Source of the DNA: Prevotella sp.
Lineage (GTDB): Bacteria > Bacteroidota > Bacteroidia > Bacteroidales > Bacteroidaceae
Direction: 5' to 3'
Length of the DNA stretch: 64,000 nucleotides
Assembly: GCA_017412705.1 (NCBI GenBank)
Contig: JAFPWS010000044.1
Span: 1-64,000, forward strand
Under the pieces are notes generated by a model. That model was not told where the DNA came from, did not search any database, and was given only the letters and a program-made list of their open reading frames with translations. Numbering within the stretch: the first letter of the stretch is position 1; every line of letters starts with the position of its first letter. The position numbers and the translations under genes were made by a program. Shown here in pieces: positions 1 to 64,000 of the stretch.

Positions 1-95
1 AACAGGGTAAAATAAAAATGACCCCGCCAGTCAGGACTTTAGAGGGGTCAAAATAAAAAAGTTTTCGGGGGTCAACATCGCTTTGCCCTCGGGGG
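1..95. mobile_element. Probable terminal region of an IS21-like element (partial)
   Basis: The first 95 bases carry several spaced copies of a GGGGTCA-type motif: TGACCCCG near 19, GAGGGGTCAAAATAAAAA near 43, GGGGGTCAAC near 67 and GGGGGTCAAA near 91. Multiple short GGGGTCA repeats in both orientations are typical of the ends of IS21-family elements in Bacteroidetes, where they are transposase-binding sites. The transposase and helper genes would lie to the left, outside the window. No second end or target duplication can be seen, so the assignment is an inference from the motif pattern. Confidence 0.35.
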
Positions 96-337
96 TCAAA
101 CACGCTCGGCTTTTCCACCAGAAGGCTCAGAATCTCTACGAAGGCTATGTGCAAGTGATGGAGGTCATCAAGGAGAAGGAGGGTCAGCCCAAGTTCCAGC
201 GGGCAACACCCACCTACAAGCACAACAACATCGTTGACTATGCCCTGAAAGTGAATCTGAAGAACTACTTCGGATGGTCTTTGGAACCGATGGAGAAGAG
301 CAGAAAGCACCCAGTGGAAAAGGATTTGTTTGAGTAA
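83..337 (+). pseudogene. 3' remnant of an unrecognised gene beside the IS-like end
   Basis: The reading frame is open from about base 11 to a TAA at 335-337, but its first part lies inside the GGGGTCA repeats and has no convincing start; the first candidate is a TTG at 83. From about residue 8 onward the translation looks like real protein: charged, with aromatic residues and a segment VDYALKVNLKNYFGW near the C-terminus. I do not recognise the family. The simplest reading is the C-terminal part of a gene whose 5' end was removed by the adjacent insertion element. It could also be a short intact accessory gene. Confidence 0.35.
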
Positions 338-612
338 TGGAAGCAGCAATGAAAACAAACGAAATAGTCTTTTGCCGTCAGTTGGCGGCTTGTAAAAGTA
401 GCCAAACTCGGTGTGTCTCATACACCCTAAACCCCAAATTTAGAAAGTTTAACAGTCCGATTTCAGCCCAAAGACACGATTTTTCCAAAAGGGGAAATGT
501 TAAAATGGTGCGCTCCACGATGCTGAATGAGGGTTGCCGATACCCGATGCTCACCCTTGATTACATGAGCTGTCAGTTCACCAGCAGTTCACAGGACAAA
601 TTCTAAATAACG
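338..612. other. Intergenic stretch without a supported gene
   Basis: An 89-codon frame (337-606, plus strand) can be opened here, but it overlaps the preceding stop, has no recognisable motif and no promoter or ribosome-binding site. I therefore do not call it. The DNA ends at the terminator of the tRNA-Asn transcript that comes from the other side. Confidence 0.5.
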
Positions 613-643
613 AAAAAGGAGTTGCGATTGCTCGTAACTCCTT
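613..643 (-). terminator. Rho-independent terminator of the tRNA-Asn transcript
   Basis: The arms at 616-627 and 632-643 pair over 12 positions with one mismatch. On the minus strand the hairpin is followed by a run of five T, directly downstream of the minus-strand tRNA. Confidence 0.65.
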
Positions 644-661
644 GATTTTCAGTCTCTTAAG

Positions 662-738
662 TGGCGCTTCAGGATGGGCTTGAACCAACGACCCCCTGAT
701 TAACAGTCAGGTGCTCTAACCAACTGAGCTACTGAAGC
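662..738 (-). tRNA. tRNA-Asn (anticodon GTT)
   Basis: Read on the minus strand, the sequence folds into a cloverleaf. The 7-bp acceptor stem is GCTTCAG/CTGAAGC, the D-arm contains AGTTGGTTAGAGC, and the anticodon stem CCTGA/TCAGG encloses loop CTGTTAA with anticodon GTT. The T-loop is TTCAAGC. The discriminator base is G (position 665), as expected for Asn, and CCA is encoded at 664-662. The T-stem holds one T-T mismatch. A terminator follows at 613-643. Confidence 0.93.
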
Positions 739-872
739 AGTTTTGTTCTTCATTGCTGATTTGCGGGTGCAAAGGTAATGAGTTTTTTTTATTCCTGCAA
801 ACTTTTTAGGAAAAAAATTCATGGAATGGGTATTTTTTTGTAATTTTGTCGCCAAATTAGTATAATAAGGAA

Positions 873-2456
873 ATGAGAAGAAGTATTTTTCTATTGATAT
901 GTGCCTGCTGCTTATCGCTGACGGTGAAGGCTCAGGAGGTCAGGAACCATAATTTGGAGGTGGCAAAGAATCTGGAGATATTCAATGCCCTGTATAAGAA
1001 CCTCGACCTGATGTACGTGGACACGTTGGATGCCAACAAGGTGATTACCAGGGGTATAGATGCCATGTTGGCTTCTTTGGACCGCTATACTGAGTATTAT
1101 CCTGAGGAGCGCCAGAAGGAGCTGAAGACGATGCTGACAGGTAAGTATGCTGGCATTGGAGCGTTGATTCGTTACCATCAGAAGCTGAAGCGTGTGGTGA
1201 TTGATGAGCCTTACGAAGGGATGCCTGCTGCTATGGCTGGTCTAAGGAAGGGCGACATCATCTTGCAGATTGACGACTCGGTGACGACGGAGAAGAATAC
1301 GTCTTTCGTGAGCAGTCATCTGCGTGGTGAGGCTGGCACGACATTCATGCTGACCATACAGCGTCCCTCGACGGGAAAGATGATGAAGTTCAAGATTACC
1401 CGTCAGAGCATCAAGATGCCTGAGATTACATGGTATGGTATGCGACCCAATGGTGTGGGGTATATTAATCTGAATACTTTTACAGGCGATCCTGCCAAAC
1501 AGATGCGGCTGGCCTTCCTCGATTTGAAGAAACAAGGAGCGCAGAAGCTGATTCTGGACTTGCGGGGCAATGGTGGCGGCTCGCTGTCGGAGTGTGTCGA
1601 CATTCTGAGCATGTGGCTACCTAAGGGGCAACAGATTGTGGAGACGAAGGGTAAGCTGAAACGCGCCAACAATGAGTACAAGACACGTCTGGAACCCATC
1701 GATACCGTGATGCCCATCGTTGTGCTGGTGAACCAGGAGACTGCTTCGGCATCTGAAATCACCAGTGGTGCATTGCAAGACCTGGAGCGCGGTATTATAA
1801 TAGGTGTGCGAACCTATGGTAAGGGGTTGGTGCAGGTGCCTAACGTAGAACTGCCCTACAATGCCAACCTGAAGCTGACGACCTCGCGCTACTTCCTGCC
1901 TTCGGGCCGTGGCATTACGATGGAGGAGGGCATTAAACCCGACGTGGAGGTGAAGCCCGACACGATGGCCAACATCACACTTTATCTGGACCGTATGGAC
2001 TCTACCGAGGTGACGTTTGACTATGTGGTCGACTACATTGGCAAGCATCCTACCATAGCCGCTGCCAAGGACTTCCATCTGACAGATGCAGATTATGCTG
2101 AATTCAAGCAACGAGTCATCAAGGCGGGCTTTACCTACGACCAGCTGAGTAAGAAGCAGTTTGGCGAGCTGGAGAAAGCCATGAAGTTCGAGGGCTACTA
2201 CGACGAGGCCAAGGCTGAGCTGGAGGCTCTGAAGGCCAAGATTGACCACCACGAGCTGGCCAGCGACTTAGACCGTCATCGCAGCGAGATACAGCAGATG
2301 CTGGAGCAGGACATTGTCGGTGCCTACTATTTCCAGGGCGGACAGTTGCAGGTAGGCCTTCGTAACGACAAGACCCTTCAGGAAGCCGAGCGCATCCTGA
2401 ATACGGAAGGAGAATACCAGCGCGTGCTGAGCAAGAAAGAAGTGAAGAAAGAGTAA
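873..2456 (+). CDS. S41-family C-terminal processing peptidase
   Basis: Exported serine protease of the tail-specific (CtpA/Prc) family, acting in the periplasm on misfolded or maturing envelope proteins. A Sec signal peptide (about residues 1-20, ending VKAQ) is followed by an N-terminal helical region and a PDZ domain (about 90-170, with GLRKGDIILQIDD). The S41 protease core runs from about 190 to 360. The catalytic serine is probably S292 in ETASASEIT and the lysine K317 in TYGKGLVQ; their 25-residue spacing matches E. coli Prc. A helical C-terminal tail rich in charged residues follows. At 527 residues it is a normal length for Bacteroidetes members. A -7 like element TAATTTTG lies at 841-848, but its -33 partner is weak. 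The next gene is convergent, so this is a single-gene unit. Confidence 0.93.
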   Translation: MRRSIFLLICACCLSLTVKAQEVRNHNLEVAKNLEIFNALYKNLDLMYVDTLDANKVITRGIDAMLASLDRYTEYYPEERQKELKTMLTGKYAGIGALIRYHQKLKRVVIDEPYEGMPAAMAGLRKGDIILQIDDSVTTEKNTSFVSSHLRGEAGTTFMLTIQRPSTGKMMKFKITRQSIKMPEITWYGMRPNGVGYINLNTFTGDPAKQMRLAFLDLKKQGAQKLILDLRGNGGGSLSECVDILSMWLPKGQQIVETKGKLKRANNEYKTRLEPIDTVMPIVVLVNQETASASEITSGALQDLERGIIIGVRTYGKGLVQVPNVELPYNANLKLTTSRYFLPSGRGITMEEGIKPDVEVKPDTMANITLYLDRMDSTEVTFDYVVDYIGKHPTIAAAKDFHLTDADYAEFKQRVIKAGFTYDQLSKKQFGELEKAMKFEGYYDEAKAELEALKAKIDHHELASDLDRHRSEIQQMLEQDIVGAYYFQGGQLQVGLRNDKTLQEAERILNTEGEYQRVLSKKEVKKE

Positions 2457-2493
2457 CTCTCCCTTCACTTCCTATTTCGTAAAGTTTCTATCC

Positions 2494-3189
2494 TTATTTC
2501 ATGAGTAGGTCGGAAAGCTCACGCATGCCTTCCGATGCTCCCTTCTGAATCTGAACCACATCGCGGCTACCTGTTGATACAGGCTTGGGGTCGATGAGAT
2601 AGATGGGTATGCCCGGACGGGTATACTGGATGAGGCCAGCAGCAGGATACACATTGAGCGAGGTGCCGATGATGATGAAGATGTCAGCCTCCTGACACTC
2701 CGCAGCAGCAGGGCTAATCATGGGAACAGCCTCGCCAAAGAACACGATGAAAGGACGCAGCAGAGAGCCGTCGCCTGCTTTGGTGCCAGGCTCTACCTCG
2801 CAGTTGTCGGGAGTCAGCAGCTGCTGATAGCGAGGATTGTCAGGGTCGTTGCTGGAACAAACTTTCATCAGCTCACCATGCAGATGAATCACTTTCTTCG
2901 AACCAGCCTGCTCGTGCAGATTGTCAACATTTTGTGTTACCACCGTCACATTGTACTTCTCTTCCAGTGCAGCAACCAACTTGTGGCCTTCGTTAGGCTT
3001 TACGCCCCAGCACTTCTTGCGAAGCATGTTGTAGAAATTCGTTACTAACGTCGGGTCATTTAACCAACCCTCATGGGTTGCAACCTTCTGAACGGGATAT
3101 TCCTCCCACAGTCCATCGGCATCGCGGAAAGTCTTCAATCCACTCTCTACAGACATGCCGGCACCAGTCAAAACAACAATCTTTTTCAT
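2494..3189 (-). CDS. Sirtuin (SIR2-family NAD-dependent deacylase), zinc-site cysteines absent
   Basis: NAD-dependent lysine deacylase of the cytoplasm, 231 residues. The NAD-binding motif GAGMSVESGLKTFRDADGLW is at residues 9-28 and TQNVDNLHEQAG near 85-96. The catalytic histidine is H104 in HLHGE, and an FYN...R stretch near 52-57 recalls CobB/SIRT5-type enzymes. The C-terminal part GTSLNVYPA completes the Rossmann fold. The frame runs open upstream to 3696, but that part overlaps the FKBP gene on the other strand, so I place the start at the ATG 3189. The four cysteines of the usual structural zinc site are not present as CxxC pairs; only isolated Cys111 and one near 131 lie in that region. 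The gene diverges from the FKBP gene at 3334. Confidence 0.9.
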   Translation of the reverse strand: MKKIVVLTGAGMSVESGLKTFRDADGLWEEYPVQKVATHEGWLNDPTLVTNFYNMLRKKCWGVKPNEGHKLVAALEEKYNVTVVTQNVDNLHEQAGSKKVIHLHGELMKVCSSNDPDNPRYQQLLTPDNCEVEPGTKAGDGSLLRPFIVFFGEAVPMISPAAAECQEADIFIIIGTSLNVYPAAGLIQYTRPGIPIYLIDPKPVSTGSRDVVQIQKGASEGMRELSDLLMK

Positions 3190-3258
3190 AAGCGAAGTAT
3201 TAAGAATGCACAAAATTAGCAATTTTTTTGGAATTATCGCACGTAATTCGAAGAATAT

Positions 3259-3290
3259 TTTGGTTTTTCCATCGTTTATTTGTACCTTTG
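3259..3290 (+). promoter_or_regulatory. Bacteroidetes-type promoter for the FKBP genes
   Basis: TTTG at 3259-3262, a 20-bp spacer and TACCTTTG at 3283-3290 match the -33/-7 consensus. The start codon lies 43 bases downstream. Confidence 0.7.
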
Positions 3291-3333
3291 CGCCCGATTT
3301 TGAGAATATACACATTATTATAATATAGAAAAA

Positions 3334-3939
3334 ATGGATAAAGTAAGTTATGCACTGGGTATCGGTATTGGTCACCAGTTGGCCAATATGGGTGGTTCCG
3401 AGCTCAATATTGACGACTTCGCGCAGGCCGTCAAGGATGTTCTGGCAGGTAATGAGCTGAAGGTAAAGAGCAGCGAGGCCCAGCGTATCGTGCAGGAGTA
3501 TTTCGCTGCACAGGAAGAGAAGATCAACAAGCAGCGCTCCGAACAGGGCAAGGTACATAAGGAGGCAGGTGAGAAATACCTGGCCGAGAATGCCAAGAAG
3601 GACGGCGTCATCACCCTGCCCAGCGGCTTGCAATATCAGGTGCTGAAGGAAGGCAACGGCAAGAAGCCCAGCGCCAAGGACTCCGTGAAGTGCCACTACG
3701 AGGGTTTCCTCATCGACGGTACTGTGTTCGACAGCAGCATCCAGCGTGGCGAGCCCGCTGTGTTCGGTCTTCAGCAGGTTATAGCCGGTTGGACCGAGGG
3801 TTTGCAGCTGATGCAGGAAGGTGCCAAGTATCGTTTCTTCATCCCCTATCGCCTTGCTTATGGCGAGGGTGGTGCAGGTGGTTCCATTCCTCCCTATGCA
3901 GCGTTGATTTTCGACGTGGAGCTCATTCAGGTGATGTAA
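3334..3939 (+). CDS. FKBP-type peptidyl-prolyl cis-trans isomerase (no signal peptide)
   Basis: Proline isomerase and folding helper of 201 residues. The N-terminal half (about 1-95) is the helical dimerisation domain of FkpA/Mip-like proteins, starting MDKVSYALGIGIGHQLA. The C-terminal half (about 100-200) is an FKBP domain with LPSGLQYQVLKEG, VKCHYEGFLIDGTVFDSS, VIAGWTEGLQLM and AYGEGGAGGSIPPYAAL. The residues that build the FK506/proline pocket are largely kept. Unlike its downstream paralogue it has no signal peptide, so it is probably cytoplasmic. A strong promoter lies just upstream. It shares the phrases EKYLAENAKK and LPSG with the next gene, which marks the pair as a tandem duplication. 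Confidence 0.9.
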   Translation: MDKVSYALGIGIGHQLANMGGSELNIDDFAQAVKDVLAGNELKVKSSEAQRIVQEYFAAQEEKINKQRSEQGKVHKEAGEKYLAENAKKDGVITLPSGLQYQVLKEGNGKKPSAKDSVKCHYEGFLIDGTVFDSSIQRGEPAVFGLQQVIAGWTEGLQLMQEGAKYRFFIPYRLAYGEGGAGGSIPPYAALIFDVELIQVM

Positions 3940-3950
3940 TCACGTTGTCA

Positions 3951-3998
3951 TATCGAAATATCGTAATATCGAAATAACGTAATAACGTAATAACAAAA
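3951..3998 (+). repeat. Six tandem 8-bp repeats in the spacer between the FKBP genes
   Basis: Consecutive octamers are TATCGAAA, TATCGTAA, TATCGAAA, TAACGTAA, TAACGTAA and TAACAAAA. They fill most of the 70-bp spacer and end 12 bases before the next ATG. Confidence 0.75.
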
Positions 3999-4009
3999 GT
4001 CAAAAAACA

Positions 4010-4894
4010 ATGAAAAAGTTTACTTTCACTGCTGTTGCAGCAGTTGCTGCCGTCATGATGTATGCATCGTGCGACAATGGCACTCCCAAGGCAAGCCTGA
4101 AGAGTGATGTAGATACCGTCAGCTATGCTATCGGTATGGCTCAGACTCAGGGTCTGAAGGATTATCTCGTAGGTCGTCTGGGTGTTGATACCACCTATAT
4201 GGACGAGTTCATCAAGGGTTTGAACGAAGGCGCCAACGCTGGCGACGACAAGAAGAAGGCTGCCTACTATGCAGGTATCCAGATTGGTCAGCAGGTTGCC
4301 AACCAGATGGTAAAGGGTATCAACCATGAGCTGTTTGGCGATGATTCTACCAAGACCATCTCTCTGAAGAACTTTATGGCTGGCTTCATCAGCGGTACTA
4401 CCGGCAAGGGTGGTCTGATGACTGTCGATTCAGCTGCTCAGGTTGCTCAGGAGAAGATGCGTGCCATCAAGGCTAAGAACATGGAGAAGGAGTTTGGTGC
4501 TAACAAGGAAGAGGGCGAGAAGTTCCTGGCCGAGAATGCCAAGAAGGAAGGTGTGAAGACCCTGCCCAGCGGTGTTCAGTACAAGGTCATCAAGGAAGGT
4601 ACTGGTGCTCTGCCTACCGATACCTCACTGGTGAAGGTACACTACGAGGGTAAGACCCTCGACGGCAAGGTATTCGACAGCTCTTACAAGCGTGGCGAGC
4701 CTGCAAGCTTCCGTGCCAACCAGGTTATCAAGGGTTGGACCGACGCTCTGGTTCACATGCCCGCAGGATCTACTTGGGAGGTTTACATTCCCCAGGAGCT
4801 GGCTTACGGCGAGCGTCAGCAGGGTGCTGACATCAAGCCTTTCTCTATGCTGACCTTCAAGATTGAACTGCTCGAAGTAGACGGTAAGAAGTAA
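4010..4894 (+). CDS. FKBP-type peptidyl-prolyl isomerase, lipoprotein
   Basis: Envelope proline isomerase of 294 residues. The signal ends in a lipobox, MYASC, so Cys21 would be lipidated and the protein anchored in the outer membrane facing the periplasm. It has a long helical N-terminal domain (about 30-175) with two related segments, each containing YAIGM or YYAGIQIGQQVA, and a C-terminal FKBP domain (about 185-292). That domain shows VKVHYEGKTLDGKVFDSS, VIKGWTDALVHM and AYGERQQGADIKPFSML. The C-terminal domain is closely related to the gene upstream. It is probably cotranscribed with the upstream FKBP gene and with rbfA, which starts only 6 bases after its stop. Confidence 0.9.
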   Translation: MKKFTFTAVAAVAAVMMYASCDNGTPKASLKSDVDTVSYAIGMAQTQGLKDYLVGRLGVDTTYMDEFIKGLNEGANAGDDKKKAAYYAGIQIGQQVANQMVKGINHELFGDDSTKTISLKNFMAGFISGTTGKGGLMTVDSAAQVAQEKMRAIKAKNMEKEFGANKEEGEKFLAENAKKEGVKTLPSGVQYKVIKEGTGALPTDTSLVKVHYEGKTLDGKVFDSSYKRGEPASFRANQVIKGWTDALVHMPAGSTWEVYIPQELAYGERQQGADIKPFSMLTFKIELLEVDGKK

Positions 4895-4900
4895 GAGGTA

Positions 4901-5236
4901 ATGCAGGAGACAAGACAGAACAAAATAGCGCGTCTGCTTCAGAAGGAACTGAGTGTTATCTTTCAGGAGCAGACGCGCTCCTTACATGGAGTCATGGTCA
5001 GTGTGACGCGTGCCAAGGTCAGCCCTGACCTCAGCGTCTGCACGGCCTATCTCAGCATCTTCCCCTCCGAGAAGGGCGAGGAGCTCATCAAGAACATCAC
5101 GAAGAACGAGAAGCAGATACGCTACGAGCTTGGTACCCGCATCCGCTATCAGCTTCGCATCGTTCCCGAGCTTCGTTTCTTCATTGACGACTCCCTCGAC
5201 TACATCGAGCGCATCGACGAACTGCTCAAAAAATGA
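4901..5236 (+). CDS. rbfA: Ribosome-binding factor A
   Basis: Cytoplasmic 30S maturation factor of 111 residues, the usual size. It begins QETRQNKIARLLQKELSVIF, the typical RbfA N-terminal helix, and has the KH-like core with VMVSVTRAKVSPDLSVCTAY. The region ending VPELRFFIDDSLDYIERI is the family's C-terminal hallmark. It lies 6 bases behind the FKBP lipoprotein gene and upstream of a LolC/E-type permease, so it is read in the middle of an operon. Its first codons contain no obvious Shine-Dalgarno, as is usual in this phylum. Confidence 0.93.
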   Translation: MQETRQNKIARLLQKELSVIFQEQTRSLHGVMVSVTRAKVSPDLSVCTAYLSIFPSEKGEELIKNITKNEKQIRYELGTRIRYQLRIVPELRFFIDDSLDYIERIDELLKK

Positions 5237-5315
5237 ACTTTTGGAACAGCGAAAAGCCTTCAAGCTTGCTTGTTTGGCTGAGTCGTGACAAAAGTCATAT
5301 TGAACAAAGTGAAAT

Positions 5316-6545
5316 ATGAACTTCCCGTTCTACATCGCACGGCGTTACCTCTTTTCCAAGAAGTCTACTCACGCCATCAATGTCATTAGCGGCATCTCCG
5401 TCATAGGTGTTGCGGTGGCCTCTATAGCGCTGGTGGTCACGCTGAGCGTGTTCAACGGATTCCACGACATGGTGGCCTCGCTGTTTACCCAGATGGACCC
5501 ACAGCTGAAGGTCACTCCCGTCAAGGGCAAGACGGCACCTGCCGACGATCCTATCCTTACCAAGATTCGCCGGCTGCCACAGGTCGAGGTGGCTACCGAG
5601 TGTCTGGAGGACCAGGCGCTGGCCATCTATAAAGACCGTCAGCTGATGGTGAAGGTAAAAGGCGTGGAGGACAACTTCGACAGCCTGACGCATATCCGCG
5701 AGATTATTGAGGGCGACGGTCAGTTCGAGCTCCATGCTGCCGACATGAACTACGGCATTCCCGGATTAGGCGTGGCATACCAGTTGGGCATGGGCTATAC
5801 CTATGATGAGTCCTTGAAGATTTATGCCCCCAAGCGTGAGGGACAGCTCGACATGGCCAACCCTACCGAGGGTTTCGTCGAGGACGAGCTCTTCTCGCCG
5901 GGTGTCGTCTTTTCCGTCAAACAGGGTAAATACGACAAGAACTACATCCTGACCTCTGTTTATTTCACACGCCAGCTGTTCAACCAGGACGGCATGCTGT
6001 CGTCGTTGGAGCTTCGCCTGAAGCCCGGCAGCAACTTCGATGCCGTTAAGTCGGAGATGCAGCAGATAGCTGGCGACAAGTATCATGTCCGCGACCGCTA
6101 CGAGCAGCAGGACGACACCTTCCGCATCATGAAGATAGAGAAGCTCATCGCCTATATCTTCCTTACCTTCATCCTCATGATAGCCTGCTTCAACATCATC
6201 GGGTCGCTGTCTATGCTCATCATCGACAAGAAGAACGATGTCGTCACCCTTCGCAACCTGGGTGCCTCCGACCAGCAGATATCCCGCATCTTCCTCTTTG
6301 AGGGACGCATGATTAGCGTCATCGGTGCCGTCATCGGCATTGCCATGGGCCTGTTGCTCTGCTGGTTACAACAGCAATACGGGCTGGTACGTCTTGGCAG
6401 CAGCGAGGGTTCCTTCATCGTCGATGCCTATCCTGTCAGCGTCCATCCGTGGGATGTCGTGCTGATCTTTTTGACTGTTATTGCTGTGGGATTCCTGGCC
6501 GTCTGGTATCCTGTACGCTATTTCTCCAGACGGCTCTTATCCTAA
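5316..6545 (+). CDS. LolC/LolE-type ABC transporter permease (FtsX-like)
   Basis: Inner-membrane permease of the lipoprotein-releasing type, 409 residues. It has the expected topology: one transmembrane helix at about 20-45 (ISGISVIGVAVASIALVVTL), a large periplasmic domain to about 270, then three helices. These begin with AYIFLTFILMIACFNIIGSL and end with VVLIFLTVIAVGFLAVWYPV. The FtsX core motif with NIIGSLSMLIIDKKNDV and LRNLGAS marks the site that contacts the ATPase. In Bacteroidetes such single permeases probably pair with a LolD ATPase encoded elsewhere; none is in this window. Its 3' end overlaps the convergent murI by 9 bases. Confidence 0.88.
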   Translation: MNFPFYIARRYLFSKKSTHAINVISGISVIGVAVASIALVVTLSVFNGFHDMVASLFTQMDPQLKVTPVKGKTAPADDPILTKIRRLPQVEVATECLEDQALAIYKDRQLMVKVKGVEDNFDSLTHIREIIEGDGQFELHAADMNYGIPGLGVAYQLGMGYTYDESLKIYAPKREGQLDMANPTEGFVEDELFSPGVVFSVKQGKYDKNYILTSVYFTRQLFNQDGMLSSLELRLKPGSNFDAVKSEMQQIAGDKYHVRDRYEQQDDTFRIMKIEKLIAYIFLTFILMIACFNIIGSLSMLIIDKKNDVVTLRNLGASDQQISRIFLFEGRMISVIGAVIGIAMGLLLCWLQQQYGLVRLGSSEGSFIVDAYPVSVHPWDVVLIFLTVIAVGFLAVWYPVRYFSRRLLS

Positions 6546-7382
6546 CGTGACGTTTTCCACCTCTACGGGCTCGCGGAGGAAAATCTGCGCCTGTTCCTGG
6601 AACTTCTCGGGGTTCTCGGTGGTCAGGTAGTGCACCTGCCCGCCCTTGGTGCAACGCTCCTCCATATCCTGATGGCGCTCAAAGTAGCGTTTCAGGCTGT
6701 CGGCAACGTATTCACCCTGCGAGACGATACGGATGCCACGAGGAATGTATTTGTGAATCTTAGGCAAAAGGATGGGGTAGTGGGTGCAACCTAAGATGAC
6801 GGTGTCGATGTCGGGGTCCATACGCATCAACTGGTCTATGCGCTTCTTGACGAAGTAGTCGGCTCCTGGTGAGTCTGCTTCGTTGTATTCTACCAGAGGA
6901 GCCCAGAAAGGACAGGCCACACCCGACACCTGGATGTCGGGAAAGAGCTTCTTGATTTCCAGGTTGTACGACTCGCTCTTGATGGTTCCTTCAGTTGCAA
7001 AGATGCCTACGTGGCGGCTGCGAGTCAGAGAGCCTATCACCTCTGCCGTAGGACGTATCACGCCCAATACACGGCGATTTGGGTCCAAGTGTGGCAGGTC
7101 GTTCTGCTGGATGGAGCGCAGGGCTTTGGCCGAGGCTGTGTTGCAACCTAAAACCACCAGGTGGCAACCTAATTCAAACAATCGGGTTACTGCCTGGCGG
7201 GTAAATTCATATACTACCTCAAACGAGCGTGCTCCATAGGGCGCACGTGCATTATCGCCCAGATACAAGTAGTCGTACTGGGGCAGCAGCTGGCGGATGC
7301 CATGCAGGATGGTCAGCCCGCCATAGCCGCTGTCAAAAACGCCGATAGGGCCTGGCTTTGTCGGCAACTGGCTGTGCGTCAT
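6537..7382 (-). CDS. murI: Glutamate racemase
   Basis: Converts L-glutamate to D-glutamate for peptidoglycan synthesis in the cytoplasm. It is 281 residues, typical of the family. The N-terminal motif PIGVFDSGYGGLTI and GDNARAPYG are diagnostic. The two catalytic cysteines are C80 in LVVLGCNTASA and C199 in ILGCTHYPIL. The start ATG overlaps the stop of the upstream Skp-like gene in a TCAT/ATGA arrangement (7379-7382), so the two are translationally coupled. Its 3' end overlaps the LolC/E-type gene on the other strand. No defect is visible. Confidence 0.95.
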   Translation of the reverse strand: MTHSQLPTKPGPIGVFDSGYGGLTILHGIRQLLPQYDYLYLGDNARAPYGARSFEVVYEFTRQAVTRLFELGCHLVVLGCNTASAKALRSIQQNDLPHLDPNRRVLGVIRPTAEVIGSLTRSRHVGIFATEGTIKSESYNLEIKKLFPDIQVSGVACPFWAPLVEYNEADSPGADYFVKKRIDQLMRMDPDIDTVILGCTHYPILLPKIHKYIPRGIRIVSQGEYVADSLKRYFERHQDMEERCTKGGQVHYLTTENPEKFQEQAQIFLREPVEVENVTLG

Positions 7383-7903
7383 CTTGCTTGGAGCAGCTTC
7401 TTCACGTCGTTAGTGATGTCCTCGCCCATTGCCGGGTTCAGCCACGGTGCGGCATTGCCGTCAGTATTCAGGATGAAGGCATAGCCACGCTCCTGCCCAA
7501 TCTTAGCCAGCACCTCGTTCAGCTTCTGCACCAGCGGAGCCTTAGCCTCGCAGCGAGCCTTGCAGAGCAGCTTCTGACCTTCCTTCTTGAAGGCAATGTT
7601 CTTGTCCAGCATCTCCTGAAGCTCGCTCTGGCGCTTCTGCAGAATAGTCTTCGGGAACGATGCCTGTCCGTCCAGGAAGTCCTCGTACTTCCTGTTGAAG
7701 TCATCCTCCACACGCTTCTGCTCAGCCTCATACTGACCGCGCAGCTGCTCCATACTGGTCTGCATCTCAGCATACTCAGGCATGGCCTGCAGCGCAGAGT
7801 CGTAGCTCAAGTAGCCATACTTCACAGCCGTCTGTTCCGTCTGTGCATTACAAGTCATCACAGCCATCATGAAAGCGGCCACCATCAAAATCTTTCTCAT
7901 CAT
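7379..7903 (-). CDS. Skp/OmpH-family periplasmic chaperone
   Basis: Periplasmic chaperone that carries unfolded outer-membrane proteins, 174 residues. A Sec signal peptide (about 1-20, ending TCNAQ) precedes YGYLSYDSALQAMPEY, the family's first strand-helix segment. A long charged helical hairpin follows (about 45-130, with QLRGQYEAEQKRVEDDFNR), forming the tentacles. The C-terminal strand is YAFILNTDG. It is the first gene of a two-gene operon with murI. A -7 element TACCTTTG lies 42 bases upstream of its start. In many Bacteroidetes several such genes follow bamA; here there is only one, separate from bamA. Confidence 0.88.
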   Translation of the reverse strand: MMRKILMVAAFMMAVMTCNAQTEQTAVKYGYLSYDSALQAMPEYAEMQTSMEQLRGQYEAEQKRVEDDFNRKYEDFLDGQASFPKTILQKRQSELQEMLDKNIAFKKEGQKLLCKARCEAKAPLVQKLNEVLAKIGQERGYAFILNTDGNAAPWLNPAMGEDITNDVKKLLQAR

Positions 7904-7944
7904 TCTTTACTTAGTCTTTTATTGTCGTTTTTACTTTGTTTCGG

Positions 7945-7952
7945 CAAAGGTA
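7945..7952 (-). promoter_or_regulatory. -7 promoter element of the skp-murI operon
   Basis: TACCTTTG on the minus strand matches TAnnTTTG. It lies 42 bases upstream of the start codon. The -33 box is not clear. Confidence 0.55.
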
Positions 7953-8140
7953 GTGTAATTTTTCGAGTTAGTGAAGGAAATGAGAATATTTTTTCATTTG
8001 CACTTCTCTTTTGTCGAGGGAATTTGATGAAAAAAGCCACTAATGTGTTAAAGGTATCATTATGTTGACCGCAAAATTACGAAAGATAGCTAGCAAGATG
8101 TAACTCAGACGCCTGTCCCCACGACTAAAAAAGGAACTGA

Positions 8141-8184
8141 ATAAAAAAGCAGGGAGCAGCATCCAGCATGGTGCTACTCCCTGT
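8141..8184 (-). terminator. Rho-independent terminator after the 78-residue reading frame
   Basis: The arms at 8150-8161 and 8172-8183 pair over 12 positions with one mismatch. On the minus strand the hairpin is followed by CTTTTTTATT. It lies 19 bases beyond the stop of the 8203-8439 frame, so that frame lies at the end of a real transcript. Confidence 0.75.
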
Positions 8185-8202
8185 TAACTATTTGCATTGT
8201 CT

Positions 8203-8439
8203 TTATCGCTTGTCGGGGATGCCGTAGTCCTGCCAGCGCTCCTGAGGATAGTAGCCTTTCAGGGTCTTTTTCGTCTCGGCATAGGAGGCTTTGACGAGAG
8301 TCATCAAGTCGTTCATTTTCTTAACCTTGGGTGAGAGTTCCTCACGCAGACGATCCACCTCTTCGTTGGCTTCTGAGAGCATTGCAACGGTCTTCTCCAT
8401 CTGGTCGATTTCATTGTTGGATACACCACGCTCACCCAT
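8203..8439 (-). pseudogene. Probable C-terminal remnant of a DUF6261-like protein
   Basis: A 78-residue, mostly helical and highly charged sequence ending KGYYPQERWQDYGIPDKR. This ending recalls the C-terminus of a Bacteroidetes family of about 240 residues (DUF6261); that link is from memory and not certain. The same frame continues upstream of the ATG for 17 more sensible codons and is then closed by a TAA, preceded by MLLRS. The N-terminal two thirds are therefore missing. A good terminator follows the stop. Either this is a decayed 3' end or a short standalone coiled-coil protein. The neighbours (Skp-murI upstream in sequence, efflux operon on the other side) give no hint. Confidence 0.45.
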
Positions 8440-8520
8440 CTCTCTTACGTGTTTGCGCAGGCCCTCGATGAGCCTGCTTTTTGTTGTTTTTTAACTTCGC
8501 AGCAGCATAGTATTTAACGA

Positions 8521-10146
8521 TTATTTTACTTTTTCATAACCTTCTGTTTCCATACGTCTGCGGATGAGTTGGCCGATGGTTTTAAGGGGCATCATGCGTT
8601 TCATGGTGGAGCGGACGGGCTGCACATCGTAGAGCAACATGAACAGCAGGGTGAAGGTGCCGATGAGACACATCAGACCGAACATCTCCTTGACGGCCAC
8701 CATGAGCACCTGCACATAGTCAGAGTGGATGCCGCGACTGAGGGCGTCGGCTATCTGGTGACGCAGCCCGTAGCTGTAAAGTCCGGTGCAGACACTCTCG
8801 CCTACGCCGTTGCGGATGAAGCCGCTGACGGTGAGGGCCATGAAGAACGTGGGGAACTCGATGAGGTCCTTCAAATAGATAGTCATCGTGGAGAAGAAGA
8901 TGCCGTAGCCGAAGGTGCGCAGGAACGTAGGCAGCCACAACCGCTCGACATTCAGCGTGGGTGAGACGTAGAAGTACATCAGCACCTGATACATCAATAG
9001 GGCGGCGAAGCCTACGGTCAGCAGTCGTGTGTATTTGAAGCCTAAACGCGGCAGACGTCCCCAGTTAGGACAGCCCTTGCCCCAGAGAATGGTAAAGATG
9101 CAACCGAAGGCATAGCCGAGGATTTCAAACACATAGAACTGTCCGGTAGTCGTGTACCCCCAGTGGAGCACACCACCCGTCAGCGTGTTCTGCAGGGCGT
9201 GAGGCGTGGCGTTCATCACCTCGGCCACGAAGAACATGCCCAAGATGGGAATCAGCCGTGCATGGGGCCAGACACTCGGGTCGATATAGGGATGACGGAT
9301 GTGGCGCATACGTCCGATACAGATTACCAATGATATCGGGAAACTGACGAGGACGGCTCGCCACAGCGGAGAGTCGAACCAATTGTAGTATTCGCCGTAG
9401 GTGAAGAGCCAGATGACCTGCAGCATCAGTGCCGACCACAGCAGGCAACCGAGCCAGTCGAGCGATACCAACGGCAGGCGGAAGGGCATCATGCGCCATG
9501 GATGAGTGCAGGTGTAGATGACCAGCACGACGATGAGCATCAGCCCTGTCATGAACCAGTGCATCATCTGCCATGAGTCGAAGGCGATGGTCAGCTGCTG
9601 GGCTATCCAGTTGCTACCCGGCATGGCTCCTAATATAATAATGTACATGGAGGGCAGGAAGATGCCGAAGTCCTGCTTAGGCGAGAGCCACAGACGGATG
9701 TTGGAGAAACACTCGAACGTGCCGCAGAGCTTGAAGAAGCCTGCGACGTAGCTTATGGCGCAGAGCACAGGTAGCCTCCACTCGCCGAAGTCACCTTCGA
9801 GGAACCACAGGCAAAGCAGGTTGCACACGGCAATGACAACGGCTGCATTGATGAGCAACTGCTGATTGGTGAATCGCAGTTTGTAGCGAAACAGGAACGG
9901 GAAGGGCATGTTTACACCCACTACGCCGCACATGGCCACAAACTGGATGTCCTCGCGCATCAGACCCGTAGCACCCACCATCTGCGACAGGCTGGAGAAG
10001 TAGATGCCGCCCGACAACTGGAAGAAGAGTGCGAAGAGCACGTAAATCCAAGGGCGCACCCGCTCGGGCACCCAGGGATTGAACATCGGCAGGAGGCCCA
10101 CCCCCTTCCCCTCCCCAAGGGAGGGGTGATTATTAGAAAGACTCAT
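8521..10146 (-). CDS. MFS multidrug efflux transporter, EmrB-like (DHA2 family)
   Basis: Inner-membrane drug:proton antiporter of about 541 residues with many hydrophobic segments, consistent with the 14-helix DHA2 family. The core begins near VRPWIYVLFALFFQLSGGIYF. It is the third gene of a tripartite efflux operon: TolC-like channel (11247-12551), HlyD/EmrA-like adaptor (10155-11231) and this pump. The first 20 residues (MSLSNNHPSLGEGKGVGLLP) are translated from a palindromic repeat and do not look like native sequence. The original start may be the internal Met of MFNPWVPE. The gap to the adaptor gene is 8 bases. The substrate cannot be told. Confidence 0.85.
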   Translation of the reverse strand: MSLSNNHPSLGEGKGVGLLPMFNPWVPERVRPWIYVLFALFFQLSGGIYFSSLSQMVGATGLMREDIQFVAMCGVVGVNMPFPFLFRYKLRFTNQQLLINAAVVIAVCNLLCLWFLEGDFGEWRLPVLCAISYVAGFFKLCGTFECFSNIRLWLSPKQDFGIFLPSMYIIILGAMPGSNWIAQQLTIAFDSWQMMHWFMTGLMLIVVLVIYTCTHPWRMMPFRLPLVSLDWLGCLLWSALMLQVIWLFTYGEYYNWFDSPLWRAVLVSFPISLVICIGRMRHIRHPYIDPSVWPHARLIPILGMFFVAEVMNATPHALQNTLTGGVLHWGYTTTGQFYVFEILGYAFGCIFTILWGKGCPNWGRLPRLGFKYTRLLTVGFAALLMYQVLMYFYVSPTLNVERLWLPTFLRTFGYGIFFSTMTIYLKDLIEFPTFFMALTVSGFIRNGVGESVCTGLYSYGLRHQIADALSRGIHSDYVQVLMVAVKEMFGLMCLIGTFTLLFMLLYDVQPVRSTMKRMMPLKTIGQLIRRRMETEGYEKVK

Positions 10147-10192
10147 GGGCAGAGCTATCTGTTAGACTCCCCTCCCTTGGGGAGGGATTGAG
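10101..10192. repeat. Pair of inverted GC-rich palindromic repeats at the adaptor/pump junction
   Basis: A 17-bp core CCTCCCCAAGGGAGGGG at 10110-10126 reappears as its reverse complement at 10169-10185, each itself nearly palindromic. The pair encodes the last residues of the HlyD-like protein (SLPKGGE) and the first of the MFS pump (PSLGEGKG). Confidence 0.75.
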
Positions 10193-11231
10193 GGTAGGCT
10201 TCACATTCCACATTCAGGCCAGCGAGCAGCTTTTGAACGTCCTCAGCATTGTTATCGTCGGTCAGACGGATGCGCACCGGCACGCGCTGCTCCACCTTGA
10301 CGAAGTTGCCTGTAGCATTATCAACGGGAATATGCGAGAAAGCCGAACCCGTGCCACCGGCTATCGACTCTACCTCGCCCATGTATTTCACGCCGGGGAT
10401 GGCATCGGCTTCGATGCTCACTTTGTTGCCCACGGCGATGTGCTTCATCTGTGTCTCGCGATAGTTAGCCACCACCCACACCTGATGGTCATCGACGATG
10501 CTGGCAAGCTGTTGGCCGGGTTGCACCAGTTGGCCCACGTGGATGTCCTTACGCGACATGACACCGTCGCACGTAGCCACGATGACGGTATAACTGAGGT
10601 TCAGTCGGGCGAGGTTCACGGCAGCCTCGGCCACGGAGGTTCCGGCATGGGTCTGCGACAGACGCTGTGCCTGTTCGCTCTGGATGAGGGCTGTTGATTG
10701 CCGTTGCTGCGAGGCCTGTTCGTAGCGGGCCTTGGCTGCCTCGTAGCGGGCACGGGCATTGTCGTACTGCTGACGGGTGACGGCATCCTTCTCAAGCAGG
10801 GCGGCATAGCGTTCGTAGTCGGCACGGGCATTCTCCATATTTACTCTTGCCTCCTCGATGCCAGCCGAAGCCACGCGCACATTCGAGGCGGTGGTGTTCA
10901 TGCCGGCGCTCACTGCCGACGAGCCTGAGCGCGAGCCCCTCAGCCCAGCCTCGGCCTGTGCCAACTGCAACTGATACTCGGCATCCTCGATGACGACGAG
11001 CGTGTCGCCCTGCTTTACGTGTTGGTAATCCTCAAAGCGAATCTCCTTGATGAATCCGCCCACACGGGCATTCAGCGGCGTGATGTTTCGCCACACCTGC
11101 GCATCGTCGGTATATTCCACGTTGCCCCAGTGCACAAAACGGCTGCACACATAGCCTAAGGCCAAAACCATCACTGCGATAATCGCTACATTGTATATTC
11201 TCTTTATCTGTTTCTTGTTCATAATTGTCAT
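10155..11231 (-). CDS. HlyD/EmrA-family periplasmic adaptor of an efflux system
   Basis: Membrane-fusion protein of 358 residues that bridges the inner-membrane pump and the outer-membrane channel. There is one N-terminal transmembrane helix (about 10-30), then EYTDDAQVWRN and the first lipoyl half-motif VGGFIKEIRFEDYQHVKQGDTLVVIED. A long helical hairpin follows (about 85-195, rich in Ala, Gln and Arg), then the second lipoyl half around DGVMSRKDIHVGQLVQPGQQL and a beta-barrel domain. The C-terminal residues YPQSLPKGGESNR come from a palindromic repeat rather than the family. It lies between the TolC and MFS genes in one operon. Confidence 0.9.
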   Translation of the reverse strand: MTIMNKKQIKRIYNVAIIAVMVLALGYVCSRFVHWGNVEYTDDAQVWRNITPLNARVGGFIKEIRFEDYQHVKQGDTLVVIEDAEYQLQLAQAEAGLRGSRSGSSAVSAGMNTTASNVRVASAGIEEARVNMENARADYERYAALLEKDAVTRQQYDNARARYEAAKARYEQASQQRQSTALIQSEQAQRLSQTHAGTSVAEAAVNLARLNLSYTVIVATCDGVMSRKDIHVGQLVQPGQQLASIVDDHQVWVVANYRETQMKHIAVGNKVSIEADAIPGVKYMGEVESIAGGTGSAFSHIPVDNATGNFVKVEQRVPVRIRLTDDNNAEDVQKLLAGLNVECEAYPQSLPKGGESNR

Positions 11232-11246
11232 TCGTTCAATTCGTGG

Positions 11247-12551
11247 TCAAAGAACCCCAGCAATATATTTCATTTTGTAATAGGCATAGACAATGTTGAT
11301 ACGCGCGTCCACCTCCTGTAGTTCGGCATTCAGACGGATGTTCGAGGCATCGAGCATGTCGGTAATCAGTGCCAGTTGGTTCAGGTAGCGGTCGCTCACC
11401 ACCTGATAGTTCTGACGAGCCAGCTCCACGCTCTTCCGCTGGGTGTCGAGGTCGGCATATGACTGCCGGTAGAGCGTATAAGCCTGCTGCACCTGATTGT
11501 CGAGCGTCTCAGCCGTCACGCGCTGGTGCTCCTGGCTGCGCTGGATGCCAACCCTGGCCTGCTGCACCTTCTTGTTTTGCTTGAAGAGCGAGCTGATGGG
11601 GTATTTCACGCCCACGCCCACGTACCAATAATTGATGTTCTTGTCGAGGGGCGGAATGTCGTAGATGAAAGGCCCCGAGAAATTGTCGGCAGCCACCACC
11701 GCCACCTTCGGCATCAGTTCGCTTTTGGCCAGCTTCAGCTGTTGTTCCGCCATCTGTGTAGACAGTTGCGACTGCTCCATCAGAGGCGACGAGGCGATGG
11801 CCGTCTGCTGCCAAACAGCCTCATTGTCGTTGCCGAGTGCCTGGGCAACAATCGTCGTATCGGGCAGTATAGTGACATCCGCCAACCCTAAAGTATTGCA
11901 CAGTTGATGGTTCAGCACCACCTGCTGGTCCTGCAACTTACGCAGCGACAGCCGCAGGTTCTCCATCTGCAGCTCGTAGCGCGTCACGTCGTTCTTGAGC
12001 GCCATGCCCTGCTCGTGCTTCGCCCGGATGTCGTCTATCAGCCTTGCAGTCAGCTCGATGTTCTGCTGCATCACCTGCATACGGTTCTGAATCTTGTAGA
12101 GGTCCAGATACTGGCCGAGAGCCAGGAACCGCTGGGCGTTCGACGACTGCCGCTGCCCCGCAACCGCCATGTCCCGATGCAACTCCGCCATCCTGATGCC
12201 AGCATCGATAGCTCCTCCGGCATACACCACCTGCTGCGCCTCCAGCGCAAACGAGTTGCCGAAGTGCGGCGACGAATAGCCGTTGGCATTCGTGAAGTCA
12301 CGGTCCATCACCACCACATTGCCGTTATACGAAGCCGACAACGTGGCATTCACGTCGGGCAGCCGCTGAGCGCGGGCCGCCTCAATCCCTTTCTGAGCAA
12401 ATTCTACGCTTATCTTCGTTTCCTGAAGAGTCTTGCTGTTGCTTTCCACCAGTTGAAACAAGTCGTCAACTGTCATCCTGCGCTCACTCTGAGCCTTTGC
12501 CACCGTCACAGTGGCTACAACCAACATGAGCGCCAATAATCTCATGTTCAT
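11247..12551 (-). CDS. TolC-family outer-membrane efflux protein
   Basis: Outer-membrane channel of 434 residues. The signal peptide (1-20, ending VAKAQ) is followed by MTVDDLFQLVESNSKTLQETKISVEFAQKG-type sequence, the start of the OEP fold. Two OEP repeats of long helices follow; the second begins near LMEQSQLSTQMAEQQLKLAKS and contains YWYVGVGVKYPISSLF, which fits a barrel strand region. It is the first gene of the efflux operon, with a -7 element at 12578-12585. The adaptor gene starts 15 bases downstream. Confidence 0.9.
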   Translation of the reverse strand: MNMRLLALMLVVATVTVAKAQSERRMTVDDLFQLVESNSKTLQETKISVEFAQKGIEAARAQRLPDVNATLSASYNGNVVVMDRDFTNANGYSSPHFGNSFALEAQQVVYAGGAIDAGIRMAELHRDMAVAGQRQSSNAQRFLALGQYLDLYKIQNRMQVMQQNIELTARLIDDIRAKHEQGMALKNDVTRYELQMENLRLSLRKLQDQQVVLNHQLCNTLGLADVTILPDTTIVAQALGNDNEAVWQQTAIASSPLMEQSQLSTQMAEQQLKLAKSELMPKVAVVAADNFSGPFIYDIPPLDKNINYWYVGVGVKYPISSLFKQNKKVQQARVGIQRSQEHQRVTAETLDNQVQQAYTLYRQSYADLDTQRKSVELARQNYQVVSDRYLNQLALITDMLDASNIRLNAELQEVDARINIVYAYYKMKYIAGVL

Positions 12552-12577
12552 ATATACTTTTTCTTGAAAATCGGCTG

Positions 12578-12585
12578 CAAAGTTA
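12578..12585 (-). promoter_or_regulatory. -7 promoter element of the efflux operon
   Basis: TAACTTTG on the minus strand, 27 bases upstream of the tolC-like start codon. Confidence 0.55.
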
Positions 12586-12740
12586 CTAATTATTCCGATA
12601 AGTTGTAACCTATATACCGCCGATTATTAAGAAACATTAACCATCGAATCGCCTCACAGGCCGCCACATCTTGGTCTGATTTTGCCTTAATATATAATAA
12701 AAGGTGGGGGGGGAATGGAACAATTTATGAAAAGATTTCG

Positions 12741-12748
12741 TAACTTTG
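12741..12748 (+). promoter_or_regulatory. -7 promoter element of the retropepsin cassette
   Basis: TAACTTTG on the plus strand. Transcription would start near 12755, which excludes the upstream ATG at 12715 and selects the ATG at 12778 for the first gene. Confidence 0.6.
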
Positions 12749-12777
12749 CACACGAAAACGATAATACGACAAAGGAT

Positions 12778-12930
12778 ATGGAAGCAATGACAGCAACGAA
12801 CAGGAGTAAAGGCCGCACGGCACGGGTGGTCTCGGCCAGGGTGCGCCTGAGCGGCAGGACGGACAAGCCGAAGAGTGAGATTCTAACCATCAAGGAGTTT
12901 GAACGCCGGGCACAGAATGGGACGCTTTAA
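12778..12930 (+). CDS. Small basic protein preceding the retropepsin-like gene
   Basis: A 50-residue protein, basic in its first part (NRSKGRTARVVSARVRL) and ending TIKEFERRAQNGTL. I do not recognise the family. The frame extends upstream to 12715, but the promoter element at 12741-12748 lies inside that extension, so the start is taken as 12778, preceded by AAAGGAT. Its last 14 bases overlap the start of the retropepsin-like gene in another frame, so the two are almost certainly translated from one message in a coupled way. It could be a binding partner, substrate or leader of the protease. No signal peptide or membrane segment is seen. Confidence 0.55.
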   Translation: MEAMTATNRSKGRTARVVSARVRLSGRTDKPKSEILTIKEFERRAQNGTL

Positions 12931-13318
12931 TGTAAACCTCGGCTCCCTGGCCGACGAGATTGTCACCGAGTGCGATTTCGTTACCTTCGACCAGACACGG
13001 AGGGTGAAAGCCCTCCGAGCCATGTGGGACACAGGCAGCAACGCCACCATCCTCTCCGCGAAACTCATCAGCGAACTGCGCCCTGAACGCTTCGGGCAGG
13101 GTGGCATGACTGGCATCGGCGGACAGTACGAGGGCGACACCTACCTCGTGCACGTCTCTCTGCCGACGGGCGACGTCATCACCTATCAGGAGGTTTACGA
13201 GGCCAACCTCGGCGACTACGACGCCATCATCGGCATGGACATCATCACCCGTGGCAACTTCCACTTGGATTGCGACCACGGCGAAATCCTTTTCTCCTTT
13301 GAACTTCCAAACGAGTAA
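12917..13318 (+). CDS. Retropepsin-like aspartic protease domain protein
   Basis: A 133-residue protein that is almost entirely one retropepsin-like fold. The catalytic motif is DTGSNATILS (about residues 36-45, D-T-G with Asp as the likely catalytic residue). The second hallmark is DAIIGMDIITRGNFHL near residues 102-117, equivalent to the IIG(R/M)D strand of viral and bacterial retropepsins. Such single domains act as dimers. No signal peptide is present, so it is probably cytoplasmic. The start is the ATG at 12917; an upstream TTG at 12899 in the same frame is less likely. It overlaps the 50-residue gene by 14 bases. The biological substrate is unknown. Confidence 0.75.
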   Translation: MGRFNVNLGSLADEIVTECDFVTFDQTRRVKALRAMWDTGSNATILSAKLISELRPERFGQGGMTGIGGQYEGDTYLVHVSLPTGDVITYQEVYEANLGDYDAIIGMDIITRGNFHLDCDHGEILFSFELPNE

Positions 13319-13575
13319 ATCCCCCCCGACGCGATGCAGAAAGTGTGTGAGACGATAGGATTATTTAACGCGGAAGGGCAGTGCAAGCCGAGCGCAGAGC
13401 GGAGTTTGCTCCAGCTATGCCGAGGCGCAGCCTACCCTCGCCCGACAGGGCAATAATTGGCGACAGCGAAGATATAGGCGGGCGGAAGTGCCATGTATTG
13501 TCACTTCCGCCCGCTTTCTTAATACAAGAAGTCATGCTTTTATGCGCTACCCCTGCGCCCCGCTGCCCTCGCACG
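13319..13575 (+). other. Intergenic region with a terminator and a repeat-like fragment
   Basis: After the retropepsin stop, 13376-13460 holds a GC-rich stretch with GCCGAGCGCAGAGCGGAG and the small hairpin GGAGTTTGCTCC. It looks like a dispersed intergenic repeat, although no second copy is in this window. The strong terminator hairpin lies at 13478-13514. I see no gene. Confidence 0.5.
13478..13520 (+). terminator. Strong hairpin terminator
   Basis: GCGGGCGGAAGTG at 13478-13490 pairs perfectly with CACTTCCGCCCGC at 13502-13514 around an 11-base loop and is followed by TTTCTT on the plus strand. It would end the retropepsin transcript. Confidence 0.75.
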
Positions 13576-13863
13576 TCAGCCCGTGCGGCGCAGGCGCTTC
13601 AGGTAGTGGGCGGGGTGAGGCCGTTGTACTGCTTGAAGACGGAGTGGAAGTGGGTGCGGCTGGTGCCGCACTGGTCGGCGACGTCCTCGACGGCGTATTC
13701 GGGGCGGGTGGCCATCAGGCGCTCGGTCTCGCGGACGCGCTGGGTGTTTATCCATACGGAGAACGACTCGTAGCCCTGGGCCTTGACCCACCGCAGCAGG
13801 TGCGACTTGGGCACGCCGGCCTGCTGGGCCACGACCTCGCTTTTCAGGTTGTGCTGCAGGTGG
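13576..13863 (-). pseudogene. Broken AraC-family regulator (C-terminal DNA-binding domain, frameshifted)
   Basis: On the minus strand a clear AraC-type double helix-turn-helix can be read: SEVVAQQAGVPKSHLLRWVK, SFSVWINTQRVRETERLM, VEDVADQCGTSRTHFHSVF and KQYNGLTP. The frame then ends PPTT-stop at 13599. Moving by one base at about 13608, in a C-rich run, continues with HYLKRLRRTG and a stop at 13576, which is how such domains end; a one-base frameshift is therefore likely. On the 5' side the homology stops near 13860, where the sequence becomes the end of a nitroreductase on the opposite strand. The sensor or N-terminal part is gone. The 13599-13931 frame is a chance extension. Confidence 0.65.
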
Positions 13864-14012
13864 CCGCCGTCTCTCAGGTGCTCCATCTGCCCCTGGCCAT
13901 CGTTCCCCTCTGTACCATCGTCATCGGCCATCCCGCCGAGAGTCCTGAACCGAAGAACAAGTGGAAGGCAGAGAACGTGTCGTATAACGATTTTGGAGGA
14001 AAAGCTGAATAA
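13864..14012 (+). pseudogene. C-terminal remnant of a nitroreductase-family protein
   Basis: The last 48 codons before the TAA at 14010-14012 read VSQVLHLPLAIVPLCTIVIG, HPAESPEPKNKWKAE and NVSYNDF. This pattern (IGHPAE.PEPK.KW...VSYN) is the conserved C-terminus of FMN-dependent nitroreductases in Bacteroidetes. The frame remains open upstream, but that part is the antisense of the AraC fragment and is not nitroreductase sequence. The N-terminal FMN-binding three quarters are missing. The two remnants meet at about 13862, indicating a deletion or rearrangement junction. Confidence 0.6.
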
Positions 14013-14022
14013 CGAAATGAAT

Positions 14023-14304
14023 CTATCTTATCAAAGCCCCGACCTCCTTATGAGAGTCATGGCGGCTCACCTTGAAGGTGCAGGTCTTCACGTCAGGACG
14101 ATAAGCGCTCGTGCGGGTATCGGAGTGCGAGGTCCGCTTGTCTAACTGGTCAAAGTGCGAAACCTTCTTTTCGTTGTTAATCACCACCACCACCCTGTCG
14201 TTCTTGACATTGTTGTGATGCTTCTTATTACCGGCCATTGCTGGCATTGCAAATGTGACGGCCATTGTCATCATGGCAACTGTCACCTTATTAAACTTCT
14301 TCAT
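14023..14304 (-). CDS. Small secreted basic protein of unknown function
   Basis: A 93-residue protein with a good Sec signal peptide (about 1-24, KVTVAMMTMAVTFAMPAMAG). The mature part is short, basic and rich in His, Lys and Asp, with KKHHNN and a hydrophobic strand DRVVVVINNEKKV, ending CTFKVSRHDSHKE. No known domain is recognised. A -7 element TAATTTTG lies at 14410-14417, giving a leader of about 100 bases. That leader contains a perfect 7-bp hairpin (CTTCGAC/GTCGAAG, 14383-14402). The protein could bind metal through its histidines, but this is a guess. It ends close to the nitroreductase remnant on the other strand. Confidence 0.65.
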   Translation of the reverse strand: MKKFNKVTVAMMTMAVTFAMPAMAGNKKHHNNVKNDRVVVVINNEKKVSHFDQLDKRTSHSDTRTSAYRPDVKTCTFKVSRHDSHKEVGALIR

Positions 14305-14409
14305 AATCTTCTTCTTTTAATTGTTCAACTTATTGTTAATTAATCCCTGCATTATAGCCGCCCCTTATTATTGCGCGCAACACTTCGACCTTTAAGTCGA
14401 AGAACAGGA

Positions 14410-14417
14410 CAAAATTA
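14410..14417 (-). promoter_or_regulatory. -7 promoter element of the small secreted protein gene
   Basis: TAATTTTG on the minus strand, about 105 bases upstream of the start codon. A perfect 7-bp stem-loop at 14383-14402 would lie near the 5' end of the leader. Confidence 0.5.
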
Positions 14418-14468
14418 TCTTCATCGAACTCAAAATTTGTCAACTTACTCAGTACACTACAAATACGA

Positions 14469-14835
14469 AAATCTTGAAATCGTCCTTCATCCTTCACTCT
14501 CGGAGATGTAACTTATTGTAACATAAAGTGTTAAGTAACTTTAAAGGCAAGGTCAATCTTTCACTTTTCTTTCACTTTTCCTTCACTTATCCTTCACTTT
14601 TTGCTTTGATGGCACCTGAAGGGTAGTTACATTACGACTGAGTACCCTTTACTCGGCATGTAACTGGTGCTTTGTCGGCATGTAAATCATGCTTTCTCGG
14701 CATGAAAGTGAAGGATAAGTGAAAGAAAAGTGAAGGATAAATGAAGGATAAATGAAGGATGAAAGATGACTTAAACAATTGTACTACAATATTTTAACCT
14801 AAAAAAGTGAAGGATGAAGGACGATTTTATGATTT
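14469..14835. repeat. Nested inverted repeat built from 11-bp and 22-bp tandem units
   Basis: The outer arms at 14469-14498 and 14806-14835 are inverted copies matching at 28 of 30 positions. Inside them, 11-bp units of the type TTTCACTTTTC / CTTCACTTATC (four copies, 14559-14602) face the reverse-complement type AAAGTGAAGGA / TAAATGAAGGA (five copies, 14705-14759). The centre carries three 22-bp units, each containing CTCGGCATG or GTCGGCATG (14650-14671, 14672-14693, 14694-14715). A partial unit in the opposite orientation lies near 14624-14645. There is no coding sequence. The 22-bp unit recurs at 55982-56091. Confidence 0.85.
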
Positions 14836-15073
14836 CACGTGAAGATTTTTGCTGAGCAGTTTGACAAATTTGAACCCCGATGAAGGCGTTCTTGAGCCGG
14901 GCGGTGACCTGTCGCGAACCGTCCGCAATCTGGCAGCGCCCCGTCCTCTGACGGTCTCCGCCCCGTCCGGACTCCCCTTCCACCCCACCCTGAAACGACC
15001 TTTGGGCTGGAAATCAAATGCTGCTGCACCCGACATTCATCAGATACAGCAGCATCGCATATACTCTTAATCC
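14836..15073. other. Intergenic sequence without a supported gene
   Basis: GC-rich compared with the flanking repeat. Frames of 60-75 codons exist on both strands but have no start signals, motifs or plausible protein composition. I see nothing I can name. Confidence 0.5.
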
Positions 15074-15226
15074 TTATAGCTGAACGGACTCGTCAAAATC
15101 CTCATCTTCCCAGTTATACTTAGGAGCATTCTCCACTTTTGGAGGTTTCGCGGATCCCAGATGCAACAAATTCCATTTCGTCTTGATATTGACAATCTTC
15201 ATCTCGGGCTTGATATATCTCTTCAT
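15074..15226 (-). CDS. 50-residue peptide gene directly behind the C10 protease gene
   Basis: A short gene with an unusually good ribosome-binding site for this phylum: AGGAGGT (15240-15234, minus strand), 7 bases before the ATG. It starts 19 bases after the stop of the C10 peptidase gene, so the two are cotranscribed. The product begins MKRYIKPEMKIVNIKTKW, has a hydrophobic NLLHLGS segment at 19-25, then KPPKVENAPKYNWE and an acidic tail (EDEDFDE). It has no normal signal peptide. The pattern of a short basic start, a Leu-Leu pair, then Gly/Ser and an acidic end resembles small peptides often seen in Prevotella genomes; the function of those is unknown to me. It could be a protease inhibitor, a substrate or a signalling peptide. 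Confidence 0.65.
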   Translation of the reverse strand: MKRYIKPEMKIVNIKTKWNLLHLGSAKPPKVENAPKYNWEDEDFDESVQL

Positions 15227-15245
15227 AGTGTGTACCTCCTCTTGC

Positions 15246-18200
15246 TTATTTAATGATTACCTTCTTACCATTCACAATGTACAGACCCTTTGTGGGCTTG
15301 GCTACGCGCTGACCATTCAGGTTGTAGACACCCTCGCGCTTCAGGTCGATAGCCGAGGGTTTCAGCTCTTCGATTCCCGTCGTACCGCTATTACCAAAGC
15401 TTATGCCTAACGATGTCGCTGTGGCTGCAGTGCTCGTAGCGGCAAAATAAGCGCGGAACGGTTCCACCGTAGCAGTACCTTTCTTAAAGGTATCGCCGTC
15501 GTTGTTCAAAGCATAAATGTTGTCTAACGAGCCCGTATTGGTCATGGTGCCGACAAACTTATAGTTCGATACCGTCACAGCAGCTTTTGCGCCAGCCTTT
15601 ACCGTTACATCATCAGCCGAGAAAGTCAGCGTATTCTTACCATCGCCATCCAACGAGTACGAGCCGTAGTTCGAGCCAGGTATTGCTATAATATAAGGAG
15701 TATTTGCCTTCAGCGGAGTCGATGCAGTGACGAAGTACACTGTCGAGCCGTCCTCGCCACTGAATTCCATCAGCCAGAACTTACGATTAGCTTCATCCCA
15801 AGGCAGATTGCCTGCATTGTTCACCACTGTCGATGCAGCAAACGGCAGCACCACTGTTGTCCAACCCTTACCATCATCGTAGAACTTATCGAAAGTACGA
15901 GTGTAGCTGATCTTCTTCGCTGTGAAGTCAACAGGTGTAGAGAAGGCATAGCCGTCAGTCAGCCCCAGATTATCTATCGCACCGTTTTGCACTACGTTCT
16001 TTCCGCTCAGCGTTGCAGGGGCCGTCTGACTGCTACTGATAATATATAAGGTGTTGGGGTTGCTGTTTGGCGCTACACCTGTGAAATCAAGACCTGTAAG
16101 ATCTACGGCTGCGACATTATCACTGACTGTAATATCATCGCTTTCAACCTTTACCTTCACCACATTTCCTTCATTGTCAATAGCGTTATATCCTCTCACC
16201 AGATTCAGCACATAGCGGCTGTCATCTGGATGACTGCCAACAATCATCTTGATACGGTATTTGCCGTAGTCATAATTTGTGCCGTAGGTCATTGTAGAGA
16301 ACGACAACGTTTCGCCTGCTTTTAACGTGTGGGAAGATGATGATTGCAGAGTTGCCACCGAACTCCACGTGCTGCCATCCCACTTCTCCAGATAGAAGTA
16401 GGGCTGAACACCAGAGTAGTTTGTGCTTGAGATATTCTTGACCACAGGAGCCACCTCGATAGTCTTGGAATAGACGTCAATCTGTATATTACCATCGCCA
16501 TCTACAGTACGGGCCTTGGTATCCTCGTCAGCTACTGTAAGAGACGAGATGATAAACGGTCCATCAGGTGCATGGCTGTTTACCTCTATTGCGACAGTGG
16601 TCTGGCCGATAACGTTAGAAGCAGACTCGTCGGTAGCCACCCAGAGGTTGTAGGTTGCTGCAGCATCGGGAGTCCACTCAAAGGTCAGCGAGGCACTCTT
16701 GTTTTTCTGTACCGTCACGCCACCCTTGTTGACCGCCGAGCCCTTCGACTCGCTGGTGCTGGCAAAGAGGTAGAGCACACCATAGAACTCGCCACCGGTA
16801 TTCGATATCGTAACCTCTACTGGCTGAACCTCGTCTTTATACTTGGTACCCGCAAAATTCCATGCTGTCACGCTGAGATTGCTTGCTAAAGGATATTCCG
16901 TGAGCGTAGGATTGCCTTCAGCGTCGTACTCTACAAGAATGTATTTCAACGCCGTATTATAGGTAGTAGCCCACTTCGTTTCTGAAGAAAGCTTGCTGAT
17001 GGGAACCACCTTGATAGATGTATTGGCCTTGGTCTCGTCCTTGACGAAGGTGTAGGTCATATTGTGTTGACCTTGGTTCTCTTCCAAAATGCAATTGGTT
17101 TGAAAAGTATGGAGCAGCGACAAGTCACCTGCGCCATCTACCGTACCAATACCGACATCAAAGGTATTAGTACTACCAGTCCAGTTGAAAGCCGACAATT
17201 TCACCGATGTCCCATCAATGACAAAACTATATATACCTATGGTCACTGGTGTGGGTTCGACAGTCTCGCCAGATCCAATCTGAATACCAATAACGGCATC
17301 CTGATCATAGCTATAGCCGTCGTTGCTGGTACTGGCACCAATACCGCTATTGTCATTAGGGTTCATGACTGACAACGCAAAATAATTGTCGCAAGAGCCA
17401 CCCCAACCCCAATTGACATGGAACATCTCGTCGCCGTCATAACCATCAACTACAAAGGCATGACCGCCACCTGACGACTGACCACCATAGAGCACGGGAC
17501 GCTCTGCCGCTAACTCGTCATACATCAGTTCGGTCCATGATGACAAATCGTAATTAGAGCGACTAATAAATCGTGTAGTTTGGTCATAGTCAAAATACTT
17601 AATCAAGGCTGGAGCCACATTACTCGTGTAGGCACCTGAGCCACCATTATCCGAATTGGCATAGTCCATTTGGACTGAAGCGCCACAAATCTGCATCAGC
17701 GTAGCTACGGCTGTTTGTTGTTCCGTTGTCGGAGAGCCCGTTTTATAGTCAGCCAGCATGTTGTCCCAATCGAGGGTGGTGACAGGAATAGCGTCTACCG
17801 AAATCTTGCCTAAGCCAGACCAGTTTCTCTCACACTGATATGCTTCTGTAGCCACCAAAGTCTGAGCAGGCTGCTTGCCGGCTTTCATTGAAGCATAATA
17901 CACTACCTGTGCCATAGCCGTGGCCACACAGCCTGTCACACACTTGCCATAGGTAAAGAAATCAGGGCACTTCTGATTATATGGGTCACCTTGATTCCAT
18001 GTAGTCTGTACCAGCGGGGCAATAGCCGCCTTAACGCCCGAAGCTCTGCGCGAGGCAGAAACTGTGGGCTGATAGCCGATGGCTTTCAGATGTTTCATCT
18101 CGTCGACATAGCCTTGCAGCCAGGCACGCATATTGTCGGGCATTTGGGTACTATCGAAGGTTCCGCTATTGCTGTAGCCAAGCACCTCGCGGAAGCGGTC

Positions 18201-18452
18201 GTCACCACTGACAATCACAAAACCATCCTCTTCACCCTGTGTGACGGCATAGAGATAAGGCTGACCTGACTTGTCAACGGCATTCAGCACCACCTCGGCC
18301 TTCAACTGCTCTGCCGACAGAGCTCTGTGATTCACACCCTTGCCCATCAGAAACTGAGAGGCAATCTGCTGTGCCTGTTCCTTCGTCACCGGCCCTGCAA
18401 ACAACACCGATGCCACGAGGAAACACGCTGATAATAGTAGCATTCTTTTCAT
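15246..18452 (-). CDS. C10-family cysteine peptidase (streptopain-like), multidomain secreted
   Basis: Secreted protease of 1068 residues. The signal peptide is residues 1-19 and the inhibitory propeptide about 21-140 (KEQAQQIASQFLMGKG, GFVIVSGDDRFREVLGYS). The catalytic domain is about 141-395, with Cys175 in CVTGCVATAMAQVVYY, His331 in GGGHAFVVDGYDG, and the NWGWGG loop. The remaining 670 residues are beta-rich domains. The protein ends YNLNGQRVAKPTKGLYIVNG plus KKVIIK, a short C-terminal sorting tail of the kind linked to type IX secretion. The longer frame to 18515 lacks a signal peptide, and the promoter at 18486-18493 lies inside that extension, so the start is the ATG at 18452. A 50-residue peptide gene follows. 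The arabinan locus lies upstream but is probably a separate unit. Confidence 0.9.
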   Translation of the reverse strand: MKRMLLLSACFLVASVLFAGPVTKEQAQQIASQFLMGKGVNHRALSAEQLKAEVVLNAVDKSGQPYLYAVTQGEEDGFVIVSGDDRFREVLGYSNSGTFDSTQMPDNMRAWLQGYVDEMKHLKAIGYQPTVSASRRASGVKAAIAPLVQTTWNQGDPYNQKCPDFFTYGKCVTGCVATAMAQVVYYASMKAGKQPAQTLVATEAYQCERNWSGLGKISVDAIPVTTLDWDNMLADYKTGSPTTEQQTAVATLMQICGASVQMDYANSDNGGSGAYTSNVAPALIKYFDYDQTTRFISRSNYDLSSWTELMYDELAAERPVLYGGQSSGGGHAFVVDGYDGDEMFHVNWGWGGSCDNYFALSVMNPNDNSGIGASTSNDGYSYDQDAVIGIQIGSGETVEPTPVTIGIYSFVIDGTSVKLSAFNWTGSTNTFDVGIGTVDGAGDLSLLHTFQTNCILEENQGQHNMTYTFVKDETKANTSIKVVPISKLSSETKWATTYNTALKYILVEYDAEGNPTLTEYPLASNLSVTAWNFAGTKYKDEVQPVEVTISNTGGEFYGVLYLFASTSESKGSAVNKGGVTVQKNKSASLTFEWTPDAAATYNLWVATDESASNVIGQTTVAIEVNSHAPDGPFIISSLTVADEDTKARTVDGDGNIQIDVYSKTIEVAPVVKNISSTNYSGVQPYFYLEKWDGSTWSSVATLQSSSSHTLKAGETLSFSTMTYGTNYDYGKYRIKMIVGSHPDDSRYVLNLVRGYNAIDNEGNVVKVKVESDDITVSDNVAAVDLTGLDFTGVAPNSNPNTLYIISSSQTAPATLSGKNVVQNGAIDNLGLTDGYAFSTPVDFTAKKISYTRTFDKFYDDGKGWTTVVLPFAASTVVNNAGNLPWDEANRKFWLMEFSGEDGSTVYFVTASTPLKANTPYIIAIPGSNYGSYSLDGDGKNTLTFSADDVTVKAGAKAAVTVSNYKFVGTMTNTGSLDNIYALNNDGDTFKKGTATVEPFRAYFAATSTAATATSLGISFGNSGTTGIEELKPSAIDLKREGVYNLNGQRVAKPTKGLYIVNGKKVIIK

Positions 18453-18485
18453 AATATCTATCTCTGTTTTAGGTTTATTCCGATG

Positions 18486-18493
18486 CAAAGATA
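18486..18493 (-). promoter_or_regulatory. -7 promoter element of the C10 peptidase gene
   Basis: TATCTTTG on the minus strand, 33 bases upstream of the ATG at 18452; it decides that start over the upstream one. Confidence 0.6.
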
Positions 18494-18560
18494 GTATAAA
18501 TCGAGCGGAATACACGATTTTAATTGTTAATCTAATTAAATTCTTCTGAATCTCTATTAC

Positions 18561-20141
18561 TTACTGAATTGTGAAGGCGTCGACGTCGAGGTAGCCTCCC
18601 AGCTGTGTGGTGGGATAGTGGAAGATGGCATATTTGGAACCCATGAAGAAGCGCCGGTAGTCGAACTGCATCTTGAAGTCGCTGCCCACCTTGGTCCATT
18701 CCCTGCCGTCGAGGCTGTAGTAGAAGGTGGCAATGTCGCGACCGGGCAGGAAGTCGCCGTCGATGCGCAGCCAGAGGCGGCGCTGGTTGAACAGGGCCGT
18801 GGCACGCACCACCGTGTCGACACTCTCGACCTGCTTGTCGCGGTCGGAGAGGTTGACGGTCTGCTCTGACATGGTGAGCAGGTAGCCGTGCCGCTGCTTG
18901 CTGACGGAGAGCACGCCACTATGGCCGTTGAAGGCTGCCAGGCCGGCACAGTCGCCGGGCTTGAGGTGCTTCAGGTCGAGTGCAACGACGGCACTGCACT
19001 GGGGTCCCGTCATGCGCTGCGTCAGCGTGTTGGGAGCCAGAAAGAGGTTGGGCACGAGGCGACAGCTCTTCAGGCGCAGGAAGCCGGGACGCTCGGTGAG
19101 CGACCATGCGGCATCGACGGGGTTGTGGTTCCACTGCCAGCGCACATCGAGCCGGGGGCTGCCAAAGTCGTCGCTACTGACCAAGGGCGTAACGGGACAC
19201 CCCGCTGCCGCCAGTGGCATGGTGGCGGGCACGCGGCCGTCATCATCGCCCAGCAAGGGCCAGCCGTCGACCCAGCGACAGGGCATGAGCAGGGGCACAC
19301 GCCCCACAGCACCACGGTCCTGGAAGATGACACCATACCAGCGACCGTCGGGGCCGTCGACAATGGTGCCCTGGCCGACATAGGGGAAGCCACCGAAATC
19401 TGATTCGAGGATGACCTTCTTCTCGTAAGGGCCACGGATGTCGTCAGCCCTGTAGCACACCTGGCGGCGATGACGCCCAGGGGCATAGACATGCGATATC
19501 ATGAGCAGGTAGTAGCGGCCATTGTGCTTCAACATGCGCGAACCCTCAAGGAGTCCCGTCTCGTCGGCCTCGCGCTGGAAGATGTGGCGGTGGGTGCCCT
19601 CGATGACGTCGGAGAGGTCGGGCTTGAGCTCCATCAGCTCGCCCGTGCCATAAACCACATAGACGCGCCCGTCGTCGTCGAAGAAGAGCGAGCAGTCGTG
19701 GAAGTGGCGCACGCGCGAGACGACTGTCCACGGCCCTTCGGCCTTCCCGGCCGAGAAGATATAGGTCTGTCCCATCGGCCCTGCCTCGTTGGGAGCCATG
19801 AGGGCATAGAAACGCCCGTTGTGGTACTTGAGCGACGTTGCCCACTGGCCGCGCCCATAGACGGTACCCTCCTGCAGGTCGTACTTGGGCGAGTCGGTCA
19901 GACGGTCGAAGAGATAGCTCACCGTCTCCCAGTTCTTCAGGTCGCGTGAGCGCATGATGGGTGCTCCGGGCATGAGGTGCATGGTGGTAGACACCATATA
20001 GAAGCTGTCGCCCACGCGTATCACGTCAGGGTCAGGCACATCGGCCCACAGCATAGGGTTCGTAACATGCTCTGCTGCCGCAGCAACGCGTCCCAGCAGC
20101 ATCAAGGCCAGCACGGCCATAGCCAGTTGTAACTTCTTCAT
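18561..20141 (-). CDS. GH43-family glycoside hydrolase (arabinofuranosidase/xylosidase type, two-domain)
   Basis: Exported enzyme of 526 residues. The signal peptide (1-22) is followed by a five-bladed GH43 propeller (about 25-310). The general base is Asp in DVPDPDVIRVGDSFYMVST, the pKa-modulating Asp probably in FHDCSLFFDDDGRVYVVYG, and the general acid Glu in GLLEGSRMLKHNGRYYLLM. The C-terminal 200 residues form a beta-sandwich of the type attached to GH43 subfamily 12 enzymes, ending GGYLDVDAFTIQ. Within an arabinan locus it would remove arabinofuranosyl side groups. It has its own -7 element (20171-20178) just after the terminator of the upstream GH43 gene. GC content is high and the subfamily assignment is tentative. 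Confidence 0.88.
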   Translation of the reverse strand: MKKLQLAMAVLALMLLGRVAAAAEHVTNPMLWADVPDPDVIRVGDSFYMVSTTMHLMPGAPIMRSRDLKNWETVSYLFDRLTDSPKYDLQEGTVYGRGQWATSLKYHNGRFYALMAPNEAGPMGQTYIFSAGKAEGPWTVVSRVRHFHDCSLFFDDDGRVYVVYGTGELMELKPDLSDVIEGTHRHIFQREADETGLLEGSRMLKHNGRYYLLMISHVYAPGRHRRQVCYRADDIRGPYEKKVILESDFGGFPYVGQGTIVDGPDGRWYGVIFQDRGAVGRVPLLMPCRWVDGWPLLGDDDGRVPATMPLAAAGCPVTPLVSSDDFGSPRLDVRWQWNHNPVDAAWSLTERPGFLRLKSCRLVPNLFLAPNTLTQRMTGPQCSAVVALDLKHLKPGDCAGLAAFNGHSGVLSVSKQRHGYLLTMSEQTVNLSDRDKQVESVDTVVRATALFNQRRLWLRIDGDFLPGRDIATFYYSLDGREWTKVGSDFKMQFDYRRFFMGSKYAIFHYPTTQLGGYLDVDAFTIQ

Positions 20142-20170
20142 TGTACGTCGGGGGGGTTGGTTTACGGGTG

Positions 20171-20178
20171 CAAAGATA
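20171..20178 (-). promoter_or_regulatory. -7 promoter element of the GH43 gene at 18561-20141
   Basis: TATCTTTG on the minus strand, 29 bases upstream of the start codon. Its -33 region would fall inside the adjacent terminator hairpin. Confidence 0.6.
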
Positions 20179-20180
20179 AT

Positions 20181-20225
20181 AAAAAAAGTGCGTAACCAAC
20201 ATCGCTATATGTTGCACGCACTTTA
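20181..20225 (-). terminator. Long hairpin terminator after the arabinanase gene
   Basis: AAAGTGCGT...CAACAT pairs with ATGTTG...ACGCACTTT across 20186-20224, followed on the minus strand by a run of T. It lies 45 bases beyond the stop at 20270. Confidence 0.75.
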
Positions 20226-20269
20226 TGATTTGTAACAAAAGCAAGCGTCCCCTTCAGAGTGGCATGCCG

Positions 20270-21283
20270 TCAATTGATACGAGGCCAGCCGTCGGGCGTC
20301 CACGTCAGCGGGCGCTGGATGAGGATGGAAGCGCCGTTGCGGGCGATGCTGTAGCCGTGACAGAGGAAGATGTCCTGTCCGTCGATGTGGTAGACGGCAC
20401 AATGGCCGGCGGCCTCGAACTCCTTCTTGTCGCCTTCGAAGAACAGGTTGCCCCCGCCATAGCGCATATCGACGCCCTTGCTGTCGAGATAAGGTCCGTC
20501 GACGGAACGACTGCGGCCTACGGCTACGCGATAGCTGCTCTTGGCTCCCTGGCAACAGTAGTCCCACGACACGAAGAGATAGTACCACCCATCGTGACAG
20601 AAGACGAACGGTGCCTCGATGGCATTGGTTCCGGCATACTTGGACGTGGGATTGGGCTTGGGATTCTTGAAGGCAGGGTCATAGCGGCGGGCAATGGTTC
20701 GCGGCGCATCTTTCAGGTGCATCGTTGTATCGAGACGCGCTATTTGGATGCCGTCCCAGAAAGAGCCCCATACGAGCCAGGGCTGGTCGTCGGCGTCGAT
20801 GACGAAGTTGGGGTCGATGGCGTTCCAGTTGTCACGCCCCTCCCGCGAAGCGATGATGCATCCCTCGTCGCTCCACAGATGCCAGCGGAGCGACGGTGTG
20901 GAGAGCAGTCCGATGGCAGAGGTGTTCTTGCCGAAGGTGCTGCAGCTGTAGGCGAGCCACCAGCGGTCGTGCCACCGGATGACATCGGGGGCCCACACAT
21001 GATGGTTGAACCCCGGCACGGAGTCGCGTGTCCACCGAGGTATCACCGTCATCACCGGCTGCTGCGACACTGTCCACGACTTGCGGTCAGCAGAGGTCAT
21101 CTGCTGAATGCCGTAGCCGGTGCTGAACAGATAGTAGGTGCTGTCCTCATAGGCCATCACGGGGTCGTGCACCATGGGCGTCCGGGTGGCAAAGTCCTCG
21201 CGGGGGAAAGGTCGATGTTGCCCCTGTGCCCACACCTGGGCACAGGAAGCAACCGACATCAACAAAACTACTAATAATATCAT
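20270..21283 (-). CDS. GH43-family endo-arabinanase-like enzyme
   Basis: Enzyme of 337 residues that would hydrolyse alpha-1,5-arabinan. The signal has a possible lipobox VASC (Cys14), with an alternative signal peptidase I site at VWAQ. The GH43 residues are in place: Asp in MVHDPVMAYEDSTYYLFSTG, Asp in NAIDPNFVIDADDQPWLVWG, and Glu in GTNAIEAPFVFCHDGWYYL. The sequence VWAPDVIRWHDRWWLAYS is typical of arabinanases. It is a single-domain enzyme. It starts 9 bases behind the GH51 gene and ends before a strong terminator, making it the last gene of the main transcript. Confidence 0.88.
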   Translation of the reverse strand: MILLVVLLMSVASCAQVWAQGQHRPFPREDFATRTPMVHDPVMAYEDSTYYLFSTGYGIQQMTSADRKSWTVSQQPVMTVIPRWTRDSVPGFNHHVWAPDVIRWHDRWWLAYSCSTFGKNTSAIGLLSTPSLRWHLWSDEGCIIASREGRDNWNAIDPNFVIDADDQPWLVWGSFWDGIQIARLDTTMHLKDAPRTIARRYDPAFKNPKPNPTSKYAGTNAIEAPFVFCHDGWYYLFVSWDYCCQGAKSSYRVAVGRSRSVDGPYLDSKGVDMRYGGGNLFFEGDKKEFEAAGHCAVYHIDGQDIFLCHGYSIARNGASILIQRPLTWTPDGWPRIN

Positions 21284-21292
21284 CTTCCTCGA

Positions 21293-23749
21293 TTATTTCT
21301 TCAGTCGGATAATATTCAGCGAGTAGGCAGCCAGCTCCACCTCCACCACATTGCCCTCGGGCGAGAGCTCATGACGGGTGGGATAGATATTGGTAGGCTG
21401 CTGCAGCGTGTTCTCATCCATACCGTCGTTGGCACGCAGACAGATGAGCTGGGCGCTCTTGACGGGGAAGTTGCTGATGTTCAGCTTGGCAGTGGTACCC
21501 TCGGCCTGCGTGTTGACCACCTTGACAATCAGCTCGTCGGCAGGCTCGTCGATGGTGGCGCTGGAGAAAATGCCAGGCAGCACGTCGCCCTTCAGCACGG
21601 TGTCGAAGACCAAATCCCGGTCGAGCCAGCATTTCAGGCTGTCGCCAGCCATCTGCAAGGTGACATCGTACCAGCGGCCCTCCTCTATCTTACCGGGCTT
21701 GGTCTCTATCTGGCTCTTGCCCCCACCGCTGATGCGCTCGATGCCGTGCTGGGTGTTACCCCAGCCGCCGAGGTTAATCCAGCAGTAGTTGTCGGCATCG
21801 GTGTAGTTGAAGACCACCATGAAACCTTCGTTACCGGCATCCTTGCGGGCACGGAACTTAACGGTATAGTGGTCGCCCGCCTTGGCCTTGCACACGGCCA
21901 CGCACTGGTCGCCCAGGCTTGTCTGGCTGATGCTGCCGTCGGCATTCTTCTGCCACTGGCCCGTCAGGAACTCAGGCTGGCCCGTCTTGGGCAGCGGGTC
22001 GGGATGGGTGAAGGAAGCCTTGGTAGCCCACGTGGCAAAGCCGATGCGGCTCTCTGCGGGGGTGACCGCCGGTTTGGGCTGTACCTTATAGGGATTCTGC
22101 TGTGTCACCTTGACAACCTGCGTGCCTACGTGCTGGGGCATCAGCGCCTGCACATAGTAAGAGGGGGTACCCATGACGCGGCTCGAGTTGAAGCGAATCA
22201 TGTCAGGGCGCCACTTGGCGTCGTTCTCGTTGACAAAGATGGGCGCGTATGAGTTGAGCGGCACCATGTCCGAGTTATTCTCCATACCCATCATATAGAC
22301 AGCCTCACCCAGGGCAGCATTCATATTGCCCAAGTTGCCGAAGCCACTGGTGACGGCATACTCGCCCACATAGATTTTCGGGCCTCGACGGTCGTAGCTG
22401 TCGTACTTGCGGAAAGCCTCGGCAAACCACTGGGGATTGCGATAGTAGTGCTCGTCGAGCAGGTCGACGGGAAGCTGTGAGCCCCACTTGGGATTGTCGT
22501 CGCCCCACGCCACCACATTGCCGATGAGCTGCATCTTGGGATACTTGGCGAGGATGGCCTTGCGGAACTGGTCGTAGCGCTCGTAGTAGTGGTCGCTCTG
22601 GGCCTCGGCATTGGGCTGGTTGTTCTCGTTGCCTATCTCCAGATACTCGATGTTGAAAGGAGCCGGATGACCGTTCTTGGCGCGCATGGCACCATACTTC
22701 GTCGTCACGTCGCCATTGGCATACTCCAGGGCAGCGAGGCACTCGTCTATCCACGGCTGAATCTCGTTGTAAGGCGTCATGCCGCCATGCCACAGGCCGA
22801 CGTTGACCACATAGAGCGGCTTGGCGCCGAGGTCTTCGGCCATCTGCAGATACTCGTGGAAGCCGATGCCGTCGGTGGTGCGATAGCCCCAGTTGACATT
22901 CCAGTGGCCTGGACGTTCCTCAATGGGGCCAATGGTACGCTCCCAGCGGAAGGCATTGTCAGGCGATATCTGTCCCTCGACGAAACAGCCGCCCGGGAAA
23001 CGCATGAACTTGGGATGCATCTCGTAGAGCATCTGTGCCAAGTCGGGACGCAGACCGTTCTCACGGTTCTTGAACGTCGGCGGGAAGAGCGACACGACAT
23101 CAATATCCAGCACGCCCTTGCCGTCGAAGACCAGTGCAAACTGAGCCTTAGCGTCGTTGCCCACAGCCTGTAAGGTGGCCGTGTACTTGGTCCACTGCTT
23201 GGCATTGATGCCGGCGGCAGAGCCGTCGACCACCGTTTCAGCATACACCTGCTTGCCCTCCTTGTCGCACAGCGTGGCCTTGATGCCGCCCTTGTACGTT
23301 CCCTTGGCAAAGAAGCTCAGCCGATAGGTGCGACCCTGTACGGCATTGATGCCCCAGAAGCCCTCGTTAATCAGACACACCGGCGAGTCGGCCGTGGCAC
23401 TGATGGTCATCTCGAGTGCGTTGCCCTGGGCGGCATTGAGCAGCTTCACCTTCTTCGTAGGCTGAATGAGCTTGCACACCAGCTGCGACGGTGTGGCGGC
23501 AAACGTCGACCAGCCCTGCAGGTCGGCAGGTTTTCCATACTCAGGACCATCCTCGAACGAGCGGTTACGAATCAGCTCGGCATAGATACCGCCATCAGCC
23601 GCATGGTTGATGTCCTCAAAGAAGATGCCATAGTGCGTGGGACTAATCTTCGGTCCGCGCTGGTTGGCATCGATGCTGATGGCAACCTGAGCACTGGCAG
23701 TCAGGACAACCAGAATACTGGCTGTCACGATGATAAATATTTTCTTCAT
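21293..23749 (-). CDS. GH51 alpha-L-arabinofuranosidase (818 residues)
   Basis: Exo-enzyme releasing arabinose from arabinan oligosaccharides, probably periplasmic. It has a signal peptide (1-20), then YGIFFEDINHAADGGIYAEL, and a carbohydrate-binding insert of about 130 residues. The GH51 barrel shows MRFPGGCFVEG, the acid/base Glu in IEYLEIGNENNQ (about residue 370) and the nucleophile Glu in KIYVGEYAVTSG (about 465). A second beta-sandwich insert near 580-700 with NYCWINLGGWGN recalls a laminin-G/DUF1080-like module, which is why it is longer than usual. The C-terminal domain ends VELAAYSLNIIRLKK. It is separated from the upstream gene by a terminator-like hairpin and from the downstream arabinanase gene by 9 bases. 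Confidence 0.92.
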   Translation of the reverse strand: MKKIFIIVTASILVVLTASAQVAISIDANQRGPKISPTHYGIFFEDINHAADGGIYAELIRNRSFEDGPEYGKPADLQGWSTFAATPSQLVCKLIQPTKKVKLLNAAQGNALEMTISATADSPVCLINEGFWGINAVQGRTYRLSFFAKGTYKGGIKATLCDKEGKQVYAETVVDGSAAGINAKQWTKYTATLQAVGNDAKAQFALVFDGKGVLDIDVVSLFPPTFKNRENGLRPDLAQMLYEMHPKFMRFPGGCFVEGQISPDNAFRWERTIGPIEERPGHWNVNWGYRTTDGIGFHEYLQMAEDLGAKPLYVVNVGLWHGGMTPYNEIQPWIDECLAALEYANGDVTTKYGAMRAKNGHPAPFNIEYLEIGNENNQPNAEAQSDHYYERYDQFRKAILAKYPKMQLIGNVVAWGDDNPKWGSQLPVDLLDEHYYRNPQWFAEAFRKYDSYDRRGPKIYVGEYAVTSGFGNLGNMNAALGEAVYMMGMENNSDMVPLNSYAPIFVNENDAKWRPDMIRFNSSRVMGTPSYYVQALMPQHVGTQVVKVTQQNPYKVQPKPAVTPAESRIGFATWATKASFTHPDPLPKTGQPEFLTGQWQKNADGSISQTSLGDQCVAVCKAKAGDHYTVKFRARKDAGNEGFMVVFNYTDADNYCWINLGGWGNTQHGIERISGGGKSQIETKPGKIEEGRWYDVTLQMAGDSLKCWLDRDLVFDTVLKGDVLPGIFSSATIDEPADELIVKVVNTQAEGTTAKLNISNFPVKSAQLICLRANDGMDENTLQQPTNIYPTRHELSPEGNVVEVELAAYSLNIIRLKK

Positions 23750-23767
23750 ACCTTTAATCTAAGAAAA

Positions 23768-23812
23768 ACAAGCTCCCTTCTCCGTCCTCGTCAGACGAGA
23801 AGGGAGCCTTGT
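23768..23812 (-). terminator. Intra-locus hairpin (terminator or attenuator)
   Basis: ACAAGCTCCCTTCTC pairs with GAGAAGGGAGCCTTGT (one bulge) and is followed on the minus strand by TTTTTCTT. It lies between the GH43 lipoprotein gene and the GH51 gene, with no promoter consensus after it. This suggests partial termination within the operon. Confidence 0.7.
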
Positions 23813-23842
23813 CTGTTAAACAGAAACCTTTTTACCTTACTA

Positions 23843-25804
23843 TTATTCTACAACCTTATAACCCCAGATGGTGACACCTGTAGAGCTGTCCAAAGCAGTA
23901 AAGCACGGAGTCTTGACGTCGGTAGGCTCCAAGGTCTGCGGAACCATCACACCCTTGTACTCCGAACCGAGTTTGATGGTGACGTAAGAAGTGCCAGCCT
24001 TGGCAGTCCATGTGCCGGTGGCATCGCCGGAGATGGTACCGTCGGCATTCAGGGTTACGTCGACAGGAACGGCATACTCCTTAGCCTCGTGGTTCAAACC
24101 GTAGCGGTGGCCCAGCAGCTTATACTGGCCGGGGATGTCAGCCGTTGCCACCTTCTGGGCAGCAGCAATACCTGCGCTCTTGATGCCTTCGCCAGTATAT
24201 TCGAACGGAGCAGCGACGAGCCAGCCTTCCTCGTTCTGGTAAACCTGGTGAACACGAACCTGGTGACCCTCGCCCCAATCCTGGAAACGAGTGTGGTAAA
24301 CCAAATAGGTGCGTCCGTCTGGAGCTGCAATGATACTGTTGTGACCTTGTGAACGCTCACCGGAAGTCTCATTGGCACCGCCTGTCAGCAGATTGCCCCA
24401 CTTCGAGTAAGCACCGAAGATGTTGACGCCGCGGTTGCCGTCGTCCTCATCAGGTCCGTAGTTCAGGTAGCGCTGACCGAGCAGGGCCGTAGCACCCTTG
24501 CTGTCGACGTATGGTCCGTCAGGACTGAGCGAACGGAATACGCGCATCTGATAACCGCCGGCAGCCTCCAGGCCTCCGTATGTCACAAACAGGAAGTAGT
24601 AGCCACCGATGTACTCGATGTACGAAGCCTCGCCGGAGGAGTAGTAGCCACCGGCAATCTTCTTGCCGAAGTAAGGATCGGAGTTGCTGCTCTCAGCGTA
24701 TGTCACGTCGTAGTCGCGCAGACCGGTTTCCTCGTCCAGCTCGAGCATGAAGATACCACCGCTCCACGAACCATAGCTCATCCACAGCTTGCCCTCTTCA
24801 TCATAGAACACGCAGGGGTCAATGGCGTTGGGCCAGTGGTTGCCGTAGCTGTCGCTTGGAGCATAGCGCGAAGGCAGCGAAGCCTGCGAGCCAATGACAA
24901 TCTCCAGATCGGTCGACTTATAGGAATCGCCGGAGCGGAATCCACTCATCACGACAGGAGCCTGATAGCGGTAAGGACCCGTGATATTGTCGGCAGTCAG
25001 CATGATGATGCTCGAATACCAGTAGTCGCCATTGACGCTGAGATACATACAATACTTACCCATCTTCTTGTTATAGATGACGTCAGGTGCCCACATGTTG
25101 CCATTGACATCGTAAGAGTCGCTGCCACGCTTCGACCACTCCAGTGCATTGAAGTTGAAGTCGTACTGCTGACCGCCCTTCGTCACCTTTGTCACCTGCG
25201 GAGTGGTGAAGGCGTCGACATTGTCTGCATTAGAGCTGGTAGCAGTAGCCCAAGGTGCCGTGAATGCCTCCCATGACATCAGATTGCTACACTTGGCAGC
25301 GGCACGGTGTGAGCCAAAGATATAGTAGGTGCTGGTAGTCTGGTCCCATACGATGCTGGGATCATGAACACTGACACGCTTCAGGGCAGACGGTCCCTCT
25401 GTCTGAGGATCGTCTTCTGTAGATTCCTGGGCCTGCGTGGTGAAGGACACCTCGTCAGAATATACTACTTCGTCACTCGTCTGAGCGAAACCACGAACAT
25501 AGTAAGTCGTGCTCTTGGCCAGTCCGCCGATGGTCAATACCATGTCCTTGGCGGTAGCATACACCTTTTCATCACTGATTGTAGGATTGGACGTCGTAGC
25601 GTAACAGACACCACGACGGGTGATGTGCGAACCCGTTGCCGTCAGCTTGACGATGGCAGAGTTTGACTGTACAGAGGACACCGACGGTGCTGTCACCGTC
25701 AAGGGCGTAGTGTTACCGTCGTAATGCTGAGTGTTATCGCTACAGGCTGTTGCCATCATTCCGATGGCAAACAGCGCTAAAAGTTTTGAAATATATTGTT
25801 TCAT
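23843..25804 (-). CDS. GH43-family arabinan endo-hydrolase, surface lipoprotein
   Basis: Likely surface endo-arabinanase of 653 residues. The lipobox is MMATACSD (Cys21). A fibronectin III-like module follows (about 38-130, with GVCYATTSNPTISDEKVY and TTYYVRGFAQT). The GH43 domain (about 145-530) has Asp in VSVHDPSIVWDQT, MWAPDVIYNKKMGKYCMYLS, Asp in NAIDPCVFYDEEGKLWMSYG, and Glu in SGEASYIEYIGGYYFLFVTY. A C-terminal beta domain (about 560-653) follows, as in GH43 arabinanases with a C-terminal barrel. It is the fourth gene after SusC, SusD and the glycan-binding protein, where locus-encoded surface endo-enzymes usually sit. Confidence 0.9.
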   Translation of the reverse strand: MKQYISKLLALFAIGMMATACSDNTQHYDGNTTPLTVTAPSVSSVQSNSAIVKLTATGSHITRRGVCYATTSNPTISDEKVYATAKDMVLTIGGLAKSTTYYVRGFAQTSDEVVYSDEVSFTTQAQESTEDDPQTEGPSALKRVSVHDPSIVWDQTTSTYYIFGSHRAAAKCSNLMSWEAFTAPWATATSSNADNVDAFTTPQVTKVTKGGQQYDFNFNALEWSKRGSDSYDVNGNMWAPDVIYNKKMGKYCMYLSVNGDYWYSSIIMLTADNITGPYRYQAPVVMSGFRSGDSYKSTDLEIVIGSQASLPSRYAPSDSYGNHWPNAIDPCVFYDEEGKLWMSYGSWSGGIFMLELDEETGLRDYDVTYAESSNSDPYFGKKIAGGYYSSGEASYIEYIGGYYFLFVTYGGLEAAGGYQMRVFRSLSPDGPYVDSKGATALLGQRYLNYGPDEDDGNRGVNIFGAYSKWGNLLTGGANETSGERSQGHNSIIAAPDGRTYLVYHTRFQDWGEGHQVRVHQVYQNEEGWLVAAPFEYTGEGIKSAGIAAAQKVATADIPGQYKLLGHRYGLNHEAKEYAVPVDVTLNADGTISGDATGTWTAKAGTSYVTIKLGSEYKGVMVPQTLEPTDVKTPCFTALDSSTGVTIWGYKVVE

Positions 25805-25825
25805 AATACAATTCGTTTAAGGGGT

Positions 25826-27772
25826 TTATTCAAATACCAGGTAGCTGCTATCCACTGTGAAGCGGAAATAGAGGTCGTCGGGATCAATCATGTTGATACC
25901 GATATAGTCCTGCGTGTAGGTATTGCCGTCATTGCCCACCATCACACACTTGACGTCGGCAGTGCCATCGCCGTTGTTGGCAATCTTGACGGAGCACTTG
26001 GCACCGTTCATGGCAGCCAGCCAAGCAGCCCAGTCAGCCTGGCCGCCACTCGGTGTGCAGGCGGCATAGCCGTCGCCCCAGCCGAAGTTGTCGGCACGCA
26101 CCACAGCATACTCTGCCAGGTTGGCCTTGTTCAGCACGACGACGAAGTTGTTCCAGTTGGCTACACCGCTGGTGTAGTTGGTGAAGTTGACGGTGCAGAC
26201 CGTATTGGCAGGAATCTGCACGTTGGCTGTATGAGCGCCCCACCAGCCTGTAGAGCAGTCGGCAGCACCCAGGTCCTTGTCGAATACCATGTGGCAGTTG
26301 TCCACAGTGAAGCGGAAGTACATGTCGTCGGGATTGACAGTGTTGATGCCGATATAGTTCTGGTAATAGTCTACGCCGTCTGTTCCGTGCATCACGGCCT
26401 TCACGTCGGCTGTACCGTCGCCATTGTTGGTGATGTAGGCTGTCACCTCGGCACCGTTCATCGCTGCTAACCAGCCAGCCCAGTCTTCCTGACCGCCGCT
26501 CGGCGTGCAGACAGCATAGCCATCGCCCCAACCGAAGTTGTCGGCACGTACCACTGCATACTCCTTGGTCGTCGTGGCATCATTCAGCACGATGACGAAG
26601 TTGTTCCAGTTGGCTACTCCGCTGGTGTAGTTGGTGAAGTTGACCACCTTGGTCTCCATCGGCTCCACCTTGATATTGTCGGTGTGGGCCGACCACCAGC
26701 CGGAAGTATTGTCCTCGGCACCCAGAATGAGCGGAGTAGGAACGACTACGGTCTCGGTGAATGCTGAGAGCTGGTTCACCACGCTGAAGGTCTTCGTAGC
26801 TATGATAGGCTTGTCGGCATTCGCACCCTTGAAGGTCTTGTTGTAGATTACAATGAGTGTCTTCTGGCCCAGCTCCTCATAGTCAGGAATAGCTTCGAAC
26901 TGCAAATCCTCGAAAGTGACGTTCTTGGTGACACCTTGTTCGAAGGTGACGACAGCTGACACGTTTGCCATAGCCTCTTCCAACGGTGTACCCACAAGAA
27001 CCTCAGAAGGAATACCTGTCAGCTCCATTGACAGCGGCTGCTTGTCCTCGGCAGAGGTGCAACCTCCGATAGGCTCGATGTTGGTTGTGAGCCAGTTGAT
27101 ATAGCTGCCCTCCGGCACTAAGAACGCACGGATATTGGTGTTCGAAGCATCGGGATTCAGATTGGCCAGTGCCGAGGTCTGGGTATAGGTCTTGGTCACT
27201 GTACCATTCGTCATCTTGACAATCATACCGCCTCCAGTGCGGTCTAAGGTCAGCGTCACTTTGCCTCCTAACTTCTGGACACCATCATCGGTATCAGTAT
27301 TGAAGGTAAGGTTACTCTCCACCAAGTCGCGGTCGATATAGTCGCCCCACTCAGAGTTTCCACTGGGCTGATTATCATAACGGATGGCGCCATACTCAGT
27401 ATATCCGTCACCGCCACGGTCTACATCGTTGGAGATAATCATGGCGTAGTTCTTATAAGTGTTGGGGGCGTCAGGATTGATGTTCAGCGTGAACTCGGCA
27501 ATCCATTTCGTAGCCTCAGGAATCACATAGTATTTGGAGAACTGGGCCCACCAGCCTGTGCTGAAATCGGTGGCACCGATGGTATACACATCCTCCATCT
27601 GCCCAGACAGGTCTTCACCCTCCTCGGGTTCGTCTTCTTCATCGGCACCCTTCTCCGAGAGCCAGTCAGGGGCATTTATCTTGTAAAGATCAGCACCTTC
27701 ACAACTTGCCAACGTCATGATGCCAAGTGTTGCAACGAAAAGAGCTGAAACAAATTTATTGAGATATTTCAT
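25826..27772 (-). CDS. Surface glycan-binding lipoprotein with three repeated modules
   Basis: A 648-residue lipoprotein (lipobox LASC, Cys24) in the position after SusD where surface glycan-binding proteins lie. An acidic linker (EEDEPEEGEDL) leads to three related beta modules. They begin GATDFSTGWWAQFSKYY (about 67), GAEDNTSGWWSAHTDN (about 353) and GAADCSTGWWGAHTAN (about 505). The last two are close duplicates, sharing NFTNYTSGVANWNNFV, VVRADNFGWGDGYA, CTPSGGQ and the ending DLYFRFTVD or DMYFRFTVD. Between modules 1 and 2 is an Ig-like domain (about 245-345). The conserved Trp pairs are good candidates for sugar stacking. The modules resemble no named carbohydrate-binding family that I can assign. 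Confidence 0.85.
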   Translation of the reverse strand: MKYLNKFVSALFVATLGIMTLASCEGADLYKINAPDWLSEKGADEEDEPEEGEDLSGQMEDVYTIGATDFSTGWWAQFSKYYVIPEATKWIAEFTLNINPDAPNTYKNYAMIISNDVDRGGDGYTEYGAIRYDNQPSGNSEWGDYIDRDLVESNLTFNTDTDDGVQKLGGKVTLTLDRTGGGMIVKMTNGTVTKTYTQTSALANLNPDASNTNIRAFLVPEGSYINWLTTNIEPIGGCTSAEDKQPLSMELTGIPSEVLVGTPLEEAMANVSAVVTFEQGVTKNVTFEDLQFEAIPDYEELGQKTLIVIYNKTFKGANADKPIIATKTFSVVNQLSAFTETVVVPTPLILGAEDNTSGWWSAHTDNIKVEPMETKVVNFTNYTSGVANWNNFVIVLNDATTTKEYAVVRADNFGWGDGYAVCTPSGGQEDWAGWLAAMNGAEVTAYITNNGDGTADVKAVMHGTDGVDYYQNYIGINTVNPDDMYFRFTVDNCHMVFDKDLGAADCSTGWWGAHTANVQIPANTVCTVNFTNYTSGVANWNNFVVVLNKANLAEYAVVRADNFGWGDGYAACTPSGGQADWAAWLAAMNGAKCSVKIANNGDGTADVKCVMVGNDGNTYTQDYIGINMIDPDDLYFRFTVDSSYLVFE

Positions 27773-27798
27773 AATCTTTGTCTTTTAAAGGTTTCTTG

Positions 27799-29574
27799 TT
27801 ATTTGCTCAAGTCTACTACCGGATGTACTGTCCACCCTTTCTTTTTAAAGTATTCAGAGTTGTCTGAATTGAGATTAGCAGAATTTCCCACCAGGTTAGA
27901 GTTAATATTCATATAGTTCTGATAGATGGGGAAGTACTCATGGCCTTTCGCATACTTGTCGAAAGTACTTGCAACACCAGCAGCGCCATAGATAATCTCC
28001 TCTTTGATGTCAGCACCAAGCTTATATGCTCCATGCTCCTTCAACTGCTGCAGGCGGTCGTCGTCGTAGAAGAATCCCCAGCGGATGAGGTCGTAGCAAC
28101 GGCCAGCCTCACAACCGAACTCCTTCGGACGCTCTACATTGGCAATCTGCTCGAAGAACTTGTCGAAATCGAAGTCGTCCTTGTTCAAGTCAGCCAAATT
28201 TGCACGACTACGCACCATGTTAACCCACTTAATAGCATCGTCAGTAGGACCTTTATGGACTTCGTTCTCGCACTCGGCGGCGCGCAGCAGCACGTCAGAG
28301 TAGCGCATGATACGAATGTTGATACCACACTTCAGACCTGTCACAACAGAAGAGTAGAGTCCTGTACGGAAATTGGTGTACTTAGCCACAGGCAGGCCCT
28401 TGTTTGTAGCACTGACGACAACAGAACCGTCGTCTGCCATCTTCTCTGTATAGCACATGTTACCAAGTCCGTCGGAATAGGTCTCCCAGTCATCCTCATA
28501 GGTACCGATGGTCCAATAGAGTCGGGGATCGAGCTTTCCGTCTTTGGTCCTCTCGCCATTCTTGAAGAGGAAGTAGAGCCAAGGTGCTGCTGCCAGGTCC
28601 TGCCAGCTTCCTACGTGAGCCGGAGCAAAGTTGGCCTCTAAAGCGTGCCCCTGAGAAGCATTCTTACTAATGTTCACCGGCGTCCACTCATCGTCAGAAC
28701 CCTGTGAGCCATAGTCCAGGAACTGAACCTCATAGAGGCTCTCTGCATTGTTCTCATAGGCAGAGCCCTCACGGAAGTTGTCACCGTAGTTCTTCATCAG
28801 TTCATACTTACCATAAGTACCTGCAATAATCTCCTTCAAGACAGCGAGAGCTTCGCTGTATTTATGGCGCTGCATCAGTGCACGGGCATAAAAGCCGGCT
28901 GCAGCACCCTTGGTGGCACGACCTTTAGCCCACTCGCCGCCCAAATCCTTGGTGGGCAGCAGCTCCATGGCCGTTGCGAAATCGCTCTCAACCTGGTCCA
29001 ACACGAGGTCGTACTGGACTGTCGGGTCTGTTACGCCTTCCTCATGGTTGGCAGCATAAAGGCCCTCAAGCGTGGAGTATGAGTTGTAATCCAGAATGAT
29101 AGCGGGATTCTGGTAGAAGTTGGCAAGGTTATAGTAGGCCAAGCCGCGAATAAAGAGGGCCTGACCCTTGATACGCTTCATCTTGTCGGAGAGCGCCGTA
29201 TTGTCGCCACCACACTTGGTGACAACGAAGTTGCAGATATTAACGACATAATACCAGTCGCGCCATATCCAGCCAAAATCACCAGCGTCAATCGAAACAT
29301 TCAGGTTGTCGGCAGCCAAGTGGAGCCACGACTGAGCAACGTTCCAAACCTCGTCACCGCGGCAGCACTCCAGTGTATATCCTACTCGGGCGTATGTGCC
29401 CTCCATGCGGGTATGATGATAGCAGGCAATGACAGCATCCTCCAAGTCATCTGCGGTATTGCCAAAAGAACCAGTAGTCGGATCGTTGGGGTTGGTCAGT
29501 TCCAACTTTTCGCTGCACGATGTCAGCGTACCGAAGCCCAGCATCAGGGCAAGTGAAATTTTATATAGTTTCAT
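27799..29574 (-). CDS. susD: SusD/RagB-family nutrient-binding outer-membrane lipoprotein
   Basis: Lipoprotein lid of the SusC channel, 591 residues. The signal ends TLTSCSE (Cys20). The family's N-terminal region NPNDPTTGSFGNTADDLEDAV precedes an array of TPR-like helices (about 65-330: ALFIRGLAYYNLANFYQNP, GFYARALMQRHKYSEALAVL). The C-terminal SusD domain follows, with IRIMRYSDVLLRAAECENEV, VNMVRSRANL and ERPKEFGCEAGRCYDLIRWG. The start is the ATG at 29574; a longer frame to 29637 would add residues before the signal peptide. It lies 62 bases after SusC and 26 before the glycan-binding gene. Confidence 0.96.
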   Translation of the reverse strand: MKLYKISLALMLGFGTLTSCSEKLELTNPNDPTTGSFGNTADDLEDAVIACYHHTRMEGTYARVGYTLECCRGDEVWNVAQSWLHLAADNLNVSIDAGDFGWIWRDWYYVVNICNFVVTKCGGDNTALSDKMKRIKGQALFIRGLAYYNLANFYQNPAIILDYNSYSTLEGLYAANHEEGVTDPTVQYDLVLDQVESDFATAMELLPTKDLGGEWAKGRATKGAAAGFYARALMQRHKYSEALAVLKEIIAGTYGKYELMKNYGDNFREGSAYENNAESLYEVQFLDYGSQGSDDEWTPVNISKNASQGHALEANFAPAHVGSWQDLAAAPWLYFLFKNGERTKDGKLDPRLYWTIGTYEDDWETYSDGLGNMCYTEKMADDGSVVVSATNKGLPVAKYTNFRTGLYSSVVTGLKCGINIRIMRYSDVLLRAAECENEVHKGPTDDAIKWVNMVRSRANLADLNKDDFDFDKFFEQIANVERPKEFGCEAGRCYDLIRWGFFYDDDRLQQLKEHGAYKLGADIKEEIIYGAAGVASTFDKYAKGHEYFPIYQNYMNINSNLVGNSANLNSDNSEYFKKKGWTVHPVVDLSK

Positions 29575-29636
29575 ATTGATAATCATAATGAATTGTATAA
29601 TCGTTGTAAAACGCTTTGCTTGCAAAAAATTATGCA

Positions 29637-32600
29637 TTAGAACGAGAAGAGCACACCTGCCATAAAGCTACGGGCGCTGGGGTATGAACACCAGTTGTAG
29701 CCTGGAGTGAAGGTTCCACCTGCATAGTCTACATTATATCCCTTATACTTGGTAAAGGTGTAGAGATTCTGTGCAGAGACATAGATGCGAGCACCAGAGA
29801 CCACCCCTTTGAACCACTTGTCGGGGAAGTTGTAGCCTAACTCGATGTTAGCAATCTTCCAATAGGCAGCATTCTGAATCTTACGATCGCTGAAATAGTC
29901 GTTCCATCCCTCACCATTTGCTGTAATATAGGTACGGGGAACATCCGAGATATAGGTCAGTCCGTCGGCAGAATAACGGTTAGCATCACCGATGGCAACA
30001 TCCTTATTAGCCCATCCATAGCAAGAGTTCAAGCTATTGTAGATGCCATCAGAAACATGATAGTTCAATGCACCGAAGGTAGAGATGCTGAGGTCGAAGT
30101 TCTTGTACTCTAAGTGAGCACTGATACCAAAGTTGACTTTTGGCAGACCACTGCCAAGTACCACACGGTCGTTGCCATCAATCATGCCGTCGCCGTTAAC
30201 ATCTTTATAAAGGCAGTCACCTATCTGAGCACCTGTCTGAGTGGCATGGTCGTCGATGTCGGCCTGCGTACGGGCTATCCCCTCGTAGACATAACCGTAG
30301 AACTGACCTACTTCCTCACCCACGAAGGTAGCATAGTCGCCTGTGATATACGACTCCTCACCGAAACCAAGCTTAGTCACCTTGTTCTTCAGGGTGCTCA
30401 GGTTGGCACTTACCTGCCACTTCAAGGCGTGGTCGCGGTTACGATAGGTTGCAGAGAATTCGAAACCGCTGTTCTCCATCGAGGCTGCATTCATTGTTAC
30501 GGTCTCGTTTCTTACACCGGCGTTGGCAGGTACGGGAACGCTATACAACAGGTCGGTCGACTTGTTCTTATACCATTCAGCTGTGAACTCCAAGCGATTG
30601 TTCCACATGGCAATGTCAATACCGATATTGGTCGTCGACTTCTTCTCCCAGGCAAGCTGATTGTTTACATAGTCCTCGATAGAAGAACCGTAAACCACCG
30701 AGTTGCCAAAGCTATAGGACATATAACCTGGACGATAGACTGACTGATAAGCATACTCACCGATATTCTCGTTACCCAGTTCACCATAGCTGGCACGAAC
30801 CTTCATCATGTTCACGATGTTATGGTCGATGGGGAAGAACTTTTCCTTGTCAAAGCGCCAACCAACAGAGATTGACGGGAACGTGCCCCAACGGATATCT
30901 TTAGTCAGACGTGAGCTACCGTCACGACGAATAACAAACGACAACAGGTACTTGCCGTCGTAATCATAGTTCAGACGACCGATAATAGAAGTCAAGGCGT
31001 GCTTATATTCATACGATTCAGACTCACGGGTTTCTGCCTTCTGTGGATGCAGATAGTAAGGCTCTGTCAAGTTAATGCCCCATGCATTCAGAAGATGGGT
31101 GTTTTCTTCTTCGTAAGTGATACCGCCTAAAAGATTGACATGATGTAATCCAAAATTACCATCCCATGTTATCGTATTCTCAACCAAGAAGTCTGAGTAG
31201 GTGCGTTTGTTCTCTGTCAGACGTTCATTCGACTTGTCAAGATATACACGGTTACTCTGAATCCAAGCAGCAACCCAAGTCTTGTCCTGTGCATTTGTCT
31301 TACTGTATGAGAGGTTGAGCTTGTAGTTCAGCTTATGGCTCTTCAGCTCCTTACCAATCATCTTAAGCAAGTCAAAATCGGCAGAACCAGTAACTACGAC
31401 ACGGTCAACCAGTGTGTTACGAGTCAGCATGTTATTCACCAGCAAGGGGTTAGAGGCCGAGATATCACCATGAATATCATTATAATAAACACCATAGCCA
31501 TAAGCATCGTAGTTGTAGTTCTTGGCTGCAGGAACCTTATCGTCCAAATACCATGTTGACTCATCGTAAGCCTTAATGGTAGGCTGCATCAGCAATGTAC
31601 CACGCAGCACATTGGTAACGTCGCCATACAGACCCTGTACGTATTCATTAGCATTTGAAAGTCCCATACCGTCCTGACTGGAGTGAGAGTAAACCAAACT
31701 GGTGTGGAACTGGATGAACTTGGTCTCCATCATGTTGTTCACACGAGCGGTGAAGCGGTTGTAGTTAGGACCAGCACCCTCTAAAGTTCCCTTCTGCTGG
31801 AAGTAGTCCAGACCTATATTATAAGTATTATGTGCACCACCACCGCTCAAGTTAATGTTATGGTTCTGGCGAGTACCTGTCTTAAACACCTCTTTGAACC
31901 AGTCTGTATTGGTATCGTCCATAAACTGGTATTTGCCCGTCTCTGCATTCAGACTATAACCTCCTGGAAGCGGAGTGTTCGAGTTGGCGGCAGCCTGTCC
32001 GAGATAGTTGCTGTACTGGTCGGCATTCATCACGTCGTAGGTGCTGCTGGGAATCCAGTCCACACCGAAGTAGCCCTTGTAGTCCACCTTCAGCGGCTGG
32101 TCTTTCTTACCGCCCTTCGTGGTGATGATAACCACACCGTTAGCAGCACGAGAACCGTAGATGGCACCTGCTGATGCATCCTTCAGCACCTGAATGGTCT
32201 CGATGTCGTTGGGCGAGAAGTCGCGGATGGTAGTTCCCATGGGCACACCGTCAATCACATACAGTGGAGCCGTGCTGCCAAACGAACCGATACCACGAAT
32301 ACGCACGGAGGGGTCGGCACCCGGCTGACCGTCGGAGGTAATCTGCACACCCGCTACCTTACCTTCGAGCATGGTAGAGATGTTCGAGTTCGACACACGC
32401 TTCAGCTCTTCGGCATTGACAATAGACACAGCACCTGTCAAGTCGGCCTTCTTCTGGGTACCATAACCCACGACGACCACCTGGTCGAGCATCTGAGAGT
32501 CTGACTCCATCTGAATCTTCTCAATCACCGCACGTCCGCGTACAGCAATCTCGCGATCCTTGTAACCTACATAGCTCACTACGAGCGTTGCATTAGCAGG

Positions 32601-32825
32601 AGCACTAATCTGGAAGTTACCGTCCATGTCGGTCACGCTGCCCGAAGTAGTGCCCTTCACCTTAACAGTTGCTCCAATTAACGGTTCACCGTCTTGGTCA
32701 ACAACCTGACCCGTGACCTTGATAGTCTGCTGGGTCACTGACGCCATAGCAGGGACAGGGCAGACCGTAAGACTGCCAAGCATACCCAGCGACAGCATCG
32801 CAGAGAAGATAACATGTTTTCTCAT
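29637..32825 (-). CDS. susC: SusC/RagA-family TonB-dependent outer-membrane transporter
   Basis: Imports arabinan oligosaccharides with energy from TonB, 1062 residues. A signal peptide (1-29) is followed by a carboxypeptidase-regulatory-like domain (about 33-110: TGQVVDQDGEPLIGATVKVK). The SusC signature and plug domain come next (about 115-235: VVVVGYGTQKKADLTGAV, VIDGVPMGTTIRDFSPNDIE and IQVLKDASAGAIYGSRAANG), then the 22-strand barrel to the C-terminal ARSFMAGVLFSF. The start is chosen at the ATG 32825. A -7 element lies 42 bases upstream at 32868-32875. It is the first gene of the main operon of the locus. Confidence 0.97.
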   Translation of the reverse strand: MRKHVIFSAMLSLGMLGSLTVCPVPAMASVTQQTIKVTGQVVDQDGEPLIGATVKVKGTTSGSVTDMDGNFQISAPANATLVVSYVGYKDREIAVRGRAVIEKIQMESDSQMLDQVVVVGYGTQKKADLTGAVSIVNAEELKRVSNSNISTMLEGKVAGVQITSDGQPGADPSVRIRGIGSFGSTAPLYVIDGVPMGTTIRDFSPNDIETIQVLKDASAGAIYGSRAANGVVIITTKGGKKDQPLKVDYKGYFGVDWIPSSTYDVMNADQYSNYLGQAAANSNTPLPGGYSLNAETGKYQFMDDTNTDWFKEVFKTGTRQNHNINLSGGGAHNTYNIGLDYFQQKGTLEGAGPNYNRFTARVNNMMETKFIQFHTSLVYSHSSQDGMGLSNANEYVQGLYGDVTNVLRGTLLMQPTIKAYDESTWYLDDKVPAAKNYNYDAYGYGVYYNDIHGDISASNPLLVNNMLTRNTLVDRVVVTGSADFDLLKMIGKELKSHKLNYKLNLSYSKTNAQDKTWVAAWIQSNRVYLDKSNERLTENKRTYSDFLVENTITWDGNFGLHHVNLLGGITYEEENTHLLNAWGINLTEPYYLHPQKAETRESESYEYKHALTSIIGRLNYDYDGKYLLSFVIRRDGSSRLTKDIRWGTFPSISVGWRFDKEKFFPIDHNIVNMMKVRASYGELGNENIGEYAYQSVYRPGYMSYSFGNSVVYGSSIEDYVNNQLAWEKKSTTNIGIDIAMWNNRLEFTAEWYKNKSTDLLYSVPVPANAGVRNETVTMNAASMENSGFEFSATYRNRDHALKWQVSANLSTLKNKVTKLGFGEESYITGDYATFVGEEVGQFYGYVYEGIARTQADIDDHATQTGAQIGDCLYKDVNGDGMIDGNDRVVLGSGLPKVNFGISAHLEYKNFDLSISTFGALNYHVSDGIYNSLNSCYGWANKDVAIGDANRYSADGLTYISDVPRTYITANGEGWNDYFSDRKIQNAAYWKIANIELGYNFPDKWFKGVVSGARIYVSAQNLYTFTKYKGYNVDYAGGTFTPGYNWCSYPSARSFMAGVLFSF

Positions 32826-32867
32826 ATTGATAGTTTTAGTTAATAAAATAATTAATAGTTTTGGTTG

Positions 32868-32875
32868 CAAATTTA
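32868..32875 (-). promoter_or_regulatory. -7 promoter element of the SusC operon
   Basis: TAAATTTG on the minus strand. The 170 bases upstream, to the stop of the regulator gene, are the likely binding region for the locus regulator. A small hairpin AATCAGGC/GCCTGATT lies at 33020-33039. Confidence 0.55.
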
Positions 32876-33047
32876 GCAAAAAGGCCCGCTTACGGGGTGG
32901 ATAAAAAGATATATTAGGTGGACAAAACAGGAAAAAGAGGATTTAAACACCCATTTCCTGACTTCGGTGGTGTATCAACCTATTGCGCGTATGCCTGTGA
33001 CAAACGAAGCTCCTGCTTGAAATCAGGCCGAGCCTGATTCAGGGTGG

Positions 33048-36017
33048 CTATGACTCGACGTAGGTGCTGGGGCTTTTACCAAACTGACGGGTAAAACAGC
33101 GGGTGAAATATTTGGGGTCGTTGAAGCCTACCTTGTATGCTATTTCCGTAATATTGCGGTTGGCCATATTCTCCATCAGCAGCTTCTTGGCGATGTTGAG
33201 ACGATAGGTGCGGATAAACTGCCCCGTGCTCTGGCCTGCCTCTGCATTCATGCGCTTGGAGACCAGACTTTTGCTCATGCCTATAGCCTCAGCAAACTCG
33301 GAAATGCCAAAATCGGGGTTCATATAGTTGTGCTCCATCACCTCTGTGGCTCGCTCGACAAAGGTCTTGCCCTGCTGCTGGGTATCCTGCTTGTCGGCTT
33401 CCACACTACGGTGCAGGCTGCTCTTCAACCGCTGGTGGTTATCAAGGATGTTTTGAATGCGCGACTGTAGTTGTTCGGCATCTTCTGATTCGTCCAGCAC
33501 TTTGCGGATGGGCAGCAATAGTTTCTCAGCCTCTGCCTGTCGCCATCGCTCTATCCGGCGATTGTAATACCAACCGCCCCACGCAATAAGGATGACTATC
33601 ACCAGCAATTCGAACCACCAGCTTTTCCAGAAATAGGGCGTTACGTCGATATGTATGCTAATCGTTTCTTTATCCTGCTCGTCTCCATGGGCGTAGGCAA
33701 CTTCAAAGACGTATGCTCCCGACTTAAGACTGGTATAGCGCACCGAATGCTCGCCTGGGCTCAATGGTATCCACTCGTTTTCGAATCCCTTCAGCCGATA
33801 GCTGTACTGTCCCTGGGCATCACCCGCGTAGGTCAGTGTTGAGAAATCTATCGACACCGACTTGTTTGACTCGTGCAGACGGATACATGTGGCTTGCGAG
33901 ACATCGGCATCTATCAAGTCACTGTTGGCGGCCGTAATGACCTGATTGTCAACCATCAGCCGCGTAAACGTTAGACGGACCGGCGGTTGTGCGTCGGCAT
34001 TCTCGCCACGTATCTCCGTCAGTCCCCTCAGAGAGCCGAGATAGATGGCACCGTCGGCGCCTTTCACTGCCGAATTCCAATAGAACCGCTGACAAAGCAG
34101 CCCGTCGTCATCCCCATAATTATTAAATGTTTGCGTGCGCGTATTATAGACAGAGAGTCCGTTGTCTGTGGTAATCCAGAGCCGACCCTGCTCGTCTTCC
34201 ACCATTCCCTTGACGGCATTGTTGGCCAAGCCGTCGTGCGTAGTCAGCACCTCAAAGCGCTCCTTACCGCTCTCCGCATCCACCACGTGCCGATAGAAGC
34301 CATATCCGTTGGAACCAAGCCACAGCGTACCGTCCTTTGCCTCGCAGAAACAACATATCTTGTCAACCACTGGCGATGACGGCTGGTTGAGCTTATTGCG
34401 CAGATGGCGATAGCGGAAGTTGCTGCCTGCCCTGCCAGACTTCAGGTCAATCACACACACGCCCGTCAGACAACCCATCCACAGTTGCCCGTCTCTGTCT
34501 ACATGGCTGCCTATACAACCCCTGATGTTGCGATTCTCCCTGAAGGGGTCGAAGAACTTGCCTGACTGCAAGTCGTAGAGAAAGATACCGTCGTTGGAGC
34601 CTATCCACAAGGCATCGTTGTACTTGTCGTAGGCCAGCGAGCCTACATACCTGGTCTGTGCCGCCATCTGCGGGGGCATCTCGAGCCGGCTGACGGAGGA
34701 GTGTTCGCCCAGCGAAATGCTGCAGACACCACCGCCCCACGTGCCTATCCACAGCCTGCCGTGAGCGTCGGGTTCCAACACACTGACAGAGTTGTGCGTC
34801 AGACTTGAGTTCGCTGTCGTCCAATGCGTAAAGTTGTTTGAAGCATCTTTGCGGTTCAGTCCCCCCTCTACGGTTCCTACCCACAGCGTACCGTTGGGCT
34901 CTGCATACATGGCATTCACGGGATTGCGCGACAATGACTGCTGACGCTGAGGCTCGTGGGCATAGTTACGCAGCAGCAAGGGCTGTGGCGTCAGCTTCAC
35001 GATGCCAGCCGTCTCTGTGCCAATCCACACCTGCCCGTTATGGGTTAGCAGGCAATTGACAAAATCGCTGGGCAGCGGTTTCTGAGCGGTGGCAGCATTC
35101 CAATGTTCGAACGTTCCGCTCGTTTCGTTCAGAATGTCTACGCCACGCAGCGTGCCTATCAGTAGCGTGCCTTCAGGGGTGACGGCCAACGAGGTGGCAA
35201 ACTCATGTGCCAGCGACTCTGCGTCGGCGGTATGGCGATAGGCCTTGATTGTCCTGGAATACTGGTCGTAGGCAAACACACCCTGGTTGGTGGATATCCA
35301 CACCGTATTGCCGCGTCGCAACAGGTCGGTGACATAAAGCCCCCGCAACTCTTTCATCGCAGGTGCTATCTCCTTGCGCACCAGCTGCCCGTCAGTTTCT
35401 ACCAGTTTGAAAAGCCCATCCTCAATATTCATCCATACCGTTCCGTTGCGCTCTATGTCGCGGATGGTGACGTCGGGTGTATTGCCGTGATACCTGCAGC
35501 GACTTACGTGTGCCACACTGCCATCCGTATGAAAGGTATAGCGGAATACACTGTCGACGGTCAGTTGCCAGAGTCCTCCCTTGCTGTCGCAATACACCTT
35601 CACAGATGGCAGCTTCAGCCTGGCAGCTATACGTCCTTTCCCATTGTCCGAAGGGACGGTAGCGTCCAGCGTGTGCATGTCGATAACAGCTGTCCCCTCG
35701 TCAAAAGCCACCCAGAGCCGGTGGTAGCGGTCTTCGGCAAAGCCCTTGCACGAGTTGCTGACCATACTCGTTTTCTTGTTCAGCACGGGTGTCATAAAGG
35801 AGTAGCCGTCGTATCTGACGGCTCCTCCTCCATAGGTGGATACCCAAATGAAGCCTTGGCTGTCGGCAAACAGCTGGTTAACATGATTATGAGGCAGACC
35901 AGCGCTGAGGTCCAGACAGGCCATGTTGTAGTGCTCGGCCAGCATGCTCTGTGCTTCCGAACGTAGGCTCACCACCACAGCGAGCATCATGCCTACAATC
36001 AATGTGCCAAGCCTCAT
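33048..36017 (-). CDS. Membrane-spanning locus regulator: propeller sensor, Y_Y_Y and AraC domain, no kinase
   Basis: A 989-residue regulator. A signal peptide (1-22) is followed by a periplasmic two-component-regulator propeller (about 25-690, many repeats of the type GFIWVSTYGGGAVRYDG and GRLWIGTWGGGV). A Y_Y_Y domain comes next (about 705-785: YSYRLKGFENEWIPLSPGEH), then one transmembrane helix (about 790-808: FELLVIVILIAWGGWYY). A cytoplasmic helical linker leads straight to an AraC helix-turn-helix domain (about 885-985: FGISEFAEAIGMSKSLVSKR, EIAYKVGFNDPKYFTRCF). The histidine kinase and receiver domains of hybrid two-component regulators are absent: no H-box, N/G boxes or receiver Asp. 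It lies 10 bases behind a GH51 gene and upstream of SusC, so it should sense arabino-oligosaccharides and activate the locus. Confidence 0.9.
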   Translation of the reverse strand: MRLGTLIVGMMLAVVVSLRSEAQSMLAEHYNMACLDLSAGLPHNHVNQLFADSQGFIWVSTYGGGAVRYDGYSFMTPVLNKKTSMVSNSCKGFAEDRYHRLWVAFDEGTAVIDMHTLDATVPSDNGKGRIAARLKLPSVKVYCDSKGGLWQLTVDSVFRYTFHTDGSVAHVSRCRYHGNTPDVTIRDIERNGTVWMNIEDGLFKLVETDGQLVRKEIAPAMKELRGLYVTDLLRRGNTVWISTNQGVFAYDQYSRTIKAYRHTADAESLAHEFATSLAVTPEGTLLIGTLRGVDILNETSGTFEHWNAATAQKPLPSDFVNCLLTHNGQVWIGTETAGIVKLTPQPLLLRNYAHEPQRQQSLSRNPVNAMYAEPNGTLWVGTVEGGLNRKDASNNFTHWTTANSSLTHNSVSVLEPDAHGRLWIGTWGGGVCSISLGEHSSVSRLEMPPQMAAQTRYVGSLAYDKYNDALWIGSNDGIFLYDLQSGKFFDPFRENRNIRGCIGSHVDRDGQLWMGCLTGVCVIDLKSGRAGSNFRYRHLRNKLNQPSSPVVDKICCFCEAKDGTLWLGSNGYGFYRHVVDAESGKERFEVLTTHDGLANNAVKGMVEDEQGRLWITTDNGLSVYNTRTQTFNNYGDDDGLLCQRFYWNSAVKGADGAIYLGSLRGLTEIRGENADAQPPVRLTFTRLMVDNQVITAANSDLIDADVSQATCIRLHESNKSVSIDFSTLTYAGDAQGQYSYRLKGFENEWIPLSPGEHSVRYTSLKSGAYVFEVAYAHGDEQDKETISIHIDVTPYFWKSWWFELLVIVILIAWGGWYYNRRIERWRQAEAEKLLLPIRKVLDESEDAEQLQSRIQNILDNHQRLKSSLHRSVEADKQDTQQQGKTFVERATEVMEHNYMNPDFGISEFAEAIGMSKSLVSKRMNAEAGQSTGQFIRTYRLNIAKKLLMENMANRNITEIAYKVGFNDPKYFTRCFTRQFGKSPSTYVES

Positions 36018-36027
36018 TCAGCAGTTG

Positions 36028-38034
36028 CTATTTCTTCACGCGATAGATACGGAACGACATAGCAGGCAGCACGTCGCTCAGCGCAGCCTGCTTCTTGCCG
36101 GCTGTCAGCTGGGCAGTACCCTTCTGAGGCGTAATCAGCTCAGGACGGGCTATCGAGTTCTCGTCATCCATGCCGCTGTGGCTCAACGTCAGCGTAGTGG
36201 CCTTCTCCGCCGCCATGCCTGCCAGGTTGAACTGTACGGGCTGTTGCTGGCGCGAGGTGTTGGCCACCTTGATGATGACCTCATTCGTCTGCTGGTCGTA
36301 GGCAGCAGAGGCAAAGAGTCCATTTTGGCCTTCCTGATTCGCCACAGGCTTCTTATCCATGGTGAGCGACAACACATGAGTTCCGGCATTGGTGGCATAG
36401 AGCTGCTGCACATAGTAGCTCACCGTTTTGAACATCTGCGTCTGATCGTACCAGATCTGGTCTGGACGCCACTGCCAGCCGTCGACATGGGCAAACAAGG
36501 GGGCTGGTGTCGTCATGTGCACAATGTCGGCATTGCGCTCGAAACCGGTCATAAAGGCGGCCTCGAGGATGGCGGCTTCGTAGTGGTTCCACTTCTTACC
36601 CTTGCCGTGGCAGGCGTACTCGCCGGCAAACACCTTAGGCCCTTTACGGTTGTATGAGTCATAGCGCAGTCCATGCGTCAGGAACCACTGCTCGTCGCGA
36701 TAGTAGTGTTCGTCCACCAGGTCGGCCTTCTGTGCTGTCATTGCCTTCCATCCGTCCTCAAAACGATAAGTGTTGTCAGGCACATCTTCAGGTACAGGGC
36801 CGCTGGTGCCTACGATCTTGATGTCAGGATACTTGGCGCGGATGGCTGCCACGAAGGGCTTCAGGCGCTCATAGTAGAACTCGCCCCACTGCTCGTTGCC
36901 CACACCGATATATTTCATATTGAATGGTGCTGGGTGGCCCATCTCTGCGCGCTTCTTGCCCCACTCTGAGTCAGCAGGACCGTTGGCAAACTCTATCAGG
37001 TCAAGACAGTCGTCAATGTAGGGTTGCAAGTCGCTCACGGGTACATGGGCACTCTCCTTGTTCCAGTTCTGATACTGGCAAGCCATACCCACATTGAGGA
37101 TGGGCAGTGGCTCGGCACCGATATCCTCAGACAGCTGGAAGAACTCGAAGAACCCCAGGCCGTACGACTGATAGTAGTCGGGATAGTAACGATAGTCGAA
37201 GGTGTGCTCCCAGCGGTTCTGGTTCAGCGGACGGTTCTCCACCGGTCCGATGCTGTTCTTCCACTGGTAGCGGGTGGCCAGGTCGGTACCCTCTACGATA
37301 CATCCGCCAGGGAATCGGAAGATACCGGGGTGCAGGTCTTCTAAGGCTTGCGCCAGGTCGCGACGCATGCCGTTCTCCCTGTTCTTATAGGTATTGACTG
37401 GGAACAGTGAGATGTGTTCCAAAGCCACCGCGTTCTTACCCTTCAGGAAGATGCGCAGCTTGGCATGCTTCAGCGTCAATGGCGAGGTAAGCACTACCGT
37501 ATATTTCTTCCACTCCGCCGAGCTTACGGCCAGCGTCTCCTCGGCAAACTCCTGCTTCTCGCCCATCGAGTGCTCGTCAATCAGCTGTATGCGCAGCGCA
37601 GCCTCACCCTTAGGAGCCTTTGCCCAGACAGAGAAACGGTACTGTTCGCCCTTTGTGAGACCAATGCCGAAGTAGCCCTCGTTCACAAGACCCGTGCGAC
37701 GCTCCTTGTGACCAGGATCGGCGAGCACCACATAGTGAGGACAACGCTCGAACGGGCCGTCATCCTTCACCTCCACCTTGCCAAAGGCCTGCCAGCCCAT
37801 CAGGTGCTGGGGAAACTCAAACGAGCGGTTCTTCACCAACTCGCCATACAAGCCACCGTCGGCAGCATAGTTGATATCTTCAAAAAAGATGCCGTACATC
37901 GTCTTCTGTATCGGTGCACCCAGCTTTTTTGTGTTGATGTCCATTACAGACGGTTGGTTCGCACCACCGTCTTGGGCCTGCACAGTGAGTGCCGACACCA
38001 ATAATAAAGTGCTCGTCAATAACTTCGTTTTCAT
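36028..38034 (-). CDS. GH51 alpha-L-arabinofuranosidase (668 residues)
   Basis: Second GH51 enzyme of the locus, with a signal peptide (1-20, LTVQAQ). It shows YGIFFEDINYAADGGLYGEL, a beta insert of about 130 residues, IFRFPGGCIVEGTD, the acid/base Glu in YIGVGNEQWGEF (about 380), and the nucleophile Glu in PKVFAGEYACHGKGKKW (about 470). The C-terminal beta domain ends PAMSFRIYRVKK. Compared with the 818-residue paralogue it lacks the second inserted beta-sandwich. It is the first gene of a transcript that continues into the regulator after 10 bases, so enzyme and regulator levels are linked. A -7 element lies 35 bases upstream at 38070-38077. Confidence 0.93.
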   Translation of the reverse strand: MKTKLLTSTLLLVSALTVQAQDGGANQPSVMDINTKKLGAPIQKTMYGIFFEDINYAADGGLYGELVKNRSFEFPQHLMGWQAFGKVEVKDDGPFERCPHYVVLADPGHKERRTGLVNEGYFGIGLTKGEQYRFSVWAKAPKGEAALRIQLIDEHSMGEKQEFAEETLAVSSAEWKKYTVVLTSPLTLKHAKLRIFLKGKNAVALEHISLFPVNTYKNRENGMRRDLAQALEDLHPGIFRFPGGCIVEGTDLATRYQWKNSIGPVENRPLNQNRWEHTFDYRYYPDYYQSYGLGFFEFFQLSEDIGAEPLPILNVGMACQYQNWNKESAHVPVSDLQPYIDDCLDLIEFANGPADSEWGKKRAEMGHPAPFNMKYIGVGNEQWGEFYYERLKPFVAAIRAKYPDIKIVGTSGPVPEDVPDNTYRFEDGWKAMTAQKADLVDEHYYRDEQWFLTHGLRYDSYNRKGPKVFAGEYACHGKGKKWNHYEAAILEAAFMTGFERNADIVHMTTPAPLFAHVDGWQWRPDQIWYDQTQMFKTVSYYVQQLYATNAGTHVLSLTMDKKPVANQEGQNGLFASAAYDQQTNEVIIKVANTSRQQQPVQFNLAGMAAEKATTLTLSHSGMDDENSIARPELITPQKGTAQLTAGKKQAALSDVLPAMSFRIYRVKK

Positions 38035-38069
38035 AAGTCGTAATCTCCTTTTTAGGTTTAAATCTGCGA

Positions 38070-38077
38070 CAAATTTA
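38070..38077 (-). promoter_or_regulatory. -7 promoter element of the GH51-regulator transcript
   Basis: TAAATTTG on the minus strand, 35 bases upstream of the GH51 start. The remaining 38078-38241 sequence is AT-rich with no gene seen. Confidence 0.5.
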
Positions 38078-38241
38078 CCTATTTCTTTTTATATAACAAA
38101 GATTCTCCGCCTTTATTTAGTGTTTTTTGTGAGTTGCGTATTATCTTTCTTACTTCTCAACTTTTCCGTATGCAATGTAAGCATCCGGGCACATCCACAG
38201 ACCTTCTGCTGCTTTCTTGAAACGACAGCCTATACGTAAAT

Positions 38242-38271
38242 AAGGAGCGACTCCCAACGAAGTCGCTCCTC
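38242..38271 (-). terminator. Terminator hairpin of the 1459-residue protein gene
   Basis: AAGGAGCGACT at 38242-38252 pairs with AGTCGCTCCT at 38261-38270; on the minus strand it is followed by TATTTA. It lies 59 bases beyond the stop at 38330. Confidence 0.65.
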
Positions 38272-38329
38272 ACTATTTAGAGTTTCTATTTTACTTAATC
38301 ACAACATTAACCCCGCGGATTGAGGTCGT

Positions 38330-41300
38330 TTACTTAATCACAACCTTACGGCCGTTGACGATGTAGAGACCCTTCTGAGCCTTCTCGACACGCTGACCAT
38401 TCAGGTTGTAGATAACTGCATTCTCTAAGTCAACAGCATCGACAGACTTAATCGTTTCGATGGCTGTTGGAGTATCACTGATCCAGCGGGGGTCACCAAC
38501 CTTAGCGCTGTTCTGAGTAAAGTCACCCTTCTCGGCATCAGCAAAGACAACCAATACCTCAATCGGGTTCTTAATGTTCTCCTCTGTAGAACCAATCATC
38601 TGCTCAGCGATGACAGCACCACCGAAGTTGAATACATTGCTATCTACGTCCCAATTCTGGTCCTTACCTGCCTGACCGGCATTCAAACCCTTCAGGAACT
38701 GGCCGCTCTTGCCGCAGTCGACAATAATGTTATTCTTCACCTCATAGCTCTGGTAAGCCTGGCTGTTCCTGCGAAGCGATGATACGGTCTTAGCATTCGT
38801 GATATTGTAAAGTGTCGAGTTCAGTATCGAGGTCTTGGCGGTCTCACCACCAAGATCGGTCACTTCCTTACTGCTCTGAGAGCTGAAGAAACCGCCGTTC
38901 TGACCGTTCGTAGGATTAGCCCACAGTGTTGAGTTCTGAACCGTAAGGGCTACCACGTTACCGCCGCCATTGAAGTCGAAGATGCTCTTCTTGTTGGTGC
39001 CGTCGATACCGATGATGCTGTTGTCAACGGTCAGCTCATTGAGCAGATACGACTGCTTGTTGGCATAGAACAGCTGGTACTTCAGGCCGCTGATGGCCAC
39101 ATCCTTGACCTTTACACCATCAATCTTGTACGACACTACCTCTGTGGTACCGTCTTCTTTCTCCTTCATGGTAGGAAGCACGCTTGGATCGTTGCTCAGC
39201 TGAATCATAGGACTCGTCAAAGCACTGGCATCAATGGTAGCACCATTTCCGTTGATTGTCACCGAAGCAGGAGCATCGATAGTTTTCGTGATGGTGTATT
39301 GACCACCCTCTGCCAGATTGATAGTGATGTTCTTGGCAGCCTTGTCCTTCAAAGCATCCTCCAACGCTGTGGTGATGTCACCCTCGGCAGGAGCTATCGT
39401 GATGTCCTCAGGTACAGCTACCAGCCAACGGGGGTCACCAATGTGGGCTGCATTCTGAGCACTCATCTTAGCCAGTGTGAAGTCGCCATTTTGGGCATCC
39501 TTAAAGGCAACTGCACCTGTTACAGGATTGTTGATTGTACCACTGATCTTCGTGGCCTCAGTTTCGGTGACGTCTGCACCACCGAACGTGATGTTGTTGC
39601 CATCGACCTCGAAGTTATCGGCCTTGCCCTTCTGACCGCCATTCAGACCTGCCAGGAACTGGCCTTCCTTGCCGCTCTCAGCAATGATACTATTCTGGAC
39701 AATGTACTTTTGCGCTGCCTGGCTGTTTTGGCGCAGCGTAGAGGTAGTCTTGCCGTTGGCAATGTTATAGATTGTCGAGTAGGCTATACTAATAATGTTC
39801 TTTTCGGCACCTGCTTCTTCTATCTTAGAACCGCTCTGCGTGCTGTAGAGACCGCCATTCTGGGCGTTCGTGGGATTTGCCCACAGTGTCGAGCCAGCTA
39901 CCGTCAGTTCCTCGGCAAGTCCACCGCCGTTGAAGTCGAAGATGCTCTTCTTGTTAGTGCCGTCGATACCGATGATGCTGTTGCCAATGGTGAACTGCTT
40001 GATTAGATACTTCTGCTTGTTGGCATAGAAGAACTGGTACTTCAGACCGCTCACCTTGGTATTGAGCATAGTCACCTGATCGATTACTTCAAAGCCATTC
40101 TCATTGGCAGCACGACGCTGAGCAGTGACTACCTCTGGTGTTGGGATAGTGGCAAGCTGCAGGAATGGGGTCTCCAGTGCTGAGCCGTCAATTGTGGCAG
40201 GCTTATCCTCGTCACCCTTGATCACAAGGTTACCAGCAAATTCTATCATCTTGCTGGATGTATACTGTCCGTCTGCGGCCAGCTTGACCAGCAGTGTATT
40301 CACGGTCTTGCCCTCAGTGGCGGCTGCCACCTCGGCACCAAGGTCCTTGCCGCTCTCAAGAGCGAGCATTACCTCATCCTCTGCAGGAGTCAGCCAGCGC
40401 GGGTCACCGATGCCACGCTCGAAGGCCAGTGTTAAGATGCTCAGCGTAAAGTCGCCCTTCGTAGCGTCCTTGAACGATACAGGACCAGCAATCTTGTTGC
40501 CAAAGGCCTCAGTGATACCAGTATCCTCACCGTCGAAGGTGTATGTATTATTACCTATCAACCATTTAGGTTCGGTGCTCGCCTGACCCTCGTTCAGACC
40601 AACGATGAACTTACCCTTCTCACCGCAATTCACGATGACGTTGTTCTGTACCTCAAAGGTCAGATACTTCTGGCTATGATTTTCCTGCAGTACAGGAGTC
40701 TTGCCATAAGCAATGTTATAGAGAGTTGAGTTCTGGATGCTAATCTTCTGGCCCTTACCACCCATCTCGATAACATTGTTCGATGACTGCGTGCTAATCA
40801 GACCACCACGCTGACTGTTCGAAGGATCAGCATAAAGCGTTGAGTTCAGAATGCTCAGTTCCTGGAAGTTACCACCACAATAGAAGTCAAAGATACTACG
40901 AGGTGTAGTTCCGTCAATCTGAATTACACTATTCTCAACTGCAATCTTTGCAAACAGATAGTTCTGACGATCAGCATAGAGCAAACGGTTCTTGACACCT
41001 GTTATCTTTACATCCTTAATAGTAATTGCACCAATCTCGTATGCACCAAATTCGTTCAAATCTGCAACGGGCAGCGGACGCATCAGGATGAAGGGCTTCG
41101 TATTAGCAGAAGCGTCAATCACAGCACCTTCGGCACCATTGATGGCAATAGGACAAGAGAAATAGATTGGCTTACTTGAGGTATAAGCACCATCCTTCAC
41201 CAAATTGACAGTTACACCCTTTGGAGTCTCAGCATTAAAAGCTTCCAACTCCTTACCAATGTCACTACCGGAAGGCAGGTTCAGGATGACATATTCCGAA

Positions 41301-42709
41301 GCATCAATTAACCAGCGTGGGTCACCAGTTTTATACTCAGCCTGATCACTCGTCAAAGATACTGTAAAGTCACCATTCTCAGGATCAGCAAAGCCAGGAT
41401 CAGTTGTCAAACAATTCTTAACCTCAGCATTTGTTCCCTTGATGGTTTCATCCTTACTTACGTCTACACCACCCCAGAATATCGTATTCTTGTCAACAAT
41501 CCAAGTAGCTTTTTTTGCATCACTTCCGCCTGCAAAGCCTTTAAAGAATTGCTTATTCTTACCACAATTAACGATAATATTATCCGTCAATATAAACGTC
41601 AAATAGTCCTTGTCCTTTTCTCTCAAGGTACACATGTCGTTAGCGTTGGTAATGTTGTAAAGAGTTGAATTGGTAATTTCGAACGTCTGTTTTTCATCTG
41701 CGCCAAATTCGGTAGGCTTCTGGCTTGACTGTGAGCTGAAGAATCCACCGTTCTGACCAACTTTGGGATTAGCATAAATGGTTGACTTGTTTACCAGCAG
41801 ATGGCTTACGTTACCACCACCGTTACAGTCGAAAATACTCTTCTTGAAAGTACCGTCAACAGCAATAAGACAATTATCAACATATAGTTTCTTGACCCAA
41901 TACTTCTGCTTGTTGGCATAGAAGAGTCTTGTGGCAATCTTCATGTTCAAATTACTGAAAACAACCTTCTCCAAAGTTGTCATATCCTCTACTGGAGCCA
42001 TCTTGATAATAGCATTGTCGCCAGTCAGTACAGAAGCGTCAATCGTTGCAGGACTTGTGGCGTCACCAATAATCGTAAGAGGCTTGCTGATAATTATTGG
42101 AGCTGAAACTGTGTAAGCACCACCTGCAGGCAGTACAATGTCGTAAGCTTCCAAATCAGGATTAGCCTCAATATAAGCAGCAATCAACTCTGAAAGATCA
42201 CCACTCTTGGCAAAGCCTGAAACTTCATACTCAAAACCAAAGAAGCCAAGCTTTGAACCGGCACAATATACTTTGTATGACTTGCCAGCCTGAACGTCAA
42301 AGGCAAATGTTCCATAAAACTTTTCATCGACAGTAATGCCATTATAGTCTGCCAAAGCTGTTCCATCTTCTTCAATGTAGAACTTTTTGCCTGAATTCAG
42401 TACTACTGCCACGGCAATCTTACCATCCTTTTCTGGAGCTAAGGTGTAAAACGTACCACCAGCCTTGTTACCATTTGTACCATTACCTTCTGTAAAAGCG
42501 GTATAGCCCTCTACACTTCCTGCAGCAGAAGCTGCCTTAAAGTCATTACCTCCAGCCTCGCCAAAGGTCAGAGTAATGTTGGGAACATCTGTCACCTGGT
42601 CTGCACTCTTGTAAGTGTCGCCTTCTGCAAGGGCAAACTTACCTTGTGCCTGAACACTCAGCGTCATGACCATTCCCACGATCATTAAGAAAAATTTCTT
42701 CATACGCAT
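38330..42709 (-). CDS. Large secreted repeat protein, beta-helix (DUF4957/DUF5123-like), with sorting tail
   Basis: A 1459-residue exported protein; the start could also be the ATG at 42703. The signal peptide is 1-21. A beta-sandwich domain (about 25-165) is followed by four tandem units of about 300 residues. Each has a predicted right-handed beta-helix pattern (TISKPL.ING, LFYANKQKYL, KSIFDFNGGG, STLWANPTN, GGFFSSQSS, STLYNI) and closes with GDPRWL or GDPRWI. This fits DUF4957/DUF5123 proteins, which resemble polysaccharide-lyase helices; I see no clear catalytic set. The C-terminus YNLNGQRVEKAQKGLYIVNG plus RKVVIK matches the tail of the C10 protease, so it is probably secreted and surface-bound by the same route. 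It may bind pectic polymers next to the arabinan locus. Confidence 0.82.
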   Translation of the reverse strand: MRMKKFFLMIVGMVMTLSVQAQGKFALAEGDTYKSADQVTDVPNITLTFGEAGGNDFKAASAAGSVEGYTAFTEGNGTNGNKAGGTFYTLAPEKDGKIAVAVVLNSGKKFYIEEDGTALADYNGITVDEKFYGTFAFDVQAGKSYKVYCAGSKLGFFGFEYEVSGFAKSGDLSELIAAYIEANPDLEAYDIVLPAGGAYTVSAPIIISKPLTIIGDATSPATIDASVLTGDNAIIKMAPVEDMTTLEKVVFSNLNMKIATRLFYANKQKYWVKKLYVDNCLIAVDGTFKKSIFDCNGGGNVSHLLVNKSTIYANPKVGQNGGFFSSQSSQKPTEFGADEKQTFEITNSTLYNITNANDMCTLREKDKDYLTFILTDNIIVNCGKNKQFFKGFAGGSDAKKATWIVDKNTIFWGGVDVSKDETIKGTNAEVKNCLTTDPGFADPENGDFTVSLTSDQAEYKTGDPRWLIDASEYVILNLPSGSDIGKELEAFNAETPKGVTVNLVKDGAYTSSKPIYFSCPIAINGAEGAVIDASANTKPFILMRPLPVADLNEFGAYEIGAITIKDVKITGVKNRLLYADRQNYLFAKIAVENSVIQIDGTTPRSIFDFYCGGNFQELSILNSTLYADPSNSQRGGLISTQSSNNVIEMGGKGQKISIQNSTLYNIAYGKTPVLQENHSQKYLTFEVQNNVIVNCGEKGKFIVGLNEGQASTEPKWLIGNNTYTFDGEDTGITEAFGNKIAGPVSFKDATKGDFTLSILTLAFERGIGDPRWLTPAEDEVMLALESGKDLGAEVAAATEGKTVNTLLVKLAADGQYTSSKMIEFAGNLVIKGDEDKPATIDGSALETPFLQLATIPTPEVVTAQRRAANENGFEVIDQVTMLNTKVSGLKYQFFYANKQKYLIKQFTIGNSIIGIDGTNKKSIFDFNGGGLAEELTVAGSTLWANPTNAQNGGLYSTQSGSKIEEAGAEKNIISIAYSTIYNIANGKTTSTLRQNSQAAQKYIVQNSIIAESGKEGQFLAGLNGGQKGKADNFEVDGNNITFGGADVTETEATKISGTINNPVTGAVAFKDAQNGDFTLAKMSAQNAAHIGDPRWLVAVPEDITIAPAEGDITTALEDALKDKAAKNITINLAEGGQYTITKTIDAPASVTINGNGATIDASALTSPMIQLSNDPSVLPTMKEKEDGTTEVVSYKIDGVKVKDVAISGLKYQLFYANKQSYLLNELTVDNSIIGIDGTNKKSIFDFNGGGNVVALTVQNSTLWANPTNGQNGGFFSSQSSKEVTDLGGETAKTSILNSTLYNITNAKTVSSLRRNSQAYQSYEVKNNIIVDCGKSGQFLKGLNAGQAGKDQNWDVDSNVFNFGGAVIAEQMIGSTEENIKNPIEVLVVFADAEKGDFTQNSAKVGDPRWISDTPTAIETIKSVDAVDLENAVIYNLNGQRVEKAQKGLYIVNGRKVVIK

Positions 42710-42808
42710 TTTGTTTTTAAGTTAATAATGTTATTGAATTGTATCTAATAATTTGTTTTATGCGTTAGTAGTCACCTCCTCACGAAGGAGAAGTGCACAT
42801 TACGGATG

Positions 42809-42816
42809 CAAATTTA
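42809..42816 (-). promoter_or_regulatory. -7 promoter element of the large repeat protein gene
   Basis: TAAATTTG on the minus strand, about 100 bases upstream of the start. The leader contains a small hairpin CTCCT/AGGAG near 42777-42790. Confidence 0.5.
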
Positions 42817-42919
42817 AGCAATTTTTGTGAAACAACAAAATATTAGGCGAATATTTTAAAATTATATATACTTTTCTCCGTTATGAAGATAGGCTGAATT
42901 TCGAAAAAAGGCAAATAAA

Positions 42920-42951
42920 TTTGGTTTTTCGCTCAATATACACTACCTTTG
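42920..42951 (+). promoter_or_regulatory. Promoter of the pseudouridine synthase gene
   Basis: TTTG at 42920-42923, a 20-bp spacer and TACCTTTG at 42944-42951. The ATG at 42957 is only 5 bases beyond, so the message would have almost no leader. Confidence 0.65.
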
Positions 42952-42956
42952 CCATC

Positions 42957-44405
42957 ATGATAGCATCATTGCATCCGTTGCATACTGACATTGAGAAGCC
43001 TGAGCGGTTTACCTATCCATTTGCCTATGAGCCCCACCCGCTATGCCAGTTGGCAGCACGGGAGTTGCAGCAGTATATCGCCAGCCATGAAGTCATTCGC
43101 GATGATGCCGACCATGGGAAGATGTTCGGCGTGCTGGTGGTAAACCTGCCCCCGACTCCTTCCGAAAAGGAGGGGGGGCTGGCATTCCTGGCTGCCTATA
43201 GCGGCCTGCTGGCCGGACGCAACGACTGGGAATACTTTGTGCCTCCAGTCTACGATGCCCAGCAGCCCGACGGTCATTTCAAGACCACGGAGCGGGAGAT
43301 ATCCCTCGCCACGCACCTCTCACCACTGACTACCAAAAAGATGTCGCAGGACCTGCAACTGTGGCTGTTTCACCAGTACCAGCTGCTCAATGCCCATGGT
43401 GAGACGAAAGACCTGGTAGCACTCTGGCAGGAATATTACAACCGGCCCAAGCTGCTACGAAAATTCCCCCTACCCCCTGGTGGTACGGGCGACTGCTGTG
43501 CCCCCAAGCTGCTGCAATATGCCTACCGGCAAGGACTGGAACCCCTCTGCATGGCCGAATTCTGGTGGGGGGCAGCCACCAAGACCGAGCTGCGTCAGCA
43601 CCTGAACTACTATCCTGCCTGCCGAGGCAAGTGCAAGCCCATCCTGACGTGGATGCTGCAAGGGCTGGAGGTCGACCCAGACCCTGAGTCACTGGGCTTT
43701 GCCCGCCTGGAATTGCCAACGGTCTACGAGGACGAGTGGCTGCTGGTGGTCGACAAGCCCAGCGGACTGCTGTCAATGCCAGGGCGCATCGAACAGTACA
43801 GCGTCGAGACCATCATGCGACAGCGCTATCCGAACAGCATCATAGCCCACCGTCTCGACATGCCCACCAGCGGACTGCTGATCGTAGCCAAGTCGCTGGA
43901 GGTCTATCACTCGCTGCAAGAGCAGTTCATCAAACACGAGGTGAGGAAGAAATATCTGGCAGTTCTTGAAAGTTCAGGAAATCCAGAGAATCAAGGGATT
44001 CTGGCGAATATAGGATTAAAGGGACGCATCACCCTGCCCCTGCGGCCAGACCCCATGAACCGTCCGCGACAGGTGGTAGACTTGGAACACGGCAAGCGGG
44101 CTATCACCGACTACGAGGTACTGGGCACCATCCCCACGACAGGCCAAGCCCAAGGTGGGACACTCGTTGCCCTTTGGCCCCAGACGGGGCGCACCCACCA
44201 GCTGCGCATCCACTGTGCCCACCCCGACGGGCTGGGCTGCCCCATCGTTGGCGACGAACTCTACGGCACCAAGAGCGACCGTCTCTGGCTGCATGCTGCC
44301 GAAATCTGGTTCCGTCATCCAGCCACTGGTCAGCAGATGCATATAGCCAGTCCTTTCCCCTACCCGAACCTTTCCACGTTTTTGGCAACTCCAGATGTCA
44401 CATAA
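42957..44405 (+). CDS. RluA-family pseudouridine synthase with long N-terminal domain
   Basis: Converts uridine to pseudouridine in RNA, probably rRNA or tRNA. From the ATG at 42957 it is 482 residues. An N-terminal domain of about 250 residues contains several Cys (DCCAPKLLQYAYRQGL, YYPACRGKCKPILTWM), as in the long RluA-like proteins of Bacteroidetes and vibrios. The RluA catalytic domain follows with WLLVVDKPSGLLSMPGR, the catalytic Asp in IIAHRLDMPTSGLLIVAK, and LWPQTGRTHQLRIH. The frame opens earlier at 42921, but that codon lies within the promoter. A stretch NLPPTPSEKEGGLAF (about residues 63-77) is translated from an in-frame palindromic repeat (43149-43182). The target RNA is unknown. 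Confidence 0.88.
   Translation: MIASLHPLHTDIEKPERFTYPFAYEPHPLCQLAARELQQYIASHEVIRDDADHGKMFGVLVVNLPPTPSEKEGGLAFLAAYSGLLAGRNDWEYFVPPVYDAQQPDGHFKTTEREISLATHLSPLTTKKMSQDLQLWLFHQYQLLNAHGETKDLVALWQEYYNRPKLLRKFPLPPGGTGDCCAPKLLQYAYRQGLEPLCMAEFWWGAATKTELRQHLNYYPACRGKCKPILTWMLQGLEVDPDPESLGFARLELPTVYEDEWLLVVDKPSGLLSMPGRIEQYSVETIMRQRYPNSIIAHRLDMPTSGLLIVAKSLEVYHSLQEQFIKHEVRKKYLAVLESSGNPENQGILANIGLKGRITLPLRPDPMNRPRQVVDLEHGKRAITDYEVLGTIPTTGQAQGGTLVALWPQTGRTHQLRIHCAHPDGLGCPIVGDELYGTKSDRLWLHAAEIWFRHPATGQQMHIASPFPYPNLSTFLATPDVT
43149..43182. repeat. In-frame palindromic repeat inside the pseudouridine synthase gene
   Basis: CCCCGACTCCTT and AAAAGGAGGGGGGG form an imperfect inverted repeat of the GGAGG/CCTCC-rich type seen at 10101-10192. 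It adds PPTPSEKEGGL to the protein without shifting the frame. Confidence 0.55.
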
Positions 44406-44448
44406 TAATAAATAAGGTTAAAAGCTTAAGAAAGTTGAGCGTTGAGCA

Positions 44449-44478
44449 TTTGGAGTTAGGAGAATTTTCGTATCTTTG
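44449..44478 (+). promoter_or_regulatory. Promoter of enolase
   Basis: TTTG at 44449-44452, an 18-bp spacer and TATCTTTG at 44471-44478. The start codon is 45 bases downstream. Confidence 0.7.
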
Positions 44479-44511
44479 CATTCCGAAAGTTTACAATATA
44501 TTCATTTTTAA

Positions 44512-45831
<1,320 letters not shown>

Positions 45832-45852
45832 GCTACAACAGATATGCTAATA

Positions 45853-45885
45853 AAGAGGGCAGTTCATATAACTGCCCTCTTTTTG
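45853..45885 (+). terminator. Rho-independent terminator of enolase
   Basis: AAGAGGGCAGTT (45853-45864) pairs perfectly with AACTGCCCTCTT (45870-45881), followed by TTTT. Confidence 0.9.
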
Positions 45886-45907
45886 AAACAACTACCAGAG
45901 AAGGAAG

Positions 45908-47311
45908 ATGAGGAGATATCTCATAGGGCTTGTTTTACTGATTGGTTTTTCCGGATCGATTAGTTCCAACAGCTATCAGCGTATCACAGCCCAACTCAAG
46001 GAAATTCTTCAGAAGGATTCTGTTCATGCGCGCAGCATCGCTGACAACATGTTGAAAAAAGACAAGAAGAATCCTGATTTGGCAGCAGCCATCGGAACCG
46101 CTTTCCTGCATAAAGGCCGAATAGAAGATGCGGAATACTTCTATGACAAGGGTTACCATATGCAGCGCATTTCCCCTAACATCATCAATCTTGCCGGTGA
46201 CATTGCACTGGCAAAGAATGACCGTCAAAAGGCAGAATACTATTATAGTAGGGCTATTTACTTTAACAAACGTGCCCCCGAAGCATACTACAAGTACGCC
46301 CGTCTCTATGCAAAGACCAATCCTGAGAAGGCCATTCACCAACTGGAAGTACTTAAGCAGTACCGCCACGACACTGACATCGACCTGAAGATTGCCGGCA
46401 TCTTTTACGATAACGCCCAATACAGCAAGGCAGCACCTATATACGCCCGCATTCCCATTGATTCGCTTAATAAAGAGACGCTGACAAACTTCGCACTCTC
46501 CTACTACTTTCAACAGAAGTTCGACAGTTCACTGGTAGTGACCCACAAAGGCGTACTTAACTATCCCCGTCATCCCGCATTCAACCGTATGTTGTTGTAT
46601 AATAATACGGAACTGAAGAACTACGATATCGCTTTGGAGGCTGCCAACAAACTTTTCCACCAAAGTGACAATCCCCATTTCCAGTATCTGGACTATCTCT
46701 ACTATGGATATGCCCTCAATGGCAAAGGCCTATACGACGAAGCTATTGCCCAGTTCAACCGCGTTATCGAGCTAAACCCCGATCGAATAGATGCTTTCAA
46801 GGTTGTCTCAGAGGCTTATGAGAAAATTGACGATTATGCCAATGCTATCACTTACTACAAGCTATACCTCGACAAACTCGAGGCTGATGACCGCACCTCC
46901 TATAAAGAATTACACCTTGGCAACCTCTACTATTCAATGGGTACAGACAAAAGCCAGGAAAAAGAACTGACTGCTGCCAAAGTAGAAGCGCTACGCTTAG
47001 CAGACAGTCACTATGAGAAAGTGGAACAAATGCGTCCCGACAGCTATCTTGGCGCTTTTTATAGGGCACGTACTAACGTAGCACTGGATCCTGAAACTGA
47101 AAAAGGCCTTGCCAAGCCTCATTACCAGAAAGTTATCACTCTGCTGAGTACTAAGGAGGGTAACCAGTCACAGCTGATGGAATGCTACAAGTATATGGCC
47201 TATTATTATTATCGTAAGAACGATAAGAAAAACACCATGGTATATGTCGATAAAATTATGGATATCGATCCGACCGACAGCTACGCTATCCGCATCAGCA
47301 ACGCCCTCTAA
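45908..47311 (+). CDS. Tetratricopeptide-repeat protein, exported
   Basis: A 467-residue protein with a short signal peptide (about 1-20) and TPR motifs along its length. Examples are DLAAAIGTAFLHKGRIEDAE, INLAGDIALAKNDRQKAE, LDYLYYGYALNGKGLYDEAI with AQFNRVIELNPDRI, and FKVVSEAYEKIDDYANAI. TPR solenoids hold protein complexes together, here probably in the periplasm. It starts 22 bases after the enolase terminator and is convergent with the outer-membrane operon, its stop lying 4 bases from that of the multi-barrel gene. No enzymatic domain is present and the partner is unknown. Confidence 0.8.
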   Translation: MRRYLIGLVLLIGFSGSISSNSYQRITAQLKEILQKDSVHARSIADNMLKKDKKNPDLAAAIGTAFLHKGRIEDAEYFYDKGYHMQRISPNIINLAGDIALAKNDRQKAEYYYSRAIYFNKRAPEAYYKYARLYAKTNPEKAIHQLEVLKQYRHDTDIDLKIAGIFYDNAQYSKAAPIYARIPIDSLNKETLTNFALSYYFQQKFDSSLVVTHKGVLNYPRHPAFNRMLLYNNTELKNYDIALEAANKLFHQSDNPHFQYLDYLYYGYALNGKGLYDEAIAQFNRVIELNPDRIDAFKVVSEAYEKIDDYANAITYYKLYLDKLEADDRTSYKELHLGNLYYSMGTDKSQEKELTAAKVEALRLADSHYEKVEQMRPDSYLGAFYRARTNVALDPETEKGLAKPHYQKVITLLSTKEGNQSQLMECYKYMAYYYYRKNDKKNTMVYVDKIMDIDPTDSYAIRISNAL

Positions 47312-47315
47312 ACTT

Positions 47316-50300
47316 TCAGAACTTGTAATTCACGCCTAAATTAAAGGTATTAATGACGGCTAATTTACCCGTAATTTGAGTTTGTGGGAACATCTTGGCA
47401 TCACTGAACAGATAGACATTTTGGTTGTAGAAAATTCCCCATTTCCTATTCAATTCATATCCGATATTGATACCGCCATTGAGACCAATCTTTCCTTTGT
47501 CAGTCACTGAAGGGCCTAAGAATAAGGCCATATCCCAACGACGCTGAGCATTGTAGCCATTTAACAATGTCGTCATATCCAGCTGATAATCTACCGAAAA
47601 GAGTCCTATGCGCGTTCTCTGAGCTTCGCCATTTCTAACGGCGACATCGTCAGATACATACTCGGCCTGTGCACGTAAAGAATGGTATTTGCCGAAAGAA
47701 TATCCTCCATAGAGCAAGGCATTGATATTAAGCCCGCTATTGACATAGCTCCACTTACTCAGGTTGAAGTTCCATCCTCCACCAACACCCGCAAAGAAAT
47801 TGCGACTTGCAGGAGAGGCCTGATTACTACTTGACCGCTTTTGGGGATTGCGTAACAGGGCTGTGAGCCCGACACGAACACTCATAGCATCCTTGACATC
47901 GAACTGCGAATATCCTTTGGCTGCAGTCATGCGTACGGCAGACTGACTTTCATTGATGTAAACCTTGTCACAGTTCATACGAGTATAGGTAGGCTCCACA
48001 TATAAGCGAAGGTCATCCTGTAACTTCACCCACAGTTGCATACCAGCACGCCAGCCCGAGGCATAAAGATCCTTGCTGCGTGCTTCACTATTATAACCCT
48101 CCACGGCAATGATACCCTTGTGCAAACCAGCAAAGAGATTGACCCCAAAACGCTGGTCCCAGTTGTAATTACTTACAAAGCCCAATGGATTCACCATCAC
48201 ATCGGCAAACAAAGAACCATAAACTGTAGTGGTGACAATATCATTAGCAACACTTGCCTCACGGGCACCAATAGAGAGAGCACCACCCTTATTTACACAG
48301 ATACCTGCGCGCAAACCTACAGCAGGAATCATCCACCGACCTGCTGACAACTGCATAGAAGAGCCCCATGAGCTGATTCCCTTGGCAGGCATGCTGGGAA
48401 ATCGTGCCAAACCATAGCCATAATCCATGAAGAATGGACTGCGCTGCTGTTTAAACAACTTGCCTACGCCACGAGCAGCACCTTTTACTACACGCACTGT
48501 TGGAGCTACAATATCGTCAAACTGATACATCAAGCCCAAATTCATACTACTGATGAGTGTTCCCGCCTGATTATACAACTGATTTGATTCATATAGACGT
48601 TTGTCCATCCAATAGAGGCGATGCTGATAGAACAAGGCAAAATATTTGTTGATACGATAGTCAAGCTGGATACCTCCATGCAAACCGAAACGCGCCTTCT
48701 CTTTGTTAATAGCCAACGTTGGGCCAACCATAACACTGACATTCCATCGCTTGCCGGTCTGATAGCCTGTAAAGAGGTTGGAGATATTGAGCAGATAACT
48801 GGCAGAGGTCATCCAATTCTTCCATTTCAGCTCTCCATCCTGCAACGCTACTTTATCGGTTAGATACTCCTCCGTTAGCATCACCCCATTGTATGAATCG
48901 AAATGATAACCTGCAAAAAATAAGGCATTCTTGAACAGGTTATCCGATTCTGTACTATACTTCCATCTACGAACAGTCGTATTCCACCCCCCGCCAATAC
49001 CTACAAAATAGCCGTTGGGCAAGAAGGAACTGTCGCAGGCCAGACAACAGTCACGACGATTGCCAATGAGTAGTTCCATTCCTAACATGAGTGACACCTG
49101 ATCATTCCGCTTGCGATTCTGATTACCCTGACGATAATACAAAAAGGTATACATGGGCTCAAGGTAGAACCGAGTATCATGACTTAAGCGGATCCATGGT
49201 TGCAGACCCAAGCGATAGCCATTCACCACGCTATGATTGTCTCCGCCTGTATTGGCCATCCTCAACCAACCTAACTCGTAGCCGGCAATTAGGTTCAGCC
49301 CCATTGCCGATTCCCAGTTGTAACGACGTGTCAGGCCGAAAGGATTGACTACAGCATCAATAGCTACTGAGGCATAGCCCATCATGTTCACTTGGTTACC
49401 TGTTTCAGACCATCGCCCGTTGGTAGCACTCAGAACGGTACGCAGACCAAGAGAAGAAGACAGCCATCCACCAAAGCCGATATTGGCAGTAAGTCCCGTT
49501 GTTTTGTTCCATTGTAGGCCATTGAACATATTGTATGCAGCCATTCCTGCGCCATAGTGCACAAACAGCGGACGTCGTTGCATCTTGTCGTTGACATCAC
49601 CTTGCAGCCAACGTTCCCCAGGGGCAGACCTCCTCTTGAAGTTTCCCGTCATCGAGGGCGGTGCCAACTGATTATTCAGATAATAGATATAAGAGAGATT
49701 GATGCCATACGACACCTTGTATCGATGCCAGTCAGCATCATGATTCGCCAAATCTGCCGACTCATTACTCAACATCACAAAAGGCTCGGCAGTGATTGAG
49801 GCATGTGGACCAGTAAAGAACTTCATCTGTAATCCTGCATGGAAATTGTAGGAGGAACTGCTTTCTTTTAGATCCAAAGCCGTTTTCTGGTTGTTACCGC
49901 CACCAAGCATGAAACGGTTAAAGCCTAAGCCCATCATGAACGAGAGGTCTATAGGACGTTCTGGACGATAGCCCAACAGATAGTTCGACAGACTGAAGAG
50001 ATAATCAGCCTCTCCACTTATCATACCCATAACTACCTGAGATCCATTGCCCTTCTGTCCGCTGTTCATATAGCCAACACCACCCGATATACCGATGCGT
50101 GCCGAGTGCAGCTGGTTGAACTGCCTTCCCAAACGCAGGTGCAAAGTCGTAACGGGCTTAAACTTGTTCGTATTGCTATGCTTAAGCAACATCAGACCAG
50201 CTCCGAAATCAATAAAGGTATTGCCCTTCGGCATCATGTCGCCTTGGTAGCGATGCCTTCCGTCAAGGGTAAAACGAAAAGCGTTGAAGTCCTTAGGGCG

Positions 50301-50447
50301 TGGCATCTCATACGATACAGAATCGATAGCCGTATCACTGGCTATCTTCACTGGAATACTATCGGCCCTACTACTGGACGATATGCCCAGAAGCAGGACT
50401 AGCAATAGACTGTAACACGATATGATATTAATTCTCCTTGCCTTCAT
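47316..50447 (-). CDS. Multi-barrel outer-membrane protein of 1043 residues
   Basis: An exported protein (signal about 1-28) made of beta-barrel-like sequence. An N-terminal module (about 50-270) is followed by two copies of a unit of about 360 residues. Unit 1 begins QRRPLFVHYGAGMAAYNMF and unit 2 begins QRSPFFMDYGYGLARFPSM. Both contain VNPFGLTRRYNWE or VNPLGFVSNYNWD, FYLEPMYT or LYVEPTYT, and then GIGGGWN or GVGGGWN. Both end in aromatic strands, the last being NTFNLGVNYKF with a terminal Phe as in barrels assembled by the BAM complex. Basic linkers such as VVKGAARGVGKLFKQ separate the units. It is the last gene of a four-gene operon and overlaps the preceding gene by 20 bases. I cannot assign a named family. 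Confidence 0.7.
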   Translation of the reverse strand: MKARRINIISCYSLLLVLLLGISSSSRADSIPVKIASDTAIDSVSYEMPRPKDFNAFRFTLDGRHRYQGDMMPKGNTFIDFGAGLMLLKHSNTNKFKPVTTLHLRLGRQFNQLHSARIGISGGVGYMNSGQKGNGSQVVMGMISGEADYLFSLSNYLLGYRPERPIDLSFMMGLGFNRFMLGGGNNQKTALDLKESSSSYNFHAGLQMKFFTGPHASITAEPFVMLSNESADLANHDADWHRYKVSYGINLSYIYYLNNQLAPPSMTGNFKRRSAPGERWLQGDVNDKMQRRPLFVHYGAGMAAYNMFNGLQWNKTTGLTANIGFGGWLSSSLGLRTVLSATNGRWSETGNQVNMMGYASVAIDAVVNPFGLTRRYNWESAMGLNLIAGYELGWLRMANTGGDNHSVVNGYRLGLQPWIRLSHDTRFYLEPMYTFLYYRQGNQNRKRNDQVSLMLGMELLIGNRRDCCLACDSSFLPNGYFVGIGGGWNTTVRRWKYSTESDNLFKNALFFAGYHFDSYNGVMLTEEYLTDKVALQDGELKWKNWMTSASYLLNISNLFTGYQTGKRWNVSVMVGPTLAINKEKARFGLHGGIQLDYRINKYFALFYQHRLYWMDKRLYESNQLYNQAGTLISSMNLGLMYQFDDIVAPTVRVVKGAARGVGKLFKQQRSPFFMDYGYGLARFPSMPAKGISSWGSSMQLSAGRWMIPAVGLRAGICVNKGGALSIGAREASVANDIVTTTVYGSLFADVMVNPLGFVSNYNWDQRFGVNLFAGLHKGIIAVEGYNSEARSKDLYASGWRAGMQLWVKLQDDLRLYVEPTYTRMNCDKVYINESQSAVRMTAAKGYSQFDVKDAMSVRVGLTALLRNPQKRSSSNQASPASRNFFAGVGGGWNFNLSKWSYVNSGLNINALLYGGYSFGKYHSLRAQAEYVSDDVAVRNGEAQRTRIGLFSVDYQLDMTTLLNGYNAQRRWDMALFLGPSVTDKGKIGLNGGINIGYELNRKWGIFYNQNVYLFSDAKMFPQTQITGKLAVINTFNLGVNYKF

Positions 50448-52836
50448 TCATTTGTTCCGTTTCTTCCTTTTGACCCGTTGTCAGCAGCGTCTCGAATTTC
50501 TCACGATATACCTGCGCCTTGTTCTGATCGTATGGGTATTTCTTTTTGATTTCATCGCTGATATTAGCATCAGAGTTGTAATACTTCTTATAATAACTTG
50601 GATCTATATCAAAGCAATGCTGCATGTAAGCCAGGAACGAGGGGGTCTTGTTTTCCTGTATGAGGATTGCCTTCTCGGCACCATACTTGGCAGCCAACTC
50701 CATAAAGTCGTCATTGCTGGCCTCTGGACTATTGGCAGCTATTACCCCTTTAATATACCACTTCTTGGGACTTTCATCGGGGAGAGCATCAATCATGGGT
50801 TCGACATCCTGATACGTTTTCCCCAGTTCGGGCGAGAGCTCGAAGCTAAGCACAGCACGATTGAGGGCACTGCTCTGCATAGCATAATGCAATGCTGCCT
50901 CTGCGCGTTTCTGCTCCTCCGTAGTCTTGTTCTGTTTGAAGAAGAGTGTTTCCAGATCAGTGAACATCTTAATGTCTCGGAACTCATCTGTATTGGGCAA
51001 TTTACTGACCAAATGCGAAGCCGCACCCAGTTTCATTCCTTTAAAATACATCACAGCCTGATTGGCTACTATCTCTCTTCGATTGACTGTATACGTGAAC
51101 TCATTGTCAAAAGATATCTGTCGTTGAGCCTCCAGCCCTGACTTCATATCGATAAAAGGAGCCAAGATATCGGTATTCCCCTCGCCACGTTCTATCGCAT
51201 AACAGGCCATACGATTGGCAATATAGGCAGCAAATGGACTGTATTTCGACGAGGGGCGGTCCTTCATTTCGTTATATGCTCTGACTGTCAGCTTACGCAA
51301 TTCGGCAGAATCCTTTATTTGACGGAATAGGTGATAGTAATCGCCATTGGAGAAACGATTGTCGCCTCCCTCGGCATACGATTTGTCGTGATAGTAAGCC
51401 CATAAGGCTTCCTCGGGATCCATCACTTTGTTCTGACGAATGGTATACGAGCACTTCATTAGTCGCTGGTTCTGCAATATCTGATTAATAACCGGCTGTT
51501 CGCCCATCATACGCCGAATGCCGGCAATGGCATTGCGACTGATTAACTCACGTAGTTCGACAGCCTCTATATGCAGTCCACGCTGGTCCAGGGAGTCTGC
51601 TACATCACTCCAGGAGTAAACCCTCGGCGAAGCCACCTGCATGCTGGCAGTACCCACATACCGACTAATCATGCCCAACGCCATCTGGGCACGTTTGTTA
51701 GCCAATTCAGTATTGTGCCCAGCATTTCCATCAGGTGAAGCCGTTCCTTGAATCTTTACATTCATCAGCTGTCGGCCATATGACTTCAACTCACGAATCA
51801 AATGATTGATTTGCTGTGTATTGACAGAGTCTTCCGTTAATCGGGCGCTTCCAACCTCAAAGGTCAACTGCAAGTCACGGTCGGTCTCTCGCAGCTGAGC
51901 CTTGGCCTGCTCATAATAACGCTCGTCGAGCGTAATCTCTTTACGGGCAAAGTCAATTTCAAGCATCTTCCAGGGCTTGCGGCTATTACATGTACCCTCC
52001 TTGGTGTTGTCGGCATAGTAAACATGGTTAAAGTCTTCCATCTGTAACACCGACACCCACTTATAGCTATAATCCGGATTGGGTTTAGGAAAAGTGGTCT
52101 CCCATTGGAAGGATAATGGTTGGTTGCTAAGCAGTGTGGATTGCAGATAGGGTGCCAACGAGTCATTGCGCAAGACATCAAAACTCTTACGGCGACGCTG
52201 GGCAAGTCGGTACTTGCTTCCTTCGAAAACCATCGGTTCCAGATATTGTATGGTATCCTCTGTCTGGCAGTCTATAACAGCAGGCTGGAAAATCAGTCGC
52301 GAACGATTGTCACCATATTCGGCAGGAAGCCCCATTGTCACATTCCAGTGCAGGTTGGGACCATCATCAATAGGAGGCAACTCTCGCATAGCGATACCTT
52401 TGCGCTCACCATAGATATCTGTATTCTTCAGCAAGATACCATCAGCAGTATCGCTCTTCAAGACAATCTCATAATTCAGCTCACTGGTAATTTTGGTGAC
52501 TTGAGGATTACCCTCATCAACTACCAGCAATGCACCACCCACCGCCACGTCGGCCTCAAAATGCCCTTCATAGTCGGGTTTGACCAGGTCGTTACTCTTG
52601 ATCGTCGCATATCCTCCTTGGCGTTTGGCCTGAGCACGATACTCCTGAGCCTGACGATTAGCTTCGGTCACATTGTCGAAGACATAGACGGTAATACTTA
52701 CCGGCATTTTCTGTGTTCCGCCGTCAATACTCTTCATGACCCTGCAAACCTGACCTGTAATATGCACTACCTGTGCACGTCCTGTAAGAGCCGCACACAT
52801 CATGATGAGGGTCAATATGAATTTTCTGATGTTCAC
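50428..52836 (-). CDS. OmpA-domain protein with helical C-terminal repeats
   Basis: An exported 802-residue protein (signal 1-21, LTGRAQ). The N-terminal 300 residues are beta-rich, including a segment VSITVYVFDNVTEANRQAQE. The OmpA-like peptidoglycan-binding domain is at about 318-420, with LTFEVGSARLTEDSVNTQQI, VKIQGTASPDGNAGHNTELA and NKRAQMALGMI. The C-terminal half (about 480-790) is alpha-helical with TPR-like segments (ALHYAMQSSALNRAVLSFEL, DDFMELAAKYGAEKA). It would link outer-membrane partners to the cell wall. The gene lies between a DUF3575-like gene (2 bases away) and the multi-barrel gene (20-base overlap). OmpA-domain plus DUF3575 pairs also occur in fimbria-related clusters of this phylum, but no fimbrillin is present here. 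Confidence 0.75.
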   Translation of the reverse strand: MNIRKFILTLIMMCAALTGRAQVVHITGQVCRVMKSIDGGTQKMPVSITVYVFDNVTEANRQAQEYRAQAKRQGGYATIKSNDLVKPDYEGHFEADVAVGGALLVVDEGNPQVTKITSELNYEIVLKSDTADGILLKNTDIYGERKGIAMRELPPIDDGPNLHWNVTMGLPAEYGDNRSRLIFQPAVIDCQTEDTIQYLEPMVFEGSKYRLAQRRRKSFDVLRNDSLAPYLQSTLLSNQPLSFQWETTFPKPNPDYSYKWVSVLQMEDFNHVYYADNTKEGTCNSRKPWKMLEIDFARKEITLDERYYEQAKAQLRETDRDLQLTFEVGSARLTEDSVNTQQINHLIRELKSYGRQLMNVKIQGTASPDGNAGHNTELANKRAQMALGMISRYVGTASMQVASPRVYSWSDVADSLDQRGLHIEAVELRELISRNAIAGIRRMMGEQPVINQILQNQRLMKCSYTIRQNKVMDPEEALWAYYHDKSYAEGGDNRFSNGDYYHLFRQIKDSAELRKLTVRAYNEMKDRPSSKYSPFAAYIANRMACYAIERGEGNTDILAPFIDMKSGLEAQRQISFDNEFTYTVNRREIVANQAVMYFKGMKLGAASHLVSKLPNTDEFRDIKMFTDLETLFFKQNKTTEEQKRAEAALHYAMQSSALNRAVLSFELSPELGKTYQDVEPMIDALPDESPKKWYIKGVIAANSPEASNDDFMELAAKYGAEKAILIQENKTPSFLAYMQHCFDIDPSYYKKYYNSDANISDEIKKKYPYDQNKAQVYREKFETLLTTGQKEETEQMNEGKEN

Positions 52837-52838
52837 CT

Positions 52839-53348
52839 TTATCTTATTATATACGACAGCGAGATGCCAATCTTAGTAGGAAGAATGATACTGCCCACCG
52901 GATACTCTTTACTATTGTAGAAAACCAGGCCTACACCGGCATGGAAGTCTATGTTCAGTCGCTCTGAGAGTGGTAGCACATAACCAAAGGTCACCCCTGC
53001 CCCAACGGCATCGCCATGGTGGTTTTCCTCCTTCCATGTGAAATCGTAGTTTGCCGCTAAGATACTGACACCTACAAAGTGAGACATCATGGAACGACCG
53101 CTGAGGTAATAGCGCCACTCGGGCTGTACCGCTATACAGCGCATATCGCTAAGCACCCATGGGTGATAATTTCCCAACACGGCAAGGCTTAGTGTACTTC
53201 GATTACTGACAGTCATCTCAAACCCGATATTATAGGTCTGGGTGGCCAGCAAAGCTACATCAGTATTGACAGCCAGCAATTGTGCACTGCCCTTCATCGG
53301 CAATATTGTCACAATAGCCATAAGCCATATTTTCTTCCATCCCCTCAT
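52839..53348 (-). CDS. DUF3575-like outer-membrane protein (169 residues)
   Basis: A small exported barrel-like protein: signal peptide (1-22), then AVNTDVALLATQTYNIGFEM, ALGNYHPW-type strands and VQPEWRYYLSGRSMMSHFVG. GAGVTFGYVLPLSERLNIDF and a C-terminal aromatic strand ISLSYIIR follow. This is the pattern of DUF3575, a family common in Bacteroidetes beside OmpA-domain proteins. It overlaps the upstream DUF3575-like gene by 4 bases and is followed after 2 bases by the OmpA-domain gene, so all are one translationally coupled operon. The function is not known. Confidence 0.72.
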   Translation of the reverse strand: MRGWKKIWLMAIVTILPMKGSAQLLAVNTDVALLATQTYNIGFEMTVSNRSTLSLAVLGNYHPWVLSDMRCIAVQPEWRYYLSGRSMMSHFVGVSILAANYDFTWKEENHHGDAVGAGVTFGYVLPLSERLNIDFHAGVGLVFYNSKEYPVGSIILPTKIGISLSYIIR

Positions 53349-54292
53349 TTCTTCTTTACTTTTGTAGTATCTTTGGCCTCCAGCTTTTTCACCTGTCGCA
53401 AGGAGTCTGCTATGAATGCCTTCTCCAATGCAAGGCGCTGTTTCTCGAAACGTCGCTCATAGTCAACCTTGTCAAGCGAGTCGCGACGAAATTCCCTGCG
53501 CTCAGTATTAGCCTGTCGTATAGAGTCACGATGCAGCTTCATATCGTAAAGATGCAAACGGTATTGCTCATCAACAGCTACACGGCGCTTATAGCGATTG
53601 GAAACAGAAGGCCCAAAATGATAGACTAAGCTGACACGCAACACATTATTGCCAACAAGATACAAAACAGGACTCCAGTCCATCGCATAAGTCGTCGCAG
53701 GGGCAATGGTTACATACGAATCATTCTCCTTCCGGTACTCGTCATGCTTGGCAAACATCACACCAGCACTTGCAGAAAACTCTAAATCCAAACTACTACC
53801 ATTCCGATAGCCATAAAGGGGCATCACTAAACCACCTGTCAAACCGGCTGCTATATGATGACCGTCATAGCCTGTTTCGTTGAGTTTCACGTCATGTTTA
53901 CCATAGGTCCCGTAAATACCGGCAAACCAGGACAACCGCTCACGCTTAGTATGCATATAACGACGGATATCCAAACGGACATCACGAAAAATCAGGGAAT
54001 GATAGGAAGTTGTCACTTCACGTCCTGAAGGTTTATATCGTCCACTGACCCCTATAGTCCAGCGACTCCAGTTCATATTCCCCAAGGTAAATTCAACTCC
54101 AAGATTAGGAGTCAGCAATAGCCAGTCTATGCCATTGGTCTTTAGGCTGAAACGCTCGCCGAATGTCAACGTATCAAGTCGGTTTCCGTAAAGCGTTGGG
54201 GGAGGAACGATACGTTTCTTAGTGCGCCCCCAAGTAGTCATGCAGACCAGAAGCACACCAATTAAAAAAAACATATAGAAGCTACGTTTCAA
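53345..54292 (-). CDS. DUF3575-like outer-membrane protein with charged helical tail
   Basis: First gene of the operon, 315 residues. A signal peptide (about 1-22) is followed by a barrel-like domain (about 45-235) with LLLTPNLGVEFTLGNMNW, SLIFRDVRLDIRRYMHTKRE and HHIAAGLTGGLVMPLYGYRN. The last 75 residues are a highly charged predicted coiled coil (RQANTERREFRRDSLDKVDY, FEKQRLALEKAFIADSLRQV) that should reach into the periplasm. The barrel part is the same general family as the next gene; the tail is special to this one and could contact the cell wall or the OmpA-domain protein. A -7 element TACCTTTG lies 24 bases upstream. Confidence 0.7.
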   Translation of the reverse strand: MKRSFYMFFLIGVLLVCMTTWGRTKKRIVPPPTLYGNRLDTLTFGERFSLKTNGIDWLLLTPNLGVEFTLGNMNWSRWTIGVSGRYKPSGREVTTSYHSLIFRDVRLDIRRYMHTKRERLSWFAGIYGTYGKHDVKLNETGYDGHHIAAGLTGGLVMPLYGYRNGSSLDLEFSASAGVMFAKHDEYRKENDSYVTIAPATTYAMDWSPVLYLVGNNVLRVSLVYHFGPSVSNRYKRRVAVDEQYRLHLYDMKLHRDSIRQANTERREFRRDSLDKVDYERRFEKQRLALEKAFIADSLRQVKKLEAKDTTKVKKK

Positions 54293-54315
54293 ACCCTCTG
54301 TTTGCTAATCAGCTG

Positions 54316-54323
54316 CAAAGGTA
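54316..54323 (-). promoter_or_regulatory. -7 promoter element of the four-gene outer-membrane operon
   Basis: TACCTTTG on the minus strand, 24 bases upstream of the first start codon. Confidence 0.6.
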
Positions 54324-54435
54324 CGAATCTTTTTTGAATATACAAAGAATTTGCCTTAAACTTAGGATTGTAAGTCTTTCTACTTTGACCTACATCAAGA
54401 AGAAAGCACATATTGAATAAAAAAGGAATAAACCC

Positions 54436-54466
54436 TTTGTGTGTTCGCGCACAATTCGTACATTTG
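54436..54466 (+). promoter_or_regulatory. Consensus promoter of a short transcription unit
   Basis: TTTG at 54436-54439, a 19-bp spacer and TACATTTG at 54459-54466: one of the best matches to the Bacteroidetes consensus in the window. The transcript would run from about 54473 to the terminator at 54677. Confidence 0.75.
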
Positions 54467-54535
54467 CAGTGTCAAAAGACAAAAGAGACATAAAGAAAGT
54501 AGTTTTTAGGATTTAACAATTAAAAAGTTTAGGTT

Positions 54536-54601
54536 ATGATTATCTTCAATTATGTAGTGGTATCGCTCGCCAAGAAAGGCATCCACATGATTAAGAAATA
54601 A
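54536..54601 (+). CDS. Possible 21-residue peptide in a self-contained transcription unit
   Basis: An ATG at 54536 opens 21 codons: MIIFNYVVVSLAKKGIHMIK plus K, then TAA. The peptide is hydrophobic in its first half and basic in its second (about +4), like a small membrane-associated peptide. It has its own consensus promoter (54436-54466), a leader of about 60 bases and a strong terminator (54643-54677). The whole unit is about 205 bases. The neighbours are divergent (54292) and convergent (54703). It could instead be a small regulatory RNA in which the reading frame is incidental; the palindrome ACCTCCGAGGT at 54613-54623, which contains an anti-Shine-Dalgarno-like CCTCC, fits that view too. 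Confidence 0.45.
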   Translation: MIIFNYVVVSLAKKGIHMIKK

Positions 54602-54642
54602 AGAGAAAGCGAACCTCCGAGGTAAATGAAAGTATAGAAAAG

Positions 54643-54677
54643 AAAATCCTGCCAACGTCAGTTTGGCAGGATTTTTT
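54643..54677. terminator. Bidirectional terminator
   Basis: AAAATCCTGCCAA (54643-54655) pairs perfectly with TTGGCAGGATTTT (54663-54675), with T runs on the plus-strand side and A runs on the other. It serves the short unit and the OmpA gene that ends at 54703. Confidence 0.85.
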
Positions 54678-54702
54678 ATAGACTTAAATGATCTGGGCTT
54701 GC

Positions 54703-55827
54703 TTATTCAGCAATCATAATGGTAACGCGGTTCTTGTCGTTCTCTGCGAACGGCTGCTCACGAGCACCCTTAGAGTCGTAGCTGATGCGGTCAGCAGCAA
54801 TCTCGTACTTCTCAAGCAGGCACTTTACAACAGCATCAGCACGCTGCTTGGCCAGACGGTCGTTGATACGGTCGTTACCAGTACCAGCGTCAGCATAACC
54901 TACGATGTTTACCTTGGCATCCTTGTTGGCGTTCAGGTAGTCAGCAACATCCTTGATTTTACCAGCCTCTGTGTCGCGAATGTCATACTTATTGATGATG
55001 AAGAATACCTCACGGCGCATTGGTTCTACCTTAGCAGGCTTCGGTTCCTCGATGGTTACATACTTATAGATAGTATCGGTGACTACGACATCGCGATAAA
55101 CCTCGTGCTTCTCCTCCTTGTAGGTCTTGCCCAAGTTGATGCGCAGACCGATCAGAGCGTTCACGTACTTGTCGATGTTGTCACCATACTTAGAGTTGTA
55201 CTTGTCAGACAGACCGTTGAAACTACCCTCCAGCAACAGGTTCACATAGTCGCTCAGACGGAACATAGCCTGTGCACCACCACGGAAGTAAGGACGGAAC
55301 TTAGTGCCATCCCACAGATACTGCATATTGTATCCCTTAGCTGCCAGATCGTTTGCCTCGTCATTGCTGAAGGCCATGTTGGCGCCACCGCCTACGAACA
55401 GTGAGAAGTTGAAGAAACGCTTGGGGTTCCAGCCTGCTACGAGGTTAGAGATGTTGAACGTAACATCCAAACCACCAGCTACATACTTCCACTTATACTT
55501 CATAATCTCCAGATTGTTGAAACCACCCTTTGACTGCCAGCCGTTAAAAGCCAGACGAGCACCAACAACCTTTGAGAACTGATAACCCAGACCCAGCTGT
55601 ACGTTGGGAGAGAGGAGGTCCTTGAACTTTGCCTCACCAATGGTCCACTGGGCACCGCCCTGCAGATCCAGATACCAATAAGGCTTAAACTTGGTCGTCA
55701 CATCAGTGTGATCGTACTCTTGCACAGTACGCTGGTCAACGCGGTCGACCACCTTCTGCTGCTTCTGTGCCATTGCGCTCAGGCTTACCAAAGCCAAGCA
55801 AGCAACCAATAATGTCTTAATCTTCAT
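54703..55827 (-). CDS. OmpA-family porin (barrel plus peptidoglycan-binding domain)
   Basis: Major outer-membrane protein type, 374 residues. The signal peptide is 1-20. An eight-strand-like barrel (about 45-235) has YWYLDLQGGAQWTIGEAKF, VQLGLGYQFSKVVGARLAF and YFRGGAQAMFRLSDYVNLLL. A linker leads to the OmpA C-terminal domain (about 270-374: EVFFIINKYDIRDTEAGKI, VNIVGYADAGTGNDRINDRL, AKQRADAVVKCLLEKY). Thr and Ala-rich hinge residues are few. Codon bias is strong, suggesting abundant expression. A -7 element lies 37 bases upstream and the bidirectional terminator at the 3' end. Confidence 0.92.
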   Translation of the reverse strand: MKIKTLLVACLALVSLSAMAQKQQKVVDRVDQRTVQEYDHTDVTTKFKPYWYLDLQGGAQWTIGEAKFKDLLSPNVQLGLGYQFSKVVGARLAFNGWQSKGGFNNLEIMKYKWKYVAGGLDVTFNISNLVAGWNPKRFFNFSLFVGGGANMAFSNDEANDLAAKGYNMQYLWDGTKFRPYFRGGAQAMFRLSDYVNLLLEGSFNGLSDKYNSKYGDNIDKYVNALIGLRINLGKTYKEEKHEVYRDVVVTDTIYKYVTIEEPKPAKVEPMRREVFFIINKYDIRDTEAGKIKDVADYLNANKDAKVNIVGYADAGTGNDRINDRLAKQRADAVVKCLLEKYEIAADRISYDSKGAREQPFAENDKNRVTIMIAE

Positions 55828-55863
55828 AAGTCCCTAATATTAAGTAAATAGTCTATTTGGTTG

Positions 55864-55871
55864 CAAAGATA
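55864..55871 (-). promoter_or_regulatory. -7 promoter element of the OmpA porin gene
   Basis: TATCTTTG on the minus strand, 37 bases upstream of the start codon. Confidence 0.6.
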
Positions 55872-55963
55872 CGAAAAGTATTTTATAAATGCAAAATTTT
55901 TTAAAGGAAAATGCAAAAAACCTAAAAACGGGCTACAAATTACTGCTCAGAATAAGCAAAAAA

Positions 55964-56091
55964 GTGCTCACATTACAAGTGAGCACCAGTTACATACCGA
56001 CAAAGCAGGGGTTTCCTACCGACAAACTGATAGTTACATGCCGACAAACTACAAGTTACATGCCGAGAAACTACAAGTTGCATCACCGGGG
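55964..56091. repeat. Five tandem 22-bp repeats with a leading hairpin
   Basis: Units of exactly 22 bp run without spacers: 55982-56003, 56004-56025, 56026-56047, 56048-56069 and 56070-56091. The best-kept unit is ACTACAAGTTACATGCCGAG plus AA; units 1 and 3 differ at a few positions, and units 2 and 5 are more decayed. A perfect 8-bp hairpin GTGCTCAC/GTGAGCAC (55964-55986) borders the array. The last unit overlaps the stop codon of the DUF1573 gene. The same unit, inverted, occurs at 14650-14715. Confidence 0.85.
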
Positions 56092-56487
56092 GTTGTAATA
56101 ATAGCCATGTATTCGTAACTGGTAGACAGTATCCGCATTGGAATAGATATCACAGCGCTTCGTAAAGGAACCTTCTGAGAAGCCTGCTCCGTCATAAAGT
56201 ACCCGGATAGTATCGGTCTCGCCAGGACGAACGGCATGTTTCGCATAACGGGCTTTCGTGCAGCCACACGATGTGACAATCCTGTTTATCACAAAAGGCA
56301 CCTTACCCACATTCTTATAGACAAAATCAAAGAAGACCGTATCTCGCTCACAATAGGAACTAAAATCATGATTGGTCTCCGTCAGGAACTCTATCTCCGC
56401 TGAAGGCGCATCGTTCTTAACAGAAGCCTGCCGACGACACGAAGTCGCCAGCAGGATTACCAGTACAGCAAAAGTATACTTAGTCAT
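56083..56487 (-). CDS. DUF1573 lipoprotein
   Basis: A 134-residue lipoprotein (lipobox LATSC, Cys17) with one DUF1573 domain (about 33-130). The family hallmark VPFVINRIVTSCGCTKARY is present, with the CGC motif, then RPGETDTIRVLYD and FTKRCDIYSNAD. The domain has an immunoglobulin-like (ASH/MSP-type) fold and is very common in Bacteroidetes; its exact role is not known. The C-terminal codons and stop lie in the last unit of the 22-bp repeat array. It overlaps the upstream lipoprotein gene by 8 bases and is translated from the same message. Confidence 0.87.
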   Translation of the reverse strand: MTKYTFAVLVILLATSCRRQASVKNDAPSAEIEFLTETNHDFSSYCERDTVFFDFVYKNVGKVPFVINRIVTSCGCTKARYAKHAVRPGETDTIRVLYDGAGFSEGSFTKRCDIYSNADTVYQLRIHGYYYNPR

Positions 56488-57004
56488 CTACTTCCGCATT
56501 GGCATTACTCTTTAACTCGTTAGAGTCAGTAATGTTGTCCTTCGTGGTCAGATACCACTGCCCGTCTCTGCGAATAGGACGCAGATAGAACGAAGTCTTA
56601 TTGGGACGCGGGTCGCCCTCCTCTTTCTCGAAGAGAATAACATTAATCTTCGCCTCGTTATCAATATCAGAGTTGAAAACAATACGTTCCAAATCATAAT
56701 CGGCACGGCCGGCAATAGGAATCAGCGACATTGCCTGACGATTCTTGAACGAAGGACTCAGAGGCTCAATCGTATCGCCATTCAGATAGCTCAAACGTTC
56801 TACAGCACCTCGAATATCCCTTTCTTTCATACGGTACATAAAGTCGTTCACCAGCTCCATGACGCGTGCAGTATCCTGTTTGGTGAAGACAAACTCAGGT
56901 TCCGCAATCTCCTTGTCAGCAGGTGCTTCCTTCTTACCTCCGCAGGAGATCAGCGCAGAAGAGGTAAGGATAGCAGAAACCATCAGCAAAAAAATCTTTT
57001 TCAT
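56480..57004 (-). CDS. Lipoprotein of unknown function
   Basis: A 174-residue lipoprotein (lipobox LISC, Cys21; CGGKKEAPADKE). After a short acidic linker comes a compact alpha+beta domain: VMELVNDFMYRMKERDIRGA, then YDLERIVFNSDIDNEAKINV and FYLRPIRRDGQWYLTTKDN. The layout of a helix pair followed by a curved sheet with a final WYL strand resembles NTF2/lumazine-binding-like folds, but I cannot name a family. It is cotranscribed with the DUF1573 gene (8-base overlap) and lies beyond the terminator of the large surface lipoprotein. Confidence 0.72.
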   Translation of the reverse strand: MKKIFLLMVSAILTSSALISCGGKKEAPADKEIAEPEFVFTKQDTARVMELVNDFMYRMKERDIRGAVERLSYLNGDTIEPLSPSFKNRQAMSLIPIAGRADYDLERIVFNSDIDNEAKINVILFEKEEGDPRPNKTSFYLRPIRRDGQWYLTTKDNITDSNELKSNANAEVDD

Positions 57005-57035
57005 TTCCTAAATCGGTTTTTTGTTTCTTCAAACA

Positions 57036-57065
57036 AGAGGGGTGCCAAACAGTTGACACCCCTCT
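57036..57065 (-). terminator. Hairpin terminator after the large surface lipoprotein gene
   Basis: AGAGGGGTG (57036-57044) pairs with CACCCCTCT (57057-57065), with additional CAA/TTG pairing inside. The following T run is weak. Confidence 0.6.
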
Positions 57066-57104
57066 GAGTTTTATAGTTAGATTCTAAAAATCTATTCGCT
57101 TGAA

Positions 57105-60100
57105 TTACTCGTTACCAACAGTCGGGTTGATGTAGATGACAGCCCAAACACGCTGTGTCCAAGGAATCAGAGCACCCCATGAGTACTCAACAGAGATGGG
57201 CACGTATACGTAGAACGGCTTCACAACACCACCGTTATTGGTGTAAGCAATCAGGTCAGCAGAGCTGTCGGTCTCAGAATTACCACTCCACATAGTACCT
57301 GCAGCATCAGCAGTAGTACCAGCGTCAACCAGCTTTAAGTACTCCTGACCATATGCACTGGTCAGAGCAGGAATGTCATTGATGCTGTAGAGCTTCTCAA
57401 TAGCAGCGGGATCAGTCAGCTTCACACGCTTAGCGGGCTCCAGATAAGCATCTGAACGGATCTCAGAACGCTTGATGTACAGGTTCTTAATGCCGTAGAA
57501 GCTGTAAGGAACATCCATATTGGTGTCGCTGTACTCACCCTTATGATTCTTACCGTCGTCAGCGAACTTCTGAGTCTGCTTGTCCATTACGACAGCGTAT
57601 GTACGCCAGTCACGGATGTAGAGCAACTTCCAGATGTCGTAGATCTGAGTCTCGTTAGGAGCGTCAGTCCACTTTGTCTCAGCAGGCCATACGTTGATAG
57701 GACGCAGGAAGCGTACATTGAAGCGAGTGTCGCCAATCAGAGGCTCGTAGCAGTAGTCTGCATCTACCTCAATCTCAACGAAAGCGGTGAAGGTCTTATT
57801 CTCCTGAGCGGTCAGGTAGAACTCACGCTGCTTATTACCCTGTGCATCGTACATACCGATATAGTTCAGAATGTCATTTGCAGGCTCGTTGATAAAGTCT
57901 TCTGAGCGAGTTGTCTTATCTGATACCAGAGGACCAGTAACAGTCTGATCACGACCCATCCACTGAATAAATCCACTAGGATCTAACCGCACAATAGTAG
58001 TAGCAGTATATGCCTTACCATCCTTCTTGACAGCCTGAATCTCAGACTTGTCAGCACTCAGCTCTACAGTCCACTTTGCACCAGAAGCACCGTTGACAAC
58101 CCACTGACCCTTACTGTCAGCGCTGAAGTCTGCATTCTCGCCCTTAACAGGCAGTGTGAAGCGGAAATAGGTAGCACCAATGAACTTCTTGTTGGTGTAA
58201 TCCCAGAACTTATTAAATGCAGGAGTCTTACCATCTGCCTTATAGAGTCCATGAACCTCAGGAACAATCTCCTGCTTCAGCCAGTACTCCTTCAAATCCT
58301 TGAAGAATGACCAGGTCTCAAGAGTAGTCTTACCATGCTCAGCAGGTGTCGGAACGTTAGCGTAAACCTCGATGGTATCAGCAACGCCATCACGATAACC
58401 CTCAGTCTTAGAATACCAGTGGTCGAGTACGCGACGGTTGATGTCAGCGTAAGCGAAGTGAATCTTGTCAACCTCGAGAAGCAGCTTCACATAGATAGAA
58501 GTACCATTGTTCTTGTTGATGAAGCGAACAACTGTAGAGATAGCCTGCTTGTTCAGACCCTTGCTCAGGTAAGTAGCCTTAGCAACAGTAATCAGCTTAG
58601 CATAAGCAGCAGCTGTCATGTTACCGGCATCAGCATAGTCACCAGTCAGGTCTTCCTCACCCATCAGGTTCCAGATGAGCACGTTAGTAGACTCATCCCA
58701 GTTGTGACCGGCAGTTGCATTGTCATGAGGTGTGTACCATACACGACCGAACCAGTTGTTGTCGGCAGTGAACTTAGACAGCTTAGTCATGGCGTCGTCA
58801 TTAGCCAGATCCTGAGCATATACATAGTTACCCTTAGAATCCTTATAGTAACGCTTTGCCATCCACTGATTAGCAGCAGCGGTAGAATACAGCGTACCGG
58901 AAGGATCAGAAACAGGAATAGCAGAAGGATTCACATAAGGCATGTTCTCGTAGTTACCAACTACATCGAGGTAGTAGTTCTTCTCGAATTCCTGCTTGGT
59001 GATACCCTTATTGTCATTCAGCTTAGCCAGAATGAGGTTCTCCATCTGTGACCATGTTACACGACCCTCGTCACCGCAGTTCATGTACATCTCAGTCAGA
59101 GGAATAGTAACCTCCATGTCGTCAGCCTTATCCTCAACGATACGAATCTTTACATAACCGTAGCGTATGATCTTGCCATCCTCAGTTACGAGGTCAACAC
59201 GTACCAGAGGCTCACGATCGATAGCCTCACGAGTAGCAACCTTGCCAGAAATAGTCTGACCGTCAGCTGTTACAGAACGAGGAGCGAAGTAAGGAGAAGT
59301 CTTGTCGGTAACAGGATTACCGTCCTTGTCAACCTGCTCCATGTGAACAGACTCACCAGTTACGTTGTTACCCATGATGTAGTTAACCAGTGTGTACTCA
59401 TAGTGCAGGCCCAAAGCCTTCATATCGTCAGCAGTCATCACCTTATCCTGTGTGCTCATTCCGTAGCGGGTATAGGTGGTGTAGTTGTAGTGAGTCTCGA
59501 TGAAGTCGAAGTTGAAGATAGCGTCGTACTTCACAGTGTGAGTAGCGGGCATAGGAATAGCACCGTAAGACTGCTGGTCTTCCTCGTTGGTGTAACCTAC
59601 GGTCTCATAGAGGTGGTTGGCACGAATCTTGGTTACGTCCTTCTTGGCGAACTCAGTGTCGCGACCGTTAATCTTAGCCTCGGGATTGTTATCAGCCAGA
59701 GCAATAATCTCAATCTCAGCAGGAACAACAACTGCATAATCAGAAGTAATGGTAGTATCAGCAGTTTCAATCTGAGCAGCGATGAACGGCAGTGTCTTAG
59801 CATTGCCATAAGAGCCATCATTATCAGTATCCCAATCAGGATCCAAAGCAGTTGAACCTGTTGAAGACCAGGTATTGAACATCTTAAACACCTCATCGGT
59901 CTTCACAGTGAAGGGAACAGTCAGGATACCATTCTTGAAGGTAGTAATCTCACCATCAACTGCAGAGCTCTTAGGAGTAGCAGCGATAGTCTTGTTCTGA
60001 TTGGTAGTCTCACCACCGATGGTACGAGTGTAAACCTCAGAGTTATTCTCGAAGAACGAAATGGTAGCGTTTGACAGGTCAGCCGTTGTTGGGTTGATAT

Positions 60101-61286
60101 GATACTTAGCCACAGCACCATTGCTCAGAGTAGTCTGGTCAATAGTAACCTTACCAAGGTTCTGACGAGCAATCAGTATGTTACCAATAGCACCATTCAG
60201 GTTGGTAGGACCAGCCTCACCGCTAAAGTTAACTTCATCCCAAGGACCCTTATCTACTACCTGCTTCTCAGTGTACACAAACTTGGTACCCTTGCCGGCA
60301 GAGTAACCCATGGTAGACTCAACCTTCACGTCAACAGTCTGGTCACCAGCTGCTACACCGTAAGTCAGGCGATAAGTGAACTTATACTCTTCCTTCTTGT
60401 TTACGAAAATCTCAGGATTAGCGAAGGGAACTTCAATACCCTCGACACCTTCCCAGTAGAAGTTAGGCATCAGGACCATAGAAGTAACACGTTTCTGAAC
60501 GAAAGCCTCCAGAATGTTGATTTCGGGAACAATACTATTCAGCTTCTCGCTCAAAGACTGCATAGCAACCTTTGCTGCAGCAAGATCAGAAGCATACTGG
60601 GCCTTGAAATCCTCTAAAGCCTTCTTAGCAGCATCAAGGTCATCCTGAAGCTTCTTTACGGCCTCAAGATCACCCTTGGCCAACTTCAAAGCCTCAATAG
60701 CCTCCTTAACAGAAGCAATCTCTGAAGAATTACCCTTAATGAGATCTTCCAGCTTCTTGATAGCATTCTCCTGATTGGTGATGCTTTCCTGAATAGCCTG
60801 GTCAGCAGCCTTACGGGCAGCTTCCTCATTGGTAATGCCTTCGTTAGCAGCCTTAATAGCTTCTTCAAGCGCAGTCACTCTACCCTCAACTACAGCTAAA
60901 GCAGTTGCCAAAGTCTCAACATCAGCCTTTTTGGCATACTCATCCAAAGCTGCCTCGATGGTCTCAACCTTGGTTGTCAAAGCAGTAAGCTGCGATGCCA
61001 AATTAGAAACCTGAGTGCTGAGTGCGTCAACTGTTGACTGGTCAGCCTTACTGTTAACAGCAGTCTGCAGAGCCTCAATCTTCGTGTTCAGTGAAGACTG
61101 AACAGTGCTAATCTGACTCTCTAAGGATGTCTTCAGACTCTCCAGGTCGCTCTTCAGCGCACGGGTATCAACCGCGTCCTGGAGCTTCTTGATGTCGTCA
61201 TCGTAATCCTTACAAGACGTAAGTACACTCGCAGTAGCGAACAGCATAACTACGAGCAACGAACTAAAAAACTTTGTTTTGTTCAT
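57105..61286 (-). CDS. Giant surface lipoprotein with N-terminal coiled coil
   Basis: A 1393-residue lipoprotein (lipobox VLTSC, Cys25, followed by KDYDDDIKKLQ). Residues about 28-265 form an almost uninterrupted coiled coil of heptads (LESLKTSLESQISTVQSSLN, QLTALTTKVETIEAALDEYA). The remaining 1100 residues are beta-rich domains with many Thr, Asp and Tyr and no enzyme motif, ending YVPISVEYSWGALIPW. Codon use is highly biased, suggesting an abundant protein. The design (lipid anchor, long stalk, large beta head) fits a surface-layer-like or adhesin protein, and related CKDYDDDI-type proteins are widespread in Prevotella and Bacteroides. Whether it forms an S-layer is inference. A promoter is at 61386-61393 and a terminator at 57036-57065. 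Confidence 0.78.
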   Translation of the reverse strand: MNKTKFFSSLLVVMLFATASVLTSCKDYDDDIKKLQDAVDTRALKSDLESLKTSLESQISTVQSSLNTKIEALQTAVNSKADQSTVDALSTQVSNLASQLTALTTKVETIEAALDEYAKKADVETLATALAVVEGRVTALEEAIKAANEGITNEEAARKAADQAIQESITNQENAIKKLEDLIKGNSSEIASVKEAIEALKLAKGDLEAVKKLQDDLDAAKKALEDFKAQYASDLAAAKVAMQSLSEKLNSIVPEINILEAFVQKRVTSMVLMPNFYWEGVEGIEVPFANPEIFVNKKEEYKFTYRLTYGVAAGDQTVDVKVESTMGYSAGKGTKFVYTEKQVVDKGPWDEVNFSGEAGPTNLNGAIGNILIARQNLGKVTIDQTTLSNGAVAKYHINPTTADLSNATISFFENNSEVYTRTIGGETTNQNKTIAATPKSSAVDGEITTFKNGILTVPFTVKTDEVFKMFNTWSSTGSTALDPDWDTDNDGSYGNAKTLPFIAAQIETADTTITSDYAVVVPAEIEIIALADNNPEAKINGRDTEFAKKDVTKIRANHLYETVGYTNEEDQQSYGAIPMPATHTVKYDAIFNFDFIETHYNYTTYTRYGMSTQDKVMTADDMKALGLHYEYTLVNYIMGNNVTGESVHMEQVDKDGNPVTDKTSPYFAPRSVTADGQTISGKVATREAIDREPLVRVDLVTEDGKIIRYGYVKIRIVEDKADDMEVTIPLTEMYMNCGDEGRVTWSQMENLILAKLNDNKGITKQEFEKNYYLDVVGNYENMPYVNPSAIPVSDPSGTLYSTAAANQWMAKRYYKDSKGNYVYAQDLANDDAMTKLSKFTADNNWFGRVWYTPHDNATAGHNWDESTNVLIWNLMGEEDLTGDYADAGNMTAAAYAKLITVAKATYLSKGLNKQAISTVVRFINKNNGTSIYVKLLLEVDKIHFAYADINRRVLDHWYSKTEGYRDGVADTIEVYANVPTPAEHGKTTLETWSFFKDLKEYWLKQEIVPEVHGLYKADGKTPAFNKFWDYTNKKFIGATYFRFTLPVKGENADFSADSKGQWVVNGASGAKWTVELSADKSEIQAVKKDGKAYTATTIVRLDPSGFIQWMGRDQTVTGPLVSDKTTRSEDFINEPANDILNYIGMYDAQGNKQREFYLTAQENKTFTAFVEIEVDADYCYEPLIGDTRFNVRFLRPINVWPAETKWTDAPNETQIYDIWKLLYIRDWRTYAVVMDKQTQKFADDGKNHKGEYSDTNMDVPYSFYGIKNLYIKRSEIRSDAYLEPAKRVKLTDPAAIEKLYSINDIPALTSAYGQEYLKLVDAGTTADAAGTMWSGNSETDSSADLIAYTNNGGVVKPFYVYVPISVEYSWGALIPWTQRVWAVIYINPTVGNE

Positions 61287-61580
61287 ACGAATTGTTTAAA
61301 TTAATTAATAAAAAAAGTTATTTATACTCTCTATTTTCTCATATTTTTTTAACGCACCTCATAGTCTGAGCCACGTTTTTGGGTGCAAATATAGGCATTA
61401 ATTCGCGAATCTGCAAGGATTTTCATACATTTTTTTCGAATTTTAGCTAAAAAGTTATCTTTTGTCTTAGTTTTACCCCACAAAGGGATGGTTTTATTGT
61501 TATTTTTTGTTTTTTATTGCAAAAATCGTTTTGTCTATGGTTTAAGGGCAAAATTGCCTTGCACCTTATTTAATATATAA
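61287..61580. other. AT-rich leader and promoter region of the surface lipoprotein gene
   Basis: Very AT-rich sequence with no gene. It holds the -7 element at 61386-61393, giving a leader of about 95 bases, and the sequence leading to the tRNA-Leu terminator. Confidence 0.6.
61386..61393 (-). promoter_or_regulatory. -7 promoter element of the giant surface lipoprotein gene
   Basis: TATATTTG on the minus strand, about 100 bases upstream of the start codon. Confidence 0.55.
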
Positions 61581-61619
61581 AGGAGCGCCGCCGGCTGTTT
61601 GATTGCTGACGGCACTCCC
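61575..61619 (-). terminator. Probable terminator of the tRNA-Leu transcript
   Basis: GGAGCGCCG (61582-61590) pairs with CGGCACTCC (61610-61618) with one mismatch; on the minus strand TTTATATATT follows. Confidence 0.45.
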
Positions 61620-61632
61620 GCTTTAGTGCCTG

Positions 61633-61714
61633 TACCCAGACCCGGGCTCGAACCGGGATGGGTTTCCCCACTGGTGTTTGAGACCAGCGCGTCTACCGAT
61701 TCCGCCATCTGGGC
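61633..61714 (-). tRNA. tRNA-Leu (anticodon CAA)
   Basis: On the minus strand the acceptor stem is GCCCAGA/TCTGGGT and the anticodon stem CTGGT/ACCAG encloses loop CTCAAAC with anticodon CAA. A long variable arm (TGGGGAAACCCA) and the T-loop TTCGAGC are typical of class II tRNAs. The discriminator is A. CCA is not encoded. Confidence 0.94.
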
Positions 61715-61779
61715 TTTTGCGGGTGCAAAGGTAGGAATAAAAATTGAAACCACCAAACATTCAGGAAAGTTTTTCTATA

Positions 61780-62871
61780 TCACACAAAGTCGTCGCCATA
61801 CTTTATCTTGGCCTCGTTGACATATTTGCGGACCAGGGCCGAGGAGTCACCCTTCTTACAGATGAGCAAAACGTTGCCTTCCTCTGCCACGATATAGCCA
61901 TCCAGTCCGTTGATGACACCCAGCCGTCCCTTGGGCAGCTTGATGACATTGTTGTGCGAGTCTTCCATCATGACCTCCGAGTCGATGACTACATTGTCGT
62001 CCTCGCCACGGCGCTTGCACTCATAAATGGCATGCCACGTACCCAGGTCGGCCCAGCCGAAGTCGCAGCGCATGACGAAGACGTCGTCACAACGTTCCAA
62101 CACGCCCTGGTCGATGCTCAGGTTGGGATATGAGGGATAGTGCTCATTGACGAAGGCCATCTCCTGCTCGATGGTATAGTTGGACAGGTGTCCGTCGAAG
62201 CGGCCCAGCACATCGGGGAACAAGCGACGGAAGCAGACATTCAGGAAGCGGGCATTGGCCAGGATGAGTCCCGTATTCCATAAGAACTCACCAGAGTCCA
62301 TGAACATCTGGGCGAATTCACGCTCAGGCTTTTCGGTAAACGACTGGACAGGATAGATATCGGGGTCGTCAGTAGGCTCGCCTTTCTGGATATAGCCATA
62401 GCCTGGCTCCGGACGAGTGGGTTCTACGCCCATGGTCAAGAGCTGGTCGTGATGGCTGACGAAATCAAAGGCTTCCTCCATGTTGCGGTAGAAGGCATCC
62501 TCGTTCAGCACGAACTGGTCGGAAGGAGTGATGACCACATTGCTCCTGAGGTTGCGACGGCATACCCGCATGTCGGCCCATGCCACGCTGGGAGCGGTGC
62601 CACGGTTGATGGGTTCCACCATCAGGTTCTCCTCATGAAGGTCGTCAAGCTGTTCACGCACCAAGGGAGCATATTCCCGATTGGTGCAGACGAAGATATT
62701 TTCCTTGGGAAGTATTCTTGAGAAACGGTCGAAGGTCTGTTGCAGCTGGGTGCGCCCCACGCCAAAGAAGTCGACAAACTGTTTCGGACGTTGTTCACGG
62801 CTGCATGGCCATAGTCGGCGGCCCTTACCTCCGGCCAGGATGATGCAATAGTTCTGGTTGTTAAGTTCCAT
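61780..62871 (-). CDS. manC: Mannose-1-phosphate guanylyltransferase
   Basis: Makes GDP-mannose from mannose 1-phosphate and GTP for surface polysaccharide or GDP-fucose synthesis, in the cytoplasm. It is 363 residues, a single nucleotidyltransferase domain without the phosphomannose isomerase half of longer ManC proteins. The signature CIILAGGKGRRLWPCSREQR plus PKQF is at residues 8-31. EPINRGTAPSVAWA, VVITPSDQFVLNEDAFYRNM, FTEKPEREFAQMF and FLWNTGLILA follow, all typical. The C-terminal left-handed helix contains DSHNNVIKLPKGRLGVINGL. The gene stands alone between tRNA-Leu and a truncated barrel gene; no other capsule gene is nearby. Confidence 0.93.
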   Translation of the reverse strand: MELNNQNYCIILAGGKGRRLWPCSREQRPKQFVDFFGVGRTQLQQTFDRFSRILPKENIFVCTNREYAPLVREQLDDLHEENLMVEPINRGTAPSVAWADMRVCRRNLRSNVVITPSDQFVLNEDAFYRNMEEAFDFVSHHDQLLTMGVEPTRPEPGYGYIQKGEPTDDPDIYPVQSFTEKPEREFAQMFMDSGEFLWNTGLILANARFLNVCFRRLFPDVLGRFDGHLSNYTIEQEMAFVNEHYPSYPNLSIDQGVLERCDDVFVMRCDFGWADLGTWHAIYECKRRGEDDNVVIDSEVMMEDSHNNVIKLPKGRLGVINGLDGYIVAEEGNVLLICKKGDSSALVRKYVNEAKIKYGDDFV

Positions 62872-62973
62872 ACTGTAGAATAAGGTTTTATTTACGAGTG
62901 CTAAGATACGAAGAATATTTCAGTCTGGCAAATATATAGGAGATTTTTAGGTTTTTATTATATATTTTACCGT

Positions 62974-64000
62974 TTAGAAAGCCATCCGCAACTGGAGCAG
63001 CAGGTCGGTCATGGAGGAACGGTTGACCTGTTGCTGTCCACTGGAGATGACGGCGCGGTCGAAATAGTTGGTGGTACCCACCTTGGCCGAGAACATAAAG
63101 CGTCCCGCATCGGCTCGGGCTGTCAGGGCGTAGCGGAGGCCATGACCGTAATACACGGGGAAGGAGAAGTCGTAGAGCACGGAAGGCTCATACTGGTAGA
63201 GGCGACTGTCGTAGTCGTCGGTACGGAACCAGCCAACATTGGCAGAGAGTTTGAGCCAGCGATGCTGATAAGAAGCAAACTGGCTTACCATCAAGCCACG
63301 GGAACGAGCAGTACGATTATCAATCATGACAGCATCAGCCTGGGTGGCAAGCGTCAGGACAGACCACAGAGGGAGTGATGCCCGCAGTCGGGCCCGATGC
63401 TCATAACGGTTCATCAGCAGCGTATGATTGTCGTTGTCACGCTGTCGAAGATGGAAACGATAGCGAGCCTCAACAGTTACTATATTATATAATAAGGAAC
63501 GCGCGAGGACAAAGGCATCAAAAGACTCACTGCCACTTGACACCTGATAGCGGGCCCAAGGGAAGTAGACATAGTCCAGATAGGCCTGCAACAGGGTATT
63601 CCTGGATGGCACCCATTTGGCACCCAGATAGAGGCCATGTTCGTTCTGAACATTAGAACCCTCACTGAAGGCATAGGCATGATAAGCGGTATAGCGCTTG
63701 TCGTAGTAGCGATGGAGCAGCATCAATGACCACTGGTCAGTCAGACGGTAGCTCAGCGTATGGAGGGCAGCCAAGGCCCCGTTGCGGTTGACAGCCGTCT
63801 CGCCTGCCAGGGAAACACGATGATGGGTATAGCTATAGTCGAGGCTGGCATTCAGGAAGTCATTACCGGCAAGGGCATAGCGGCGATAGAGCTGGGAAAC
63901 GGTTGGCGACCCTGAGGCAATATAGGGAACAAGGGTACGGTCGAAATGGGAATAGACCACATTGACATTGGCCGAGGCGACGCCTCCGAACTTCTGTCCT
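62974..64000 (-). CDS. C-terminal part of an outer-membrane barrel protein (5' end outside the window)
   Basis: The frame is open through the right edge of the window; the last visible upstream codons read GQKFGGVASANVNVVYSHFD. The GTG at 63960 is not a real start. The visible 342 codons are barrel-like: alternating aromatic and polar strands such as NASLDYSYTHHRVSLAGETA, WSLMLLHRYYDKRYTAYHAY and LLQAYLDYVYFPWARYQVSS. They end with LLLQLRMAF, a C-terminal Phe. In related genomes such a barrel is attached to an N-terminal helix-hairpin-helix region, but that part is not in this window, so the family is a suggestion only. Confidence 0.6.
   Translation of the reverse strand, partial: GQKFGGVASANVNVVYSHFDRTLVPYIASGSPTVSQLYRRYALAGNDFLNASLDYSYTHHRVSLAGETAVNRNGALAALHTLSYRLTDQWSLMLLHRYYDKRYTAYHAYAFSEGSNVQNEHGLYLGAKWVPSRNTLLQAYLDYVYFPWARYQVSSGSESFDAFVLARSLLYNIVTVEARYRFHLRQRDNDNHTLLMNRYEHRARLRASLPLWSVLTLATQADAVMIDNRTARSRGLMVSQFASYQHRWLKLSANVGWFRTDDYDSRLYQYEPSVLYDFSFPVYYGHGLRYALTARADAGRFMFSAKVGTTNYFDRAVISSGQQQVNRSSMTDLLLQLRMAF

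Follow-up and report, generated by a model that had tools for sequence, protein, structure and literature searches.

Positions 14467-14968 of the window, the 64,000-nucleotide stretch of Prevotella DNA analyzed here, hold one copy of an interspersed repeat of about 502 bp, composed of a palindromic core followed by a G+C-rich tail. The repeat is real, multi-copy and more ordered than usual, and it is most likely a non-autonomous mobile repeat. Its copies are many and lie among unrelated neighbors, they share a sharp left edge, derivatives have lost the core, and a similar layout recurs. We consider it probable that the repeat is a MITE-like element of the BrickBuilt kind, that is, a giant imperfect palindrome of 11- and 22-bp minisatellite units joined to a G+C-rich tail. 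An earlier note on this DNA had listed a non-autonomous mobile repeat among several options, and that option is supported by eight dispersed copies in the same genome and seven in a second one, with differing neighbors; the possibility, also raised there, that the region is a unique stretch with no second copy proved false.

The features of the window copy are collected in Table 1. Its core, center included, is almost wholly self-inverted (68% over 377 columns). The outer arms, the inner arms, the 11-bp units and the three central 22-bp units were confirmed at the positions first described for them, with inner arms that are 94% complementary over 33 nt (14556-14588 with 14706-14738). TRF reports 3.8 copies of an 11-bp unit at 14560-14601, 5.0 copies of an 11-bp unit at 14706-14760 and 2.6 copies of a 22-bp unit at 14647-14704. 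The joint phasing of these units, originally claimed for 14650-14759, is unbroken over 14649-14759, with unit starts at 14649, 14671, 14693, 14704, 14715, 14726, 14737 and 14748; it is not kept across the left arm, where the step from 14579 to 14649 is 70 bp. Motifs of the CATTACGA type, similar to the one in the left half of the center, border some other 22-bp arrays, and a weaker trace of the possible extra outer arm can be seen by eye to the left of the copy on contig C44. The palindrome had been described as free of genes, and no ORF of at least 80 aa overlaps 14305-15245; a mechanical ORF of 73 aa starts at 14849, in the tail of the window copy, and some of the other copies have overlapping mechanical ORFs, of 72-123 aa. 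Of the neighbors that had been proposed, an AraC-type remnant (13599-13931, minus strand) and a C10 protease gene (15246-18515, minus strand) are borne out by Pfam, and the second proposed remnant (13857-14012) has no Pfam match.

Table 1. Features of the repeat copy in the window, and a separate array of the same unit family
Feature	Position	Strand	Evidence
Palindromic core, 385 bp	14467-14851	.	Copies aligned (same genome and RGIG1062); sharp left edge GAAAATC; self-inverted; MFE z -12.6
Left outer arm	14469-14498	+	30 nt, 93% complementary to 14806-14835; in each of the 14 aligned copies with a left end
Left spacer, AT-rich	14499-14555	+	Position between tiers in alignment
Left inner arm, about four 11-bp units (TTCACTTTTCC)	14556-14601	+	TRF, 3.8 copies; 14556-14600 and 14705-14749 89% complementary (45 nt)
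Center, left half, with CATTACGACTGAG	14602-14648	+	Within self-inverted match
Center, three 22-bp units with TCGGCATG	14649-14710	+	Spacing 22, 22
Right inner arm, five 11-bp units (AAGTGAAGGAT), phased with 22-bp units	14704-14760	+	TRF, spacing
Right spacer, AT-rich	14761-14805	+	Alignment
Right outer arm	14806-14835	+	Complementarity to left outer arm
G+C-rich tail, GCCCCGTCC type, 22-bp phased	14852-14968	+	3' of core in 15 of 15 aligned copies; also found without core
Possible extra outer arm	14419-14452	+	76% complementary to 14852-14885; clear in window copy only
Separate array of the same 22-bp unit family; inverted arms looked for, none found	55968-56083	-	TRF, unit search

The search of other Prevotella genomes that the earlier note proposed revealed dispersed copies, and aligning them gave a sharp left edge and an uncertain right one. 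Within the genome of the window, a DNA search in which 40 of 60 candidates were scored found eight copies, on contigs C52 (the window), C13, C55, C53, C44, C34, C88 and C66; the other seven match the window copy at 83-94% identity, and that on C66 is cut by the contig end and is without the left end. Seven copies are present in Prevotella sp. RGIG1062 (G119), which comes from dairy cattle reticulum. Among 398 congeneric genomes, the genome of the window included, some match at E 0.001 or better was found in 33, with scoring of the top two candidates from each genome, and on the same basis more than short pieces occurred in two of the 398, the genome of the window and RGIG1062, with at most short pieces in the other 396. 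In a collection of 84,980 species, represented by one genome each and possibly omitting records near the genome of the window, seven records contained the core motif, every one of them from RGIG1062. Plasmid and phage collections held no match to 14460-14985, and viral contigs held none to the 22-bp unit pattern. In a further genome (G374) 26 bp match the left end; this match was set aside, as no palindrome was seen there.

The copies in the genome of the window lie between longer ORFs, with those on C55 and C66 at contig ends. The adjacent genes are divergent at C53 and C34 and co-directional at C52, C13, C44 and C88; a location between convergent genes was considered and rejected, as none was seen. 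Small toxin-antitoxin-type genes after C34 and C53 aside, the neighbors look unrelated to one another, and the eight stretches contain no tRNA genes that might serve as integration sites. The left flank is common to both genomes for three insertions (C13/g61, C88/g126 and C44/g14) and differs for the remainder, and the right flanks differ between the genomes for at least C13/g61 and C44/g14. From their sequences we take the flanking genes to encode PurD beside copy C44 and TsaB beside copy C53, and we assigned the name BspA in the same way. Eight further congeneric loci of the putative purD gene, left of C44, align only to about the gene start or 51 bp beyond it and have no element there. Beside the putative tsaB gene, RGIG1062 has a 22-bp array instead of the copy, and two other genomes show neither. 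The relatives' neighborhoods of C44, C53 and the window copy yielded no filled and empty pair with both flanks intact. Two side observations concern these surroundings. The loci of C53 and C34 (L031 and L033) share approximately 250 bp beyond the element, with different toxin-antitoxin-type genes between, an arrangement that looks like swapped gene cassettes. Elsewhere, 921 bp are identical between the two genomes (L034:7100-8020 and G119 C126:45317-46237), whereas the adjoining region of the element matches at only 83% and is found 13 kb off in RGIG1062, which suggests recent exchange or duplication.

The two edges of the repeat are not equally well defined. Where the left edge is present, in 14 copies, it falls at the same (G/T/C)AAAA, and the DNA before it differs from copy to copy and is often T-rich. 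On the right side, all 15 aligned copies continue past the palindrome into the G+C-rich tail, the shared sequence ending at GCCCCGTCC (window position 14968) in C13 and C55 and extending 60-90 bp further in C34, C53 and C44, so that the right edge of the repeat is not firmly fixed. Among 14 copies no target-site duplication of at least 4 bp was found, whereas mismatched pairs of flanks showed one in 5% of cases; the result carries little weight, since the shared sequence passes the presumed right edge in several copies, and the right-edge motif was matched with two to three mismatches in C88, g86 and g126. The right extension in C34 and C53 contains what we take to be a resemblance to the Bacteroidetes promoter consensus. 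A scan for sigma-70 sites gave one site against 1.3 in shuffles, and a terminator scan gave none. Located 3' of the extension are small genes, a nucleotidyltransferase at one copy and a DUF4160 and DUF2442 pair at the other, both sets over the Pfam cut-off; the former matches an MntA-antitoxin model and the latter a DhiT-toxin model, each below cut-off. Two copies thus placed end in promoter-like sequence before toxin-antitoxin-type genes.

Parts of the repeat also occur apart from the whole. In one derivative (C73:69417) the left outer arm is joined to the right end, in another (C53:33463) the tail stands alone and the core is lost, and a derivative in RGIG1062 retains part (half) of the center with the tail; one copy of that genome, g14, has three additional 11-bp units. 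With 40 of 53 candidates scored, the 22-bp unit has 51 matches in the genome of the window, counted as 40 places, eight of which are core copies. Its arrays, viewed at 22 loci, are of single and of mixed orientation, and the unit sequence varies widely. The tail module has 21 matches in the same genome, seven of them with a core, and occurs at ten places outside the copies in RGIG1062. Because the 22-bp unit and the tail exist as separate dispersed modules, the repeat is a composite of dispersed minisatellites.

This modular mixing, in which tails and 22-bp arrays occur alone, is also what would be expected if there were no transposing unit, and if minisatellites had grown by slippage and hairpin template switching and had been spread by recombination between intergenic repeats. 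The variable length of the right ends, the lack of visible target duplications and the finding of the same left flanks with different right flanks all fit such a history. The left edge and the order of the modules, however, are constant in 14 copies at many unrelated sites, for which slippage alone is insufficient, and we regard this explanation as unlikely.

A classical MITE, derived from a DDE insertion sequence with terminal inverted repeats, is somewhat harder still to sustain, although it overlaps in part with the mobile repeat that we favor. The ends of the core are inverted, and BrickBuilt of Porphyromonas gingivalis has been tied to IS5-type ends (PMC4596501). Against this stand the 14 copies without target duplication, read with an uncertain right edge, and the continuation of every aligned copy beyond the inverted end into the tail. 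Moreover, a DNA search that covered 40 of 60 candidates in the genome of the window and two candidates in each of the 398 congeneric genomes found no insertion sequence, or other autonomous element, with these ends. The uncertainty of the right edge raised our estimate for a DDE-type MITE and slightly lowered that for the mobile repeat.

If the repeat is a mobile element, its copies would have been made in trans, through an enzyme whose gene lies elsewhere. The substrate would be the hairpin of a single-stranded form, for example on the lagging strand, and the tandem units might then grow and shrink by slippage. As the enzyme we tentatively favor a RAYT/IS200-like tyrosine transposase, given the lack of visible target duplications and the position of two such genes beside parts of the element; we infer the movement of a single-stranded hairpin from these two neighboring genes. 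The first is the RAYT-like gene of g59 in RGIG1062 (L065:759-1670, minus strand, on G119 C59), whose ATG follows the tail by approximately 30 bp and whose product carries a DHLH motif. The second, in the genome of the window (L215:177-1316, minus strand, on C18), lies approximately 0.2 kb downstream of a tail-type array and encodes a relative 41% identical to the first product, with a DHIH motif. Both are of a divergent type and fall below the cut-off of the model for REP-associated tyrosine transposases (NF047646, NCBIfam), with scores of 39.5 and 35.6 against 80 bits, and an E value of 4.7e-10 for the L065 product. The two genes lie in loci that had been selected for their repeats, so that their adjacency is not an unbiased count.

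A Pfam search found four Y1_Tnp genes over cut-off, one in the genome of the window and three in RGIG1062 (L242, L243, L244 and L245); it missed both RAYT-like neighbors and is therefore not a full census. Neither core nor tail was present in the loci of these four genes, one of which matches the promoter-like extension over 22 bp, and viral contigs held no confirmed relative of the RAYT-like protein. By their motifs three of the four (NHVH, YIHQNP) fit Bacteroidetes RAYT subclass 2.6, the fourth nearly does (NHFH), and the two neighbors (DHLH, DHIH) do not. Inspection by eye shows GGAACCGTCCCC-like repeats close to the edges of several of the four, and these may form a repeat family of their own.

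The palindrome could instead be kept for the sake of a transcript. Folded as RNA, 14467-14851 reaches -148.3 kcal/mol against a shuffle mean of -81.3 (z -12.6, 0 of 100 shuffles as good), and the minus strand (z -14.2) and the DNA (z -12.7) give similar values. All lie far beyond chance, although the fold score restates the palindrome and is by itself no demonstration of function. We examined covariation in 14 copies (C66 left out) at 72 named pairs. Standard pairs occupy 92.7% of the cells. Two-sided changes affect 11 of the 72 pairs against 8.1 in shuffles (reached by 14 of 500) and 32 cells against 15.6 (0 of 500), and the covariation score is 0.105 against 0.072 (0 of 500), with slid registers giving 0-5 pairs; further pair types equal the shuffled mean (252 of 500). 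Overall, arms match better when both come from one copy than when they come from different copies (0.8995 versus 0.8657; 2 of 5000 permutations), but within each of the two subfamilies they match no better (0.9276 versus 0.9276, and 0.8715 versus 0.8696; 2190 of 5000 permutations). Over all pairs, G-U (27 cells in 10 pairs) and A-C (25 cells in 8 pairs) are about equal. The pair at columns 88-318, which hardly forms, contributes 11 A-C cells, and without it the counts are 27 G-U to 14 A-C, an excess that leans weakly toward the plus strand.

We read these data as one old, partly coordinated divergence, compatible with correction between DNA arms or with weak selection on the hairpin, and do not take them to prove that the RNA is functional. 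A long hairpin RNA had been one of the roles first suggested for the region, and of that suggestion the conserved pairing and the modest surplus of two-sided changes stand, whereas arm matching within subfamilies, the strand evidence and Rfam lend it little. The Rfam search of 13900-15300 returned ten matches up to E 5, all below gathering score, the best being microRNA precursors that match the long hairpin. A hairpin transcribed intergenically as a regulator or as a processing or stability element, its structure kept, would account for the very strong fold on both strands, for the pairing and covariation above shuffles and for the lean to the plus strand. It accords less well with own-copy arms that fit no better than cross-copy arms within subfamilies, with the near equality of G-U and A-C over all pairs, and with copies that lie between divergent and co-directional genes alike and have no terminator-like site, and we hold it to be very doubtful.

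Least probable is a putative array of binding sites for a nucleoid, partition or regulatory protein, spaced at one and two helical turns, since the exact 11/22-bp phase over 14649-14759 and the 22-bp units at 32 genome places besides the eight core copies must be set against copies that act as single units of 0.5 kb, constant at the left edge and set among unrelated neighbors, and against a unit that varies widely in arrays of both single and mixed orientation.

A similar layout recurs in two further families. Family B is represented by three loci in the genome of the window (C16, C76 and C73:50450; L091, L090 and L093). Its outer arms consist of ACACTTCTTAC-type units and, beyond an AT-rich spacer, its inner arms of ACCTGACACTT-type units; the center is made of the 22-bp units of the repeat described above (family A). 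The inverted arms measure 93-119 nt at 72-74%, and the fold z values are -5.2, -6.4 and -8.6 (40 shuffles each). Family C is a single locus in genome G373; its arms of 123 nt, at 73%, contain AAGTGAAGG-type units like those of family A, and its z is -12.9. Its center holds a self-inverted 21-mer in two copies 66 bp apart (92% over 26 nt), and no second full copy was found in that genome. We rejected the idea that the three families are unrelated in sequence, since the 22-bp unit of family A recurs in family B and its AAGTGAAGG-type unit in family C. They have unit kinds and plan in common, not their whole sequence, and may be diverged relatives. Of 29 loci gathered from other genomes, 27 were self-compared and inspected over a short stretch, and RGIG1062 apart, the two-tier layout was seen in one of the 27 (that of G373), others holding plain arrays or single palindromes. 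Plain short-period minisatellites of the GTGAAAGAT or TTTCATCTTT type were observed near gene borders in other Prevotella genomes (L010, L012, L039, L043 and L050), and at one locus of genome G065 (L055, around 1501-1620) a 107-bp, 88% palindrome of GATGAAAGATGAAAAGTG-type units stands apparently directly after a gene end.

It is conceivable, though quite unlikely, that the three families form a Prevotella element class that keeps its plan (two inverted tiers, 11- to 12-bp units and a 22-bp-phased center) while much of the sequence turns over, their members being giant REPIN-like substrates of divergent RAYT enzymes in which the hairpin keeps its own arms matched. The recurring two-tier plan is what makes the repeat of interest, the mechanism being a matter of inference. 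Were the layout indeed kept while sequence turns over, bacterial mobile DNA would offer here a testable example of selection at the level of structure, or of correction between arms, and the repeat would be a candidate substrate for the poorly understood RAYT-like enzymes of Bacteroidetes. More generally, dispersed repeats with minisatellites inside palindromes break assemblies, seed rearrangements and may bring promoters.

A literature search among open-licence papers found no description of this element. In its size, in being non-coding at the level of ORFs of at least 80 aa (window copy) and in its many dispersed copies it resembles a MITE. IS200/IS605-related PATE elements move by means of hairpins and without target duplication, and their hairpins are short and subterminal, whereas here the whole core is one palindrome. 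Like REP/REPIN sequences with their RAYT (TnpA-REP), the repeat is palindromic, intergenic and multi-copy, and RAYT-like genes stand beside two sites of element parts (PMC6006769, PMC3733652). Bacteroidetes RAYT subclass 2.6 is described as flanked by 'atypical secondary structures' (PMC6006769). Unlike REPs, given there as 20-40 bp, the repeat has a 385-bp core that starts with GAAAATC and, by inspection, has no GT[AG]G foot at its left end; also unlike the REP/RAYT pairing, the two RAYT-like neighbors fall short of the family cut-off, and the four Y1_Tnp genes that pass the Pfam cut-off show no association with it.

The closest comparison is with BrickBuilt, an intergenic 23-nt minisatellite with leader and tail that has 19 copies in P. 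gingivalis and predicted long stem-loops, and that is described as confined to P. gingivalis and P. gulae (PMC4596501). IS5-type ends such as GAGACCTTTGCA, promoter activity, and target duplications for three of four intact copies are also reported for it (PMC4596501). Both elements are dispersed intergenic minisatellite composites with flanking segments (19 copies there, eight here), both are restricted to close relatives and have predicted long stem-loops, and the modular loss of leader or tail in BrickBuilt has its counterpart in the loss of parts here. The promoter activity of BrickBuilt may be compared with the promoter-like sequence in the longer tails of C34 and C53. The BrickBuilt unit is of 23 nt and without spacers, whereas the units here are of 11 and 22 bp and form two inverted tiers around a center; the ends here, by inspection GAAAATC and GCCCCGTCC, are not of the GAGACC type or GAGACCTTTGCA, which sets the repeat apart from BrickBuilt as described; and target duplications were not seen. 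Because unit length, nested inverted design and ends differ, we do not file the repeat as BrickBuilt, as a canonical MITE or as a REPIN; it belongs to the composite mobile-repeat kind, with a sequence and a nested design of its own.
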